Positions 1-64,000 of a stretch of 64,000 nt of DNA are shown piece after piece. Each line of letters opens with the position of its first letter. The first letter of the stretch is position 1. A program made the translations under genes and the position numbers. This DNA comes from Lamellibrachia columna (taxonomy: Eukaryota > Annelida > Polychaeta > Sabellida > Siboglinidae). The stretch is taken from contig OY759266.1 in the NCBI GenBank assembly GCA_963662155.1, positions 5,117,026 through 5,181,025 on the forward strand, written 5' to 3'. A model generated the notes under the pieces. It saw nothing but the letters and a program-made list of their open reading frames with translations. It did not search any database and was not told the DNA's origin.

Positions 1-147
1 TGTCGTCCCCCCCCCCGCGGTTCTTAAGTAGAACGATATATTATGACTACGATTGACTAAACTGTACCTAGATCCACCGCTGGATATGTCTCATGCTGCT
101 ATCAGGCGTATCATGCACGTGCGATTTACCAATATTTTCGGTTGCAG

Positions 148-3050
<2,903 letters not shown>

Positions 3051-3140
3051 GACCCCCCAGCCTCTGTAGACAATGGTGTGTACACAATACGCTGCGTAGA
3101 ATGTACGTGCATGTGTCACTGGTGACTTCAAGCCAATTAA

Positions 3141-4170
3141 GGTAGCTCGGGCGGCTAGCGGGTCAGTTGATTTTTTTTTTTATAACATGCTAGGAAATAT
3201 TGACCTGCACGTCGACACCACAAATAATCACCGAGCACTTACGTTATATTTTGCCAATCTATCCTTTAAAACAGCCCTTTTTGAAATCCTCCTGATTTCT
3301 TAGAAATGCTGACGATGTTTCCATAGTAACGACCGCGAGTGCTACGGTGTTCGAACCTAATATATTCGTTCGCGGAACATATCGTCTGGTTGCTGTGATT
3401 CCAGTACACATCAGTATTATATCAACCTAACTAAATCATGTCCATAAAAGAGCAAATATCAGCGCTAACGTAGTTTATTGTGCATTTGAACATATAACGG
3501 AAACGGCCTGTGACCTCGACCTGGTGACCGCGCAAATTAAGGGGACATGTAAATATTACAAATTACCATTATTTTGTCAACAATAGTTAAAACGCCAGTG
3601 AAAATCGTCACATTTCAAGCATGATACGTGTATCTATCGACATTTCTGATATCACTAACAATCAGGAAACGTTGCCTAATTCAATTCTTTAAAAAACTAC
3701 AATACTTACAACACTGCAATTTGGCGTATGAACGCGTCTTACGTGTAGGCAATTTCACGCGGTTTGGAATTACGATTGGTGTAGGGTTTGTGTCAAAAAT
3801 ATACTTCCACTTTAGGCTGTCATTCAACTTTTGCTTCATTCATTCACGGTGGTGTAGCAGACGTAATTCTTTTATGTTAACCAAAATCTACATTGAAGTT
3901 ACCAGTGACAGTGTCATGCTTATATGTATGTCATTTATTTCTTTGGGGATTTTCTCAAATTTCGCATTTGTAGCTATTTTTTTGACATTTACAAATTTTT
4001 TTTTTAAATCTTGTAACATAACAAAATAAATGAAAACTTTTATTAATCTGGTATATTATATGGTATTTCAACTATAATCTGTGAAGAAATTATTAATTTA
4101 TATTAAAAACGTCTACTGAAACTACTCAATTCAAGACAAGCATATAATAATTATAGCCGTCCCAGCTACC
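3141..4170. mobile_element. TTAA-duplicating DNA transposon remnant/MITE (piggyBac- or Kolobok-like), 1.03 kb
   Basis: The left end GGTAGCTCGGGCGGCTA (3141-3157) and the right end TAGCCGTCCCAGCTACC (4154-4170) are inverted repeats with 15 of 17 matches. Each is flanked by TTAA (3137-3140 and 4171-4174), the target duplication of piggyBac and Kolobok elements. The GG start fits Kolobok better than piggyBac (usually CC), but that is inference. The interior is AT-rich. Its only sizeable frame (3628-4029, + strand) is hydrophobic low-complexity sequence with no recognisable transposase, so the element is probably non-autonomous. It sits 87 bp past the cyclophilin stop codon and may lie within or just beyond that 3' UTR. 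Confidence 0.8.
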
Positions 4171-4174
4171 TTAA

Positions 4175-6300
4175 GTGAACCTCTGGGATCGAGATGCAGA
4201 TGTTAATGGCAAGTGTACGACTACGTGCATTATTCATGTAAAACATTAAATTCACGTAATGTTATAATGATTTAGACTGTTGTTGAATGTATAGCCATTA
4301 GCCACTACAGCGACAACCCACCCATTGCACGCCGGGATTAGAGGGAGGCCTACCTTCTAAAACAAGACTACTTGGTGTACTGATTGCACTCCAATCTGTC
4401 AGTACGTAAACACAAGGTCGAGGGTAGTGCAGCAAATTAGGCGTAGCCTGTTACTGGAAATTGTGTAAATTACTGAACCCTACGTAACTGTCCATTGTAT
4501 AAACACTGATGTTGCAGTACATACTTCAATGTTGTAATATAGTAATTACGTTTAAGACTCCAGTCGAGTCCACGTTTTTTTGGGACACTAGTTAAATCGA
4601 GTTTTTAAGGGTAGGGAATCAAGTTGAGTCATGCTAACACAATGACTCGAATCAGCTCTAGTAATTGTTTATGGCAGTCAATTCAAGTAGCTTTCTGTTG
4701 TTTTGATTGTTGTATTTGTTTAACACTAAAGTCAGCAAATAATTCCAAGAACATTTTGCAGCACTGAAAAGCCGTGCACGGATGAGGATGACGCCTCTTT
4801 CACTTTGCCCTCTGCGAGAGGAAGGTATAAAACATTGGAGATCCGTTTCCAGGTAGCATTTGTATGTAGATTAATTATAATATAATTATGCTCGTATTGT
4901 TTTCAGGCAGATACCGCGTCCGCGAGAAGAGAGACATGGGGACAGAACAAAGGATAGACGGACAGACGGGGGAAGAAGGAAGATGAAACGAAACGTTTGA
5001 ATTAAGCAGTGGCTTATGAACAGCTATAGACATGTAATACACTAAGCGGAAGAACTTGTAATACTTCGTCAGAATAAGCCTTACCTACATGGAATGATAC
5101 AAATAACAAAACGAGCGGTTTTAGTTTTGTGTTAATTGTCACTGATTCATTCCATCAAACATTAGGTGCACACAGAAGATGGTAAACAATTGCTTACGTG
5201 AAAGAGAACCAAACTACAGCTGATGTACTAATTAAGCTAGTTTTAATCGATTGTTTCAAAACGTCAGTGTGTGAAAATATCAGTAACCCGGAACAGTGAG
5301 TTCACATAAAATTAACTGCAATAAATCGCTTTATACCCACAATTCACATTTTCAATATATAATTGCTGACAGTTAACGTGAAATTATCCACAACAATTAA
5401 TATCCCTGTCTTTGTGATATGCCTACTAAGCCCATTGCGAAACCATGTACACTACTTGGTTCCCAGGTGCCGCATAATTGCGGTGGTCTACTTGTTTAAC
5501 CCCAGAGCTATTCCCATATGGAACACTATCCCAACAAAATCAATGAAATAGAAAACCACAAATCTGTTCAAGTAGCCTTATAATAAAGCGTGCATTAACC
5601 ACTCCCATTCACTTCAATTATCTCCGAAAATAACCACCTTCACGTGTACCAAGGAAACCACGTCTGGTGAGTGACGAAAACTATGTAGAGCAAGCCTCCA
5701 AGTAACCTTGCTCATACATGGGAAAGATTACATATATCAAATCATGCCTCCAAGTGACCTTGCTCATACCTGCGAAAGATTACATATACCAAACCATGCC
5801 TCCATGTAACCTGGCTCATCAAAGATTACATATACGGATATACCAAATCAAACAACCAAACTAAGAACTTTGGTCAACACTAAATTTTGCGTCTACATTA
5901 TTATTACACAAATTACCCAAACACATGCGTAAAAACCCTAGTAACTGGTTTAGAATAGTACACTGTTTAAATCCATCTCGTATATCGGTGGCACGAGTCA
6001 GTTTGGCCCCACCCTGGGTTTCATCAATTACGCTATTGAACCACATCCTAGTAATGTTTGAAAAGAGCTCCGGAATAAGTATATTGTAAATGGTCCTGTT
6101 TGAACTTGCACGTGCGTGCGTGCGTGCGTGCGTGTAAATGTGGAACAGTTATTATAGGCAATGTCACTTCATTTCAGTTGTTTCATAGGGTAGAGAGTCG
6201 TGTAGCAACCGCGGGACACACTAATATACTGATTGAACAGGTTGTCGGTTGGACAATGACTAGGAAGATTTTATCAGTTCCAGTGCCAGTAACATAATTT
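4175..6300. other. Non-coding stretch with a short 3-copy repeat
   Basis: I see no supportable exon here. Around 5694-5850 a segment of about 53 bp beginning GCCTCCAAGTAACCTTGCTC recurs three times in tandem, each copy more diverged. A short (GTGC)n run lies at 6107-6133. Confidence 0.6.
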
Positions 6301-6308
6301 TAGGGGGG

Positions 6309-6520
6309 CAAATCAGATCACAAGGACAGTTAATTGTGACTCCTGAAATAGCTTACACAATGAATAAGATGAAGGGTAATAAATCATCCGGGATTGAAGG
6401 GATTCTACCAAAACCACCAAAGGAGAACAAATTAGTACCCGTCGCAAAAAAATCATTGAAAGAAGGAAAGGTTCCTTTATAATAGAAAGGAGCAAGTAGT
6501 ACACCTTTATTTTAAAATGG
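6309..6520 (+). mobile_element. CR1-like LINE fragment, N-terminal reverse-transcriptase segment
   Basis: Translated on the + strand this reads VTPEIAYTMNKMKGNKSSGI, then ILPK and KEGKVPL, then two stops and a TPLF stretch. This follows the usual CR1 finger region (TPEEV..INKMKDNKSPGVDGIP..SLKEGIVP..W..A.I.PLFKKG). It is a dead, short piece covering the region that the larger CR1 copy at 35074-38937 has lost. Confidence 0.75.
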
Positions 6521-6559
6521 GCTCGACAATATACAAGTCAGACAATTACAATTGTCTAA

Positions 6560-6870
6560 ACATGGAGGCCACATTGAAAGACAGAATTGACCAATGAAAA
6601 ACTGCGATACAAAAGGTACAGAAAATCGCTGCCAACACAACTAAAGAGATGGAGGTAGAGTTGGCTAGGGTGCGTGTGCCGAGTGTCCTCTGGCGCGCTG
6701 CCCATGAAACGTGTAGACACGTGTTGAAGAATCGTGGCAAGAGATGACAGCATGCGACCTGACATGAGACACCATCACCAAGCAGGCTGCAGACCGACAG
6801 CAGAGGCGCTCTCTTGTGGAAACATTGGGTGCCTCCGAAGGCACGAAGACGAACGAGTGAGTTAGTGAGT
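6560..6870 (+). mobile_element. LINE 3'-end fragment (Nimb/I-like)
   Basis: The segment around 6765-6860 (ACACCATCACCAAGCAGGCT, then GACCGACAGCAGAGGCGCTCTCTTG) matches the 3' end of the LINE at 57745-59190. It encodes the shared tail TxTxxAADRxxxRSLVE and is full of stops. Confidence 0.6.
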
Positions 6871-6969
6871 TCAATTTGGCGAACTTCCGCGAAGCCTCTT
6901 TAATCAATCCATCAGTGAATACATATTTAGAGACTTTTATATTATATTGCCATACTCTTGGCGTTAATT

Positions 6970-8180
6970 TCAAAATAATAATGATAATAATAATATATAA
7001 AATACTTCTATTGCGCTAAAATCCTGGGGAGATCCAAGCTCGGCAGCGCATCGAAACAAAAGGGGTTAAGCAGTTCATAATCGACAACCGTTCCAGTTAT
7101 AATAATAATAATTATAATTATTCAGAAAGCACCGAGGTCATGGTCCGTCGGCGGCACGTCTGTTTCGGTGGCCATAACGAAGGAATAAAGGTGAAACTTA
7201 GCAGTTAGGTGCTATGACACTTATATTTAAAAAAATATCTTGTTGGCATTGTAACTGATAGCCATGTTGGTTTTTAGATACTTTTTCAGCGTTGTTCACA
7301 CACCAGTAGTCATTTGACATGCGTATAAGGAACAATAATGAATTTCCTTCATACACTACACTTCCTTCACACACTACGCAGTCTTTCGTCAAACTCTCCT
7401 CAGTTGAAATGCGACTGGTAGTCTGGTACCATCGTTTTTCTTTGCTGGCTTCCACTCCTGTTAATCTAGCCATGCTTCTTCCGTCATTTGGCTTCGGACT
7501 GCGGATTTAGACGTCATCCAAACCCCGTAATATAGGTTATATTTATACAATAACTTATATTAAAGATATTTCTTATGTCGATTCGTTACAATGTGAACAA
7601 TATCAAACGATCAGAGTAAATCGTATGTACAATATTGCATGATTAGACGAAAATGTTACGAGTGTCGAGACTCACGTGTGTCGAGACTGGTTTTTTTCGA
7701 CATCTTTACGCAACAATTACAACAATATTTATGAAAAACAGGAGTTGGAAATACGAGCCCTGGTATTTTAGCGACAATGCGACATAACTCGTTAATTGTA
7801 ACGGGTTTACTACACACTAAGCAGCCTTCGCCAATGGTACGCTTTTTTTAAACGCAGCGCCACCAAGCCAAAACCAAAGACTCGGTGTTGTTTAGGTGAA
7901 TGGATTTCTGTTGTTTTGTTCCGGGAAGATCAAACAGGTTTTCGGAAAAAACAGCAAGAAAAGGTACATATAATTATAGTAATGATAAACACATGTATTG
8001 TAGTATTTCGTTCATGCACATTTTATGCAAATTGTTTATAGGCGCTGTTGTGTTTATGTTATTATTATCACTTGAATATGCCTACTGTGCCCGTGACGTG
8101 AACACCGGTAAAGCCAGCCACACGCTAGACGATGCGACGGTGACGCAACGCGTCGGTATGAATTTTCAAATTCAACCTAC
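6970..8180. other. Unassigned sequence, no supported gene
   Basis: An AAT-rich simple tract (6974-7000) opens the stretch. A 91-codon minus-strand frame (7198-7473) has no recognisable motif, no splice context I can support, and an overlapping frame of similar quality on the other strand. I do not call it a gene. Confidence 0.5.
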
Positions 8181-8340
8181 TCAGTAGAATATGCCGTTTA
8201 AAAAAATCTGAAGAAACATTTTTGTGCAAGAGATCGATATGCCAATTCACTAACAGTTACTTCATCAATTCAATGCAAACAAATGATTAAAAAAGTTATT
8301 TTGAGTGAAAAAGTTACGAATACTGAACGTCCAAACCATG
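8180..8340 (+). repeat. Dispersed repeat shared with the interior of the 19587-21676 element
   Basis: The words TAGAATATGCCGTTT, ATCTGAAGAAACATTTTTG, ATTCACTAACAGTTACTTCA, ATGCAAACAAATG and AAAAAGTTATTTTGAG recur in the same order and orientation at about 19976-20100 with moderate divergence. This is a second, older copy of that repeat family. Confidence 0.65.
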
Positions 8341-8439
8341 CATGTCTCGCGAGATGAGGAAACTGGTTAAATTCACGCTACATATATGGCAAACCGTACT
8401 GACAATAAACGAAATCATGCCCGTAGCCAGTTTTTTACA

Positions 8440-8650
8440 AGGGTGGGGGGTCATTTGTTCTCAATTCAGACTACAGGGGTGCCACAAGTTCATGAGAGGA
8501 CACAATTTGTTAATCGACTCCAGGAGGACTCCACAAGTTTACACGGGTGTCATATTTTCCCAAACAAACTCCTGGGGGCGTTACAAGTTCACATGGGGAT
8601 TATATTTATCCAGCAGAGAGGGTGCCACAAGTACTGTGCACAAAGCATTG
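8440..8650 (+). repeat. Degenerate tandem repeat with GCCACAAGTTCATG-like units
   Basis: Variants of GGGGTGCCACAAGTTCAT appear about four to five times at irregular spacing of roughly 45-60 bp. Frames open across it are by-products of the repetition. Confidence 0.5.
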
Positions 8651-9019
8651 TCTGCATATTCAGTTGTTTAATGAAATAAGACAAAAGCAAAACTGATTAA
8701 TTCCTTTAATTGTACATTGAGATTGAATAAAAAGATAACGATATATACACATATAATTGTCCTGGGTGAATTATACATTAAAAAAAAAAAATTCAGTTTA
8801 GAAAATATTTCATGAATATTATGAATTATGAAAAGCGCAGTCACATGTCGATGTGATAATTCCCAGAAATTATGCAGGCCTTTATGCAGAAAAAGAGGGA
8901 GATTGAGGGGCACATAATGCTACCTGAGCATTGAATGAGCAACAGATCATTGTGCAAGTTTTGACCAGTATCAATTAAAGCTGTATACACACACTTGTCT
9001 GCACTATGCTTTGCAAATA

Positions 9020-10935
9020 ACTTGAAAAGTTAAGTAATTAAATTATAATTAACTAATAAATTCTCCAATTAAATTTAATTAACCTCAGCCATTTCTCAGG
9101 TCAATTAAGTTAACAATTAATTTTATTCTATGAACTATTAAATCATGTGTTGGTAGAAATGTTTACACTTTTAAGACAGTTCTAAAAGCACAAGACTTAT
9201 AACAGAAATGTGTTTTGTAACTTCATGGGGCATTTGATCACATTTTAAAAGTTACGTATAAAAAAATTCTGAAACGGTTGGAAAGTTGTGGTTGAAGATT
9301 TAAAGGTGTTGGGTTTCCTCCTATATTCAACCACCAAATAAATAAAACATGGTAACTACATACATAATTTCTATGCACCAAGTTGTTATTTATGCAGTGT
9401 TTTATACTATGTCATTAGGTTTCCCCATCACACACTAGCATTTAAATATGTATGCATTATTTGTTATGCATTACTAGAATTGGCCAGGCTTGTTAACAAA
9501 TGCATGTCAATGCATTTGAATGCAAATGCAAATGTTTCACTTGATTCAAATGCAAATGCAAATGGAATTTTCCAGGAACGCATGCAAATGTTTTGGTTAC
9601 TCATTTGCAAATGCATTTGAATTAATTTCAAATGCTTTGGCTTTATATTAACGATTTATTTTGTTTGGAAAAAAAACAACTAATGTATACAAACACAGCT
9701 GATTGTATGTATATTTCTTATGCAACACTTATTTAGTTTCTTGCTTGTTATGTAATAATGCATACAACACATTATTAATTTCTATTTAATAAATACAGTA
9801 GTACATTACTGTAACCACTAAGTACCACTACATACCAGTCCCACTACATGAACACGTCTGTGTTGTAACGGTGATGGTTTGGTCTCTCTCTAAATAAATA
9901 AATATTTCGACAACGGGGGTACTGATATAAAGAAGAACTAACAAATAAAACTCCACTGTATTAACTAACCTTAATCTTTATTATAACAATCAATATATTA
10001 AACCCTGACAGTCTACCAGTTCCAGCCAAGCTTACAACACCTATCAGCAACTCACCACCATACACAGCCCTTGACTGAGAGGGAAACCCTCCTCAGTCTA
10101 CACTACTGCCTGTCTGCAACTTCATTCTCTAACTGCCTCCTTTTCTGTCGTCTCCCTGTCTACAACACTATAGGGGTAAGACCACTGTTGACCTTCCTGT
10201 TTATTGTTTCACACGAATGTAAGGCGTATTAAATTGCGATATGTTAATTTAAACAATTCATATGATGTGACATAAGTGCAGTTTCACAGGCTGTGAAATG
10301 GTGCATTTTTTTGGGAGGTTAACAGGTGGAGGAATTTATGGGAATTTTCCTGCTATGGGCCACGTGGGTGCATGAATAAATGGCTATTTTTGTCAAAATT
10401 GATGGGCATCGCACGTCGGGGCGTTTTAAAAGAGCTGGAGGTTTGTGATTTTGATAAAATTTGGTCAGCATGTCAATGAGATGATGGTAGTTGCTGTGAA
10501 AACTTTTCAGACTTTTTTATGGTCACATTTTCTTATAATCAGACAAAACGTTAACATGGCCACCAATGCAATTCTCAACAGTGGTCTGACTCCTATATAA
10601 CATGCAAGCCTGGCTCACCAAACACTCACTAGCCAATCTTTATCTCTCACCTTCTAGTTTGAATAGACTAACTAACACCACATGTTTCTCATGAGGCAAC
10701 AGTCCCTGGGTAATTAATTAACACTCATACTTATCAATCTGGTGATGCTGGACCTTGGCTCTTATCTAACACATCACAGAACTGACACCCCAGCACTGAC
10801 ACTGACAGGATACGTAAAACATTTAGTTAGATATAATAAGTATAACTCATATCAAACTGATGACATAATTATATTATAAAACTGATGTTAATTCATTAAA
10901 TTAACTTGAGTTAATTCAATTAACAATTGAAATTA
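9020..10935. other. AT-rich stretch, possible unrecognised DNA element; contains an ATGCAAAT cluster
   Basis: TTAATTAA-type words crowd both ends (9035-9130 and 10880-10935). Five ATGCAAAT octamers lie between 9520 and about 9600. No coding exon is visible. The two AT-rich ends could be subterminal repeats of a hAT-like element, but I find no clean terminal inverted repeat or target duplication, so this remains a guess. Confidence 0.3.
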
Positions 10936-10951
10936 ACCCATGCCTGATGCT

Positions 10952-11109
<158 letters not shown>

Positions 11110-12007
11110 TATGAATGTGTGGAGACATATAGCCAGCCACCACAACAAAGAGAGTAATTGGCTTGCTAACTTTACATTGTTTCAGTGAGCAGATATTTTG
11201 TAAAACCATAACATTTTCTTCATGTTGTTTGAATAACGTACAGCAATGCGACTGTCTGTACATTGCCGGTATGGATTCAAGTACTCGAGTACTTGTTTAC
11301 TTAAGGACAGCAAGTACTATACGTGGACTTGTATTTGTACTAGCCATTTTGTTGAGTGCAGTACTTGTACTTATACTTGTTCTTGACTATACTTGGACTT
11401 GGCAAGTACTTTCCCAAGTACTTTTTATGTTTTCGTTAAATATTTGGCTCTATCTCAAGAATTGGGAAAAATGACCGTGTGTTTACTGTTATGTGTTTTC
11501 TTTCTCACAAAGCGTCATGACATGAAACATAAATGGTGCAAAAAATAACTGCAATGAAAATGACTATGTTTATTGTTATTTTGTACACAGCATCATGACA
11601 TGAAACATGAATGATGCTGTAATGATGATCATATTAATTGATCACACTGTTCATGTGTGTCAATGAATAGCTAAGGGCAATGCTTGGTGTTGATTGGTTT
11701 ATAAAAGCCCTGTTTAAAGAGGAGGAGCAGCATAAACACTTAAATGCATATCAGCTGAGATTTAGCCATTGAACCCTTCAATCAATCATACATATATTAT
11801 CAATAACAGGATTATTTGAAGCCATTAGTCAAATACATAAACTAACTGATCTCTTCATCAGCTATATTGGTTTGAACTGGCTTCAGATGATCCGAAGCCA
11901 ACAATTCACTTGTATTGTGGTAAACATAATTAACTTGGCTTTGGGTTTTCACTGACAAGTAGTAAATTGCAATCTGTTCAGGTATGTTGATGATAAGGGT
12001 GTAGGTA

Positions 12008-12675
12008 AAAAAAACCTCTAGGTCAAAAGCCCCTCGGTCAAAAGCCCTCAGCCCTTACTTTGAAAAAGGTCAAAAGTCCTCACATTTTATGGAACCAAGT
12101 GAAATGTATTAATATGATAAATATTTTAATTTGGTGAATGATATCAAGGAAAATAATAAATCTTAATAATTAATTAAATTTGTGCTTTGTTTCCTTATCA
12201 ATTACATGTATATAAAAGCCGCTTGCCAAAACAAGGAGAAGACCTTGAAGCAAACCCTGACTGGTGTTGGACATTGTATAAGTGAATCTCTAATGCTATA
12301 TAGTTTTACTGAGTGAACTCGTGAATGATTATGATTTGAATCAACTCATGACTTTGAATGTGAATGAATATACTTATCAGGTTCAATATACAACATGGAA
12401 ATAAATGTTGGTAAATCAAAATGTTTCTGTTCATTACACTACAATGTGGCTATTCAACACAAGATATAATAAGAGGGCTTTTGACCCAAGGGTAAATTAT
12501 CAGATAAATATATATAAAATGTGAGGGATTTTGTCCTAGGGGCTTTTGACCTAGAGGGCTTCTGATCTAGGGGTTTTTGACCTAGAGGGCTTTTGACTAA
12601 AGGGGCTTTTGACCTAGAGGGCTTTTGACCAAAGGGGCTTTTGACCTAGAGGGCTTTTGACCTAGAGGGCTTTTG
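12008..12675. mobile_element. MITE with tandemly repeated terminal motif
   Basis: The left side contains CCTCTAGGTCAAAAGCCCCT, a second GGTCAAAAGCCCTCAG, then AAAAGGTCAAAAGTCCTCAC and ATTTTAT. The right side is its inverse, with AAAATGTGAGGGATTTTGTC followed by about eight copies of GGGGCTTTTGACCTAGAG. The centre is AT-rich and non-coding. It is nested inside the hAT-like element. I assign no superfamily. Confidence 0.75.
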
Positions 12676-12798
12676 GCCATATTCCTGATGACAAATACCC
12701 AGCACCACAGACATGCAGTCATATTCTCAGTTATATCTACAAGACTACAGACATGGCGAACAAATCAGCAGCATTCAATAACTTTATTGTTCCTGCAA

Positions 12799-12888
12799 AT
12801 GCACAACTACAAAACCCAGTGTAAACTCTGTGATATGAAGATTTCTTCCTGCTCAGGGGCAACAACGAACTTGTTAAAGCACATGAAG
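12799..12888 (+). pseudogene. BED-type zinc-finger fragment of a hAT transposase
   Basis: The frame reads NYKTQCKLCDMKISSC, then SGATTNLLKHMK: a C-x2-C pair followed by the NLLKHMK helix typical of the N-terminal BED finger of hAT transposases. The second histidine normally expected a few residues later is not visible before the frame enters AAG|GTAATG, which could be an old splice donor or simple decay. Nothing downstream encodes the catalytic domain. Confidence 0.6.
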
Positions 12889-14052
12889 GTAATGTATTTT
12901 ATGCTAAATTATGGCAAATATGTATTTTATTCATGGACAATATATATAAATCAGACGTGGGGCAGAAGTACTTGGTACTAGTGTACTAGAGTACATTTTT
13001 TACACGACGTCATACAACTTATGGGTCATGTACTCATACTCGTATTCATACTCATATTCAATGTTACGAGTACATTACAAGTACATCTGAGTACTTTCTC
13101 AATATATGCTCTGAAAATTAATTTTTATTTGTAGTTAACAAAATGAAACTTTCATGAAGTATTTGAATGTGCAACTATTTTTTTTAATACTTTGTTATTT
13201 CTGATTGATTACCCCCCCCTTACCATCCCTACACATAGACACCCCCATTCTCCAATAACCATGACTATGATACCCAAAAAAGGCAACAGGCAGCATCTTT
13301 TCGCAGTCAGAAACACCATGTTAAGCAACCAGTTGTAGGCTACCAGTTCAGGCCATAATCTGTTTATTTAATTAAGCCACTAGGAAGTCCATAAAGAGCC
13401 ATTCATCAGTTGACCCACCAGTTAGCCATTAAATGCCTTTGATGCAGTCAGGAAACCATGCCACTTGGCACTGGCTGATAGTGCTAAGAACTGCCAGCTG
13501 AGGCTTCCTCTGTAGAAGTAAGTGACTCAAGTCAGACTGCTTCCTACACCAGTATAATATGGTGCCAGCAGTCTGGCTAAATTGGGATTTTGAGCCTGTT
13601 GTATTGGCCTGTTCTAACCCTCTCAACAACCAGTAGTCTATGATCAGAAAATATAAAATGCAAACTTCTAATATAAATAGATTGTAAATTGCAACACTGC
13701 CTTTGTGCACCAAAAGAAGACAAACTGAACTGATGTATCAGCAGGTAAACTGGTCTCGTGGTCTTTATTCAAAACAAGGACAAACAAACCTTTCAAATTG
13801 CCACACATCCCCTTTGTTGCAATTTGGCCAAATCTTCTCACCTCTACCTCTTCAAATGATGTACATGTTTAGGGGGGTGGTAATGTTTAGGGGGGTGGTA
13901 ATGTTTAGTCACTGGTAGACTAACTACATAGATATTTTACCATGTCTGTATGTTTGTATAATGGAGGGGTTTTGTCAAAGTTAACCGTATGTTTGGGGTT
14001 CCCATTTGTTTGTTGGGGTAGGCATTCGTCTGTCGTCAAGTATAAATAACAC

Positions 14053-14087
<35 letters not shown>

Positions 14088-14640
14088 CGGTAAACCATAG
14101 TTATATTGTATGGGTCTAGAGAGAACTTCCCTACTTTATGAAGTCTGTTACAACTATCGAAAATATTTTCCTAAAAAAAATACAACAAAATATGTGACAG
14201 TGATTAATTTAAGATGATCCTTACTTAATTAATTGATTAGACCATATCCACTGTCCTGATCTGGAGGACTCCTAACTGACCCTTGATTGCAATTGCAAAC
14301 AATTACTCAAGTGCTTCATAACAATGAACTGAGTGTGGGATCAGTGAAGACATGTCTCATGAAGCCAAGAGACATGCTAGCCTGGGTCTGAGAGAGCAGG
14401 GACTGAAGGAGCAGAGATAAGAGAAATGCTAAACAAAGAAATGTAGCCAGTGTGTTGTCAGGTAAGAAATCCTCCTGCTGGTTGCTTTGTTTTAATTGAA
14501 GTGAATGTTATTGGTGATGAAATAAAGAGGTATTTTGCAGTTTTCCTTGACTTAAATAGTGAATAAATGCATAATACTGCTGCTTTTGTGTTTTCATCAC
14601 TGACCATCACCATTATGAAACATAAATGTAGCGTTCGATG

Positions 14641-14730
14641 TACTTGACTGTACTTGACTGTACTTGACTGTACTTGACTGTACTTGACTGTACTTGACTG
14701 TACTTGACTGTACTTGACTGTACTTGACTA
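14641..14730. repeat. 10-bp tandem repeat TACTTGACTG, nine copies
   Basis: Nine consecutive units lie within the right subterminal region of the hAT-like element. They are an expansion of its ACTTG motif. Confidence 0.97.
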
Positions 14731-14959
14731 ACATTTTCAAAGTACTTTGTACTTGAATTTTTCACAAAGTACTTGCCTCTATTTTTTAGACGAGTACTTG
14801 GACTTGGCAAAATTGAAAGTACTTGTACTTAAGTACATTGCCCATGTACTTGACCCATATCTGGCACATTGTCTACTGCTCTCTGGCTGTTACCAACTGA
14901 CCACATGTAAGGTGACTTGATAACACATCTGTTTCAAACAAATCAGAGAGTTGCACAAT

Positions 14960-15475
14960 ATATAATATATTATTAGATTTTATTTGAACCCCCCTCTGAA
15001 AAGTGTGAACCCCCAATAATAGGAAGATATTATAATGTTTTAATAAATGTGAACCCCCTTTAAAAATTTTTTTTAAACTGCTTCTCAAAAGCTTGAACCC
15101 CTCCCCCAATATTATTTAGTATTTTTCATAAATGTGAACCCTCTTTCCAAAAATGTGAACCCCCCTTCTCAAAAGTGTGAACACCCAATACTATTAAGAG
15201 GATATTATTTTCATAAATGTGAACCCCCCTATTTTTCCAAAAATGTGAACTCCCTTCTCAAAAACAAGAAACCTTTCTAAAGCTTGAACTCGTCCTCTTA
15301 AAACACATGTACCCACCAATACTATGAAAATAATATTATTTTCATATTATTATGAAAATAATATTATTATTTTCATATTATTGGAGGTTTATGCTTTTGA
15401 AAGGGAGAGGTTCACGATAAGGGGTTTACATAAAAAGGGGGTTCATGTGAACCCCCAGGCTACGGGCCTGGAAAT
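14960..15475. repeat. GTGAACCCCC-rich degenerate repeat, probable MITE
   Basis: Variants of AAATGTGAACCCCCCTT occur about ten times at irregular spacing. The segment closes with GTGAACCCCCAGGCTACGGG and CCTGG. An AT-rich palindrome, ATGAAAATAATATTATTTTC, lies at about 15325-15380. Confidence 0.5.
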
Positions 15476-16690
15476 AAATGGATAAACGTCACTCGGCCGT
15501 TTGTTGATTATGTCGTACCTTTTTGGATGATTATTGCGACTAGTTGCATACAAAGACCACAAAGACATTCCATTTGTTTAAAAGAAAACATCATTTTTTA
15601 ATGACGAACCACAAACAAAAGGCTTGAAAAGTGTAAAGTGTTTTGAACAGTTGCAAGGACTGGATACCGCTCAATATAAGAACGTACCTTTTTTAAAGGT
15701 GTGGTTGTGCGTGTGTCATATGCAGTGCACACAATTGTTATATTGATAAATAAATGCTGTTATTAAAACAGTTAAAAGAAAAACTAAGTTTGAAATGTAT
15801 CTAGGTGTTGGTAATATGATATCCAAGTTTTTCTTTGAAGATTTTTTAGAGATGAAACACATTTGTTTACTCATACATGAAAAAACGTTTATATAATTTT
15901 TTCATTGTGATTTTCCATGAGAACTATTTGTTTTATACGGAAAAGGAAGAAAACAATTTCATTTGCTTTGGGCCATAGTTTTTTGTTTTGTGGAATTTAC
16001 ACATGCTTTATAAACATAAAATATTTTGTAGTGCATATATAGAAATCTGTTTTTCATATTACCACATTGTTCCAATTCTTTCAACTTTTATGCCAAGTCA
16101 GGCTTGTCATAACTCATCCACATACTTTATGAAACACACAAATGCTCGTAGTGAATATATAATGTTAATGTAGCTATTTGAACTCGAATGTTTAACACAT
16201 TTTAATTATTCCTACTTTTATGACAAGATTGGCTTGCCATACATCTTCCATAAAAGGCCAATTATTGTTAAGTGGTCAAGAACGCGGCACGCACCAGCAG
16301 ACGCTCAATAATAATAATAATATATGGTAAGCATGCAAAGTCGGTTTTTTGTCTGGGTACGAATATGATAAAAGTGTTCCGTGTTATATTATATATCAAA
16401 ATATATTTTGCTCAGACAAGACTCTATCCTTATTGTTATAAACATACGCTGTGACGCCTCTAATGCGAGATCAAGCGAGATTTCAATGTGTTGAATTTAG
16501 GAATGGGTTGAATTTGATGCCGGTGGCTACAGCAATCTTGTTTCATCGTGAGCTACCGCACATATCACAACGATTCGTAGTCTTGAACCCGTCGTGGAAC
16601 TAACACGACCTTAGTGGTTTTCCCTCAAACTCATCCAAGTAAAATGGAAGTTTAAAAAAAGTGTTTTCTCCACATTTTACGGAAACAATG
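15476..16690. other. AT-rich non-coding stretch
   Basis: No exon, RNA gene or element end is recognisable. The short frames present have low-complexity composition. Confidence 0.5.
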
Positions 16691-16714
16691 AGCCTACATA
16701 TTAACCATGTTGTA

Positions 16715-17577
16715 TGTTTTCAGTAGTAGGATAGAGGGGGTGAGGAGGACAACGAGGGTGTTTGAGGGGGGTTCGATAGTCAGGATGACTGACAGAGCGC
16801 TAAACAAGGGAACGACGTGGTGGTTTGCTTCCCAGGGGCAAACATAGAGGCTATCATAGAGAGGGTGGAAAAAATCGTGGGTCCAGGCAAGGCCCAATGG
16901 AGGTTCTATTTTAGTACACATAGGGGCTAACAATGCAGAGAGGGAGAGTACAGCCACCAGTCAGTTAGGAAATACAGGCAGTTAGAAGAACTAAGCAGAC
17001 ACGGGTTGAGCAAATAATTATGTCAGGGATTCTACCGGTAATGGGTAGCAGGGGTCAGAGATATCAAAATTGCCAGAGGATGGCAATTAACACATTAGTT
17101 CAGCAGCTATGTAGTGAAGTGGAAGTTGGATTTATAGGGATGTTTTGTTGGGAGGGCTGATATGTGCATGAGGACTGAGCCTCATCTTAGACTTTGTGGA
17201 AAGGGTGCAGCAGTGTTTGCTGATGAACTATCAGCAGCAGCCGACAGTGACATGGGAAGCCTAACAACTATTTTTGGTAGCAAACATTGTTTAAACTAGC
17301 AGCGAAGTGGGGTTACCTACAGCTGCCTCAAACAGGACAAGAGGCCACTAGTACACACAAACCTGTAACAAAATGTCTGAAAAAAATTTCTGAAGCTGGT
17401 TATAAATGCGAATGTTTAAATGCAAGGAGCATCGAAAATAAGAAAAACAAATTAAACAATATGGCAGAAGATATTAACCCTCACATAATTGGTATAACCG
17501 AATGATGGGCCAACAAAGACATCAGATGCTGACAGGGTACGTAATGTTTAGGAGAGATCGAATAGGAGGGGGGTGTC

Positions 17578-17659
<82 letters not shown>

Positions 17660-18235
17660 AATATGTTCAGGCTTACGAAATAAAATTAGAAAGAGAAGCA
17701 AATTGCGATGAAGCTGTTTGGTGCAATATAGTTACTGGACATTCGATATTAACTATTGGATTAGTTTACCGAAGTCCAAACATGAACGAAGAGGATAGCA
17801 ATAAAAAATACAAAATGCTATAAAGGAAGTGAGTAAAGGGGAATGCATCATAATTTGAGATTTTAGCCACGGACACATACAATGTAAATCTCTAGAGAGA
17901 ACATAGGGTGAGGACCAACAGTTTCTACTATTAATTCAGGATAGTTTCCTTCCTCAACATGTGCTAGAACCAACCAGGGGAGAGAATGTATTATATTTAG
18001 TTTTGTCTTCACAAAATGAGTTAGTGGACAATGTCAAAATTAGCCATTGGGTAACAGCAAAGACAATATATAGTAATTTAAGGTCTTTGGTAACAGTGAT
18101 TATAATCAAATACATTTTGACATCAAAGTAAAATCAGAAAGTACAAATAAAAAAATATAGAAATAATTTTCACAAAGGTAAATATAAAGATATGAGAAAA
18201 TACTTAGCAAAGCTAGATTTGAATAAGATGCGAAG
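16715..18235 (+). pseudogene. Decayed CR1 LINE copy (ORF1 end plus endonuclease start)
   Basis: The order of landmarks follows the better copy at 35074-38937. EGVRRTTRVFEGGSIVRMTD, VVVCFPGANIEAI and GKGAAVFADELSAAADSD come from the SGNH-esterase ORF1. CLNARSIENKKNKLNNMAED and IIGITE come from the AP endonuclease, followed by ETNCDEAVWC-like, IGLVYRSPN and MRKYLAKLD blocks. There are many stops and frameshifts, and a long (TA)n has grown inside the endonuclease. The homology stops at about 18235, well before the reverse transcriptase, so the 3' part was lost by deletion rather than by ordinary 5' truncation. Confidence 0.85.
17579..17657. repeat. (TA)n microsatellite inside the CR1 remnant
   Basis: About 39 TA units replace the codons for ILYVKES of the intact family copy. 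The short AT-rich coding segment GTTATTTTATATG in the related copy shows the likely seed. Confidence 0.95.
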
Positions 18236-18803
18236 GAATGTGTATAATAATGCTATCAACTCATGCATTGAGGATCTGAAAACTGAAATCCTGTCATTCA
18301 TGACAGTATCTTATGATTTCTTTATATTGCCACTTGCCAGCGGGTTAATGAAGGGTTCCAGACTGGCTTTAATAGAAACATCAAAGATATTTTCAACTGT
18401 TTACAGACCTGGGAAGTTAGCCCTTTTACACCCATGAAAAGACACTTATTGGCAGGCTACTAATCAGAGATCAATGACCACTGACCAACACTACAAAGCA
18501 TAGGCAAGCTAGCTGTAGCCAAATGTGTGAAAATGGTTTCCCACTTGCCAGTATAAATATGTGTTGCCTAACATGCATCATCAGAACAGTGTGCAACAGT
18601 CATAGTGTACAGGTCGGTCAATATGCCCCCTGTAAAGTCGTCTGTCTTGGAACATTTTCTGAAACTTAGCAAAGGAAAGGATGGAACCTGTCGGAAACTG
18701 TATGAATGTACATTACACATGTATGATAGTCATAATGATTATGCAAAGAATAATGACATGCTACATGCACATTAATCTTTCATTGTTGACTTTTGTCATT
18801 ATG

Positions 18804-18970
18804 TGGAATTGGAGCGGGAGCGGGAATTGGAATTGAACGATTTTGAAAGGAATTGGAATTGGAATTACTAAAAAGAATTGCAAAAAAAGGAATTGGAATT
18901 GAATGAAAAGGAATTGGAGCGGAATTGGAGCGGAATTGGAGCGGAATTGGAATTGATTGAAAGGAATTGA
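18804..18970. repeat. GGAATT/GGAGC degenerate simple repeat
   Basis: Runs of GGAATTGGAATT and GGAGCGGAATT occupy the segment. Confidence 0.9.
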
Positions 18971-19586
18971 CCCCAGCCCTGATAGACAGGGGTGTTCACG
19001 CCAGAGGCAGATGTCAATAAATCGGGTTTCCTTTTCCTCTGACCAAATGTCTGCCGTCTTTATTCTAGCGCTGTATTTTGTACGGCTGCAAGTAACATGA
19101 CTAACTCATGTGTATGATTGGCTAAAAGTCTACGATCGTCGCCAACTCGTCGGCGACGATCGTAAAATGCCGCACACTGCAAGACGATGTAAGAAGATGT
19201 AAGACTGTCAAAGACAAATCGTCGTAGATTTTGAACATGTTCAGTTTCTACGACGATCCACGGCGCGACGAAAAACCTGTCTTAGACCCGTCTTAAAGTG
19301 CTGCACACTATTCGACAATTCGTCGGCGAACATCGCGTCTCTTCGTGTAGCGTGCGACGGGCTTAAGCGGTTATGAATGATTGTGTCATGACCTTGGCTT
19401 ATATGTTTATGTAATGAGACATTTCTTTTAATAAAACATCCCCACAGGATTATAGAGATTGTCTGAAGTACAACGAGAACATATCATTATACATGTAAGT
19501 AATTAAGTTTAATTGTAATACCCCAATTTTTAAAATCAATTATGCATTATAAATTTGTAAAAAATGTAGACGATTTTTTCGGAATA

Positions 19587-21676
19587 ATTCCTTTCATAGA
19601 GACACTTATATACAAGAGGCACCGAGGTTGAAAGGGGAGGGCAAACTATGTCAAATCAAATTGTTTATATCAAACTGTGATGATTTAACATAATATAATT
19701 CAGGGTTTTTGTTAAGAGCCGGAACCCGGGTAATTTACCCGGCTATACATAATTGTTAAAATGTACATCGTTTGCCACAATTGGTCACATAATTGTCCTG
19801 CTTTAGTGTTTGTTAAGGGGGGTTATTCAAGGTTGATTTGATAGCACTTGCCTCTTTATGTCACACATTTTTTTCAAAAGGAAGCAAGTGACACTAAGTT
19901 ACCAAATAATCAACGTCATAAACAGTATAGTAACTTAGGCAAGAATCGTTGTGCCAAGCCAGTCGCTATACGAAATAGAATATGCTGTTTTCACAAAATC
20001 AGAAGAAATTTTTGCCTCAGACAGCCATATATTCTAAATCACTAACAATTATTTCATCGTTGCAGTGCAAACCAGTTGTTAGAAAAGTTGTTTAGAAAAA
20101 AACGATTATCGAACGACACAAATTATATTATGTACGAGTCTATAACCTAGTCCTATGGCTAGGGCCTAGTCTATAACCTAGTCCTATGGCTAGGGCCTAG
20201 GCTATAACCTAGTCCTATGGCTAGGGCCTAGGCTATAACCTAGTCCTATGGCTAGGGCCTAGGCTATAACCTAGTCCTATGGCTAGGGCCTAGGCTATAA
20301 CCTAGTCCTATGGCTAGGGCCTAGGCTATAACAAATGATGCAGCAACCAGTACACAAGTAATTTATTATCAATACACATAGTCAAATAGTCCGTCATCGT
20401 CACTTGATTCCATTTGCCATTTTCATAACAGTATGGTGTCAGACTAGATCACTAGCAGGGTTCGCCACACGCCAGCAGCATTAGGCAGTCAATCGTCATA
20501 CAATTTTTTTCTGTCTGGCTTTTGCTGTTGTATAGGCGAAGGATTCCCTCGTCAAAAACATACGCATTTTCATGAAACCTTACAAACATGCTATAAACAG
20601 AGCAATAAACACATATTTCATGTGTGTATGCATTCTTATATGTATATCAATAAAGTTACCTGAAAATAACCATGTCAAAGTGAAAGTATTACCTTTTTGT
20701 CAGAACGCATGAGTTTCTGACATTTGACAGATTACCGGATGTTGTGTGAGCGCGATTACAAAACGAGAATATCGTAGGACAACGTAAGGTTACGCTAATA
20801 ATTGCCGTCTGTTGGCCATAGAGTTGCATCATTAATCATCCCCCTATAAACTACTAACTTGCTAACGGGTGTTTTATTTATGTCTGTGCTGCTGGCCCAC
20901 TCTGGTCTCATTCTACACGAAATCGCGTTAGATCATGTGACCCAAGGGCAACATCACGTGCACAGTATGGCGGCTATTCATGAAATCTTTTCTATGTGAC
21001 CGATAAATATAGTAATTATTTGGAGCACATTTCTTCTGCTTCTTGACGCACATGTGAAACGGTTAATGCGTGTCGATTTTAAAACCTAAGTTATTAGTTC
21101 CGTAGCCATTTGGCTACGGAAAGCCAAAATCGTCGTGTACGTTTTTCACGGGCGCGACTTCCGCCCCAAGCTCAATGATCGGGCGATTCTGCCTACAGCA
21201 GCATACGCTGACCAGTTCCGTAAAACTCTGGCAATAATGGAATATTCAGACGCTATTTAAGGATAATGTTGGCCAAGTTCATTGACTAATATTTCGGGAT
21301 ATGCTTTAACAAACGTTACCTTTTCTTTTAAGTTTGCTTTTAAAAAATACAACCGGCCCTGTTTTTCTGCCACATGTCGTGATCATCAACGATCGCTGAC
21401 CTGTCTGTGGGACGTCGACGCTGCAATGTTTAATGCAAAAGCGGGTCGGTCATTAGTCAACGCGAGGGATAATAAAAAGCGGCCTTCCTCTACGATAGCC
21501 AGGTACATGGACCGCCATAGCCGGGTGAATTACCCGGGTCCCGGCTCTTAACAAAAACCCTGAATTATATTACGTTAAATCATCACAGTTTGATACAAAC
21601 AATTTGATTTGACATAGTTTGTCCTCCCCTTTCAATCTCGGTGCCTTTTGTTTATAAGTGTCTCTATGAAAGGAAT
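19587..21676. mobile_element. Element with 160-bp terminal inverted repeats, 2.09 kb
   Basis: The left arm 19587-19746 and the right arm 21517-21676 are reverse complements over 160 bp with only about ten differences. They start ATTCCTTTCATAGAGACACT and pass through CAGGGTTTTTGTTAAGAGCC and CCGGGTAATTTACCCGGCTA. The 1.77-kb interior has no transposase I can recognise. It holds a 31-bp tandem repeat (20140-20331) and a segment also found at 8180-8340. I see no clear target-site duplication. The inner CAGGG..CCCTG borders recall hAT ends, so a small element nested in a larger foldback is possible. The right end is 117 bp from the ATG at 21794. Confidence 0.85.
20140..20331. repeat. 31-bp tandem repeat, six copies
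   Basis: Units start CTATAACCTAGTCCTATGGC at 20140, 20171, 20202, 20233, 20264 and 20295. They are nearly identical and contain the palindromes CCTAGG and TAGGGCCTA. Confidence 0.97.
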
Positions 21677-21677
21677 G

Positions 21678-21742
21678 CATACGCACACGCACACGCACAC
21701 ACACACACAAGGCACGCACGCACGCACGCACGCACGCACGCG
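21678..21742. repeat. CACA/CACG microsatellite
   Basis: A mixed CA and CACG run joins the right arm of the long-TIR element to the 5' flank of the Thr-rich exon. Confidence 0.95.
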
Positions 21743-21793
21743 TACACAAATGGACGGTGTGTAGTCGATTGTGCGTCGGTTGGTCCGCAGGCT

Positions 21794-22313
21794 ATGGGGG
21801 ACAAGGCGGCGCCGGCACGCGATGAAGGCACCTCGTCGTCACCTAGAGTCGGGTCGGCTGAAACAAGTACGACTGCGAACGTGATAACAACTACTGCCGG
21901 TGATTCAGCAGCGAGAACAACTACAACTTCGGCAACAACAACACTGGTTTCGGCAGCAGCAGCAACAACAACAACATCTACACCCGCAACGGAGGCGACA
22001 ACTACACCAGCTGTAGCAGCAACGACAACAACAACAACATCTACACACGCAACGGAGGCGACAACTACACCAGCTGTAGCAGAAACGACATCAACAACCA
22101 CTACACCAGTAGCTCCGCCAACAGCAACGACGGTCGCCCCAGAGGAGCTGGCGGCGGGAGAGGAACCCTCGAGGGATACTGGGCAAAATAAGACTCCAGC
22201 GTCGAAGGGGAAAGCTGAAGTGTCAATGTTGGTAGAGGTACTGGGAGAGGAACTAGTTGGGAAGAACAAGAAGGTGTTGACGAATAGTCTCTGCACCAAC
22301 AACAACATTGTCG
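21794..22313 (+). CDS. Candidate alternative first exon of the nucleoredoxin-like gene (Thr/Ala-rich N-terminus)
   Basis: From ATG 21794 (G at +4) the frame gives 173 codons and ends in phase 1 at G|GTGAGT. Residues of roughly 15-115 are Thr/Ala/Ser/Pro-rich, with a tandem duplication of about 60 bp (21974-22090). No signal peptide precedes them, so mucin-type glycosylation is unlikely. The last 35 codons (KGKAEVSMLVEVLGEELVGK, then KKVLTNSLCTNNNIV and a split Gly) correspond to the start of a nucleoredoxin module and to the product of the exon at 28509-28590. Joined to 31636-31841 and 33407-33547 it would give 288 residues. No other matching WCPPC exon lies between. It may instead be the stump of a tandem duplicate gene. 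Because CCGCAG precedes the ATG, it could also be an internal exon starting at 21791. Confidence 0.65.
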
Positions 22314-23790
22314 GTGAGTTACGCATGTCGTTATGTAAGCAAAATGAATGTTGGTCAGATGGTCATTTTATGACAAGATTTGCCCGAACAAGCTCATTTC
22401 AACATTGGTTTGGCAAGAAGGTGTTTGCCTCGTATACGACAATAAGTGACTGTACAACTATCGGTTGTCTCACCCTTTTGAATATCGATGTCATGAGTGC
22501 CTCCCTGAAGTCTCACTTCTGACACCCCGCCGGAGAGGAAAGCGTTTTTGAGACTACACTAAATCTTCTTAGTACGATTTTCATTCCCCGACGTTTTTGT
22601 ACGCAATGGCGTTCACGTTAATAGACAAAAAAGCCTAGTGGATTGTCGGTGACTTCGTACAGATTGCATATTTATGTATTTCAACCGTAGCATATAAACG
22701 CCATCGATCATTAAATTGTCTACGGGACGTTATTCGCCACACTAAATACCAGTCAGCAATAATCAAGTACTTCTGGAATCAGCGCCTCCTGATAGGTTTG
22801 ACAATCACTGATCTTATGCAAAAGGCCTTTCCGTGTATTTCTTTCAGCTGGTAGCAAAACCTATTACCCATGACTCCCAAAAAGAATTTTGTATGCATCT
22901 GAGGTGATTCTTACGGACATTCAAATGACTCTGTGTTTGTCTAGAAGTGGCACACAGGTTGCGAATTTCGTTTCAGCAGCATTTAGCCAACTGGTCTTGA
23001 TACATTCTGAATGTGCAGATGTGATTTCTTGTCTTTGTAGTTCCTGTGCACTTTTGTCGGCGAAGTGATATTTCTTATGAATAAGCATGAACATGTAGTA
23101 TATTATACGATGGGCATGACATATTGTCGGTTACTAATATTCAAGACATTCGTATGCCGTAAGGAAAAGAAACATTTACTGAAGACCAGGAATGGAAGCC
23201 CAAGGACATCAGCCGGAGTCCGAGGAAGAGGATGCAGCGCTAAGCACTAAGAGGGAAACGAAATCAGTTGGTATCGTAGAGAAGGGATGTAGCATCAAAA
23301 ACCAAAAAGGGGGCCAACGTGTGCGTCTTGGGAAAGGACGCAGCGCCGAACAGGAGGAGGATACATTAAAGCTGTGTACTAATGACTAAGAATAAGATCC
23401 GAGGCAAGATCGGCCGCTTCCCTGGAGCCTGCCAGGGCTGCTTCAGGCTTGGGACCAGCTGTGCAGACAGTGCATGGGTCCAGCGTATGCTGGTGTCTGT
23501 GGTTATATCCAAACACAGGAACTTCCACAACACGGATATTGACATGTTGCGGACTTGTTGACATGTTGCGACACCTCAAGCAATCAAATATTCTAAATGT
23601 ACTACACCAAGCTTGTTGCAACTTCGATGAGCTACGAGTATTGAGACTATTGCTGACATACACCAGGTTGATGGTATCCGTCAAGACAGTACAGTCTGCA
23701 GAGTTGGCTCGTCGCAGAATAGTGTTCGATTCCGTGGGAAAGATAAATGGAAGAAGAGGCAAATATTGGGCTCCGCAACTCCCCCAACGT
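22314..23790. other. Intron-like/intergenic stretch with no supported exon
   Basis: Frames at 23192-23389 and 23449-23931 are open but show no recognisable domain, and overlapping frames of similar length exist on the other strand. I leave them uncalled. Confidence 0.45.
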
Positions 23791-23794
23791 GGTT

Positions 23795-23848
23795 GCCCAG
23801 CCGTGGGAAACATCCCAGTCCTTCTGGGATGTTTCCCACGGGCTGGGC
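23795..23848. repeat. Near-perfect hairpin (24/25-bp arms, 5-nt loop)
   Basis: The left arm 23795-23818 (GCCCAGCCGTGGGAAACATC then CCAG) and the right arm 23824-23848 pair along their whole length except for one unpaired C, around the loop TCCTT. Confidence 0.9.
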
Positions 23849-23989
23849 TTTCGTGGATCGTCGATTGGAGCATAAAACTAAGCTTGTACAATGCAACCTA
23901 TGTACCTACCACTGGTGTTGTACAACTATAACGGCTGGGCAGCTCTGGTGGCAGTACTGAACAAGCTCGATGTCTGCCACTGCTCGTAT

Positions 23990-24270
23990 GTTCGTACCAT
24001 CATCACCCGGCATCGTTGGCCAGACAGTATAATGTCCAACGACGTATGTTCGTACCATCACCCGGCATCGTTGGCCAGACAGTATAATGTCCAACGACGT
24101 ATGTTCGTACCATCATCACCCGGCATCGTTGGCCAGACAGTATAATGTCCAACGACGTATGTTCGTACCATCACCCGGCATCGTTGGCCAGACAGTATAA
24201 TGTCCAACGACGTATGTTCGTACCATCACCCGGCATCGTTGGCCAGACAGTATAATGTCCAACGACGCAC
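23990..24270. repeat. 55/58-bp minisatellite, five copies
   Basis: Units start GTTCGTACCATCA at 23990, 24048, 24103, 24161 and 24216. They alternate between 58 and 55 bp because of an optional extra ATC triplet. Frames on both strands remain open across it and are artefacts. Confidence 0.96.
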
Positions 24271-24274
24271 TATG

Positions 24275-25050
24275 CAACATGTGCAATACAGTTCTGATAT
24301 CCGTGTGTACGGCGGCCACGTGCTACCGATGGCAGAAGATATGCATGCACAAATAGTTCTTGGATTTACCATGCTAGCTGCTAACCAATATAAAGCCCGG
24401 ATAGGACGCCACTGCACAAACCCGTTAGGTGTGCTGCGGATCGACTTCAAAGAAGTAGGCCTAGGTACAGCCAAATCAAGGGAAAACGTGGTAACTAAGG
24501 ACTTAGGCTGAGGAATTAATTTCTATTCCTCTCGATCAATTCATTGCATGTTCACTGCAGTGCCAAATGTTAAGGAGAATTTAACTAGTAAAAGAAAATA
24601 CGTTACGCATTGCTCCATTGAAAGCTATAATTACCGGAGTGTTGTTATAGCAACATAGTTATAGCGGCATTCCGTCCACTACGACCTGGTCCACCGGTAC
24701 AGGCGAACATGTCATTGAGTAGCAATTATATGAGTTAATCAAGTTCCGATTATGTAATTACTGGTCCACTCTAGCGTATTAGATTATATAATCCGCCATC
24801 ACGTCGAATGTGTGGTATTCAAGTTCCGGAATAGGCTAGAAAGATAGAATTCGTCGGAGCCTAGCTCTCAACATTGGGCAAAATGTTGCCCCTTGTGCCT
24901 CGGACGACAACGACGACGTAAACCAAGAGTAGCCTAATCAGCAGTACAGCAGGAGTGATGAACCGCTCCCAGTGCCTGGCTGTGACCAATCTCGGGGCCT
25001 ACTTCATATGATATTCTGTAAAGGCCGCCTGATGCAATCATGTGTGTTAT
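24275..25050. other. No supported gene
   Basis: A frame continuing to 24511 shows no domain I recognise. The rest is unremarkable intron or intergenic sequence. Confidence 0.45.
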
Positions 25051-25057
25051 CTATTAC

Positions 25058-25180
25058 AGGTGTGGTTCTTGAGAAAAATGCTTAGTGTATCGTGGACAGA
25101 AGAGAAAGGTAATGAAGACATTCTTAGAACAGCAAACGGTAAAGATCATGCGCAGTATGTCTTAATGTTGCAAGCTGGAG
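25058..25180 (+). mobile_element. Short LINE reverse-transcriptase C-terminal scrap
   Basis: The frame VWFLRKMLSVSWTEEKGNED and ILRTANGK resembles the common LINE C-terminal motif RRMLRISWTxxxxNEEVL. It is only about 40 codons long and is followed by stops. Confidence 0.5.
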
Positions 25181-26337
25181 ATCATCTGCCTATAAATCTC
25201 CAAGACTTGGTGTTGTAGCTGTATCCGATGATAGGTCGTTCCAGCTGACTAAGGCACGGGATATGACGCTGAACTATATGAATTGTGTGGTAACTGAAGG
25301 GAGCTGAAAAACTGGAATATTGTTATCACCGTTATCACTTCTTTATGTCCGAGAGGGTATCGCAGTCTATAAAAGTTATAGATACAAATGGGTTATATTA
25401 TGTTATTCTCCGTTATTATGACTAGTCAGTTAGCAACCAACGTGCTGACCGTTTGTTAATCTTTTATGTTGTTTACTCTGTTCTGCCTCTTTGCTCTCTT
25501 TATAAAAGGTCGTTTTACTGGTTTCTATTAAACAAGTCACCATCTGGAGGTTTGGGGTATGCTTATTGTGCACTGCAATAGAGCTTAATGTTGTTTTCGT
25601 CTAATGCGTGACACAGGTAACACCAACAGGTAACACCTGCTGATAATATCTGCGTGACTGCAGGTAAATTAAGTAGCAAAGGTGTTGTTCCTTGTTGCAT
25701 AATATGCATATACACACACGCACGCACACACATAATTAGCCAGACGGCGTCATGGTTCCTGTAATGGTTCCAGTTGTAAGACAAACAACTGTTGACAGCA
25801 GACAGTTCCATGACTATACTTTAAATATATTTTTAATGTGATGTTCATGCCCTACGCCTTTCCATTGAGTTCAACTATGATTTATTTCACGTACGATGTT
25901 CTCTATGACCAAGTATAAATTTATACGATAGCAATTTGTAAAATTGTAACAATGTGGTGTATAATCCAACTACCAATCGCTTCTTGTAGTCGTTGTGTTA
26001 ATATGGAAGGAGCTCACACGCATTCCTCGTACAATACATGTATTCATTAGCTAGGTTATTCTGCCTTACCGGCCACTGCAAGCAGTTTGAAGCAACATGC
26101 TGCTAAGTAACTCCTTGGACATTTTACGTATCAAGAAATCGATCTAAGGCATATTCACAAGAGCCGGTCTCCGTAGCAATCAGTTCGCGTCAGAATTAGA
26201 CACAGTAATTGTTGCATCTGTGTCTCCGTTCACACCTCACGCTGTCTTGGCGGAGTGTCAGATGGCAGCGTCGGAGTACAAATAGGTCTGACCACATTGA
26301 CGGATGGTTTGCAGCCAATTAGGTCTGATGATGAAAA

Positions 26338-26388
26338 CGGTTGAAAATTGGTTGGACTCTCGATAGGCCAATGGTTCCCTTGTTTATG
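26338..26388 (+). mobile_element. CR1 3'-UTR scrap
   Basis: GTTGGACTCTCGATAGGCCA followed by ATGGTTCCCTTGT matches the 3' UTR of the CR1 copies at 35074-38937, 48322-48643 and 63605-63760. Confidence 0.75.
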
Positions 26389-26759
26389 ACACGTGGAACT
26401 TGTTAATTGCTGTGGGTGGTAATCCTGCGGAAGGTTATTAGCCTCAATTACTCAAAATTAACGCCACAAAATCATTGATGACACAACGATCAAACAGTTA
26501 AAACACATTTTGTATAATTGTTTGTTTGGAAGAGCGTGATTTTTTTTAACATGACAAAATAAAATTCCGTATGGATAACTAATTTGCCCCAGACATTCCG
26601 TGCTCTAAATACACTATAACTATTATGCGTATTGCTTATATACAGAGAAGTTGCGTTGGGAGTTGTGAGGTGGTTGTATCGAGGTAGGAGAGGAGAGGTC
26701 ATACTGGTGGAAGCAACGTATAGGAGGAAGCAAACAGCAGTGATGAAATTTGAGTCATT

Positions 26760-27600
26760 TTTTTTTTGAAGTCAGATGCGCTTGGAGTGCGTGGAAATGT
26801 GGAAGAATGGGAAGTATTGAGGAAGATATTGTATGCTGACGATCTAGCAGTAGTGACAGATAGTTAGGAGGAGCTGCAGAAGACATTGCTAGAATGGCAT
26901 ACAATTTTCAGAAAGCATAGTCTCCAAATGAATCCAGATAAGACCGAGGAGATGTGGACGGGGGATCGGGGTGTGGACCTATATAGATAGTTATGTGGGG
27001 AAAGATGATCAAGCAAGTTGATAGTACATATCGTGTACTGGGGGGTGGACGGATTAATTAGTAGGGACGTGCGTAGGATGGTGCAAGGTGGACGGACAAT
27101 AGAGAGGAGATTGGTATTTAATATGTGGGACAGAAAGGTGAAGAAACATCTAAAAGGAATATGTTGGAATGATGGGCACATGTGATAACGGCTTGTGTAT
27201 GGGTTGGGGACAGTTGCATCGACAAAGAGACAGGAGGAGAAGCAGAGAACAACTGGGTTCGGAGGAATGTAGAGTGAAACGAAATGACAGTAGAATTGTG
27301 GAAGAACATTGGAATGAAAATAAAACATGAAAAGGAAGTCTGTAGTTGGGAGCAGACTACGACAGGCAGGACATATTCAAAGACTGAGTGAGGAGAGGTT
27401 GACAAAAATAGCGTGTAAACCAGAAGAGGGTGGTAGAACGAAAAGAGGAAGACCAACATTAAGGATGGATAATGTGACGAGGTCTGGAAAATGAAGGGGC
27501 GAGCAGCAGAGAATGGGAGTGGATGGCAGAAGATCGAGAGAGATGGAGACAAGCCGTCGAGAGGGTTGAAAAAAATTCGTGATGTGGCCTCCACCCCACA
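26760..27600 (+). mobile_element. LINE reverse-transcriptase C-terminal half, decayed
   Basis: The + strand encodes LRKILYADDLAVVTDS with the catalytic YADD box, then EELQKTLLEWHTIF and SLQMNPDKTE. After many frameshifts come AGHIQRLSEERLTKIA, then KGRAAENGSGWQKIERDGDK. These are the palm and C-terminal parts of an animal LINE reverse transcriptase. The open minus-strand frames across the same DNA are shadows. Confidence 0.8.
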
Positions 27601-28371
27601 AGCTATTAAGAGTAAGAAGAATTCTATTGCTTGTGTGTTAATGCACTATTTAGTACGTCAGTGACACGATCGCGGGTGTGCCAGCGGCTGTGTGAGCGTG
27701 TATTGGCGTGTAGTCGGTAGGCCGGGCGGGCGTGGCTGCCCAGGTAACCGCCACAGATCACTCGTGGTTTTGTGTAATGGAAGTTTCCACTGCTTGTGTG
27801 GCGCGTGTGCTTGCTTAGTCACCGGCCTATGGTGAATTGCCGCGCACACTGATTGTAGTGCGGCGAGGCGCGAACACTTTGAATGTTGACCAATCAGAAT
27901 ACAAGGATGTAGTATTTACACAAGTCATCCCGGTAAACAAGCTTAGTCACCACTGATGGATCGAGAGCGCTACCAAACAAATGTACAAATTACACATTTA
28001 AATAAACTATACTTATTCGGAATAATGTGATTATAAATGATCGATGTTGTTGGGGTTTTATAATGGATGAGTCGGCCTGTTGCCTCAGGATGTTAGATAT
28101 TGTTTGTTGTGATTAATTGCCGGTCCACACATACATTATCATCGAGAATGTTCTTACTTGTGCCTTTCATACCACACCTCCGCATTATGTTCCAATCGAT
28201 ACATATACATAAAAAGCTTCATTTTCATATTCATGATGCTAAATAATTAATCTGACCTCAATAACGCTCGGGTAGCTGCCGATGCCGAATTCGAGCTCAA
28301 TGGCAACCCGACCTGATTAACCATTGAAGCAAACCACCGCGCAAATCAACGTTTAAAAAAAATTATCATCT

Positions 28372-28430
28372 GATTGGTCGGGTTGACTCGTGTGCCTTCC
28401 GATTGGTCGGCGACATTCGCATATAACCGG
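28372..28430 (+). promoter_or_regulatory. Candidate core promoter with two inverted CCAAT boxes
   Basis: GATTGGTCGG occurs twice (28372-28381 and 28401-28410), giving two inverted CCAAT (NF-Y type) boxes 29 bp apart. CATATAACC follows at 28420 as a weak TATA-like site about 90 bp before the ATG at 28509. The arrangement is typical of animal promoters, but its function is inferred. Confidence 0.5.
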
Positions 28431-28508
28431 ACACGTTTGTGGCATAAGTGCTGTGTCACGTTCTGTCTCGCGGCGAGGTGTGTTTGACTACATCGTCATC
28501 ATATAGAT

Positions 28509-31280
28509 ATGGAGGCATTGTTGGGGAATAAATTGGTGAACGGCAACGGCGATGAGGTCGCAACGTCTAGTCTAGCTGACAAAGTGGTCGGTGAGTGTAC
28601 ATAGGCACGGGTATCCAGCGCCAACATGACTATAATATAGATATACGCGGTCGTATGGCCCGACTAGCCGGCTCTCAGCCCGAGGCAACGGTTTACGTTC
28701 AGCCATGTAAACAACATTGCCCGGCAGGGGTATCGGCGAGGCTTAATTTGCCCTCTGGAGACACGTTGGCTTAGATAATATCAGATTGGCGTCCGTGAAC
28801 AGTCCGCACTAATGTATGCACCAGTGGCATTGCAGCCAAATATAGAACTATGCGTTGTTTACCTAGGCCCCAGTCGGACAATCGGCTTTACGTTATAAGA
28901 TATATATAGTATTATAAATATAGTCTACTGCATGGAGTCTCTGGATGAGGATGTTGTAGGATATATTATGTCTAATGTGTTGGTGTTGCATATTTGTTTT
29001 GCACATAAAGTTAATAGTTAATCAAAGTGTGATGTTACCACTGGATGTGCGTATTTGGAGCCTGAGTGATGCCATATTATTGACACACATTATTCACCAA
29101 CGCCACAGGCTGTTTCACTGGGCAAATCACGTGTGTGTGCGTGCGTGCGTGCGTGCGTGCGTGCGTTCGTGCGTTCGTTCGTGTGCATGTCTCACTCATT
29201 CGCTCACTCACTCACTCACTCACTCACTCACTCACTCACTCACTCACTCACTCACTCACTCACCCACTCACTATACTGTATTCTAAGAAGCAAATGTGGT
29301 TTGTGTGACTCCGTCCCCGAACCCCTTTGGTGACTCTCTACATACCAGAACATTGCGTTGACAAGTGTTCCTTTAAAGGCACAACGACTCTATTTGTCGA
29401 GAATGTTTACCACCACAACTGGGCCCAAAGTTCACATTAAATTGTCACAAAAATAAACGGCTGCACGTTCACGGCGATTACTCCCAGTGTTCGAGTGTTG
29501 TATCCATTAGAGGCTTTAATAAACACAATCCTATAAGAATGCAGCAGTGTTTGTGATCTCGGCTCCCCGGGTGCTTGTAAAATTCACCGAGGCAGAACAT
29601 GTTTTAAAGAACAACATACACGTTAGGAGTTAGTTTTCTTTAGCAGCTGAACAACTGTTTAGCTGTTGGACGCTACGACCAGGCGTATAGTGAGAACATT
29701 ATCTGTTCACGGAATTGCAGCTTTGATTGGCTTGCCCTTTGATTAGGGATGCGCAAATCAAAACTGTTACGAACACATAGGTAGGAAATGGATGACAACG
29801 GGCCACACACAAGAGGAAAAACAAACAAGTGGGCCAGCAGCACACGACGTAAACAGCAATGATAACAGCAGAGATAAATAAACAGAGAGGGGCTACGTGT
29901 TGGTGTTTCTCGACGGCAACTATCAAAATTTATCAACAAAAACAATGTGAATCAGCATAATTAGGAGAAGACAAAGGAATACATTATACAAGGTTGTAAA
30001 ACAAAATAATAAAGATGACATGGACCAGGACTTGAAGCACGTGACCTTACGCAGTGCGTAGTAGTAGTAGATAGTTATCCACGTGACCTTACGCAGTGCG
30101 TAGTAGTAGATAGTTATCCACGTGACCTTACGCAGTGCGTAGTAGTAGATAGTTATCCACAGCGCAGAAGAAAAAAACAGCACCATTATGTCTCTACTCG
30201 ATACATACACAGGCTTGTTGACAGGTCAATCTCGAGTTTCTGGTCACTACTACTGGTCAAGGTTACTGACTTCACTGTGCCTAGTGATCCATTGTCGGAA
30301 AATGATGTTCACCTCACAGAAGTGTGAACGGTTATTTGATACCACAGAGTTCGCAACCAAATAACATCCCCAGGTGCAGGGTCAATTGACAACAGAAAAC
30401 AGATCATTTGCCAAAACAAGATGATCGGGTTAATGAAGAGCTGTCGTTCCAAGTAAGGATTTGTAGAACGTCGCTAGGCGATTGACATAGATACCTATAA
30501 CATTGCAACTCGTATGCATGTTATTGTTATACATACTTACGGATCTAGGTTTGTTGGCAAGTCGCAGTCAGTCGTAGTCATGTGTCGTTCTACTTAGAAT
30601 GGCGGGGGCGGGGGCGGGGGCGGGGGCGGGGGCGGCATGACACGTGTCGTTCTACATACAGAAGGGTTAATATTAGCCGGCTCCTAATACTTCAGTCTTT
30701 ACACTGATACTAGTTCCGATGTAGGCCTCTATTCGTTGTCATTTACCGTCATTTGTCATTTTTGTCATGGACACAGAGGGGTCTAAGACTCCCTCCATGG
30801 CCTTAGGGGGTCTTGAGACCCACTAAGACCCCATGGATCCGCTGCTGTACTTATAATATTAACCCATTGTCGAACCACCCACGTCTTGGCATAGAGGTCA
30901 CCCTGAATGTGTCACGCACCCACCCACATGCCCCGTAAATAATTAATGTTGTTGTCACAGAATGAAGTATGTATTGTGTTAAATGTTGACAGGCAACATG
31001 CATCCATAAGTGACGCATTCACTCGCTGGTTATAAACGTCCGTAATTAATTATTACTCATTGGAGGGGATCAGTATGTGCTGCCATCTAGTTAATGTCGC
31101 TGAACAAACCTCCCTCGTAATAACAGTGGTACGTTTTTGTTTTAGTCGACCCCTGGTTGGTTGATGCCCCTGAAAATACTTTCATTTTAACTCAACAGCC
31201 AAGGGAATTTGAATTTGTTACCATCAAAGAAAGAACATTTTGTCGACAACACGAATTTCAATGTGGTATTTAAAACATAC

Positions 31281-31327
<47 letters not shown>

Positions 31328-31337
31328 TGTATGTATG

Positions 31338-31390
<53 letters not shown>

Positions 31391-33547
31391 TTAACATGTT
31401 ATTAATTAAATTAGATTAAAATAAGTAGAAGTGCAATAATAGTCAAACATCTGTGTTTATGTTAGCCTTACGTAATCTACAGTAAAATATCACTACCTCG
31501 GATATTGGCAGGACAAACCCCAGCGCACAATTTCATTGATTGATGTGGGAACCGGGACAAAGTTTAAGTTTGTTCGGGTGGATCTACCAAAGGGGATACT
31601 AAGCCATGACAAGCGACTGTCCTTGTTGTTGCCAGGGCTGTACTTCTCGGCCCATTGGTGTCCCCCGTGCCGCACATTCACGCCATCACTCGTCGACTTC
31701 TACAAGAAGTTCAAGAGCTCCCCGCGCGGCGATCAGCTCGAGATCATCTTCGTCAGCTTCGACCGCAGCGAGGGCAACTTCAAGTCGTACTTCGCCGAGA
31801 TGCCGTGGCTCGCCGTGCCGTACGACGAACAGGAAGTCCGGGTGAGTTGTTCCGCCTCCGTCTCAACTGTAGTGTGTCGTCGATAATTACGATGACATCT
31901 GCGTGTGATAGATGTGAAGGATGCTCCAGTGGACGGAGTACACGGGGTGTCGTACCCTTGAAACAACGCGCACATATTGCATGATGTAGTATCCATGAAC
32001 TTAGCACGCTTCAGGCCGACTGTTCAGACTCGACATTTAGAACCGCAATGTTACGCAGACATTAGAATATAATTTTAACCACATAGCCATGGCATATCAA
32101 TATAATTTTTTTTGTAATGGAAACATACCCACGAACGTCATATGCACGCACGCATAATTTGGACTAATCCCAGTACAACGTCAAGGCGAAGAAACCACAC
32201 AAACAATCCAGCATTTTCCATATCTCGGGTCAGGCATTGTCTGAAATACTGTCGGTGATACTTGCTTTATGCAGTAGCCTTGTGTTATTCGTTAGCTACT
32301 ACTTGTGTCGATACTTGCGCTATGCAGTAGCCTTGTGTTATTGGTTAGCTACTACTTGTGTCGATACTTGCTCTATGCAGTAGCCTTGTGTTATTGGTTA
32401 GCTGCTACTTGTGTCGATACTTGCTTTATGCAGTAGCCTTGTGTTATTCGTTAGCTACTACTTGTGTCGATACTTGCGCTATGCAGTAGCCTTGTGTTAT
32501 TGGTTAGCTACTACTTGTGTCGATACTTGCTCTATGCAGTAGCCTTGTGTTATTGGTTAGCTACTACTTGTGTCGATACTTGCTTTATGCAGTAGCATTG
32601 TGTTATTGGTTAGCTACTACTTGTGTCGATACTTGCGCTATGCAGTAGCCTTGTGTTATTGGTTAGCTACTACTTGTGTCGATACTTGCTCTATGCAGTA
32701 GCCTTGTGTTATTGGTTAGCTACTACTTGTGTCGATACTTGCTTTATGCAGTAGCATTGTGTTATTGGTTAGCTACTACTTGTGTCGATACTTGCGCTAT
32801 GCAGTAGCCTTGTGTTATTGGTTAGCTACTACTTGTGTCGATACTTGCTTTATGCAGTAGCATTGTGTTATTGGTTAGCTACTACTTGTGTCGATACTTG
32901 CTTTATGCAGTAGCCTTGTGTTATTGGTTAGCTACTACTTGTGTCGATACTTGCTTTATGCAGTAGCATTGTGTTATTGGTTAGCTACTACTTGTGTCGA
33001 TACTTGCGCTATGCAGTAGCATTGTGTTATTGGTTAGCTACTACTTGTGTCGATACTTGCTTTATGCAGTAGCATTGTGTTATTGGTTAGCTACTACTTG
33101 TGTCGATACTTGCGCTATGCAGTAGCATTGTGTTATTGGTTAGCTACTACTTGTGTCGATACTTGCTTTATGCAGTAGCCTTGTGTTATTGGTTAGCTAC
33201 TACTTGTGTCGATACTTGCTCTATGCAGTAGCCTTGTGTTACTGGTTAGCTACTACTTGTGTCGATACTTGCTCTATGCAGTAGCCTTGTGTTACTGGTT
33301 AGCTACTACTTGTGTCGATACTTGCTCTATGCAGTAGCCTTGTGTTACTGGTTAGCTACTACTTGTGTCGATACTTGCTCTATGCAGTAGCCTTGTGTCG
33401 TTGCAGGAATCGGCCGGAGCCAACTTCAGCGTCAGTGGCATTCCTAGTCTGATCTTCGTGAATGGAGCGACAGGGGAAATCGTACAGAAAGACGGCAGGA
33501 GTAAAGTGTCCTCCGATCCCAACGGCAACGAATTCCCGTGGGCATAG
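28509..33547 (+). CDS. Nucleoredoxin/tryparedoxin-like thiol-disulfide oxidoreductase, single thioredoxin-like domain
   Basis: Exons 28509-28590, 31636-31841 and 33407-33547 join with GT..AG borders (phases 1 and 0) into 142 codons ending at TAG 33545-33547. The protein runs [16 protein letters not shown], then [20 protein letters not shown] with the redox pair in WCPPC, then [35 protein letters not shown], the cis-proline strand [14 protein letters not shown] and the end GNEFPWA. Order and spacing match one nucleoredoxin module, including the 20 residues from PWLAVPY to GIP, so no exon is missing. The length fits tryparedoxin-type proteins rather than three-module vertebrate NXN. It is expected to be a cytosolic or nuclear dithiol reductase of protein substrates; no signal peptide is present. 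The second intron is mostly a 53-bp minisatellite. A second first exon may exist at 21794-22313. Exon base composition is GC-rich compared with the flanks. Confidence 0.92.
29133..29272. repeat. (GTGC)n and (CACT)n microsatellites
   Basis: A CGTG run (29133-29166) degrades into GTTC/GTGC and is followed by about 17 CTCA units (29200-29272), all in the first intron of the nucleoredoxin-like gene. Confidence 0.95.
30038..30160. repeat. 39-42-bp tandem repeat with palindromic core, three copies
   Basis: Units start CACGTGACCTTACGCAGTGC at 30038, 30080 and 30119 and contain the hairpin CTTACGCAGTGCGTAG. CACGTGAC is an E-box/USF-like word repeated in each unit. Confidence 0.9.
30601..30635. repeat. 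(GGGGGC)n hexanucleotide, G-quadruplex-prone
   Basis: Five consecutive G5 runs separated by single C on the + strand, in the intron of the nucleoredoxin-like gene. Confidence 0.93.
31281..31386. repeat. (TA)n(TATG)n(TA)n compound microsatellite
   Basis: A TA run, about ten GTAT units, and a second TA run. Confidence 0.97.
32245..33395. repeat. 53-bp minisatellite, 22 copies, ending at a splice acceptor
   Basis: The word GCAGTAGC starts at 32271 and recurs every 53 bp up to 33384, exactly 21 steps. Unit variants are set by the triplet before TATGCAG (TTT, CGC or CTC) and by CCTT versus CATT. The first six units follow a TTT-CGC-CTC three-unit order, later units mostly alternate TTT and CGC, and the last four are all CTC. 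The final unit passes without a spacer into the polypyrimidine tract and acceptor TGTCGTTGCAG|GAA of exon 3. Confidence 0.97.
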
Positions 33548-34990
33548 CTGCATGTATTGTCGTAGGTTCGACAAACGCATACATGGGACGAATAGATAAC
33601 TACACAGTTCCCATGGTTAGCTGTGTGTCAAAGGAGAAATGTCATAGTCGGGAATTCGTCAGACTTGTCAACTACTCTGGAATATACTAATGTGTCATCG
33701 TTTTTCATTTTGTCACTGGTTTTTGTTTGAACTTGTTCTAAAATATGTTAGTTGTAGCCGCGAGAAGTCGATATCTCGTGTTTGGTAATAATATACAAAT
33801 GTTGAACAACGACAATTCTGCATTAAAACGTCGCACTACTTGCATGCAGTTAGACGTATGATTGAAGCCATTATTCCTGAATGAATACTGTTGTGAACGT
33901 TTTGTATAGTATAGTGACATTTAATTCTCAGATCGCCTATCTGCTAGGCGGGAGAGTTTCGGTTATGACCAAGAGTATATGATACCCCGCAGCAAGCATT
34001 TCTGCATGTTCGAAGTACGGCAAGATAAACTGAACAATGTGAAAGTTGCTTGTCATAACAAGACAATCTCTTACATCGTCCCTAAATGCAATATTTTGTA
34101 GCGACTGACACAGCTGGAACAATTTAGATCAATTTACCGTATTCCAGAGCCAATATACTATACTACATAGCCCAAGAGCGGATCTAAAAATCAATGTAAC
34201 TAGCAATGGTGATCCATCGGACTCGATTAAAATAGGCCCAACAGCAAGTATTTGGCATCGAGAATAAACGTGGATAAGTTTATAGATAGATACAGAGCAT
34301 ACCAGAAGATGTCTGGACACACGTCGGACTTACTTCCTCATAGTAAACAGTAAATGTATATCGGTAATGTATGTGTTTTGTTAAAGATCGTCCATCGTGT
34401 ATACATCTGTGTGCAATAGCATACCTATATGTAGGCACTAACAATGCAGAGAGGGAGAGAACATCGTCGCCTGAAATAAGTAAAGCTCCATTGAGTCCGC
34501 ATAGAGAGTTATCGCCATAGTCTACGGAATAGTACCAATGTCTATTATATGTTTTATATACATAGCGATTTTTTATTTTCTCCCAAATAAATACTGCTAC
34601 TAATCACATCTAGTAATTATAAACAGGCGCATAAAATACCAGCAAATGACGGGTTTCTGCCGACCCGAAACCAACAATGCTTCATGTTAACCACATCTTG
34701 CTAAATTAGTAATCGTCGGCACAATGCTGCAAATAGGCGTCAGTTGCACCCAACTTAGGCGGTAAAACTACACCCGACTCCATGGGTGTCACCAAGTTGG
34801 ACAGACGCTTATTGGATTGACCTTGACTTTGGTTTCGCTCCACCCATACCCAGGACCGTTCAGAAATGCATCCGAGGTACGGGTTGACAGAACATGCGAT
34901 TACTAATTAATATACAACAGCCAACAAAGATTCAGGTTACGGTATCCACTAGAGTTTCCCTGGTGAGGATGCAACGGTCAATTTGTTCTA
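33548..34990. other. 3' flank of the nucleoredoxin-like gene
   Basis: AATAAA words occur at about 34263 and 34585 and could serve as poly(A) signals, though neither is compelling. A 40-bp scrap at 34433-34470 (ACTAACAATGCAGAGAGGGA) matches ORF1 of the CR1 family as seen at 16923. No other gene is visible. Confidence 0.45.
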
Positions 34991-34994
34991 CATT

Positions 34995-35063
34995 ATTCGG
35001 CAGGTGGCAGCATGTTATGCTCTAGATATTGCCATGAAATGTAATATTATTTGGCGGGAATTC
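34995..35063. repeat. GGCGGGAAT repeat family, copy left of the CR1 insertion
   Basis: The segment CATTCGGCAGGTGGCAGCAT through TAATATTATTTGGCGGGAAT recurs in diverged form at 39072-39380 and in part at 44812-44860. The CR1 element has split a cluster of it. Confidence 0.7.
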
Positions 35064-35168
35064 GTTTTAGTTTAACAAGATTTAACAAGATTTGCCATCC
35101 AAGCCAAAGGCCCAGATGGCAAGTGGACAAGGAAGCCATTGGCTTATCGAGAGTCCAACAATGTTCAT

Positions 35169-37668
35169 CTACTTATAGCCCGCCCTCCTGAGATATGTGT
35201 CAACCTTGTTTTTAAACATATTCACGCTGCTAGCAGTTACACAATCTGTAGACAATTTGTTCCATTCATTTATTGTCCTCTGTGAGAACGAGTGCTTCCT
35301 GATGTCCAATCTACATTGATCCTTTACTAATTTTACCTCATGTCCTCTAGTTCTGCTATCCTTCTTGAGTGAGAAAAACATATTTCTATCAATATTTTCA
35401 TACCCATTCAATATCTTAAAAACTTCAATCTGATCTCCTCTTAACCTCCTTGTCTCTAGAGTTGTTAAACCACATTCTTTCAGGCGTTCTTCAAAACTAA
35501 GGTCTCTCAGTTCTGGAATCATTTTAGTTGCTCTCCTTTGTATGCGTTCAAGCGTATCTATATCTTTCTTACGATATGGTCTCCATGCTTGTATACAGTA
35601 TTCTAAATGAGGTCTAACTATTGCTTTATAAAGAGGTATAATTAACTTTTTTCCCTTGTATGTTATGTTTCTTCTAATCAATCCAAGAATTTGATTACCC
35701 TTTGAAGTTGCAATACCACACTGCTCTGAAACTTTCATATCAGCGCTTATTGTAACTCCTAAGTCCTTTTCTTTTACAGTAGTACCCAGAACAGTATCTC
35801 CCATTTTATAGTTTACATTCAAGTTCCTATGTCCTGTATGTAGGCATTTACATTTCCCAAAATTGAACAACATCTGCCATTTCTCAGACCATTTCACTAA
35901 TCTGTCTAGATCGTTTTGTAAATGTTGTTTATCACCATCAGTATTAACCTTTCTAAACAGTTTTGTGTCATCCGCAAATTTCAGTACGTTACTTGTTATA
36001 CTGTTGTCCAAGTCATTGATATAAATTAAGAATAATATAGGTCCTAATACTGATCCTTGAGGTACCCCACTCAAAACCGATTTCCAATTTGAAACTTCTC
36101 CATCTACTACAACTCGTTGTCTTCTGTCAGTCAGCCATTGTTCTATCCAGTCAGTTATGCTGTCCCCGATACCATGGGCTTTTAATTTAAGTAGTAATCT
36201 TTGATGTGGCACTTTGTCAAAAGCTTTCTGAAAATCTAAGTAGATAATATCTACTGGCGATCCCACGTCTATCCACTTAGTGATTTCTTCCAAAAAACTG
36301 GAGTTACAACTAACGGACCTAAATAGTCAGATTTAGCCCCCTGAAATTTAGCATCAGCAACTGGTAATGAACTAATATCTTCTTTGGTAAACACTGAACT
36401 GAAGTAACCATTTAGGTCTTCCGCCATTAAATACCCCTGTGATATTATATTTCCAGCACTGTCTTCTAGAGGTCCAACCTTGTCTTGTACGTTTTGTTTA
36501 CTCCTGACATATGCAAACTCTTGCTGTAATTTTTTATGTTACATGCTAGTTTTTGCTCATAGCTTCTTTTAGATTGTCTGATTTCAGTTGTAGCTGCATT
36601 AAGTGCCTCTTTGTATTTTGCATAGTCTTCGTCCTTTCTGGTACGCCTATAAACCCTCCACATAGTTTGTTTTAGCATTATTTTTCTAATAGCCTCTTTT
36701 GACAAGTGTTTCTTTCTACACCGTTTTCCTTGTTTTTGGAAGGGAACAAATTTATCGATGATACTCTCAATTTCATATTTTAGAATATTCCAACATTCAA
36801 TTGCGGTCTTATTCATCAGCATGTTATTCCAATCTAGCTTTGCTAAGTATTTTCTCATATCTTTGTAGTTACCTTTGTGGAAGTTTCTCTTGTACGTTTT
36901 CTTATTTTTACTTTCTGATTTTACATTGATGTCAAAATGTATTTGATTATGGTCACTATTACCCAATGGTTCAAATATTTTTACATTGTCCACTAATTCT
37001 TTTTGTGATGACAAAACTATATCTAATACATTTTCTCCCCTGGTTGGTTCTAGTACGTGCTGAGTAAGAAAGCTATCCTGGATTAAAAGTAGAAATTGTT
37101 GGTCCTCAATCCCTGTGCTCTCTAGAGAATTCCATTGTATGTGTCCATGGTTAAAATCTCCCATTATGATACATTCCCCTTTACTAACTTCCTTTATAGC
37201 GTTTTTTATTTTTGTGTTGTCCTCTTCGTTTATGTTTGGACTTCGGTAAACTAATCCAATAGTTAATTTTGAATTACCTGAAACAATTTTGCACCAAACA
37301 GCTTCATCGCAATCTGCTTCCCTTTCTAGTTTTATTTCATAAGCCTGAATAGATTCTTTAACATATAAAATAACTCCCCCGCCCCTTCTTCCTATTCGAT
37401 CTTTCCTAAACATTACATATCCTGTCAGTCCTAATTCAGCATCTGTTATATCTATGTTGGCCCATGATTCAGTTATACCAATTATGTGAGGGTCAATATC
37501 GTCTACCATAATGTTTAATTCGTTTTTCTTATTTACTATGCTCCTTGCATTTAAACATACGCATCTATAACCTTTTTCAGAGATGTTTTTCGGATGATTT
37601 GATATTGGTTTATCTGTGCTAGTGGCCTTTTGTTCTGCTTGAGACACCTCTAGGTAACCCCCCTGCAC
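35169..37668 (-). pseudogene. CR1 ORF2: AP endonuclease plus reverse transcriptase, disrupted
   Basis: The first 400-codon frame (37668-36466) shows the endonuclease blocks CLNARSIVNKKNELN, IIGITESW, IMGDFNHGHIQW and LGNSDHNQIHF. A one-base frameshift at about 36515-36530 sends it to a stop; the neighbouring frame continues as FAYVRSKQNVQDKVGPLEDS and GYLMAEDLNGYFSSVFTKED. Near 36305 an internal deletion joins LGPLVVTP directly to FLEEITKWIDVGSPVD, removing the reverse-transcriptase finger region (roughly 100 codons by comparison with the family). The second frame (36293-35169) retains YLDFQKAFDKVPHQ (motif A), GVPQGSVLGPILF (motif B), KFADDTKLF (motif C), and the C-terminal LERIQRRATKMIPE and INEWNKLS. 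Not functional. Confidence 0.9.
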
Positions 37669-37670
37669 TT

Positions 37671-38933
37671 CTAGTTTAAAGAATGTTTACTTCCAAAAAT
37701 ATTTGTCATTGTACCCAAGTCACTATCTACTGCTGCTGAAAGTTTGTCCGCGAATACTGCCGCCCCCTTTCCACTTAAATGAAGCCCATCCTTCATGTAC
37801 ATATCAGCCCTCCCAACAAAACTTCCCCATAAATCCACAAATCCAACTTCCTCTTCCCTACATAACTTCTGGACTAACATGTTAATTGCCATCCCCCGAC
37901 AATTTCGATATTTGTGACCCCTCCTGCCCATTACAGGTAAAATCCCTGACAGTATTACCTGCTCAACCCGCGTCTGTTTTGGTGTTCTGACCAACTGCCT
38001 ATATTTCCTAACTATGGCAGTTGTACCCTCCCTCTCTACGTTATTTGTCCCTACGTGTACTACAACAGATCCACCCTTACCCGAGCCTACGATGTTTTTT
38101 ACCCTCTCAGTTATCGCCTCTATTTTGGCTCCAGGCAAGCAGACCACCACATCATCTCCCTTGTTTAAGACTCTGTCGGTCTTCCTAACTATCGAATCCC
38201 CCACAAACACCCTCGCTCTCTTCCTCACCCCCTCTATCAGTGATGCAGAATAACTCTTCCGTTCGATCCCCTCCATCCCATTCTGTCCTGACCCCTTCCC
38301 TCCTGTCTCCTTCCCTCCTGTCTCCTTCGCTCCTGTCTCTCCCACTTCCCTCTCCTTCACTCCGGTTGTTTTCCCTCCCGTCTCCCCCACTCCCTTCTCC
38401 TTCCCTCCTGTCTCCCCCACTCCCTTCTCCTTCCCTCCTGTCTCCCCCACTCCCTTCTCCTTCCCTCCTGTCTCCCCCACTCCCTTCTCCTTCCCTCCTG
38501 TCTCCCCTACTCCCCTCTCCTTCGCTCCGGTTGTCTTCCCTCCCGTTCCTTTCCTTCCCGTCTCCTTACGTCCTGTCTCCCTACGACCTGTCACCTTCCC
38601 TCCTCTCAGCTTCCTCCCAGGCTGCGGTGAGCTCTCCCTAGCATCTCTTGTGTCTTTCCCCACTTTATCATCTACTGTTCCCCCACCGGAACTACTGGCA
38701 CAACCCCCCTGTTCCCTTCCCACTATTGCCACAACGAGCAGCCTCAGCTCTTCCAACTCCACCTCTAGTTCCTTCATCTTCGTACATCCCCTACACTCAA
38801 AACTAAAACTATCTGCCTGGACCTCAGCCCAGGACTTCTCGCACCCAGACTTGACGAAGTCCACCCAGTTACTACAACTGCCACAAATTAAGTGCCTTGT
38901 GGCCTTTAACTGCCGTTTGCACGGCGCCATCAT
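37671..38933 (-). CDS. CR1 ORF1: Cys-rich finger, coiled coil and SGNH esterase
   Basis: An intact 420-codon frame. The N-terminus has a PHD-like Cys cluster (CGSC..C..CRGC) followed by a charged helix (KELEVELEELRLL). A Gly/Lys/Glu-rich middle contains five tandem GETGGKEKGV decapeptides (30-bp repeats, about 38380-38530). The C-terminal half is an SGNH hydrolase: VGDSIVRKTD (block I), VVVHVGTNNV (block III) and DGLHLSGKGA (block V with catalytic Asp and His). CR1 ORF1 proteins are RNA-binding chaperone-like proteins whose esterase role is unresolved. The frame is open, but the partner ORF2 is not. It ends 2 bp before the ORF2 ATG at 37668. Confidence 0.88.
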   Translation of the reverse strand: MMAPCKRQLKATRHLICGSCSNWVDFVKSGCEKSWAEVQADSFSFECRGCTKMKELEVELEELRLLVVAIVGREQGGCASSSGGGTVDDKVGKDTRDARESSPQPGRKLRGGKVTGRRETGRKETGRKGTGGKTTGAKERGVGETGGKEKGVGETGGKEKGVGETGGKEKGVGETGGKEKGVGETGGKTTGVKEREVGETGAKETGGKETGGKGSGQNGMEGIERKSYSASLIEGVRKRARVFVGDSIVRKTDRVLNKGDDVVVCLPGAKIEAITERVKNIVGSGKGGSVVVHVGTNNVEREGTTAIVRKYRQLVRTPKQTRVEQVILSGILPVMGRRGHKYRNCRGMAINMLVQKLCREEEVGFVDLWGSFVGRADMYMKDGLHLSGKGAAVFADKLSAAVDSDLGTMTNIFGSKHSLN

Positions 38934-39071
38934 ACAATTTAGTTTTAATTAGTTTGCAACGTTAGCCTTGAATAAGGCTGTTTTTGTGATCAAAAGAACA
39001 CTTTAGTATAATATACTTGCTAACTGTGTCTTCTATTAACCTCGCATGAGAAAAAAAGCCACCTAATTGGT

Positions 39072-39380
39072 TCGGAATGTGGCAGCAGGTTACGGTCTGC
39101 ATAATATATTCCTGTCAAAAATATAATACTGTTTGGCGGGAATACAACGTTTTATCTGTTGTAATTCATTCGGCAAGTAGCACCACGTTACGGTCTCCAC
39201 AACAAATTACCTCCATGCAATAGAGTACGTGGGAATGCAACTGTTCAATCGGTAGGTGCCGCCACGTTATGGTATCCACAATAATATTCCTGCCGTAATT
39301 TAATATTGTATAGCAGGATGACATGCTTCATTTGTTCCAACTCATTCGGCAGGTGTCGGCATGTTACGATCTCTACTACA
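39072..39380. repeat. GGCGGGAAT repeat family, about three diverged units of roughly 100 bp
   Basis: Units share CATTCGGCAAGTAGCACCAC-like starts, TTACGGTCTCCACAA and TTTGGCGGGAATACAAC. They continue the copy at 34995-35063 across the CR1 insertion. Confidence 0.7.
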
Positions 39381-39519
39381 CCCGCCGACAGTGGCGTCAC
39401 TCGCAACATAAAAATAACAATACTTTTAGATCTTTTATAGCGCATATTCCTGTACTTGACAGATCAATGCGTTTTACAATAAAATAATGCACATAAATGC
39501 ACATAATTATGCTTATAAT

Positions 39520-39606
39520 CTATATATATATATATATATTGTATATTATTAAACAAAAATCTAATTAAAATCTACTTTTAATATATATATATAATATATA
39601 TATATA

Positions 39607-39652
<46 letters not shown>

Positions 39653-39672
39653 CATACACACATATATATATA

Positions 39673-39765
<93 letters not shown>

Positions 39766-39793
39766 TATATTAAAAGTAGATTTTAATTAGATT

Positions 39794-39832
<39 letters not shown>

Positions 39833-39835
39833 GTT
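39520..39835. repeat. (TA)n tract nested in a 30-bp inverted repeat
   Basis: AATCTAATTAAAATCTACTT near 39558-39580 is matched in inverse orientation by AAGTAGATTTTAATTAGATT at about 39774-39793. Between them lie nearly 190 bp of TA with a few GT and CA interruptions. Confidence 0.92.
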
Positions 39836-39939
39836 TGAAATACATTAAAATTGATGATGCAAATTAAAATAGTATAACTATATTGAACATTGTTCACATT
39901 AAGAAAAATATTAAAATGAGAAATTGTAAAGCAATCGTA

Positions 39940-41960
39940 GCAACCTATTCCAGTGTCACTGCTCGTAAAACAGGTTGAATATGTGGGTTTTTATTGTTTG
40001 TTTACACGTCTGTGGGTCCTTAGTGACGCGTACAGCAACAGGCAGCCGACTCCAAGAACAAAGGTGGGGGTGCCGAGATGCCAAAGGCATGTCTCCCAAT
40101 TACACGCTTTAGTACCTGTTCACTTAGTGTCAAGTGCTGCGCCTGTCGTAGTCTGCTATCACGGTGGTGGCACATTCAGCTAGATAATTGGGTGCTAGGC
40201 CATGCAAACATTTAAACACAATTACTAACACTTTATATTCGATTCGGTGACGCACCGGTAGCTAATGCAGTTCCCACAACACATTGTGATATGGTGATAT
40301 GGTCACGTTGCCGTGTCCTAGTTACCAAGCGGGCAGCTTTGTTTTGGATCCACTGTTGGCGTTCGATTTGTGCAAGCGGTAGTCCTGGCAATAGCGAATT
40401 GCAATAGTCCAGCCGTGATGTCATAAGGGCTTGAACCCCACATCTTGTAGCCTCAAGTGTTAGATAACGCCGAATTGACGATAGCCCGTGTAGATCGTAG
40501 TTGCAACTGGCACAGACAGCAGGAACCTGGTCGATCATATATACCTGTTGGTCCATAATTACACCCAGTTTTCGAACACGCGACGCAGGAATTATTATGC
40601 CTTGGGGAATACGCCTTGTTGGATACTTGAATTCACCAAGGCCATAAGACAGGGCAGATGTATATAGTCGCAGATTGTTTTATCAAATCAGCAGATCTTT
40701 GATGGGTACTGTTTAATGATCTTCTCTAGTTCCCCATCAGTAATTTGGTTCAACTGGACAAGTTGCACATTGCTGGGTATAGTCACATCACTGTTGTCAT
40801 AGACCAGATCTTCATCCACAATCCGTCAATCAATTGCTTCACGAATTGCTATTACCTTTCTAGAAAAGTAGGAAGCAAACTCCGAACAAAGCGTTTCCAT
40901 ATACGTATTGTACAATTTTCTTTCACCACTCTCGAATACGCTATTTATGACACGAAAAAAAAACAGGTTTTGGAATCTCCATTAGACAGAACTGCTTTGA
41001 AATGATTAAATTTTACTTCGTGGACCATAATATAAACTGCAGTCCGATGAAAAATGATTTGCCGGTGTATCTCCAAACCCGTCTTCCTCGACGTTTTTCA
41101 ATGACTCGGCGCAGCTTCCTGGCGTGACGTATGTCATCATTGTACCTCGGAAGGTCTTAACAAGAAAACTTTCGTCGTACAAGAGTTGGAGCTGCACAAT
41201 CAATTGCTTTTCTGGCTGCAATCTCACGTTGATTAATACTCGTGTCAACATCAGTGTTCACATCAACCTTGGATAATTTAGTTGTTTGATCAGCTTTATA
41301 GGTTGTCTGGTTAAACTGTCGAAAATCTCTTTGATTTGCGCTTTATTATAAGGCGTTGGTTGTTTCAACGTGAACATGACGCGAGGGTGGTCAGATATCT
41401 CACTCTGCTAGATTGCCACATTAGATACAATTGGATCGGAAACGCGAGAGATCACTAAATCCAAGGTATGGCCCGTTTTGTGAGTAGGTAACATGACATT
41501 GTGCTGGAGACCCCACTCTTCCAGGATTCTCCATTCCAGGGGCAATGTTGAGTTCGACTTGGATATTAAAATCACCAGTAATTAATATATCACCATGGGT
41601 CACCACAACTTCACTGAGGTACGCAGACAGTTCCTCGAGGAATGACGTCAGTGACGATGGTGGCGGGCAGTAAATGACAGTAACACGCACTGGTTTGGAA
41701 GGCTTGGTTGAAGTGACATCAAAGTGTCCAAATGTAATGAAACGTTTGGGAGGTACTTTTCGTAAGATGTCTTGTGTAATATGCCCATTCCTCCTCCCGC
41801 GCTTTGTAGACCGGCGTACACCAGTGTGTTCATAACCTGATGGTAGAGTGTTTAGTAGTACGCACATAGATGGGTTGTGCTCAGTCAGTGCGCAGAGAGA
41901 AGTGTCAATGTCGACGTAATGGAAGTTCTGTACACAGAGCCCAGTTCTCTTTAGTAGAAC
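39940..41960 (-). mobile_element. L2-like LINE, decayed
   Basis: The minus strand encodes, 5' to 3', the endonuclease region VTVIYCPPPSSLTSFLEELS and VVTHGDILITGDFNIQVELN (41720-41530), then a decayed middle, then the reverse-transcriptase C-terminus: YDLHGLSSIRRYLTLEATRC, ALMTSRLDYCNSLLPGLPLA, NKAARLVTRTRQRDHIT, IEYKVLVIVFKCLHGLAPNY and VTKDPQTCKQTIKTHIFNLF. Several frameshifts separate the blocks, and the catalytic palm is missing or unrecognisable. Confidence 0.8.
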
Positions 41961-42560
41961 GCCGGTAGACGCGACCGTGAGGCGACGGTTAACCGGTACA
42001 GGGATCGATCTCTGTATTAACGTGCCTGCCTTGCAGCCGCGCCCAGTGCTAACACGCTTGCAATATTTGAAAGGAGATCACGTACAGACATCATTGACTA
42101 GTCCATGGTAGAACCCATTGCCAATAGCACTTCCAATTTGAACCAATTCATTCCGGTTGTACGTAATCATTCCAAGAAGAATGGCAAAGCTATTTCTAGC
42201 CTTGCCCGGCTGACTGTAGCAGCAATGACAGTTCAACTAGTGTCATACATTCAGGTAGAATTCCAGTGAATTTAAAGCTGATATATTCAAAGTTTTTAAA
42301 CAATCGAAGAAACGGTATATGATTTGGATCCTCGGCAGTCTGCAAAAACAACATTTTAGATACACGCACAAAGACACAGGTTGAAGTTGAAGCAGACGTA
42401 GATGTTTACGCTTCAGTGAACAGCACTGCAGTGTGTTGCAGACATTAGTTCACAATAAATGTTCACACGAGAGCACTTAAATCCGTCGCAGCATTACTAT
42501 AGACATAATCTGCATGCCGTTCCTTGTATGTTTACGATAACAACTGTATCACTTTGATAA
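41961..42560. other. Non-coding
   Basis: No recognisable exon or repeat other than the short approach to the 81-bp array. Confidence 0.45.
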
Positions 42561-42564
42561 CTTA

Positions 42565-44594
42565 AAATGCAACGTCAGATGGAGTGGCATAAACAGTTGG
42601 TTGGCTAGACGGCGCCATTGTTCTTTACGACGTGTTACGTCATTGCAACTGAACGTCAGGTGGAGTGGCATAAACAGTTGGTTGGCTAGACAGCGCCATT
42701 GTTCTTTATGACGTGTTACGTCATTGCAACTGAACGTCAGGTGGAGTGGTATAAACAATTGGTTGGCTAGACAGCGCCATTGTACTTTACGACGTGTTAC
42801 GTCATTGCAACTGAACGTCAGGTGGAGTGGTATAAACAATTGGTTGGCTAGACAGCGCCATTGTTCTTTAAGACGTGTTACGTCATTGCAACTGAACATC
42901 AGGTGGAGTGGCATAAACAGTTGGTTGGCTAGACAGCGCCATTGTTCTTTACGACGTGTTACGTCATTGCAACTGAACGTCAGGTGGAGTGGTATAAACA
43001 ATTGGTTGGCTAGACAGCGCCATTGTACTTTACGACGTGTTACGTCATTGCAACTGAACGTCAGGTGGAGTGGTATAAACAATTGGTTGGCTAGACAGCG
43101 CCATTGTTCTTTATGACGTGTTACGTCATTGCAACTGAACATCAGGTGGAGTGGCATAAACAATTGGTTGGCTAGACAGCGCCATTGTACTTTACGACGT
43201 GTTACGTCATTGCAACTGAACGTCAGGTGGAGTGGCATAAACAGTTGGTTGGCTAGACAGCGCCATTGTTCTTTATGACGTGTTACGTCATTGCAACTGA
43301 ACGTCAGATGGAGTGGTATAAACAATTGGTTGGCTAGACAGCGCCATTGTTCTTTATGACGTGTTACGTCATTGCAACTGAACGTCAGGTGGAGTGGTAT
43401 AAACAGTTGGTTGGCTAGACAGCGCCATTGTTCTTTACGACGTGTTACGTCATTGCAACTGAACGTCAGGTGGAGTGGCATAAACAGTTGGTTGGCTAGA
43501 CAGCGCCATTGTTCTTTATGACGTGTTACGTCATTGCAACTGAACGTCAGGTGGAGTGGTATAAACAGTTGGTTGGCTAGACAGCGCCATTGTTCTTTAT
43601 GACGTGTACGTCATTGCAACTGAACGTCAGATGGAGTGGCATAAACAGTTGGTTGGCTAGACAGCGCCATTGTTCTTTACGACGTGTTACGTCATTGCAA
43701 CTGAACGTCAGGTGGAGTGGTATAAACAATTGGTTGGCTAGACAGCGCCATTGTTCTTTATGACGTGTTACGTCATTGCAACTGAACGTCAGATGGAGTG
43801 GTATAAACAATTGGTTGGCTAGACAGCGCCATTGTTCTTTATGACGTGTTACGTCATTGCAACTGAACGTCAGATGGAGTGGCATAAACAGTTGGTTGGC
43901 TAGACAGCGCCATTGTTCTTTACGACGTGTTACGTCATTGCAACTGAAGTCAGGTGGAGTGGCATAAACAGTTGGTTGGCTAGACAGCGCCATTGTTCTT
44001 TACGACGTGTTACGTCATTGCAACTGAACGTCAGGTGGAGTGGCATAAACAGTTGGTTGGCTAGACAGCGCCATTGTTCTTTATGACGTGTTACGTCATT
44101 GCAACTGAACGTCAGGTGGAGTGGTATAAACAATTGGTTGGCTAGACAGCGCCATTGTACTTTACGACGTGTTACGTCATTGCAACTGAACGTCAGGTGG
44201 AGTGGTATAAACAATTGGTTGGCTAGACAGCGCCATTGTTCTTTACGACGTGTTACGTCATTGCAACTGAACGTCAGGTGGAGTGGTATAAACAATTGGT
44301 TGGCTAGACAGCGCCATTGTTCTTTACGACGTGTTACGTCATTGCAACTGAACGTCAGGTGGAGTGGTATAAACAGTTGGTTGGCTAGACAGCGCCATTG
44401 TACTTTACGACGTGTTACGTCATTGCAACTGAACGTCAGGTGGAGTGGTATAAACAGTTGGTTGGCTAGACAGCGCCATTGTTCTTTATGACGTGTTACG
44501 TCATTGCAACTGAACGTCAGGTGGAGTGGTATAAACAGTTGGTTGGCTAGACAGCGCCATTGTTCTTTACGACGTGTTACGTCATTGCAACTGC
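42565..44594. repeat. 81-bp minisatellite, 25 copies, with a bZIP-like palindrome per unit
   Basis: The word ACGTCAGGTGGAGTGG recurs every 81 bp from about 42571 to 44594. Each unit contains GACGTGTTACGTCATTGCAA. Its core GACGT-GTT-ACGTC is a perfect inverted repeat, extended to ATGACGT..ACGTCAT in units with the T variant, and it includes the CRE/ATF-like TTACGTCA. Two small deletions (about 43606 and 43947) change unit length. Because 81 is divisible by three, frames stay open on both strands for hundreds of codons; these are not genes. Confidence 0.97.
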
Positions 44595-44924
44595 GACTTG
44601 AATTACGTAACATAATTTCAAACAAAAACGAACGTTGTAGTGTTTCCAAAGTAACTTTTGCTATCTATCTAATTTCAATTTAGAGATTTCTTGAAAACAA
44701 ATTGGAATTTACCAAATGAAATAAAGATATGCTAAATCTGCACATGAAATGTAAGTTATGGCAGGGGTGAAAATTATGATAAATTTTCACGCATACGCGG
44801 AGGTTGGGTTTCTACAACATGTTCCCGCCATAAAATATTGCATGGCGGGAATACAGCTACTTTTCACCACCAGTGGCGCCACTCTTCATACCACCACTGC
44901 CACAACTTGATTATAAATAAAATG

Positions 44925-45066
44925 GTTGCGGAGTGGTATAGGCGATTGGTAGGCAAGACAACACCATTGTTGTTTACGACTTGTTACGTCATAACATTGT
45001 GTGCTTAAGTATAGGGGCATACGTAACATAGTTTCAACTAAAACGAACGTTATTGTGTTTGTAGAC
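44925..45066. repeat. Solo diverged monomer of the 81-bp family with shared 3' flank
   Basis: GGAGTGGTATAGGCGATTGG through TTTACGACTTGTTACGTCAT is a single older unit. It is followed at 45020-45066 by ACGTAACATAGTTTCAACTA, AACGAACGTTATTGTGTTTG, which matches the flank after the big array (44605-44647). Confidence 0.85.
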
Positions 45067-45353
45067 ACGTTTTCGATACAAACACATGCCCGTTCTCACG
45101 GTTTTGAAAAGGAGGTACGCAATCAACCTGGGATTTCTGGGACGATATCTGAAAATTTTACAGTTAAACACAATTCTCTCAAAAAGGGGGGTTCGAACGA
45201 ACCCCCCCTCGAGGACGAGCATGACTCATATATCTGAACTTTAGCATGTCACGTCAGGTCTAAAATGTGTGCGAAATGTTATCAAAATTGGAAGGCGCTA
45301 TGAACATTTCTAGTTGATTTGGTGTGACATTTCGCTACATAGGCTAACCTTCA

Positions 45354-45415
45354 AAGGGTATGTACATCATAGGGTATGTACATCATAGGGTATGTACATC
45401 ATAGGGTATGTACAC
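45354..45415. repeat. 16-bp tandem repeat AGGGTATGTACATCAT, four copies
   Basis: Four consecutive units, the last truncated. Confidence 0.97.
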
Positions 45416-45767
45416 GGGGTTACAGACATAAAATCTGAAGAAAAACCTAATTCATTGCACTTATTTTGTATGATAGCAATTTCTTTAAATCAGAAAACTG
45501 GGGGTCATATAATCTGTTCCCCCTAACTATTGGTCCTATCTGGAATAGGCCATGCATGCAATACGATGCATTTGAAACAATGTGTTGGCGTGTGAATAGG
45601 CCGTAAAGCATTATGTTGCATTATATTATTGACATATCTCAGTAACATTACTACATGAAAGAACAATGGGATGGGATTACGTAGTAATTTGATCTACAAT
45701 AATAACATAATTGCACACGCACGCACAACTTCTTGAATCTGAAGGCAACTGAAATATTATATTGGTA

Positions 45768-45890
<123 letters not shown>

Positions 45891-46249
45891 TGTTGAAGAC
45901 AGGTGCCACCATTTTTCTCAATAGCAGTATAGAACAATGGTGCTATTAAAGCTAGAATTGAGTTGATATGTCGATGTAGTAAATCTGTGCATTTGTCAAT
46001 TAATTTCAGGTTTATTTTGGCATCTTCCACGGTTACCTGGTGCAGTTGAGTCCAATATCGGTGACGCGGCACATATAGCAGCACCAGATTCTTAGTGGAA
46101 GACCTTCCCCGAGTTAGACATCCCGAAGATCACTTGGTGGAGTTTCTGCAGGGAACTAGTGTGGAAAATGCTTAACAACGGACACATCTATGACCTGCAG
46201 CGTTCCGTGGGTCCCCAAACCAATCGAATTACACTAAAGCAAACATAAT

Positions 46250-46250
46250 A

Positions 46251-46312
<62 letters not shown>
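46250..46312. repeat. (AT)n microsatellite
   Basis: About 30 AT units. The following 46320-47170 shows no supported gene. Confidence 0.97.
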
Positions 46313-46317
<5 letters not shown>

Positions 46318-47175
46318 TTATTCACACAGAAGAACGATTAACCGAGACATAACTTTATATGGCAGACTAACTAAAATGTACTTAATTTCTGTGAAGAACT
46401 GTTTAACTTAACCAAAATGAAATACTTCCGAAACAGCAACCACGGCGGAAACGGCGACTGCTCAGAACTGTGATATCTGTCATGGATAGAACACAGATTA
46501 TTATCATGTCGTCACCACACTTCACGTCCTAATATCCTAACAAACATTAGCCTGCACACCTCCAAGACACATTAGTAACACGGATTACCATGTAAATAGC
46601 ATCTAAGATTCTGGCCGAACGTTGGACAATTTATTACCGCCAACGTAGCACCATATTTCACAAAATATAAATAAAGTGGTTTAATAAGAAAACATGGCCC
46701 AGCCGTCCAGTTGAAGTCCACTTCCAGGTGCCATCATGTTAACAGGTTGGACTGTTATAGCAACCTAATACAATAATACTGATCACGATGCCTGTGCGTC
46801 TACTTATAATAGTGTACCGACCATGTAACATGACTTTCACAAATAAATATAACACCCGAACGTAACTCGTTGCAGGACATTCAGTACACTACAGTAACGC
46901 TTGAATATTGTAACATGACTAGTGCTGCCACTGCACGATACACTGTAACCGTAGTACTAATTCTATTATGCATTCCGCAACTCGTTCTTGGTAGCACATT
47001 ATACATTCATTAACCTATCCGCTAGGACGATATACAAACGCTAGCATGCCATTGTCGTTGACGGTGCCTAACTTAACTAGGTCTAGGACATTTGGGACAG
47101 CTCGCCGTCAAAAGCAGATATTGTAATGAATACGCTATCAACAAATAGTTACAAATCCGAACAAATAAACACAAT

Positions 47176-47424
47176 GACCGAGTGCCATACAAACACATTG
47201 AACGGAGTGTCATACAAACACAATGAACGGGGTGTCATACAAACACATTGAACGGAGTGTCATACAAACACAATGAACGGGGTGTCATACAAACACAATG
47301 AACGGAGTGTCATACAAACACAATGAACGGGGTGTCATACAAACACAATGAACGGAGTGTTATACAAACACAATGAACGGGGTGTCATACAAACACAATG
47401 AACGGAGTGTCATACAAACACAAT
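47176..47424. repeat. 25-bp tandem repeat, about ten copies, in 50-bp dimers
   Basis: Units AACGGAGTGTCATACAAACA plus CAATG mostly alternate between GGAG and GGGG variants, giving a dimeric pattern. Confidence 0.95.
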
Positions 47425-47699
47425 GCTCCGCCCAAAGCATGCATGTCTCACTTACGTGTAAGTCAGATGTGATTTATGACCCAGACAGAAGAACAACCGT
47501 TACGTGGGAAAATATGATAACCCGCATTCCCGTTTGCGCATCCGTTCTTGCGCACAGTTATTACCGTAAATTGGGAAATGTCAATGCAGCGCCCTAAAAG
47601 CCATATTATACCAGCGACGCTACAAAGGGTTATCGCTGTCAGCGTATATTCACTGCATACCGTTATAATGGAGGATAAATGTAAAAGTCACAGGGTCAC

Positions 47700-47945
47700 A
47701 CATCTACCATCACTTGGCGGAGTCCCTGCAAAGAACTAGTGTGGAAGATGTTTAATGAGGGACAAATCTATCATCACTAGGTAGAGTCTCTGCAGGGAAG
47801 TAGTATGGAAGTTGTTTAACGAGAGACAAATCTACCATCACTTGGTGGAGTCTCTGCAGGGAACTAGTGTGGAAGATGTTTAATGAGGGACAAATCTGCC
47901 GTCACTTGGTGGCATCTCCGCAAGGAGCTGGTGTGGAAGATGATT
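47700..47945. repeat. 63-bp tandem repeat, four copies
   Basis: Units with CTACCATCACTTGGTGGAGT and TCTGCAGGGAACTAGTGTGG start near 47702, 47765, 47828 and 47891. A single related copy lies 1.6 kb to the left at about 46122-46190. Confidence 0.9.
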
Positions 47946-48321
47946 AAGATATTAATGAATCTGCAAACGCTGACACACTAGATTACCACACTTCAAAACC
48001 ATTACGCAGAGGTGATAAATTTTCCGTAGTGGGCAGGTGACTTACATGATGGACAGCCGCACTAGTAACCATTATTATGTGAAGACAAGGGTCCTTCCTA
48101 TTATGAAGCAGGTGTAGTACAATGCGCAGGTAACCCTGAGTGCCAACAGTGGTTTGAGGTAGATGAATCATGTGATTGTAAATCTTCAGCACTGGGGAGT
48201 TGCAGCCATGTAGGGGCTGTCATTGTTGCTATTAACAATTACTTGTTGAGTTGTGGACATGACACTGTCTGTACTGCCTGTCTTCGTGTCAGGAACATTT
48301 ACTAGTCACACTTCAAGTTCA

Positions 48322-48643
48322 AATAAACAAATACATCCAGAGTTTTTCTCACTCAAGAAAGATAATAGAACAAGAAAACATAAGGTAAAATTAAAGGATC
48401 AGTGTAAATTGCTTATCAGGCAGTACTTGTTCCCACAGAACACAATAAATGAATGGAACAAAATTGTCTACATATTGTGTAACTGCTAGCAACGTGAATG
48501 TGTTTAAAAACAAGGTTGACACGTATCTCAGGAGGGCGGGTTACACGTAGATGAACATTTTTGGACTCTCGATAAGCCAATGGCTTCCTTGTCCACTTGC
48601 CATCTGGGCCTTTGGCTTGGATGGCAAATCTTGTTAAATCTTT
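48322..48643 (+). mobile_element. CR1 3'-end copy, 5'-truncated
   Basis: The frame reads FFSLKKDNRTRKHKVKLKDQ, then NTINEWNKIVYIL. After a frameshift come VNVFKNKVDTYLRRAGYT and the 3' UTR with GGACTCTCGATAAGCCAATG and GGATGGCAAATCTTGTTAAA. It matches the last ~320 bp of the 35074-38937 element in opposite orientation. Confidence 0.9.
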
Positions 48644-48750
48644 CGCAAAATCGACTGAGCCGTTAATTTTCAAACAAAGAACCATATCTAATATATTCAT
48701 ACGTCACATAACCTCAGTTCTTCACGAAATTGATTGGACGTATGTACGTC

Positions 48751-48857
<107 letters not shown>

Positions 48858-49156
48858 GCTTTCAGAGAATTTACTCACCAACTGAATTATGTAATTGATT
48901 TTTTCGCAGCAGAAAAAAATATTACACTTTAATTCAAATACGTAATTCGGAATGAGTGGGTGACTAAAGGCATAATGACATCTTCTGTGACATCCAACAA
49001 ACTTTGTCGAAAATGCATCGGCAAATCATACACACATTGTGCCTACATCCCGTATGTTAACTATAAAAAAATATTTATAGTAAGTTAAACATATTGTTAA
49101 GACAACTCACTATGCTAATCAATTAAACACTGTTCAGAAAGATTATAAAAAGACAT

Positions 49157-49267
49157 CCGTCCGTCCGTCCGTCCGTCCGTCCGTCCGTCCGTCCGTCCGT
49201 CCGTCCGTCCGTCCGTCCGTCCGTCCGTCCGTCCGTTCCTCCCTCCCTCCCTCCCTCCCTCCCTCCC
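49157..49267. repeat. (CCGT)n then (CCCT)n microsatellite
   Basis: About 20 CCGT units change into about eight CCCT units through a single CGTTCCTCC junction, showing one tract drifting into another. Confidence 0.97.
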
Positions 49268-49776
49268 TATATCTCTCTCTTTCTATTTATACAACGAAAC
49301 GTGTCGCTTTACCATCAAGCCCAATGGGAATGTACGTGTCTGTGAAAGTGAAAATGATACCAAGTCTCCAGACTTATATTTTATTGCCATTTCTGCTTCC
49401 TGGAAAAACGCCTGTTTATTTGTACTCTCAACATTTTCGCTGTCTAGTGTGGCGTAGCTCGCACGACAGCTAGTCACTGTGACCGTGAACATGAGTGAAG
49501 CCTCGCCATCAGTAACTTACATCACGTCACCGACAATGTGAACTTAGTTGGATCCGCCCTACTTCTGGAGTAATGGATGCAGCAAATAAACGATGAAAGA
49601 GGCTTTTCGACAAAACCACTGATGTAGCCTTATCGATTGTGTACCTGAAGTACCGGCGCCAATCACGTATGTGTCCACTTAACTTAATGCCGAGAGAGAG
49701 AGAGCATCGGCGTGCTGACTGTGCACGTCACTCGCTGTCTAATCGTACAGAAATGCGTTTAATTGTCCCCCGCCTG

Positions 49777-49846
49777 CCACCACCTGCCATCACCTGCCAT
49801 CACCTGCCATCACTTGCCATCACCTGCCATCACCTGCCATTACCTG
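49777..49846. repeat. 10-bp repeat CACCTGCCAT, about seven copies
   Basis: Tandem units, each containing the E-box CACCTG. Confidence 0.93.
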
Positions 49847-50049
49847 ACGCCCATTGTTGCCTTTATCAGCGCGCTTAGTGGCCGCGTGCCTACATTCGCA
49901 CGTCAGGCTGTGATTCAGACGTGTCTTGCGGAGAATGTGTTCGCCAGGGAATCTTCTGGAGTCAGACGTAGACGTCGGGTGCCTAAGTACTACATCGGCC
50001 ATTTGCGTTGTAGCTTAAAGGTATGTTCTTGTGTTGATGCTCAATAGAA

Positions 50050-51020
50050 AAGTATTAATGCTGTAGTGCATTAAAAAACGAAGCACAAGTTTAACTGGGC
50101 AATGTCTTAGACATAAAAAACCTTTATAACGTTTGTTCATAAAAAGAAAGAATACTAAGAACAATATATATGTTATCAATATGCACTGATCACTGGTGTG
50201 CGGATATGCCCCAGGGTACTGGATATATCAAGTATGTGTGAACATACATCGCGTATCTTAGGCCTTTGCTACAGAGCAGAGTACCAACTGCAATGGTAAA
50301 TGTCAAGCTGCAGAACATCATATAGCTTGTTAGGTGTAACCATAGGTATTATTTAGGGGTCAGATGCGCTCATATAAGTAATATAAAGATAACCAGTTGC
50401 AGCTTATTTAATACAATGGCCTAATTAAATTTGGGGAAGTGGATACGTGATATTGGTCTGTCTCAACTGCAGCGCGCACGGAAAGTCATGCAACATAAAA
50501 AACAAAAGAACACATAATAAAAACAATAATATCATTATACACTTTAGTATACATGAACACTAAACCTACGTAAACTATCATGTTAGGAGTGTCCTGCGAC
50601 AATAATTTTACGTGTAAATTTTCTGTGTACAACGCACTTTAACGCACACAATGCATTTATGGTATCAAATCACAATTATTGGGTAAGGGTACGTATTTTG
50701 ACATCTCAAAACGCGCTTTTACGATTGATCTGTAAATCAAATATGTTAGTCAATTAATCTATATCATGCCATCACGTTATGTAAATGAATGACTGCACTG
50801 GGGAATACCCGTATATACGACTGGGGTATATTCGCACACAGCCTGTGCGGATATGCTCCAAACGACTGCATAAACACACCAATATTCATATATAATTAAG
50901 AGTGTGAGTTATATATCAATATATGCATAACATTAAATGAGAATCTGTAAAAACAATATTGTAGTTTGTAATTTCTTACTGACGCATGCAAATGCTTTAA
51001 ATTAGCGGGTTCAACTGTTC
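50050..51020. other. Non-coding, AT-rich
   Basis: No exon or element is recognisable. GTGCGGATATGCCCCAG and a similar GTGCGGATATGCTCCAA (about 50197 and 50844) are the only internal echoes. Confidence 0.45.
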
Positions 51021-51026
51021 AATGTA

Positions 51027-51740
51027 ATAATAATAATAGTTAACTTCTATGGTACCTATATCCTCAGGAACCTGAGCTCAGAGGCGCAGCCGAAGGACAA
51101 CCGAAGATATATGGTGGAAATGCAATTTGGAATAAATTTGTCTTTAGTTTTTTTCTGAAGATAGCTATAGTTTCAGATGTTTTCAAAGTGATGGGGAGTT
51201 CATTCCAGACCCTAGGCGCAGCGACAGAGAAAGCACGTTTACCCAAGTTCAGTTTTGTTTTTAGGCACAATAAGTTGTGAAATTGATGATTTAAGCTGCC
51301 TAATGATATTTGAAAGATGCAGGAGACTAGCCAAGTAGGGTGGTTGTTCTGTTGATAGAGCACCATATGTAAGAGTGGACAGCTTAAAATTAATTCGATA
51401 AGTAACAGGAAGCCAGTATAACTGTTTAAGTAGTGGTAGTGATGGTGAAAACCGAGGCCCCTGAGAACCACACGTGCCAGACAATTTTGTACTCGTTGGA
51501 GTTTAGCCAAATCTCTTTTAGCAATGTTATTTAGTAGTGAATTACAATAGTCGAGGCGGGTACTAATTAGTGCTTTTGGTATTGTTTTACCAAATTAGCA
51601 GTAGGTATAGATTTGTGATATCGAATTCGACAGAGATCATGTATATGATAAAAACAGGATTGACTTGAGTAATATGCTGACGAAAGTTGAAGTCATTGTC
51701 AAAGACAACACCTAGATTTGGAACATTATCTGATGGGAAT
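51027..51740 (-). mobile_element. L2-like LINE 3'-end copy
   Basis: The minus strand encodes NDFNFRQHITQVNPVF, STRLDYCNS-like, then KLQRVQNCLARVVLRG, and the end GKRAFSVAAPRVWNELPITL and FRKKLKTNLFQIAF. It ends in an ATT/AAT-rich tail (51027-51036), as L2 elements often do. There is one internal frameshift, and it is 5'-truncated. Confidence 0.85.
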
Positions 51741-51744
51741 GTAT

Positions 51745-52056
51745 GAGTTAGATGTACGAGTTAGATGTGTGAGTTAGATGTACGAGTAGTTAGATGTGTG
51801 AGTTAGATGTGTGAGTAAGATGTACGAGTTAGATGTGTGAGTTAGATGTACGAGTTAGATGTATGAGTTAGATGTATGAGTTATATGTACGAGTTATATG
51901 TATGAGTTAGATGTGTGAGTTAGATGTATGAGTTAGATGTACGAGTTAGATGTACGAGTTAGATATACGAGTTAGATGTATGAGTTAGATGTGTGAGTTA
52001 GATGTATGAGTTAGATGTATGAGTTAGATGTGTGAGTTAGATGTGTGAGTTAGATG
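51745..52056. repeat. 13-bp tandem repeat GAGTTAGATGTRY, about 24 copies
   Basis: Units differ mainly in the last two bases (AC, AT or GT), with two irregular units around 51785 and 51815. The array begins at the 5'-truncation point of the adjacent LINE copy. Confidence 0.95.
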
Positions 52057-52059
52057 CTA

Positions 52060-53080
52060 CCGTTGAACACAGTTTTGAAACGAAATATTACGCGGTTTGG
52101 TCAATAACGAATTGTGCGCGCATGCCCCACTTTCCCCTATATCTGCGTGCACGATATTCACGACTATGGATAAGTGATGTCATAATATTGTGATTTAGCA
52201 TAGCTGTAGTCTTTGTGGGGATAGAGATGGCCATTTGCTTCCTTCCTATCCACGCCACTTAATATGATCATTGGCGTATGACTCGCACGACGAACAGAAG
52301 CAGGTAACGTCCAGTTCCTCTGGATGCTCTCAATGATTGTCAGACCTGAACTTAATGGTCCACCGAGAACAACTGAAGAAAACAGAAGATCCAGAATATC
52401 CAAGGACTGCAACATGCAAATGTTTGATTTTTTTTTGCAAAAACGCCTGTCATCACTGCACAACATGGTCAAATAGTTCTTCCCGTTTATAGAACCGATA
52501 CACACACACACATGTGAAAGAAACACCTTCATCTTACTACCCCAAGACATAGAGGTCAGCCATACAGCTTTACAGAATAAGTTGAGAGAACTCCACCAGG
52601 AAAGAATTCACTGAGGTGTTGTTGAATTCGGAGCACACAATTATAATCAGTATTTAAAGGGACTCGCACTTACTAGCAAAGCTGACAACCATCTGCCATT
52701 GACGTCTAGTGACAATCGCTCTGACTAATTGTTGTGGATGTCTGCTGTCACGTGCTGTTTACATGTTAAGCTCCACTTACTCGGAGGATTTTATAAACAC
52801 GTGTTTAATTGCTACATTTTAACTGTTACATTTTGTTAAAATGTCTAACTTGTATGTAGATACTACATTTCATAAGGAAGGTATAGGTACTTGAATGGTG
52901 GTTAGATATCTCATAATTTGTAAGTATTTGGACATTTAAAAGTTTGCTTACGAAAATACGACTTGTTTTTTACGACAAGTTCAATTAACAAAAACTAATG
53001 ATACAGATCATGTAAATCATAACGATTACAACAGTTTGATTCCTTTGAGCTTATGTAATAATTACATCGTCGCGTACTTA
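52060..53080. other. Unassigned; one 128-codon minus-strand frame
   Basis: The frame at 52550-52164 (minus) includes LGGPLSSGLTIIESIQRNWT and VDRKEANGHLYPHKDYSYAK, ordinary-looking protein sequence that I do not recognise. It could be an exon or a decayed element. There is no splice or homology evidence. Confidence 0.3.
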
Positions 53081-53084
53081 CTTA

Positions 53085-53830
53085 CTTATGTAGTTTATTT
53101 AGGTTCTTCCTGACCGTAGGCGGTGGCCTCCGTGGTCAGATCTTCCTGACCGTAGGCGGTGGCCTTCGGTGGTCAGATCTTCAACGTTCCATTGAAATGC
53201 TCTACGACTTCCTGGCAAGGCGGCTTTGTAATTGTAGAGAAATTCTTCAGTATTCCAATGTCTATCTAGACGGTTTTTAAACGAGTTGACACCTGGGACA
53301 GTTACAACTACTTCCGGTAAATCATTCCATAATTTTGCAACTCTAAGTGAGAAGCTTTCTTTTCTAACGTTTCTACAAGCACATACATTTTCAAACTATG
53401 ATCCTTTTTCCTTCCTTTGTAACACTGTCTTTGTGCAGCTTGACAATGTTAGATACATCACTATCATACTTCCCTTGAAGCAGTTTATAAACCTCTATCA
53501 TATCACCAGGTGTTCGTCTATGTGCAATTTGTGGGAAGTTTCAATCTCTCAAGCCTCTCCTGATAAGGGATATCCTTCATCCCAGGAAGCTGCTTTGTTG
53601 CACCCCTCTGCACGTTTTCTATGGCAACTTTATATTTATGTTTATAAAAGTACCATAATATGTATGTTGCAATATCTAAATTACTCCTAACTAAAACTTT
53701 ATATAATGGCGCAACATTATTTCGATTTAGGGTTGTAAAAGACCTTATAATAACTGCCATGATAGTGTTTGCTTTGTTTATCTTTATTTCGTACATGCAT
53801 TTATACAACTGATTCCCCGGAAATATTTTG
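53085..53830 (-). mobile_element. CR1-like LINE 3'-end copy
   Basis: The minus strand encodes LYKVLVRSNLDIATYILWYF, YKVAIENVQRGATKQLPGMK and YQERLERLKLPT. In other frames it continues with RRTPGDMIEVYKLLQG, FSLRVAKLWNDLPEVVVTVP and a 3' UTR containing a direct repeat of about 37 bp (53110-53183). It ends in GTAA/AAGT units. It belongs to a different CR1 family from the 35074-38937 element. Confidence 0.85.
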
Positions 53831-53934
53831 TGTACAGTTTGTTGACGAAGCACTAACAACAGCCACTTGTCTCCTGTATAAAGAACGTAAAGGTACGTTC
53901 TCGTATAACGCGGTGTCCAGTCCTTGGGACTGTT

Positions 53935-54118
53935 CAAGGCGCTTTACACTTCACCCCCTGGCAGACCTGTTCCTTTACACTTCACCCCCTGGCAGACCTG
54001 TTCCTTTACACTTCACCCCCTGGCAGACCTGTTCCTTTACACTTCACCCCCTGGCAGACCTGTTCCTTTACACTTCATCCCCTGGAAGACCTTACACTTC
54101 ACCCCCTGGCAGACCTGA
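53935..54118. repeat. 31-bp tandem repeat, about six copies
   Basis: Units CTTTACACTTCACCCCCTGG plus CAGACCTGTTC. The last unit is shortened. Confidence 0.95.
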
Positions 54119-54248
54119 TAATTCCAACGCAATTTGCGTTTTCTTCATTGTGTTGCTTTGTAGGCGTGCTTAGAATCGAATGCAAGCCAGAGCATTTAAA
54201 AGCAAATGCAAGCTATTATTCAAAATGCAAACGCAGAAACCCCCATTC

Positions 54249-54528
<280 letters not shown>

Positions 54529-54910
54529 AAGTCTTGTACAGCGCCGTTATCAGCCAAATAAGGCGCTCGTGGCGCTTGGTATAATTTAATCATTATTCGA
54601 AATATCAATTTAAGATCTGCATCCACATCCAAATGTAAATGTTTAAGACTAACTCAATTGCAAATGCTTTTGGCTATGCATTTATAAACGTTTTTCATGT
54701 GAATAGGCACTGAATATTACCAACAATATCATAGTCTTTGATGTTTCAGGTTAATTCATGTTATAATCGTGCAGTGGACACAACGCACGGGTTGGTTGTC
54801 GAATTCTAACCTACACTGAGATATAATTTTACTAGAATTTAATATTTACGGCTACAGATGCTAATGCAATTGACCACAAGTGTGATTGTCTGTTATCAGA
54901 GGAGGAGACG

Positions 54911-57900
54911 ATGCCTGGGAACAAATTCCAGACCCTTCTCTTCCTGCTACTCTTCGTGTCCCCCACGAAGGCCGTCTTCCAGGTAAATACAGTGCAACAC
55001 GCTTATAACGAACTACTTTGTGGGTAGCTAACTAGTTCGTTATATCCGTGAATTCGTTATATGCGTGTACGCGTTTATCCGCTAGGTGGCATTGTTGTAT
55101 GTGACAGTTTTTAAACTATTTGCCAAATATATTTTGTTGTGTAACATTTATTTAGATGACACATAAAACAGTTACAAATGTTACTATTAAGTGTAGTTAT
55201 AACATAACATCACAGTCCACCGTCTGTGAAAAAGTAACGAATATGATGTAAACACATGGCGAATACGCCGCGTCCAAGCACACTAAAACACGAACTGTGG
55301 CGGGATGGAGCCGGTAACTACAGTACGGATGTCACAAAAACCACTTGAAGAGTGCTGTATCACTCGCTATAGAAGATTAATGTGCTCTAACTGCCTGGCT
55401 TTGGCATTGGCCTTATGAAACTCGGTTACTCCATCCATGCAAACATACCATAACATGCAAGTATGCATATTAAGCAGATATGATACATTGCTTTCGTTTG
55501 ACAACTGCTGTTACTGTTGAATATACGATTACAATATGTGGGTTTCATCTATTACATACTCTGATAAAACAGTTGCCATAAATCCTACATTTTTCATGTC
55601 TGTTGTTGAAGTTTGGTCGCCATAATGGATGAATAAACTGCATATTTAAAGTGATGCGTCTTTTCTTCTTTTCTCCTACAGTCCTACGGCCTTCCAGAGG
55701 ATGACCTGATAAAGGAAGGGGATATTATGTTGGGCGGCCTCTTCCCGTTGTCAGCAGCCGAACAGGGCAAGACTTGTGGTACAAGGGTGCGGTCGTTCGC
55801 TGTGGCAGGAGCCCAGTCAGCCCTCTATCTCATCGAGAAGATTAACGCTGATCCCAATATTCTTCCCAACGTAACTCTAGGCTACGCCCTCCTTAACGAC
55901 TGCGGCCGAGGCAAGGTTGGTTGGAGACAGCGGACTGAGTGGTCACGCTAAGGTCACAACATAATATATTAGTACTCTGCTAACGTCCGTCAGTAGTAAC
56001 TGTTGCCATGTTATAACGCAACGCTGGCTGATTTATTCAACACACATTTGTGAGTGATAATACACTTGAACTTGAAAAGGAATTGGAAAATATCAACTGG
56101 GCATTTTTGGGATCAGTGAAGCAAGGAGGAGAGGGAAAAAAACTAGATCAGCTTAAAAGTGGGAAGTACTCTATACCAGAGGAAATGACAATAACAGCCA
56201 CGGAGAGTAGGATTTCTTGTACATCGAGGTCTAGCAGCAAATGCAGCTTTAAAGCACTTCTTCAAGAGTTGCGCAAGTGATTATCAAACTTTCTAAAAGA
56301 CAGAGGTTGCGTATTATTCCAGTCTATGCACCAACATTTAGACACCCCGAGGAAGAAGTAGATGCTATGTATGAAGAAATAAATGATATCCTGAACCAAG
56401 ATAAAACACAGCATACCATCAACATGGGCAATTTCAATGCCAAAGTTGGATTAAAAGCTCACAATCAAAAACGAACCATGGGAAACTTCGGAATAGGTCA
56501 TCGAAATGAAAAGGGTGACAGGCTAATAGAAATCACTGAAACTAGACACTTTAAAATCATGAATACTTTCTTAAAAAAGAAACCTACACGGAAATAGACA
56601 TGGAAAGGTCGAAACGGAGAGACCAAGAACGAAATTGACTTTACCCTAGCCAACAACCAAGAAATTGTGAAAGACGTCTTACTGCTTTCTCGGTTCAACA
56701 CTGGAAGTGATCACCGCCTAGTTAGGGCAAAAATCAAGATCAACATGCGTACAGAAAGGGCGAGACTATTGAGAAAGAAGACCCTACAAGTAAATTTGCA
56801 AAATCTTCAGCAAAAAGCAGATGATTATCAGATAGAATTACAAAACAAGTTTGATGCCTTGCATGATAAAGTAGACATAGATTTATGGTGTGAGAAAATT
56901 ACGGACACCATCGCACAAAGTGCAATGAAGGTAGCAGGGAAAGAGACACTCACCAAAGCAGAAACACTTTCTGAGGAAACACTCAAACTGTTGAAAAAGA
57001 GAAGGGGGTTGAATCAAGAAACAGGAAATCAAAGGATAGAATACTCAGAAACATGTAAAATCATTATGATGTTATAGACACAACCGACAGGTATATATAT
57101 CTAGCACAACTTGTAAAAACAGATTACAGCCATTTAGAAGAAGTTAAAAGGAGAACCCAAATTGGGTGGAGTGCCTTCGGAAAACTGACCAATGTATATT
57201 ACCATCTATGACATATGGTGCAGAGACTTGGGCAATGACAAAACAATTTAACAAAAACTTAGAACAACACAAAAAAGCAACGATGTATGCTAGGAATTAC
57301 CAAGATAGATAGAAAAACTAGCAAATGGATCAGAGAGCAAACTAAAATCCAGGATATCGTAAAACAAGTTAAAATGGAGATGGGCGGGTCATCTTGCCAG
57401 AACTAAGGACAACAGGTGGACAAAGATAACAACAGAATATAGACCAATGACAGGTTCTCGAAGTCAGGGACGACAAAAAACTACATGGAGAGACGATATC
57501 ATATCAGGACATCATATGCTGGCATGACATGGATGAGAACGGCACAGGACAGAAGTAAATGGTACCGGCTTGGGGAGGCCTTCGCCCTGCAGCGGGCTGA
57601 CAATGGCTGAGATGATGATGAGTATAAGGATGGTATTCCTCATTATGAGTCTATCTAGCCTCGTTTTTTAAAGATTCCGTAAGTTGGCGTCCCGAATTTA
57701 ATTAATTAGTTAATTAATCATCATATAAGAGTAAAGCTGTATCGATGAATATCAATGGCAATACACAGTTTCAACAAGGCTATGGAACACGCAGGGAAAA
57801 CAGCGCTAGGCTACAATAGATCAAAGAAAGAGCAGTGGATTTCCAAATCAACTTGGGACGAAATAGGCCAAAAGAAAGAAAGAAAGACACGAATATTCAC

Positions 57901-60303
57901 CACAAAGTTCCCAAGACTCAAAGGAAGACTTTCCAGAGAATATTCACAGAAAGTCAAGAAAGTGAAAAAGAATGCCAGAACGGACATACGTACTAACATT
58001 GAAAACATCGAACGGTAGGCAGAAGTAGCGCCAGGCAAGGTTATGAACACACCCTACCAAATAACGAAGAAGCTGAAGATACAAGCCCCAACTAGAACCT
58101 CGCATTGACAACCGCCGATGGAAAGATCACAGATGAGAAAGAGAAGGTAGAGTGACAGAAGGAGCACATCCAATAGGTTGTCAACCGCACAGACCAAAAT
58201 TATAATTGTCTTTTGCGGACTCGTGTCGACATTCCAGAGGCAGCAGATGGCCTTGAGGTCAACCTCAAACAAATCACATAAGCAGACGTCAGAGAAGCCA
58301 TCAGAACCCAGAAGAATGGGAAAGCATCAGAGAACGACGGCGTCTGTCCAGAAATGCTGCAAGAAGATTAACAGAAGGCCCCAGTATACTATGTCAGATT
58401 TTCCAGAAGATTATGGACGAAGAAGACGGCACTATTACCAAGCTGCCAAAGAAGAACGATTTGGGGAACTGTAACAACAACTGGGATACTACGTTGTTAT
58501 CACTGACATTTCCTTTATTGACTTCGAAAGGGCCTTTGATATCTTTCATAGAGAATCCTTGCGGAATTCCAAGAAGATACCCAATGTCAAGTTGTCTGTA
58601 ACAACCACAGACAAATCTGCAGCGAAACAGGGAAATATTATTTCTCCATTTCTGCCGTTCATCCTAGTCATTGACTGATTGATGACATAAATTACGAGGA
58701 ATTCCATGGACACTTACGTAAGTCCAGGAAGTAGTAGTAGTAGTTTTATTTAACAATATAACAATATATAAAATGCACGATTATTGCAATGTACATCATT
58801 TCAATGTGTTATATTGCATGGTGGTCAAATGGCTCATTGCCGTCTTCCTGTGACCCCATTGAAACTAATTATCACTACTCAAGGCATGTGGCAACAGCAT
58901 CACCAGCGAAGAGCTGTTTCGCAAAACAGACTCAACATCCCTGGCCACACAGACAAGAGGCGAACATGGAGATGGCAAGGATCCGTGTCTGGCACACTGT
59001 CTTAAGCTGGATAGCGGGTGGAAGACTGCAGCTGGGTCGCCCGAAAGAAATGTAGAAACGGATAGTTGAAATTGAAGAATTCGATTCGACATGGGACATC
59101 ATCACCAGACGGGCTGCGGACCGACTGTAATGGTGCTCTCTTGAGGAAGAATCCCTCGTGTGCTAACTAGGGCACGAATAGGGTTGCATGTATGAATGAA
59201 TGAAAAGATGGACGAACGAACGAAAGAAAGAACGAACGAACGGACGAACGAACGAACGAACGAACGAACGAACGAACGAACGAACGAACGAACGAACGAA
59301 CCAACCAACCAACCAACTAACTAATTAATTAATTAGTATTAATTAGTCGTCTACGTTTTATAATTGATAGGACCATATTGTGTTTTTCCACGTTGCATCC
59401 TACATACGTGACCTGCCCACATCCGTGACCTGCCTACATCCGTGACATGCCCACATCCGTGATCCGTCTACATCTGTGACCTGCCCACATCCGTGACCTG
59501 CCTACACCCGTGACATGCCCACATCCGTGAACTGTCTACATCTGTGACCTGCCCACATCCGTGACATGCCCACATCCGTGAACTGTTTACATCTGTGACC
59601 TGCCCACATCCGTGACATGCCCACATCCGTGACATGCCCACATCCGTGATATGTCTACATCTGTGACCTGCCCACATCCGTGACCTGCGCACATCCGTGA
59701 CATGCCCACATCCGTGATCTGTCTACATCTGTGACCTGCCCACATCCGTGACCTGCGCATATCCGTGACATGCCCACATCCGTGATAGGTCTACATCTGT
59801 GACCTGCCCACATCCGTGACCTGCGCACATCCGTGACATGCCCACATCCGTGATCTGTCTACATCTGTGACCTGCCCACATCCGTGACATGCCCACATCC
59901 GTGATCTGTCTACATCTGTGACCTGCCCACATCCGTGACCTGCCTACATCCATGACATGCCCACATCCGTGACCTGCCTTCATCATCCGGTTTCTAACTA
60001 TTCTATCACAAAACAAGAACAATGCGATAGGTCCACTTAGTGCAGTAAAACTGTGTATGTAGGTGGCGTTGACCCGTACGACCCGTCTCACCCCGGTCAT
60101 TGAGTGTGTGAGGAGTTCATGCTCTGGCGGCCCTGCGCCACGTCCCTTCTACGACGTGGCGGCCATCGTCGGGCCTCACTCAAGCCCTAATGCCATCCTC
60201 GTCAGCAGTCTCCTCAGTGCTCACGGCGTCCCCCAGGTGAGTACACAGAACACACAACCGCGGCTCCTTAGCGGTTAGCATAGGTCAAAACCAAGGAACG
60301 GTG

Positions 60304-60339
<36 letters not shown>

Positions 60340-62875
60340 TACGCGTGCACGTGCGCGTGCACGTGTGTTTACATTATACCATTGTTTTTCTTCATTAATG
60401 GTTATTACCAATGTCGATCTCACGCAGCCATCGGCATCGAGAACATCGAGAACATCGAGAACATCGAGAACATCGAGAACATCGAGAACATCGAGAACAT
60501 CAGTAGCTTAGCTACTTTGTGATGCCAGTGATGCGACATGACAAAACAAGGCGCTGTTTGCAAGGTCCTAAATTATATAGTTCGACTTGTCGAAAATGGG
60601 TTAATGACGGAATCGATCAGCAAAAACATCCTTCTTTCCATATTTCCATTTACATAAGCTGAAATACTGTTCAAAATAGTAATATTTAGCACTTTGTTCA
60701 AGCCCCTAATTAGCTTCGCGGTTGAGAAGTCTGAAACAAAGCCATTTTACGTGTTTTGATCGACTGTCTTCGCGCACTTACAAGCGGGAAACCCAATATG
60801 TTATACATGGCTGGAAAGCCCATGACATCAACAACACGTGCCTTTAGGAACTTCTTGCTCTAAACCAACGAAGCAACTCCCATTTAACATAGTTCATTCG
60901 GCAACGAAATGTTGTTGTTGCTATGGAAGTTCCGAAACGCTCGCTGATTGGCCGAAAACGTAAGCACGCGTGCGCGGTTGGTGCGTTTACATTTTTCTTT
61001 CGTCATTGTTCGCCATTTTCGCTCATTGTTCAACAATTTACATTATGGCATCGAAAGGAGCTTATTTAGCTACCGAGCTGGATCGTGCGAGATGTATTCT
61101 GGATGACAGCGATTTAGTTGCCCTGATTGCGGATTACTTCGCTCTGGACGAATCAGAAGCGAGTTCCGATGCCGGACATGCTGGTGAGCCTGTGTGTTTT
61201 GTTAATGTATGAAGCTACTGACAGCGTCATGTTGACATGTCTTGCTGAGCCTGTGTGTTTTGTTAATGTATGAAGCTACTGACAGCGTCATGTTGACATG
61301 TCTTGCATACACGAAATAAGTAAAACAAAGTTAATCTGCACTTGCAGGACTAAACATCAACAAGTATAAAGGACCTAATTATGATAAGCCACGGCGTAGA
61401 CGTAGTCGACTGAGCTACGGGCTAACGCAATGACAAGGTTAATATAGGGTAATAGGGTAATAGGGTAATAGGGTATGCATTATTTTCGAACATTTACTCT
61501 GCCTGAGGCTTATGCTTTTTAAGCATTACAAGCCTTTACTTAAACTTATTTAACTTAAGGCTGAGTCAGTAAATAGACCAAGTATAACAAATTAGCCCAT
61601 TGGCATTTATTTTTACATTATAAATCATAACCAAATATAAATGGCACTGTTCATTCAATGATTGTAGAATCCGACAGAGGGCGCTCAGGCCGGTGCATCT
61701 ACATCTACTATAACCGAGCCAGTTGAGGCCCAGCCGAAGTGAACGACGACGACAATGACACTGATGAGCACCACTCCTGTGTCACTGCTGCTCTTGCAAA
61801 AGCCCAGCAGATATTTAATTTTGTGGAAGTGCCATGGACGCGATGACACTGCCACTGCAAGTGGACAAGGGGCAGTGGTCGAGGGCCGCATCGAGCCCGG
61901 AGCAGGAGCAGGAGCAGGAGTAAGAACAGGAGCAAAAGCAAAAGCAGGAGCAGGAGCAGAATAATTCCAATTTACTGGAACTGACATTGTGTTATATTAT
62001 TATGTATGTAATGTGTAGATGTTGGAATAATTTTTTATAACCCTAAAATAAAAAAACATTATCAAGGGGTATAGCTACCAGTGCGGGCATACGTAACCTT
62101 TTGTAGTCAACATGATGTCATTGGGTGGATATTATGTCTTTCTACTTGATACTGCTGAATCATCTTTATAAACACTTCTCGATGCGTTTGCAAAATTACA
62201 TGACATTTGGAGCATCATGAATGTATGGTTACTATGGGAGAAGCAAATTTGCAATGATGTTTTTCTAAAGCTGATTATCTCGGAACTGCTATTCCATGAA
62301 CGTATACACTTCAAGTGGAAAATCTTGGTCCAGGAGTAAGATACATTGTACATCTTGGTGTCATTTTAAAGCTATGAATCTCCTCTATGTGAATATGCAA
62401 TAAAATTGTATTGTCAAATTTACTTAAAAATCCTGGTTTTGGTATGCCGCATCAATTTACTAATGCACTGGAGATGTTACAGAACATATCAAACGTAAAT
62501 TGTCAACAAATTGTGTCAAACAATTTCTAGTTACCCATCTCCCGATGCTCTGTGTGAAAGAGAGTTATCCCACCTGGTGGGTTACGCGGAAACAGGTTAG
62601 GAGGCCACAGTACCACAGTAGAACACAGTACCACAGTAGAACACAGTACCACAGTAGAACACAGTACCACAGTATAACACAGTAGGATCTGCAAATTCCT
62701 CATTTATACAGACCCGCACACGATCAGAAAATCGTTCGTCACCTGATCACGGTGCATTGTTTGTTTCTGTCACGTGACTGTGTCCCAGGTGAGCTACACA
62801 GCGAGCAGCGACTCGCTCAGCGACAAGACCAAGTATGATTACTTCTCCCGAGTCGTGCCGCCAGACAAGTACCAG
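54911..62875 (+). CDS. Class C GPCR, metabotropic-glutamate-receptor-like (N-terminal part; continues past the window)
   Basis: Exons 54911-54982, 55682-55915, 60063-60236 and 62789-62875 are all in phase 0 with GT..AG borders, giving 189 codons so far. Exon 1 is a signal peptide (MPGNKFQTLLFLLLFVSPTK). Exon 2 reads EGDIMLGGLFPLSA, then a Cys loop, then IEKINADPNILPNVTLGYAL, with the NVT sequon common in mGluR and CaSR, and NDCGRGK. Exon 3 ends YDVAAIVGPHSSPNAILVSS and LLSAHGVPQ. Exon 4 is VSYTASSDSLSDKTKYDYFS and RVVPPDKYQ. This is lobe 1 of the extracellular Venus-flytrap domain. By my recalled alignment to mGluR1 the ligand serine in GPxSS and a hydroxyl at the T188 site (here Ser) are kept, while the position of Arg78 is Gly. 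Ligand choice may therefore differ from glutamate. The transmembrane part lies to the right. Confidence 0.92.
56040..57630 (+). mobile_element. RTE-like LINE, internally deleted
   Basis: The + strand encodes the endonuclease: LEKELENINWAFLGSVK, VIIKLSKRQRLRIIPVYAPT, INMGNFNAKVGLKAH, NFGIGHRNEKGDRLIEI and RFNTGSDHRLVRAKI. The next frame (to 57077) runs into the linker. The catalytic reverse transcriptase is absent. Sequence resumes with PSMTYGAETWAMTKQ and a decayed C-terminus ending in GATGATGATGAG (about 57612), a typical RTE tail. Frames break at 56277, 56597 and 57077. It lies in intron 2 of the GPCR gene, same strand. Confidence 0.85.
57745..59190 (+). mobile_element. LINE fragment (Nimb/I-like), decayed
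   Basis: The first frame (57755-58018) has KKEQWISKSTWDEIGQKKER and YSQKVKKVKKNARTDIRTNI, the linker before the reverse transcriptase. Stop-ridden remnants follow: NGKASENDGVCPEML, LPKKNDLGNCNNN, and the motif A relic FIDFERAFDIFHRESL. The end (58955-59150) encodes the HTDKRRTWRW-like and TxDxITRRAADR tail and closes with GAATGAATGAA. The piece at 58735-58950 does not fit and may be an insertion. Clade assignment is from memory of similar proteins. Confidence 0.7.
59215..59335. repeat. (GAAC)n microsatellite
   Basis: About 20 GAAC/GAAA units drift into CCAA and TTAA units. Confidence 0.96.
59396..59985. repeat. 17-bp minisatellite with higher-order 51/68-bp units
   Basis: The basic unit CCCACATCCGTGACATG (17 bp) repeats about 34 times. 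Variants (CTGCCC, ATGCCC, CTGTCTACATCTGTGAC) recur every three or four units. The array ends about 75 bp before the acceptor of GPCR exon 3. Confidence 0.95.
60301..60505. repeat. (GTGC)n microsatellite and GAACATCGA nonamer repeat
   Basis: The CGTG run spans 60301-60345 with a degenerate tail. A 9-bp repeat CATCGAGAA occurs about eight times at 60437-60500. Confidence 0.95.
61045..61742 (+). CDS. Possible small two-exon gene nested in a GPCR intron, unrecognised
   Basis: ATG 61045 opens MASKGAYLATELDRARCILD, then DSDLVALIADYFALDESEAS. The frame ends in phase 1 at CTG|GTGAGC (61183). A matching acceptor GACAG|AG at 61677 continues as EGAQAGASTSTITEPVEAQP and K, then TGA 61740-61742, about 68 residues in total. 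The frame is acidic with ordinary codon use. The proposed intron carries a 61-bp tandem duplication that begins right at the donor. An AATAAA lies at about 62046. I recognise no family. It may instead be the first exon of a DNA transposon. Confidence 0.35.
61186..61307. repeat. 61-bp tandem duplication at the candidate donor
   Basis: GAGCCTGTGTGTTTTGTTAA through ATGTCTTGC occurs twice back to back with nearly no change. Short (AATAGGGT)n and (GGAGCA)n runs follow at 61443-61470 and 61895-61960. Confidence 0.95.
62080..62600. other. Non-coding GPCR intron sequence
   Basis: No exon or known element recognised. Confidence 0.45.
62615..62688. repeat. 17-bp tandem repeat CACAGTACCACAGTAGA, about four copies
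   Basis: Consecutive units about 100 bp before GPCR exon 4. Confidence 0.93.
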
Positions 62876-63600
62876 GTACGTTGTAACACGTGCGCCCATT
62901 GGCTAACTGTCATCGGCACGTGTGTGAAACTTACTTCGAAAAGAAAACGAGGAATTTCACAGTGAATTTATAAAATGTTTGAATTTTGAAATGGTGATGA
63001 TGTCAGTATCGCATCTGTTATCCATGGTGCTATTGCAGTTCTTATTCTTGTTAGTAAGGAAGACCGGGGCTAGTTGTATACAGGGACAAGTTGTTACAGA
63101 GTCATTTTACGAAAACATAGCCCACATATGAAGATACCATCGACCCTAGTTGGTTGGAAGTCCACCAGCAGACAGACTGTCCAAATATCGGGAGTTAAGA
63201 AGACGAAATTAACGAGGCGTGGACAAAAATGTCTTTTAAACCACGTAACACTTTATTTGGTCTGCCCACATACTACAGTCTCAGGCAGCCACTATTTAGG
63301 TTTCGTGAATGAAATTTGAAACAGGTCTACTATGTGGTATAAGGGGCTATGCCATGTAGAAGTTAAACTGAAAAAAAACAGGATTTGTTATCTTCCTCGT
63401 GCGTTCAACTGCAAACATTGTGTTTGGGGCAAGTCGTTAGAACTGCAACAATGCTTGGGCGGCTCGCAGCGATGGCTCTGCCAGCGAGTTGTGTGCTGAC
63501 AATGACTGAAAGAACGAAACTTATTTAACCACGACGTATTAACGTTTTATTTCACCTATGAAGCCCAGCGTACTGGTTTATGACCAGTACTGTATATGCT
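62876..63600. other. Intron after GPCR exon 4, no supported feature
   Basis: No recognisable exon; the next GPCR exon is not identified inside the window. Confidence 0.5.
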
Positions 63601-63604
63601 AGCA

Positions 63605-63760
63605 GCGTCAAACAAAATTAACAAATGTCTCAGAAGGGCGGGTTACACATAAATGAAAAATGGTTGGACTCTCGATAAACCAATGGCTGCCTTGTTTGCC
63701 GCTTGCCATCTGGGTGTTTTACCTTGGATGGCAATCTTGTTCAATCTTGTTAAATTGTTA
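63605..63760 (+). mobile_element. CR1 3'-end scrap
   Basis: The last coding words (CTCAGAAGGGCGGGTTACAC) and 3' UTR (TTGGACTCTCGATAAACCAA, then GGATGGCAATCTTGTTCAAT) match the family copies at 35074 and 48322, including two tail units. Confidence 0.85.
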
Positions 63761-64000
63761 TGGCACAGCCTTATTTGAACAATTAATACATATCGCACGC
63801 TTCATTAACAAGTGGATATTCGTACGCGTGTACGTGAGTGCGTACGTGTGTGTATAATTCAATCAAGTAGAAGTCGCATTACATATATACTGCAATTCAC
63901 TATTTCATACTCCATTCAATAATTTACATTCCATTCACAATTGATTGCTATGTGAATGAGTCCCCTTTGGTAACTAAAATCGAAAAGCTTAATATATGAA

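Follow-up and report, generated by a model that had tools for sequence, protein, structure and literature searches.

A nucleoredoxin-like gene of Lamellibrachia columna with two candidate first coding exons

The window, a stretch of 64,000 nucleotides from the Lamellibrachia columna genome, carries on its forward (+) strand a gene whose predicted product is a nucleoredoxin-like (tryparedoxin-like) single-module protein of the PF13905 (Thioredoxin_8) family. Two exons would be common to all forms: exon 2 (31636..31841), which includes the WCPPC active site, reads to ...EVR, and ends in phase 0; and exon 3 (33407..33547), which reads ESAG...FPWA plus stop and supplies the GIPS loop and the carboxyl terminus. 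The intervening intron 2 (31842..33406) carries a 53-bp minisatellite (32257-33398) with 22 ATGCAG|TAG units. Upstream lie two candidate first coding exons: exon A (21794..22313), 520 nt long with 173 codons plus one base; and exon B (28509..28590), 82 nt long with 27 codons plus one base, which would begin a compact form. Both end in a phase-1 donor. The joins are in frame and, as the original prediction had it, would yield single-module enzymes of 142 residues (B, 2, and 3) and 288 residues (A, 2, and 3). PF13905 matches the joined B-form at 93.5 bits and the A-form at 89.9 bits (Pfam cut-off, 27). Searches of the window for tRNA and Rfam families returned no matches.

Exon A is the more complex of the two. 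Its ATG is preceded by an acceptor-like AG (21789-21790) followed by GCT (21791..21793), scoring 8.33 and ranking in the top 1.06% of 3487 AG sites; an untranslated exon might precede exon A, making it the second exon of the transcript. A Thr/Ala-rich part (21955..22107) contains an imperfect tandem repeat of 63 bp (21 codons), and residues 1-125 of the A-form include 43 Thr and 27 Ala. This stretch, earlier described as a tail, is an amino-terminal extension. Distal to it, the A-type nucleoredoxin opening, KAEVSMLVEVLGEELVGKNKKVLTNSLCTNNNIV(G), occupies 22211..22313, contains the cysteine of an SLCT motif, and is the part matched by the public sequence P0030 (below); an internal in-frame ATG lies at 22226. 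Each opening spans about 28-35 residues, roughly one-fifth of the 142-residue module rather than the half first supposed. Exon A is open through all 173 codons, as were 4 of 1000 dinucleotide shuffles; one reverse frame is likewise open, and the non-repeat part alone stayed open in 52 of 1000 shuffles. Low-complexity composition partly accounts for the open frame.

Exons A and B end at an identical donor, GTCG|GTGAGT, that splits a glycine codon in phase 1. The 10-mer GTCGGTGAGT occurs twice in the window, at exactly these two sites, out of 23 copies of GTGAGT on the + strand; the donor identity noted in the original prediction is thus confirmed. The two 5′ exons are compatible in both phase and donor, as alternative first exons must be. 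Splice sites were scored with a hand-written position weight matrix. By this measure, the acceptor and donor of exon 2 rank in the top 0.20% and 0.10%, and the acceptor of exon 3 in the top 0.14%. The AG at 28505-28506, immediately before exon B, reaches a weak 2.93 (top 17.67% of AGs).

Are the two openings homologous? Direct comparison was rejected as a basis for saying so, since the similarity is modest (42% over 26 aa) and 60 of 5000 shuffles scored equally high. An opening profile was instead built from 442 openings of relatives, with three tubeworm-like entries excluded, and scored against 2836 segments from a six-frame translation of the window. Exon B scored 37.7 bits (E 2.7e-10) and exon A 17.6 bits (E 5.2e-4), with the third-best segment at 5.5 bits; both matches stop at the last profile column, which is the splice donor. 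Across 284 kb (the window plus 220 kb upstream), A and B were the only openings to score. Coding content at the junction is therefore homologous as originally claimed, though with a full-length profile exon A reaches just 6.5 bits (E 1.8), and no Pfam family matches the exon by itself at E<=1. The case for homology is carried by the opening profile together with P0030.

P0030 is a public 107-aa sequence from a 325-bp contig, filed as Bacillus thuringiensis. It fuses an A-type opening directly to a WCPPC exon, and its last residue corresponds to the final codon of exon 2. Among 469 openings, the top match of exon A after itself is P0030 (43.1 bits; the next, 29.1), and the SLCT motif is present in both but in 0 of 442 other openings. 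Within the window, tblastn aligns P0030 with the exon A opening at 54.5% over 33 aa (E 4.5e-6), although in the assembly-wide search the same match reaches only E 0.124. Exon 2 is far closer: 65 of 68 residues are identical (95.7% in the window search), so that P0030 differs from the window at 3/68 positions, compared with 5/68 for the B-form of Lamellibrachia satsuma. The contrast between 15/33 differing positions in the opening and 3/68 in exon 2 (Fisher P 1.5e-6) suggests that exon A is weakly constrained or fast-evolving, or that P0030 is not its strict orthologue. A scan of genome contigs with P0030 gave, for 80 of 135 confirmed loci, bacterial record titles; no relatives were confirmed in viral contigs. 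An AlphaFold model of P0030 (mean pLDDT 89.7) has the same order of elements as that of the B-type L. satsuma protein P0001, and tryparedoxin structures match it best (top PDB entry 9fov_A, E 1.6e-8). For these two relatives, then, the modeled fold is tryparedoxin-like and includes the opening.

The 880-Mb assembly was searched for copies and partner exons, with the genome search scoring only first-look candidates. The B-form matched six places among eight candidates: three in the window gene, and three on contig C9, which carries a different nucleoredoxin (42-48% identity). P0030 matched at all four of its candidates: exon 2, exon A, and two places on C9. One close WCPPC exon and one A-type opening were thus found, in keeping with the original statement that only one downstream WCPPC exon exists: this is true of the window and, save for the C9 nucleoredoxin, of the assembly search. 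The proposed search for a separate partner of exon A revealed no other close partner exon, and neither the window, its flanks, nor the assembly search yielded exons 2 and 3 belonging to exon A, as an intact tandem duplicate would have. The region 22108-22400 is single copy (one of one candidate in a DNA search). Exon B was absent from the P0030 match list, indicating that divergent openings can escape this search.

Together, the lack of another close partner exon in the assembly search, the A-type opening joined to WCPPC in P0030, and the absence of exon 2 or 3 relics between A and B make alternative first coding exons of one nucleoredoxin-like gene the best-supported explanation, and one that we regard as fairly likely. 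The main competitor, offered as a fallback in the original prediction, is that exon A is a relic of an upstream tandem copy that lost its exons 2 and 3, now unused or confined to a short dead-end transcript. Tandem NXNL genes do occur in Hydra (PMC9396122); the A and B openings are homologous yet strongly diverged (42% over 26 aa); and the A opening differs from P0030 far more than exon 2 does. Nevertheless, exon A still has an open frame, its start context, and a donor that fits the consensus, and sensitive blastn found neither exon 2 or 3 remnants between 22314 and 28508 nor any self-match joining the flanks of A and B. An old separate copy would be expected to have a diverged exon 2, but the A-type P0030 differs at only 3/68 positions; its joining of an A-type opening to a near-identical exon 2 speaks for a single gene rather than a defunct tandem duplicate, and we consider the relic unlikely.

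Less probable still are two further arrangements. On paper, exon A could also be joined to exon B, in frame, by way of the AG at 28505-28506; the product would be a 316-aa protein carrying two successive openings, and the exons, first described as candidates for mutual exclusion, may thus not be mutually exclusive. The L. satsuma model P0001 does read across this site, where additional upstream sequence meets the exon B ATG in matching phase. However, that AG is weak, exon A by itself supplies a whole opening through to the glycine, P0030 has its A-type opening directly on WCPPC, and the upstream piece of P0001 is here a dispersed repeat, so that the P0001 model may be a prediction artefact; we hold this splice to be very improbable. 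(For the same reason, the extra 41 amino-terminal residues of P0001 were not accepted as marking a further authentic first exon: the corresponding sequence at 27491-27613 drew 173 candidates in the repeat search, and 40 of 40 scored places matched, itself included.) Alternatively, exon A might be part of a second, intact gene, with partner exons that the assembly lacks, that cannot be read, or that have diverged too far for the search. A 5000-base N stretch does adjoin the window end (C6:5181026-5186025), and the search scores first-look candidates only, having missed exon B with P0030. But about 42 kb, including exons B, 2, and 3, separate exon A from that stretch; there is no N within the window or 220 kb upstream; and the search did pick up the C9 exons at 42-48% identity. 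A second gene is hardly to be expected.

With alternative first coding exons as the preferred reading, the gene probably has two enzyme products, one short and one long. Transcripts beginning at or upstream of exon B would splice 28590|31636 to give the compact form; those beginning at or upstream of exon A would splice 22313|31636, skipping B, to give a longer enzyme, whose length would be 288 aa if translation starts at the ATG at 21794 and about 145 aa if it starts at the one at 22226. Both the 22313|31636 junction and separate promoters for A and B are inferred. The choice of exon would swap the amino-terminal helix and β-hairpin while leaving the catalytic WCPPC and GIPS loop unchanged, and exon A would contribute the Thr/Ala-rich extension and a third cysteine (C167), which P0030 has as well. 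Any functional difference would most likely concern partner choice, location, or thiol regulation, not chemistry.

Alternative first exons are common in general. If those proposed here are real, one gene would supply two versions of a redox enzyme, each with its own face: the first elements of a catalytic thioredoxin fold would be exchanged and a cysteine added, with the active site untouched. This would provide a clean natural test of the role of the amino-terminal hairpin in nucleoredoxin-like proteins, in an animal that presumably lives with sulfide-oxidising symbionts. If not, exon A would be a fresh case of an orphaned exon.

Among known proteins, the B-form resembles invertebrate single-module nucleoredoxins: it is 91% identical over its full length to the L. 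satsuma 'Nucleoredoxin' P0001 (92.9% over the 28 aa of exon B) and about 50% identical to many mollusc, echinoderm, and amphioxus proteins, and it shares WCPPC with this group. The window gene has a second, divergent opening exon upstream; among these relatives, which were compared as proteins, none was seen to have one. No public full-length A-form, from tubeworms included, appears among the best 120 of 2488 A-form matches. The open-licence literature searched yielded no paper on nucleoredoxin in tubeworms, 'redoxin' does not occur in the searched passages of the papers describing the Riftia and Paraescarpia genomes, and nucleoredoxin together with alternative first exons returned, to judge by title, plant transcriptomes only. 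The layout recalls that of sDscam in Chelicerata and clustered protocadherins, in which variable 5′ exons, homologous to one another and equipped with matching donors, lie upstream of shared exons (PMC4835542). Those systems contain dozens of cassettes, compared with two candidates here; and the present case, predicted from DNA, concerns an enzyme rather than a receptor, with part of the catalytic fold swapped.

The scallop NXNL genes (RdCVF/RdCVFL) are alike in having three coding exons, a likeness by exon number; the passages of PMC9396122 consulted describe intron 2 retention in scallop yielding a truncated thioredoxin, and make no mention of alternative first exons. Read-through of intron 2 in the window gene meets a stop after 14 codons, so that retention, here predicted only, would yield 110 aa (B) or 256 aa (A). 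This allows a speculative, and on balance improbable, extension: a two-by-two redox gene with two starts and two ends, of which P0030 would be a truncated A-type product. The starts would be the compact B, whose only cysteines are the two of the active site, and A, with its extension and third cysteine; the ends would be the full enzyme and a truncated, RdCVF-like product. Retention of intron 2 could produce the truncated end, as could splicing to one of the 22 acceptors in the minisatellite; with any of these acceptors, translation would terminate precisely where exon 2 ends.

Two exons, A (21794-22313) and B (28509-28590), are probably alternative first coding exons of a single nucleoredoxin-like gene. 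Each ends with a phase-1 split glycine followed by GTGAGT, and each reads in frame into exon 2 (31636-31841, encoding the WCPPC active site) and exon 3 (33407-33547), yielding predicted products of 142 residues (B-form) and 288 residues (A-form); these features of the original prediction are all visible in the sequence. Within the window, the 10-mer GTCGGTGAGT is present at the two donors only. Under a hand-written set of splice weights, each donor is among the best 0.45% of the 4178 GT sites; of the 3487 AG sites, the acceptor of exon 2 reaches the top 0.20% and that of exon 3 the top 0.14%. The start contexts are gctATGG (exon A), gatATGG (exon B), and tcaATGT for an internal ATG at 22226; initiation there would shorten the A-form to about 145 residues, a compact version. 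The same weights identify an acceptor-like AG 3 bases 5' of the exon A ATG, so exon A could be a second exon, preceded by an untranslated one.

The opening, the start of the redox module encoded just before exon 2, was evaluated with a profile of 442 openings from relatives (excluding the public sequences P0001, P0030, and P0066), run on 2836 six-frame segments of the window. Exon B scored 37.7 bits (E 2.7e-10) and exon A 17.6 bits (E 5.2e-4), against 5.5 bits for the next-best segment; both matches finish at the final profile column. This independent ranking bears out the proposal that both exons encode a homologous nucleoredoxin opening. Across 284 kb, exon A (E 0.0027 with this opening profile) again ranked second, with exon B alone above it. 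A longer profile including the WCPPC motif gave exon A an E of 0.0051, and a full-length profile just 6.5 bits (E 1.8). Direct comparison of exons A and B reveals weak likeness, the same score being reached in 60 of 5000 shuffles. The exon A reading frame runs 173 codons without a stop, as do 4 of 1000 dinucleotide shuffles; the 3' portion outside the repeat stays open in 52 of 1000, and stops are also missing from one of the exon's reverse frames, so openness alone is moderate evidence.

The best match to the B-form is Lamellibrachia satsuma "Nucleoredoxin" (P0001), at 91% across the full length, pointing to a siboglinid tubeworm, most likely a vestimentiferan other than L. satsuma, as the source of the window. 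The first 41 residues of P0001 derive from a dispersed repeat (window 27491-27613) and represent either a misprediction or an exonised repeat; the stretch 27450-27650 matched 40 of 40 scored places, from 173 candidates.

An A-type relative is P0030, a partial sequence of 107 residues from a 325-bp contig deposited as Bacillus thuringiensis; it is an animal sequence that probably contaminates a bacterial record. P0030 comprises MAKPVSVPVLITLLGEELVGKKKKTVQMSSLCTKDKYIG followed by the WCPPC exon. Its opening matches exon A (54.5%, E 4.5e-6) in preference to exon B (44%, E 3.1); its second part matches exon 2 at 95.7%. Among 469 openings, P0030 is the top match to exon A besides itself (43.1 bits; next, 29.1). 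The residues SLCT, common to both, occur in none of the 442 other openings, and the looser motif S[LF]C in seven. Relative to exon 2 of the window, P0030 differs at 3 of 68 residues, L. satsuma at 5, and P0066 (a third tubeworm-like entry) at 8. The A-attached exon 2 is thus no more diverged than the B-attached one, as a shared exon would predict. Counting against this, 15 of 33 positions are different between the openings of P0030 and exon A (Fisher P 1.5e-6 versus exon 2), so exon A either evolves rapidly or is not a strict orthologue of the P0030 opening. Between the window and L. satsuma, exon B (2 of 28) and exon 2 (5 of 68) are equally diverged (P 1.0). The final residue of P0030 is exactly the last codon of exon 2, and, judging by the length of its contig, about 4 bases at most would extend beyond its own coding sequence at either end, as in a spliced transcript trimmed at exon boundaries.

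Exon A might instead be the remnant of a tandem copy, but neither a relic of exon 2 or exon 3 between A and B nor a self-match joining their flanks was found, and this explanation is unlikely. Nor did the window plus 220 kb upstream contain scored openings besides A and B; the remaining matches were exons 2 and 3 only, leaving a single WCPPC exon downstream, as predicted. Searches of the assembly (879,693,805 bases, 30 contigs, with the window at C6:5117026-5181025; scoring restricted to first-look candidates) added a different nucleoredoxin on another contig, C9. The B-form matched six of eight candidates: exons B, 2, and 3, and three C9 places (42-47%). P0030 matched four of four: exon 2, two C9 places (48% and 44%), and exon A (E 0.124); no other close partner of exon A emerged from these searches. 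The exon A stretch 22108-22400 is single copy. Exon B was absent from the P0030 matches, so strongly diverged exons could escape such searches. Missing partner exons are the least probable explanation, marginally behind splicing of exon A to exon B, itself very improbable.

Alternative first coding exons are a known arrangement; what would be new is employing them to swap the beginning of a thioredoxin fold, an exchange for which no account was found in the open-licence literature searched. Structural models of P0030 and P0001 (mean pLDDT 89.7 and 88.7) contain the same opening elements in the same order: helix, two short strands, short helix, and strand. The best structural matches to the P0030 model are tryparedoxins. 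The catalytic residues are encoded by exons 2 and 3, and the swap is predicted to leave them unchanged. The B-form has two cysteines, both in the active site; the A-form has a third, C167, and residues 1-125 include 43 Thr and 27 Ala.

Intron 2 may provide a second layer. In scallop, the NXNL gene is divided into three coding exons and its intron 2 is retained (PMC9396122); in the window gene, the putative retention of intron 2 would yield 110 (B) or 256 (A) residues. The exon 2 read-through (31842-31883) is similar in the window and P0066 (VGRSTSVSAMLCRRQVG), so the start of the intron is alike in a related animal. A minisatellite within intron 2 (53-bp unit, 21.5 copies, 32257-33398) adjoins the exon 3 acceptor. 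In 22 units, ATGCAG|TAG presents an acceptor-like site and then an immediate stop in the exon 2 frame; splicing to any of these candidates would stop translation directly after the final exon 2 codon. The four sites scored, with the same hand-written weights, reach no higher than the top 3-7% of AGs.

Beyond the gene, domain matches identify a LINE-type element, presumably CR1-like, on the reverse strand at 35169-38948 (reverse transcriptase and endonuclease, plus a GDSL lipase domain encoded in an upstream frame), with a diverged partial copy at 16730-18231. The window is followed immediately by 5000 N (C6:5181026-5186025), either a gap or a withheld stretch, and includes an 81-bp minisatellite (25 copies, 96% matches) at 42571-44593.
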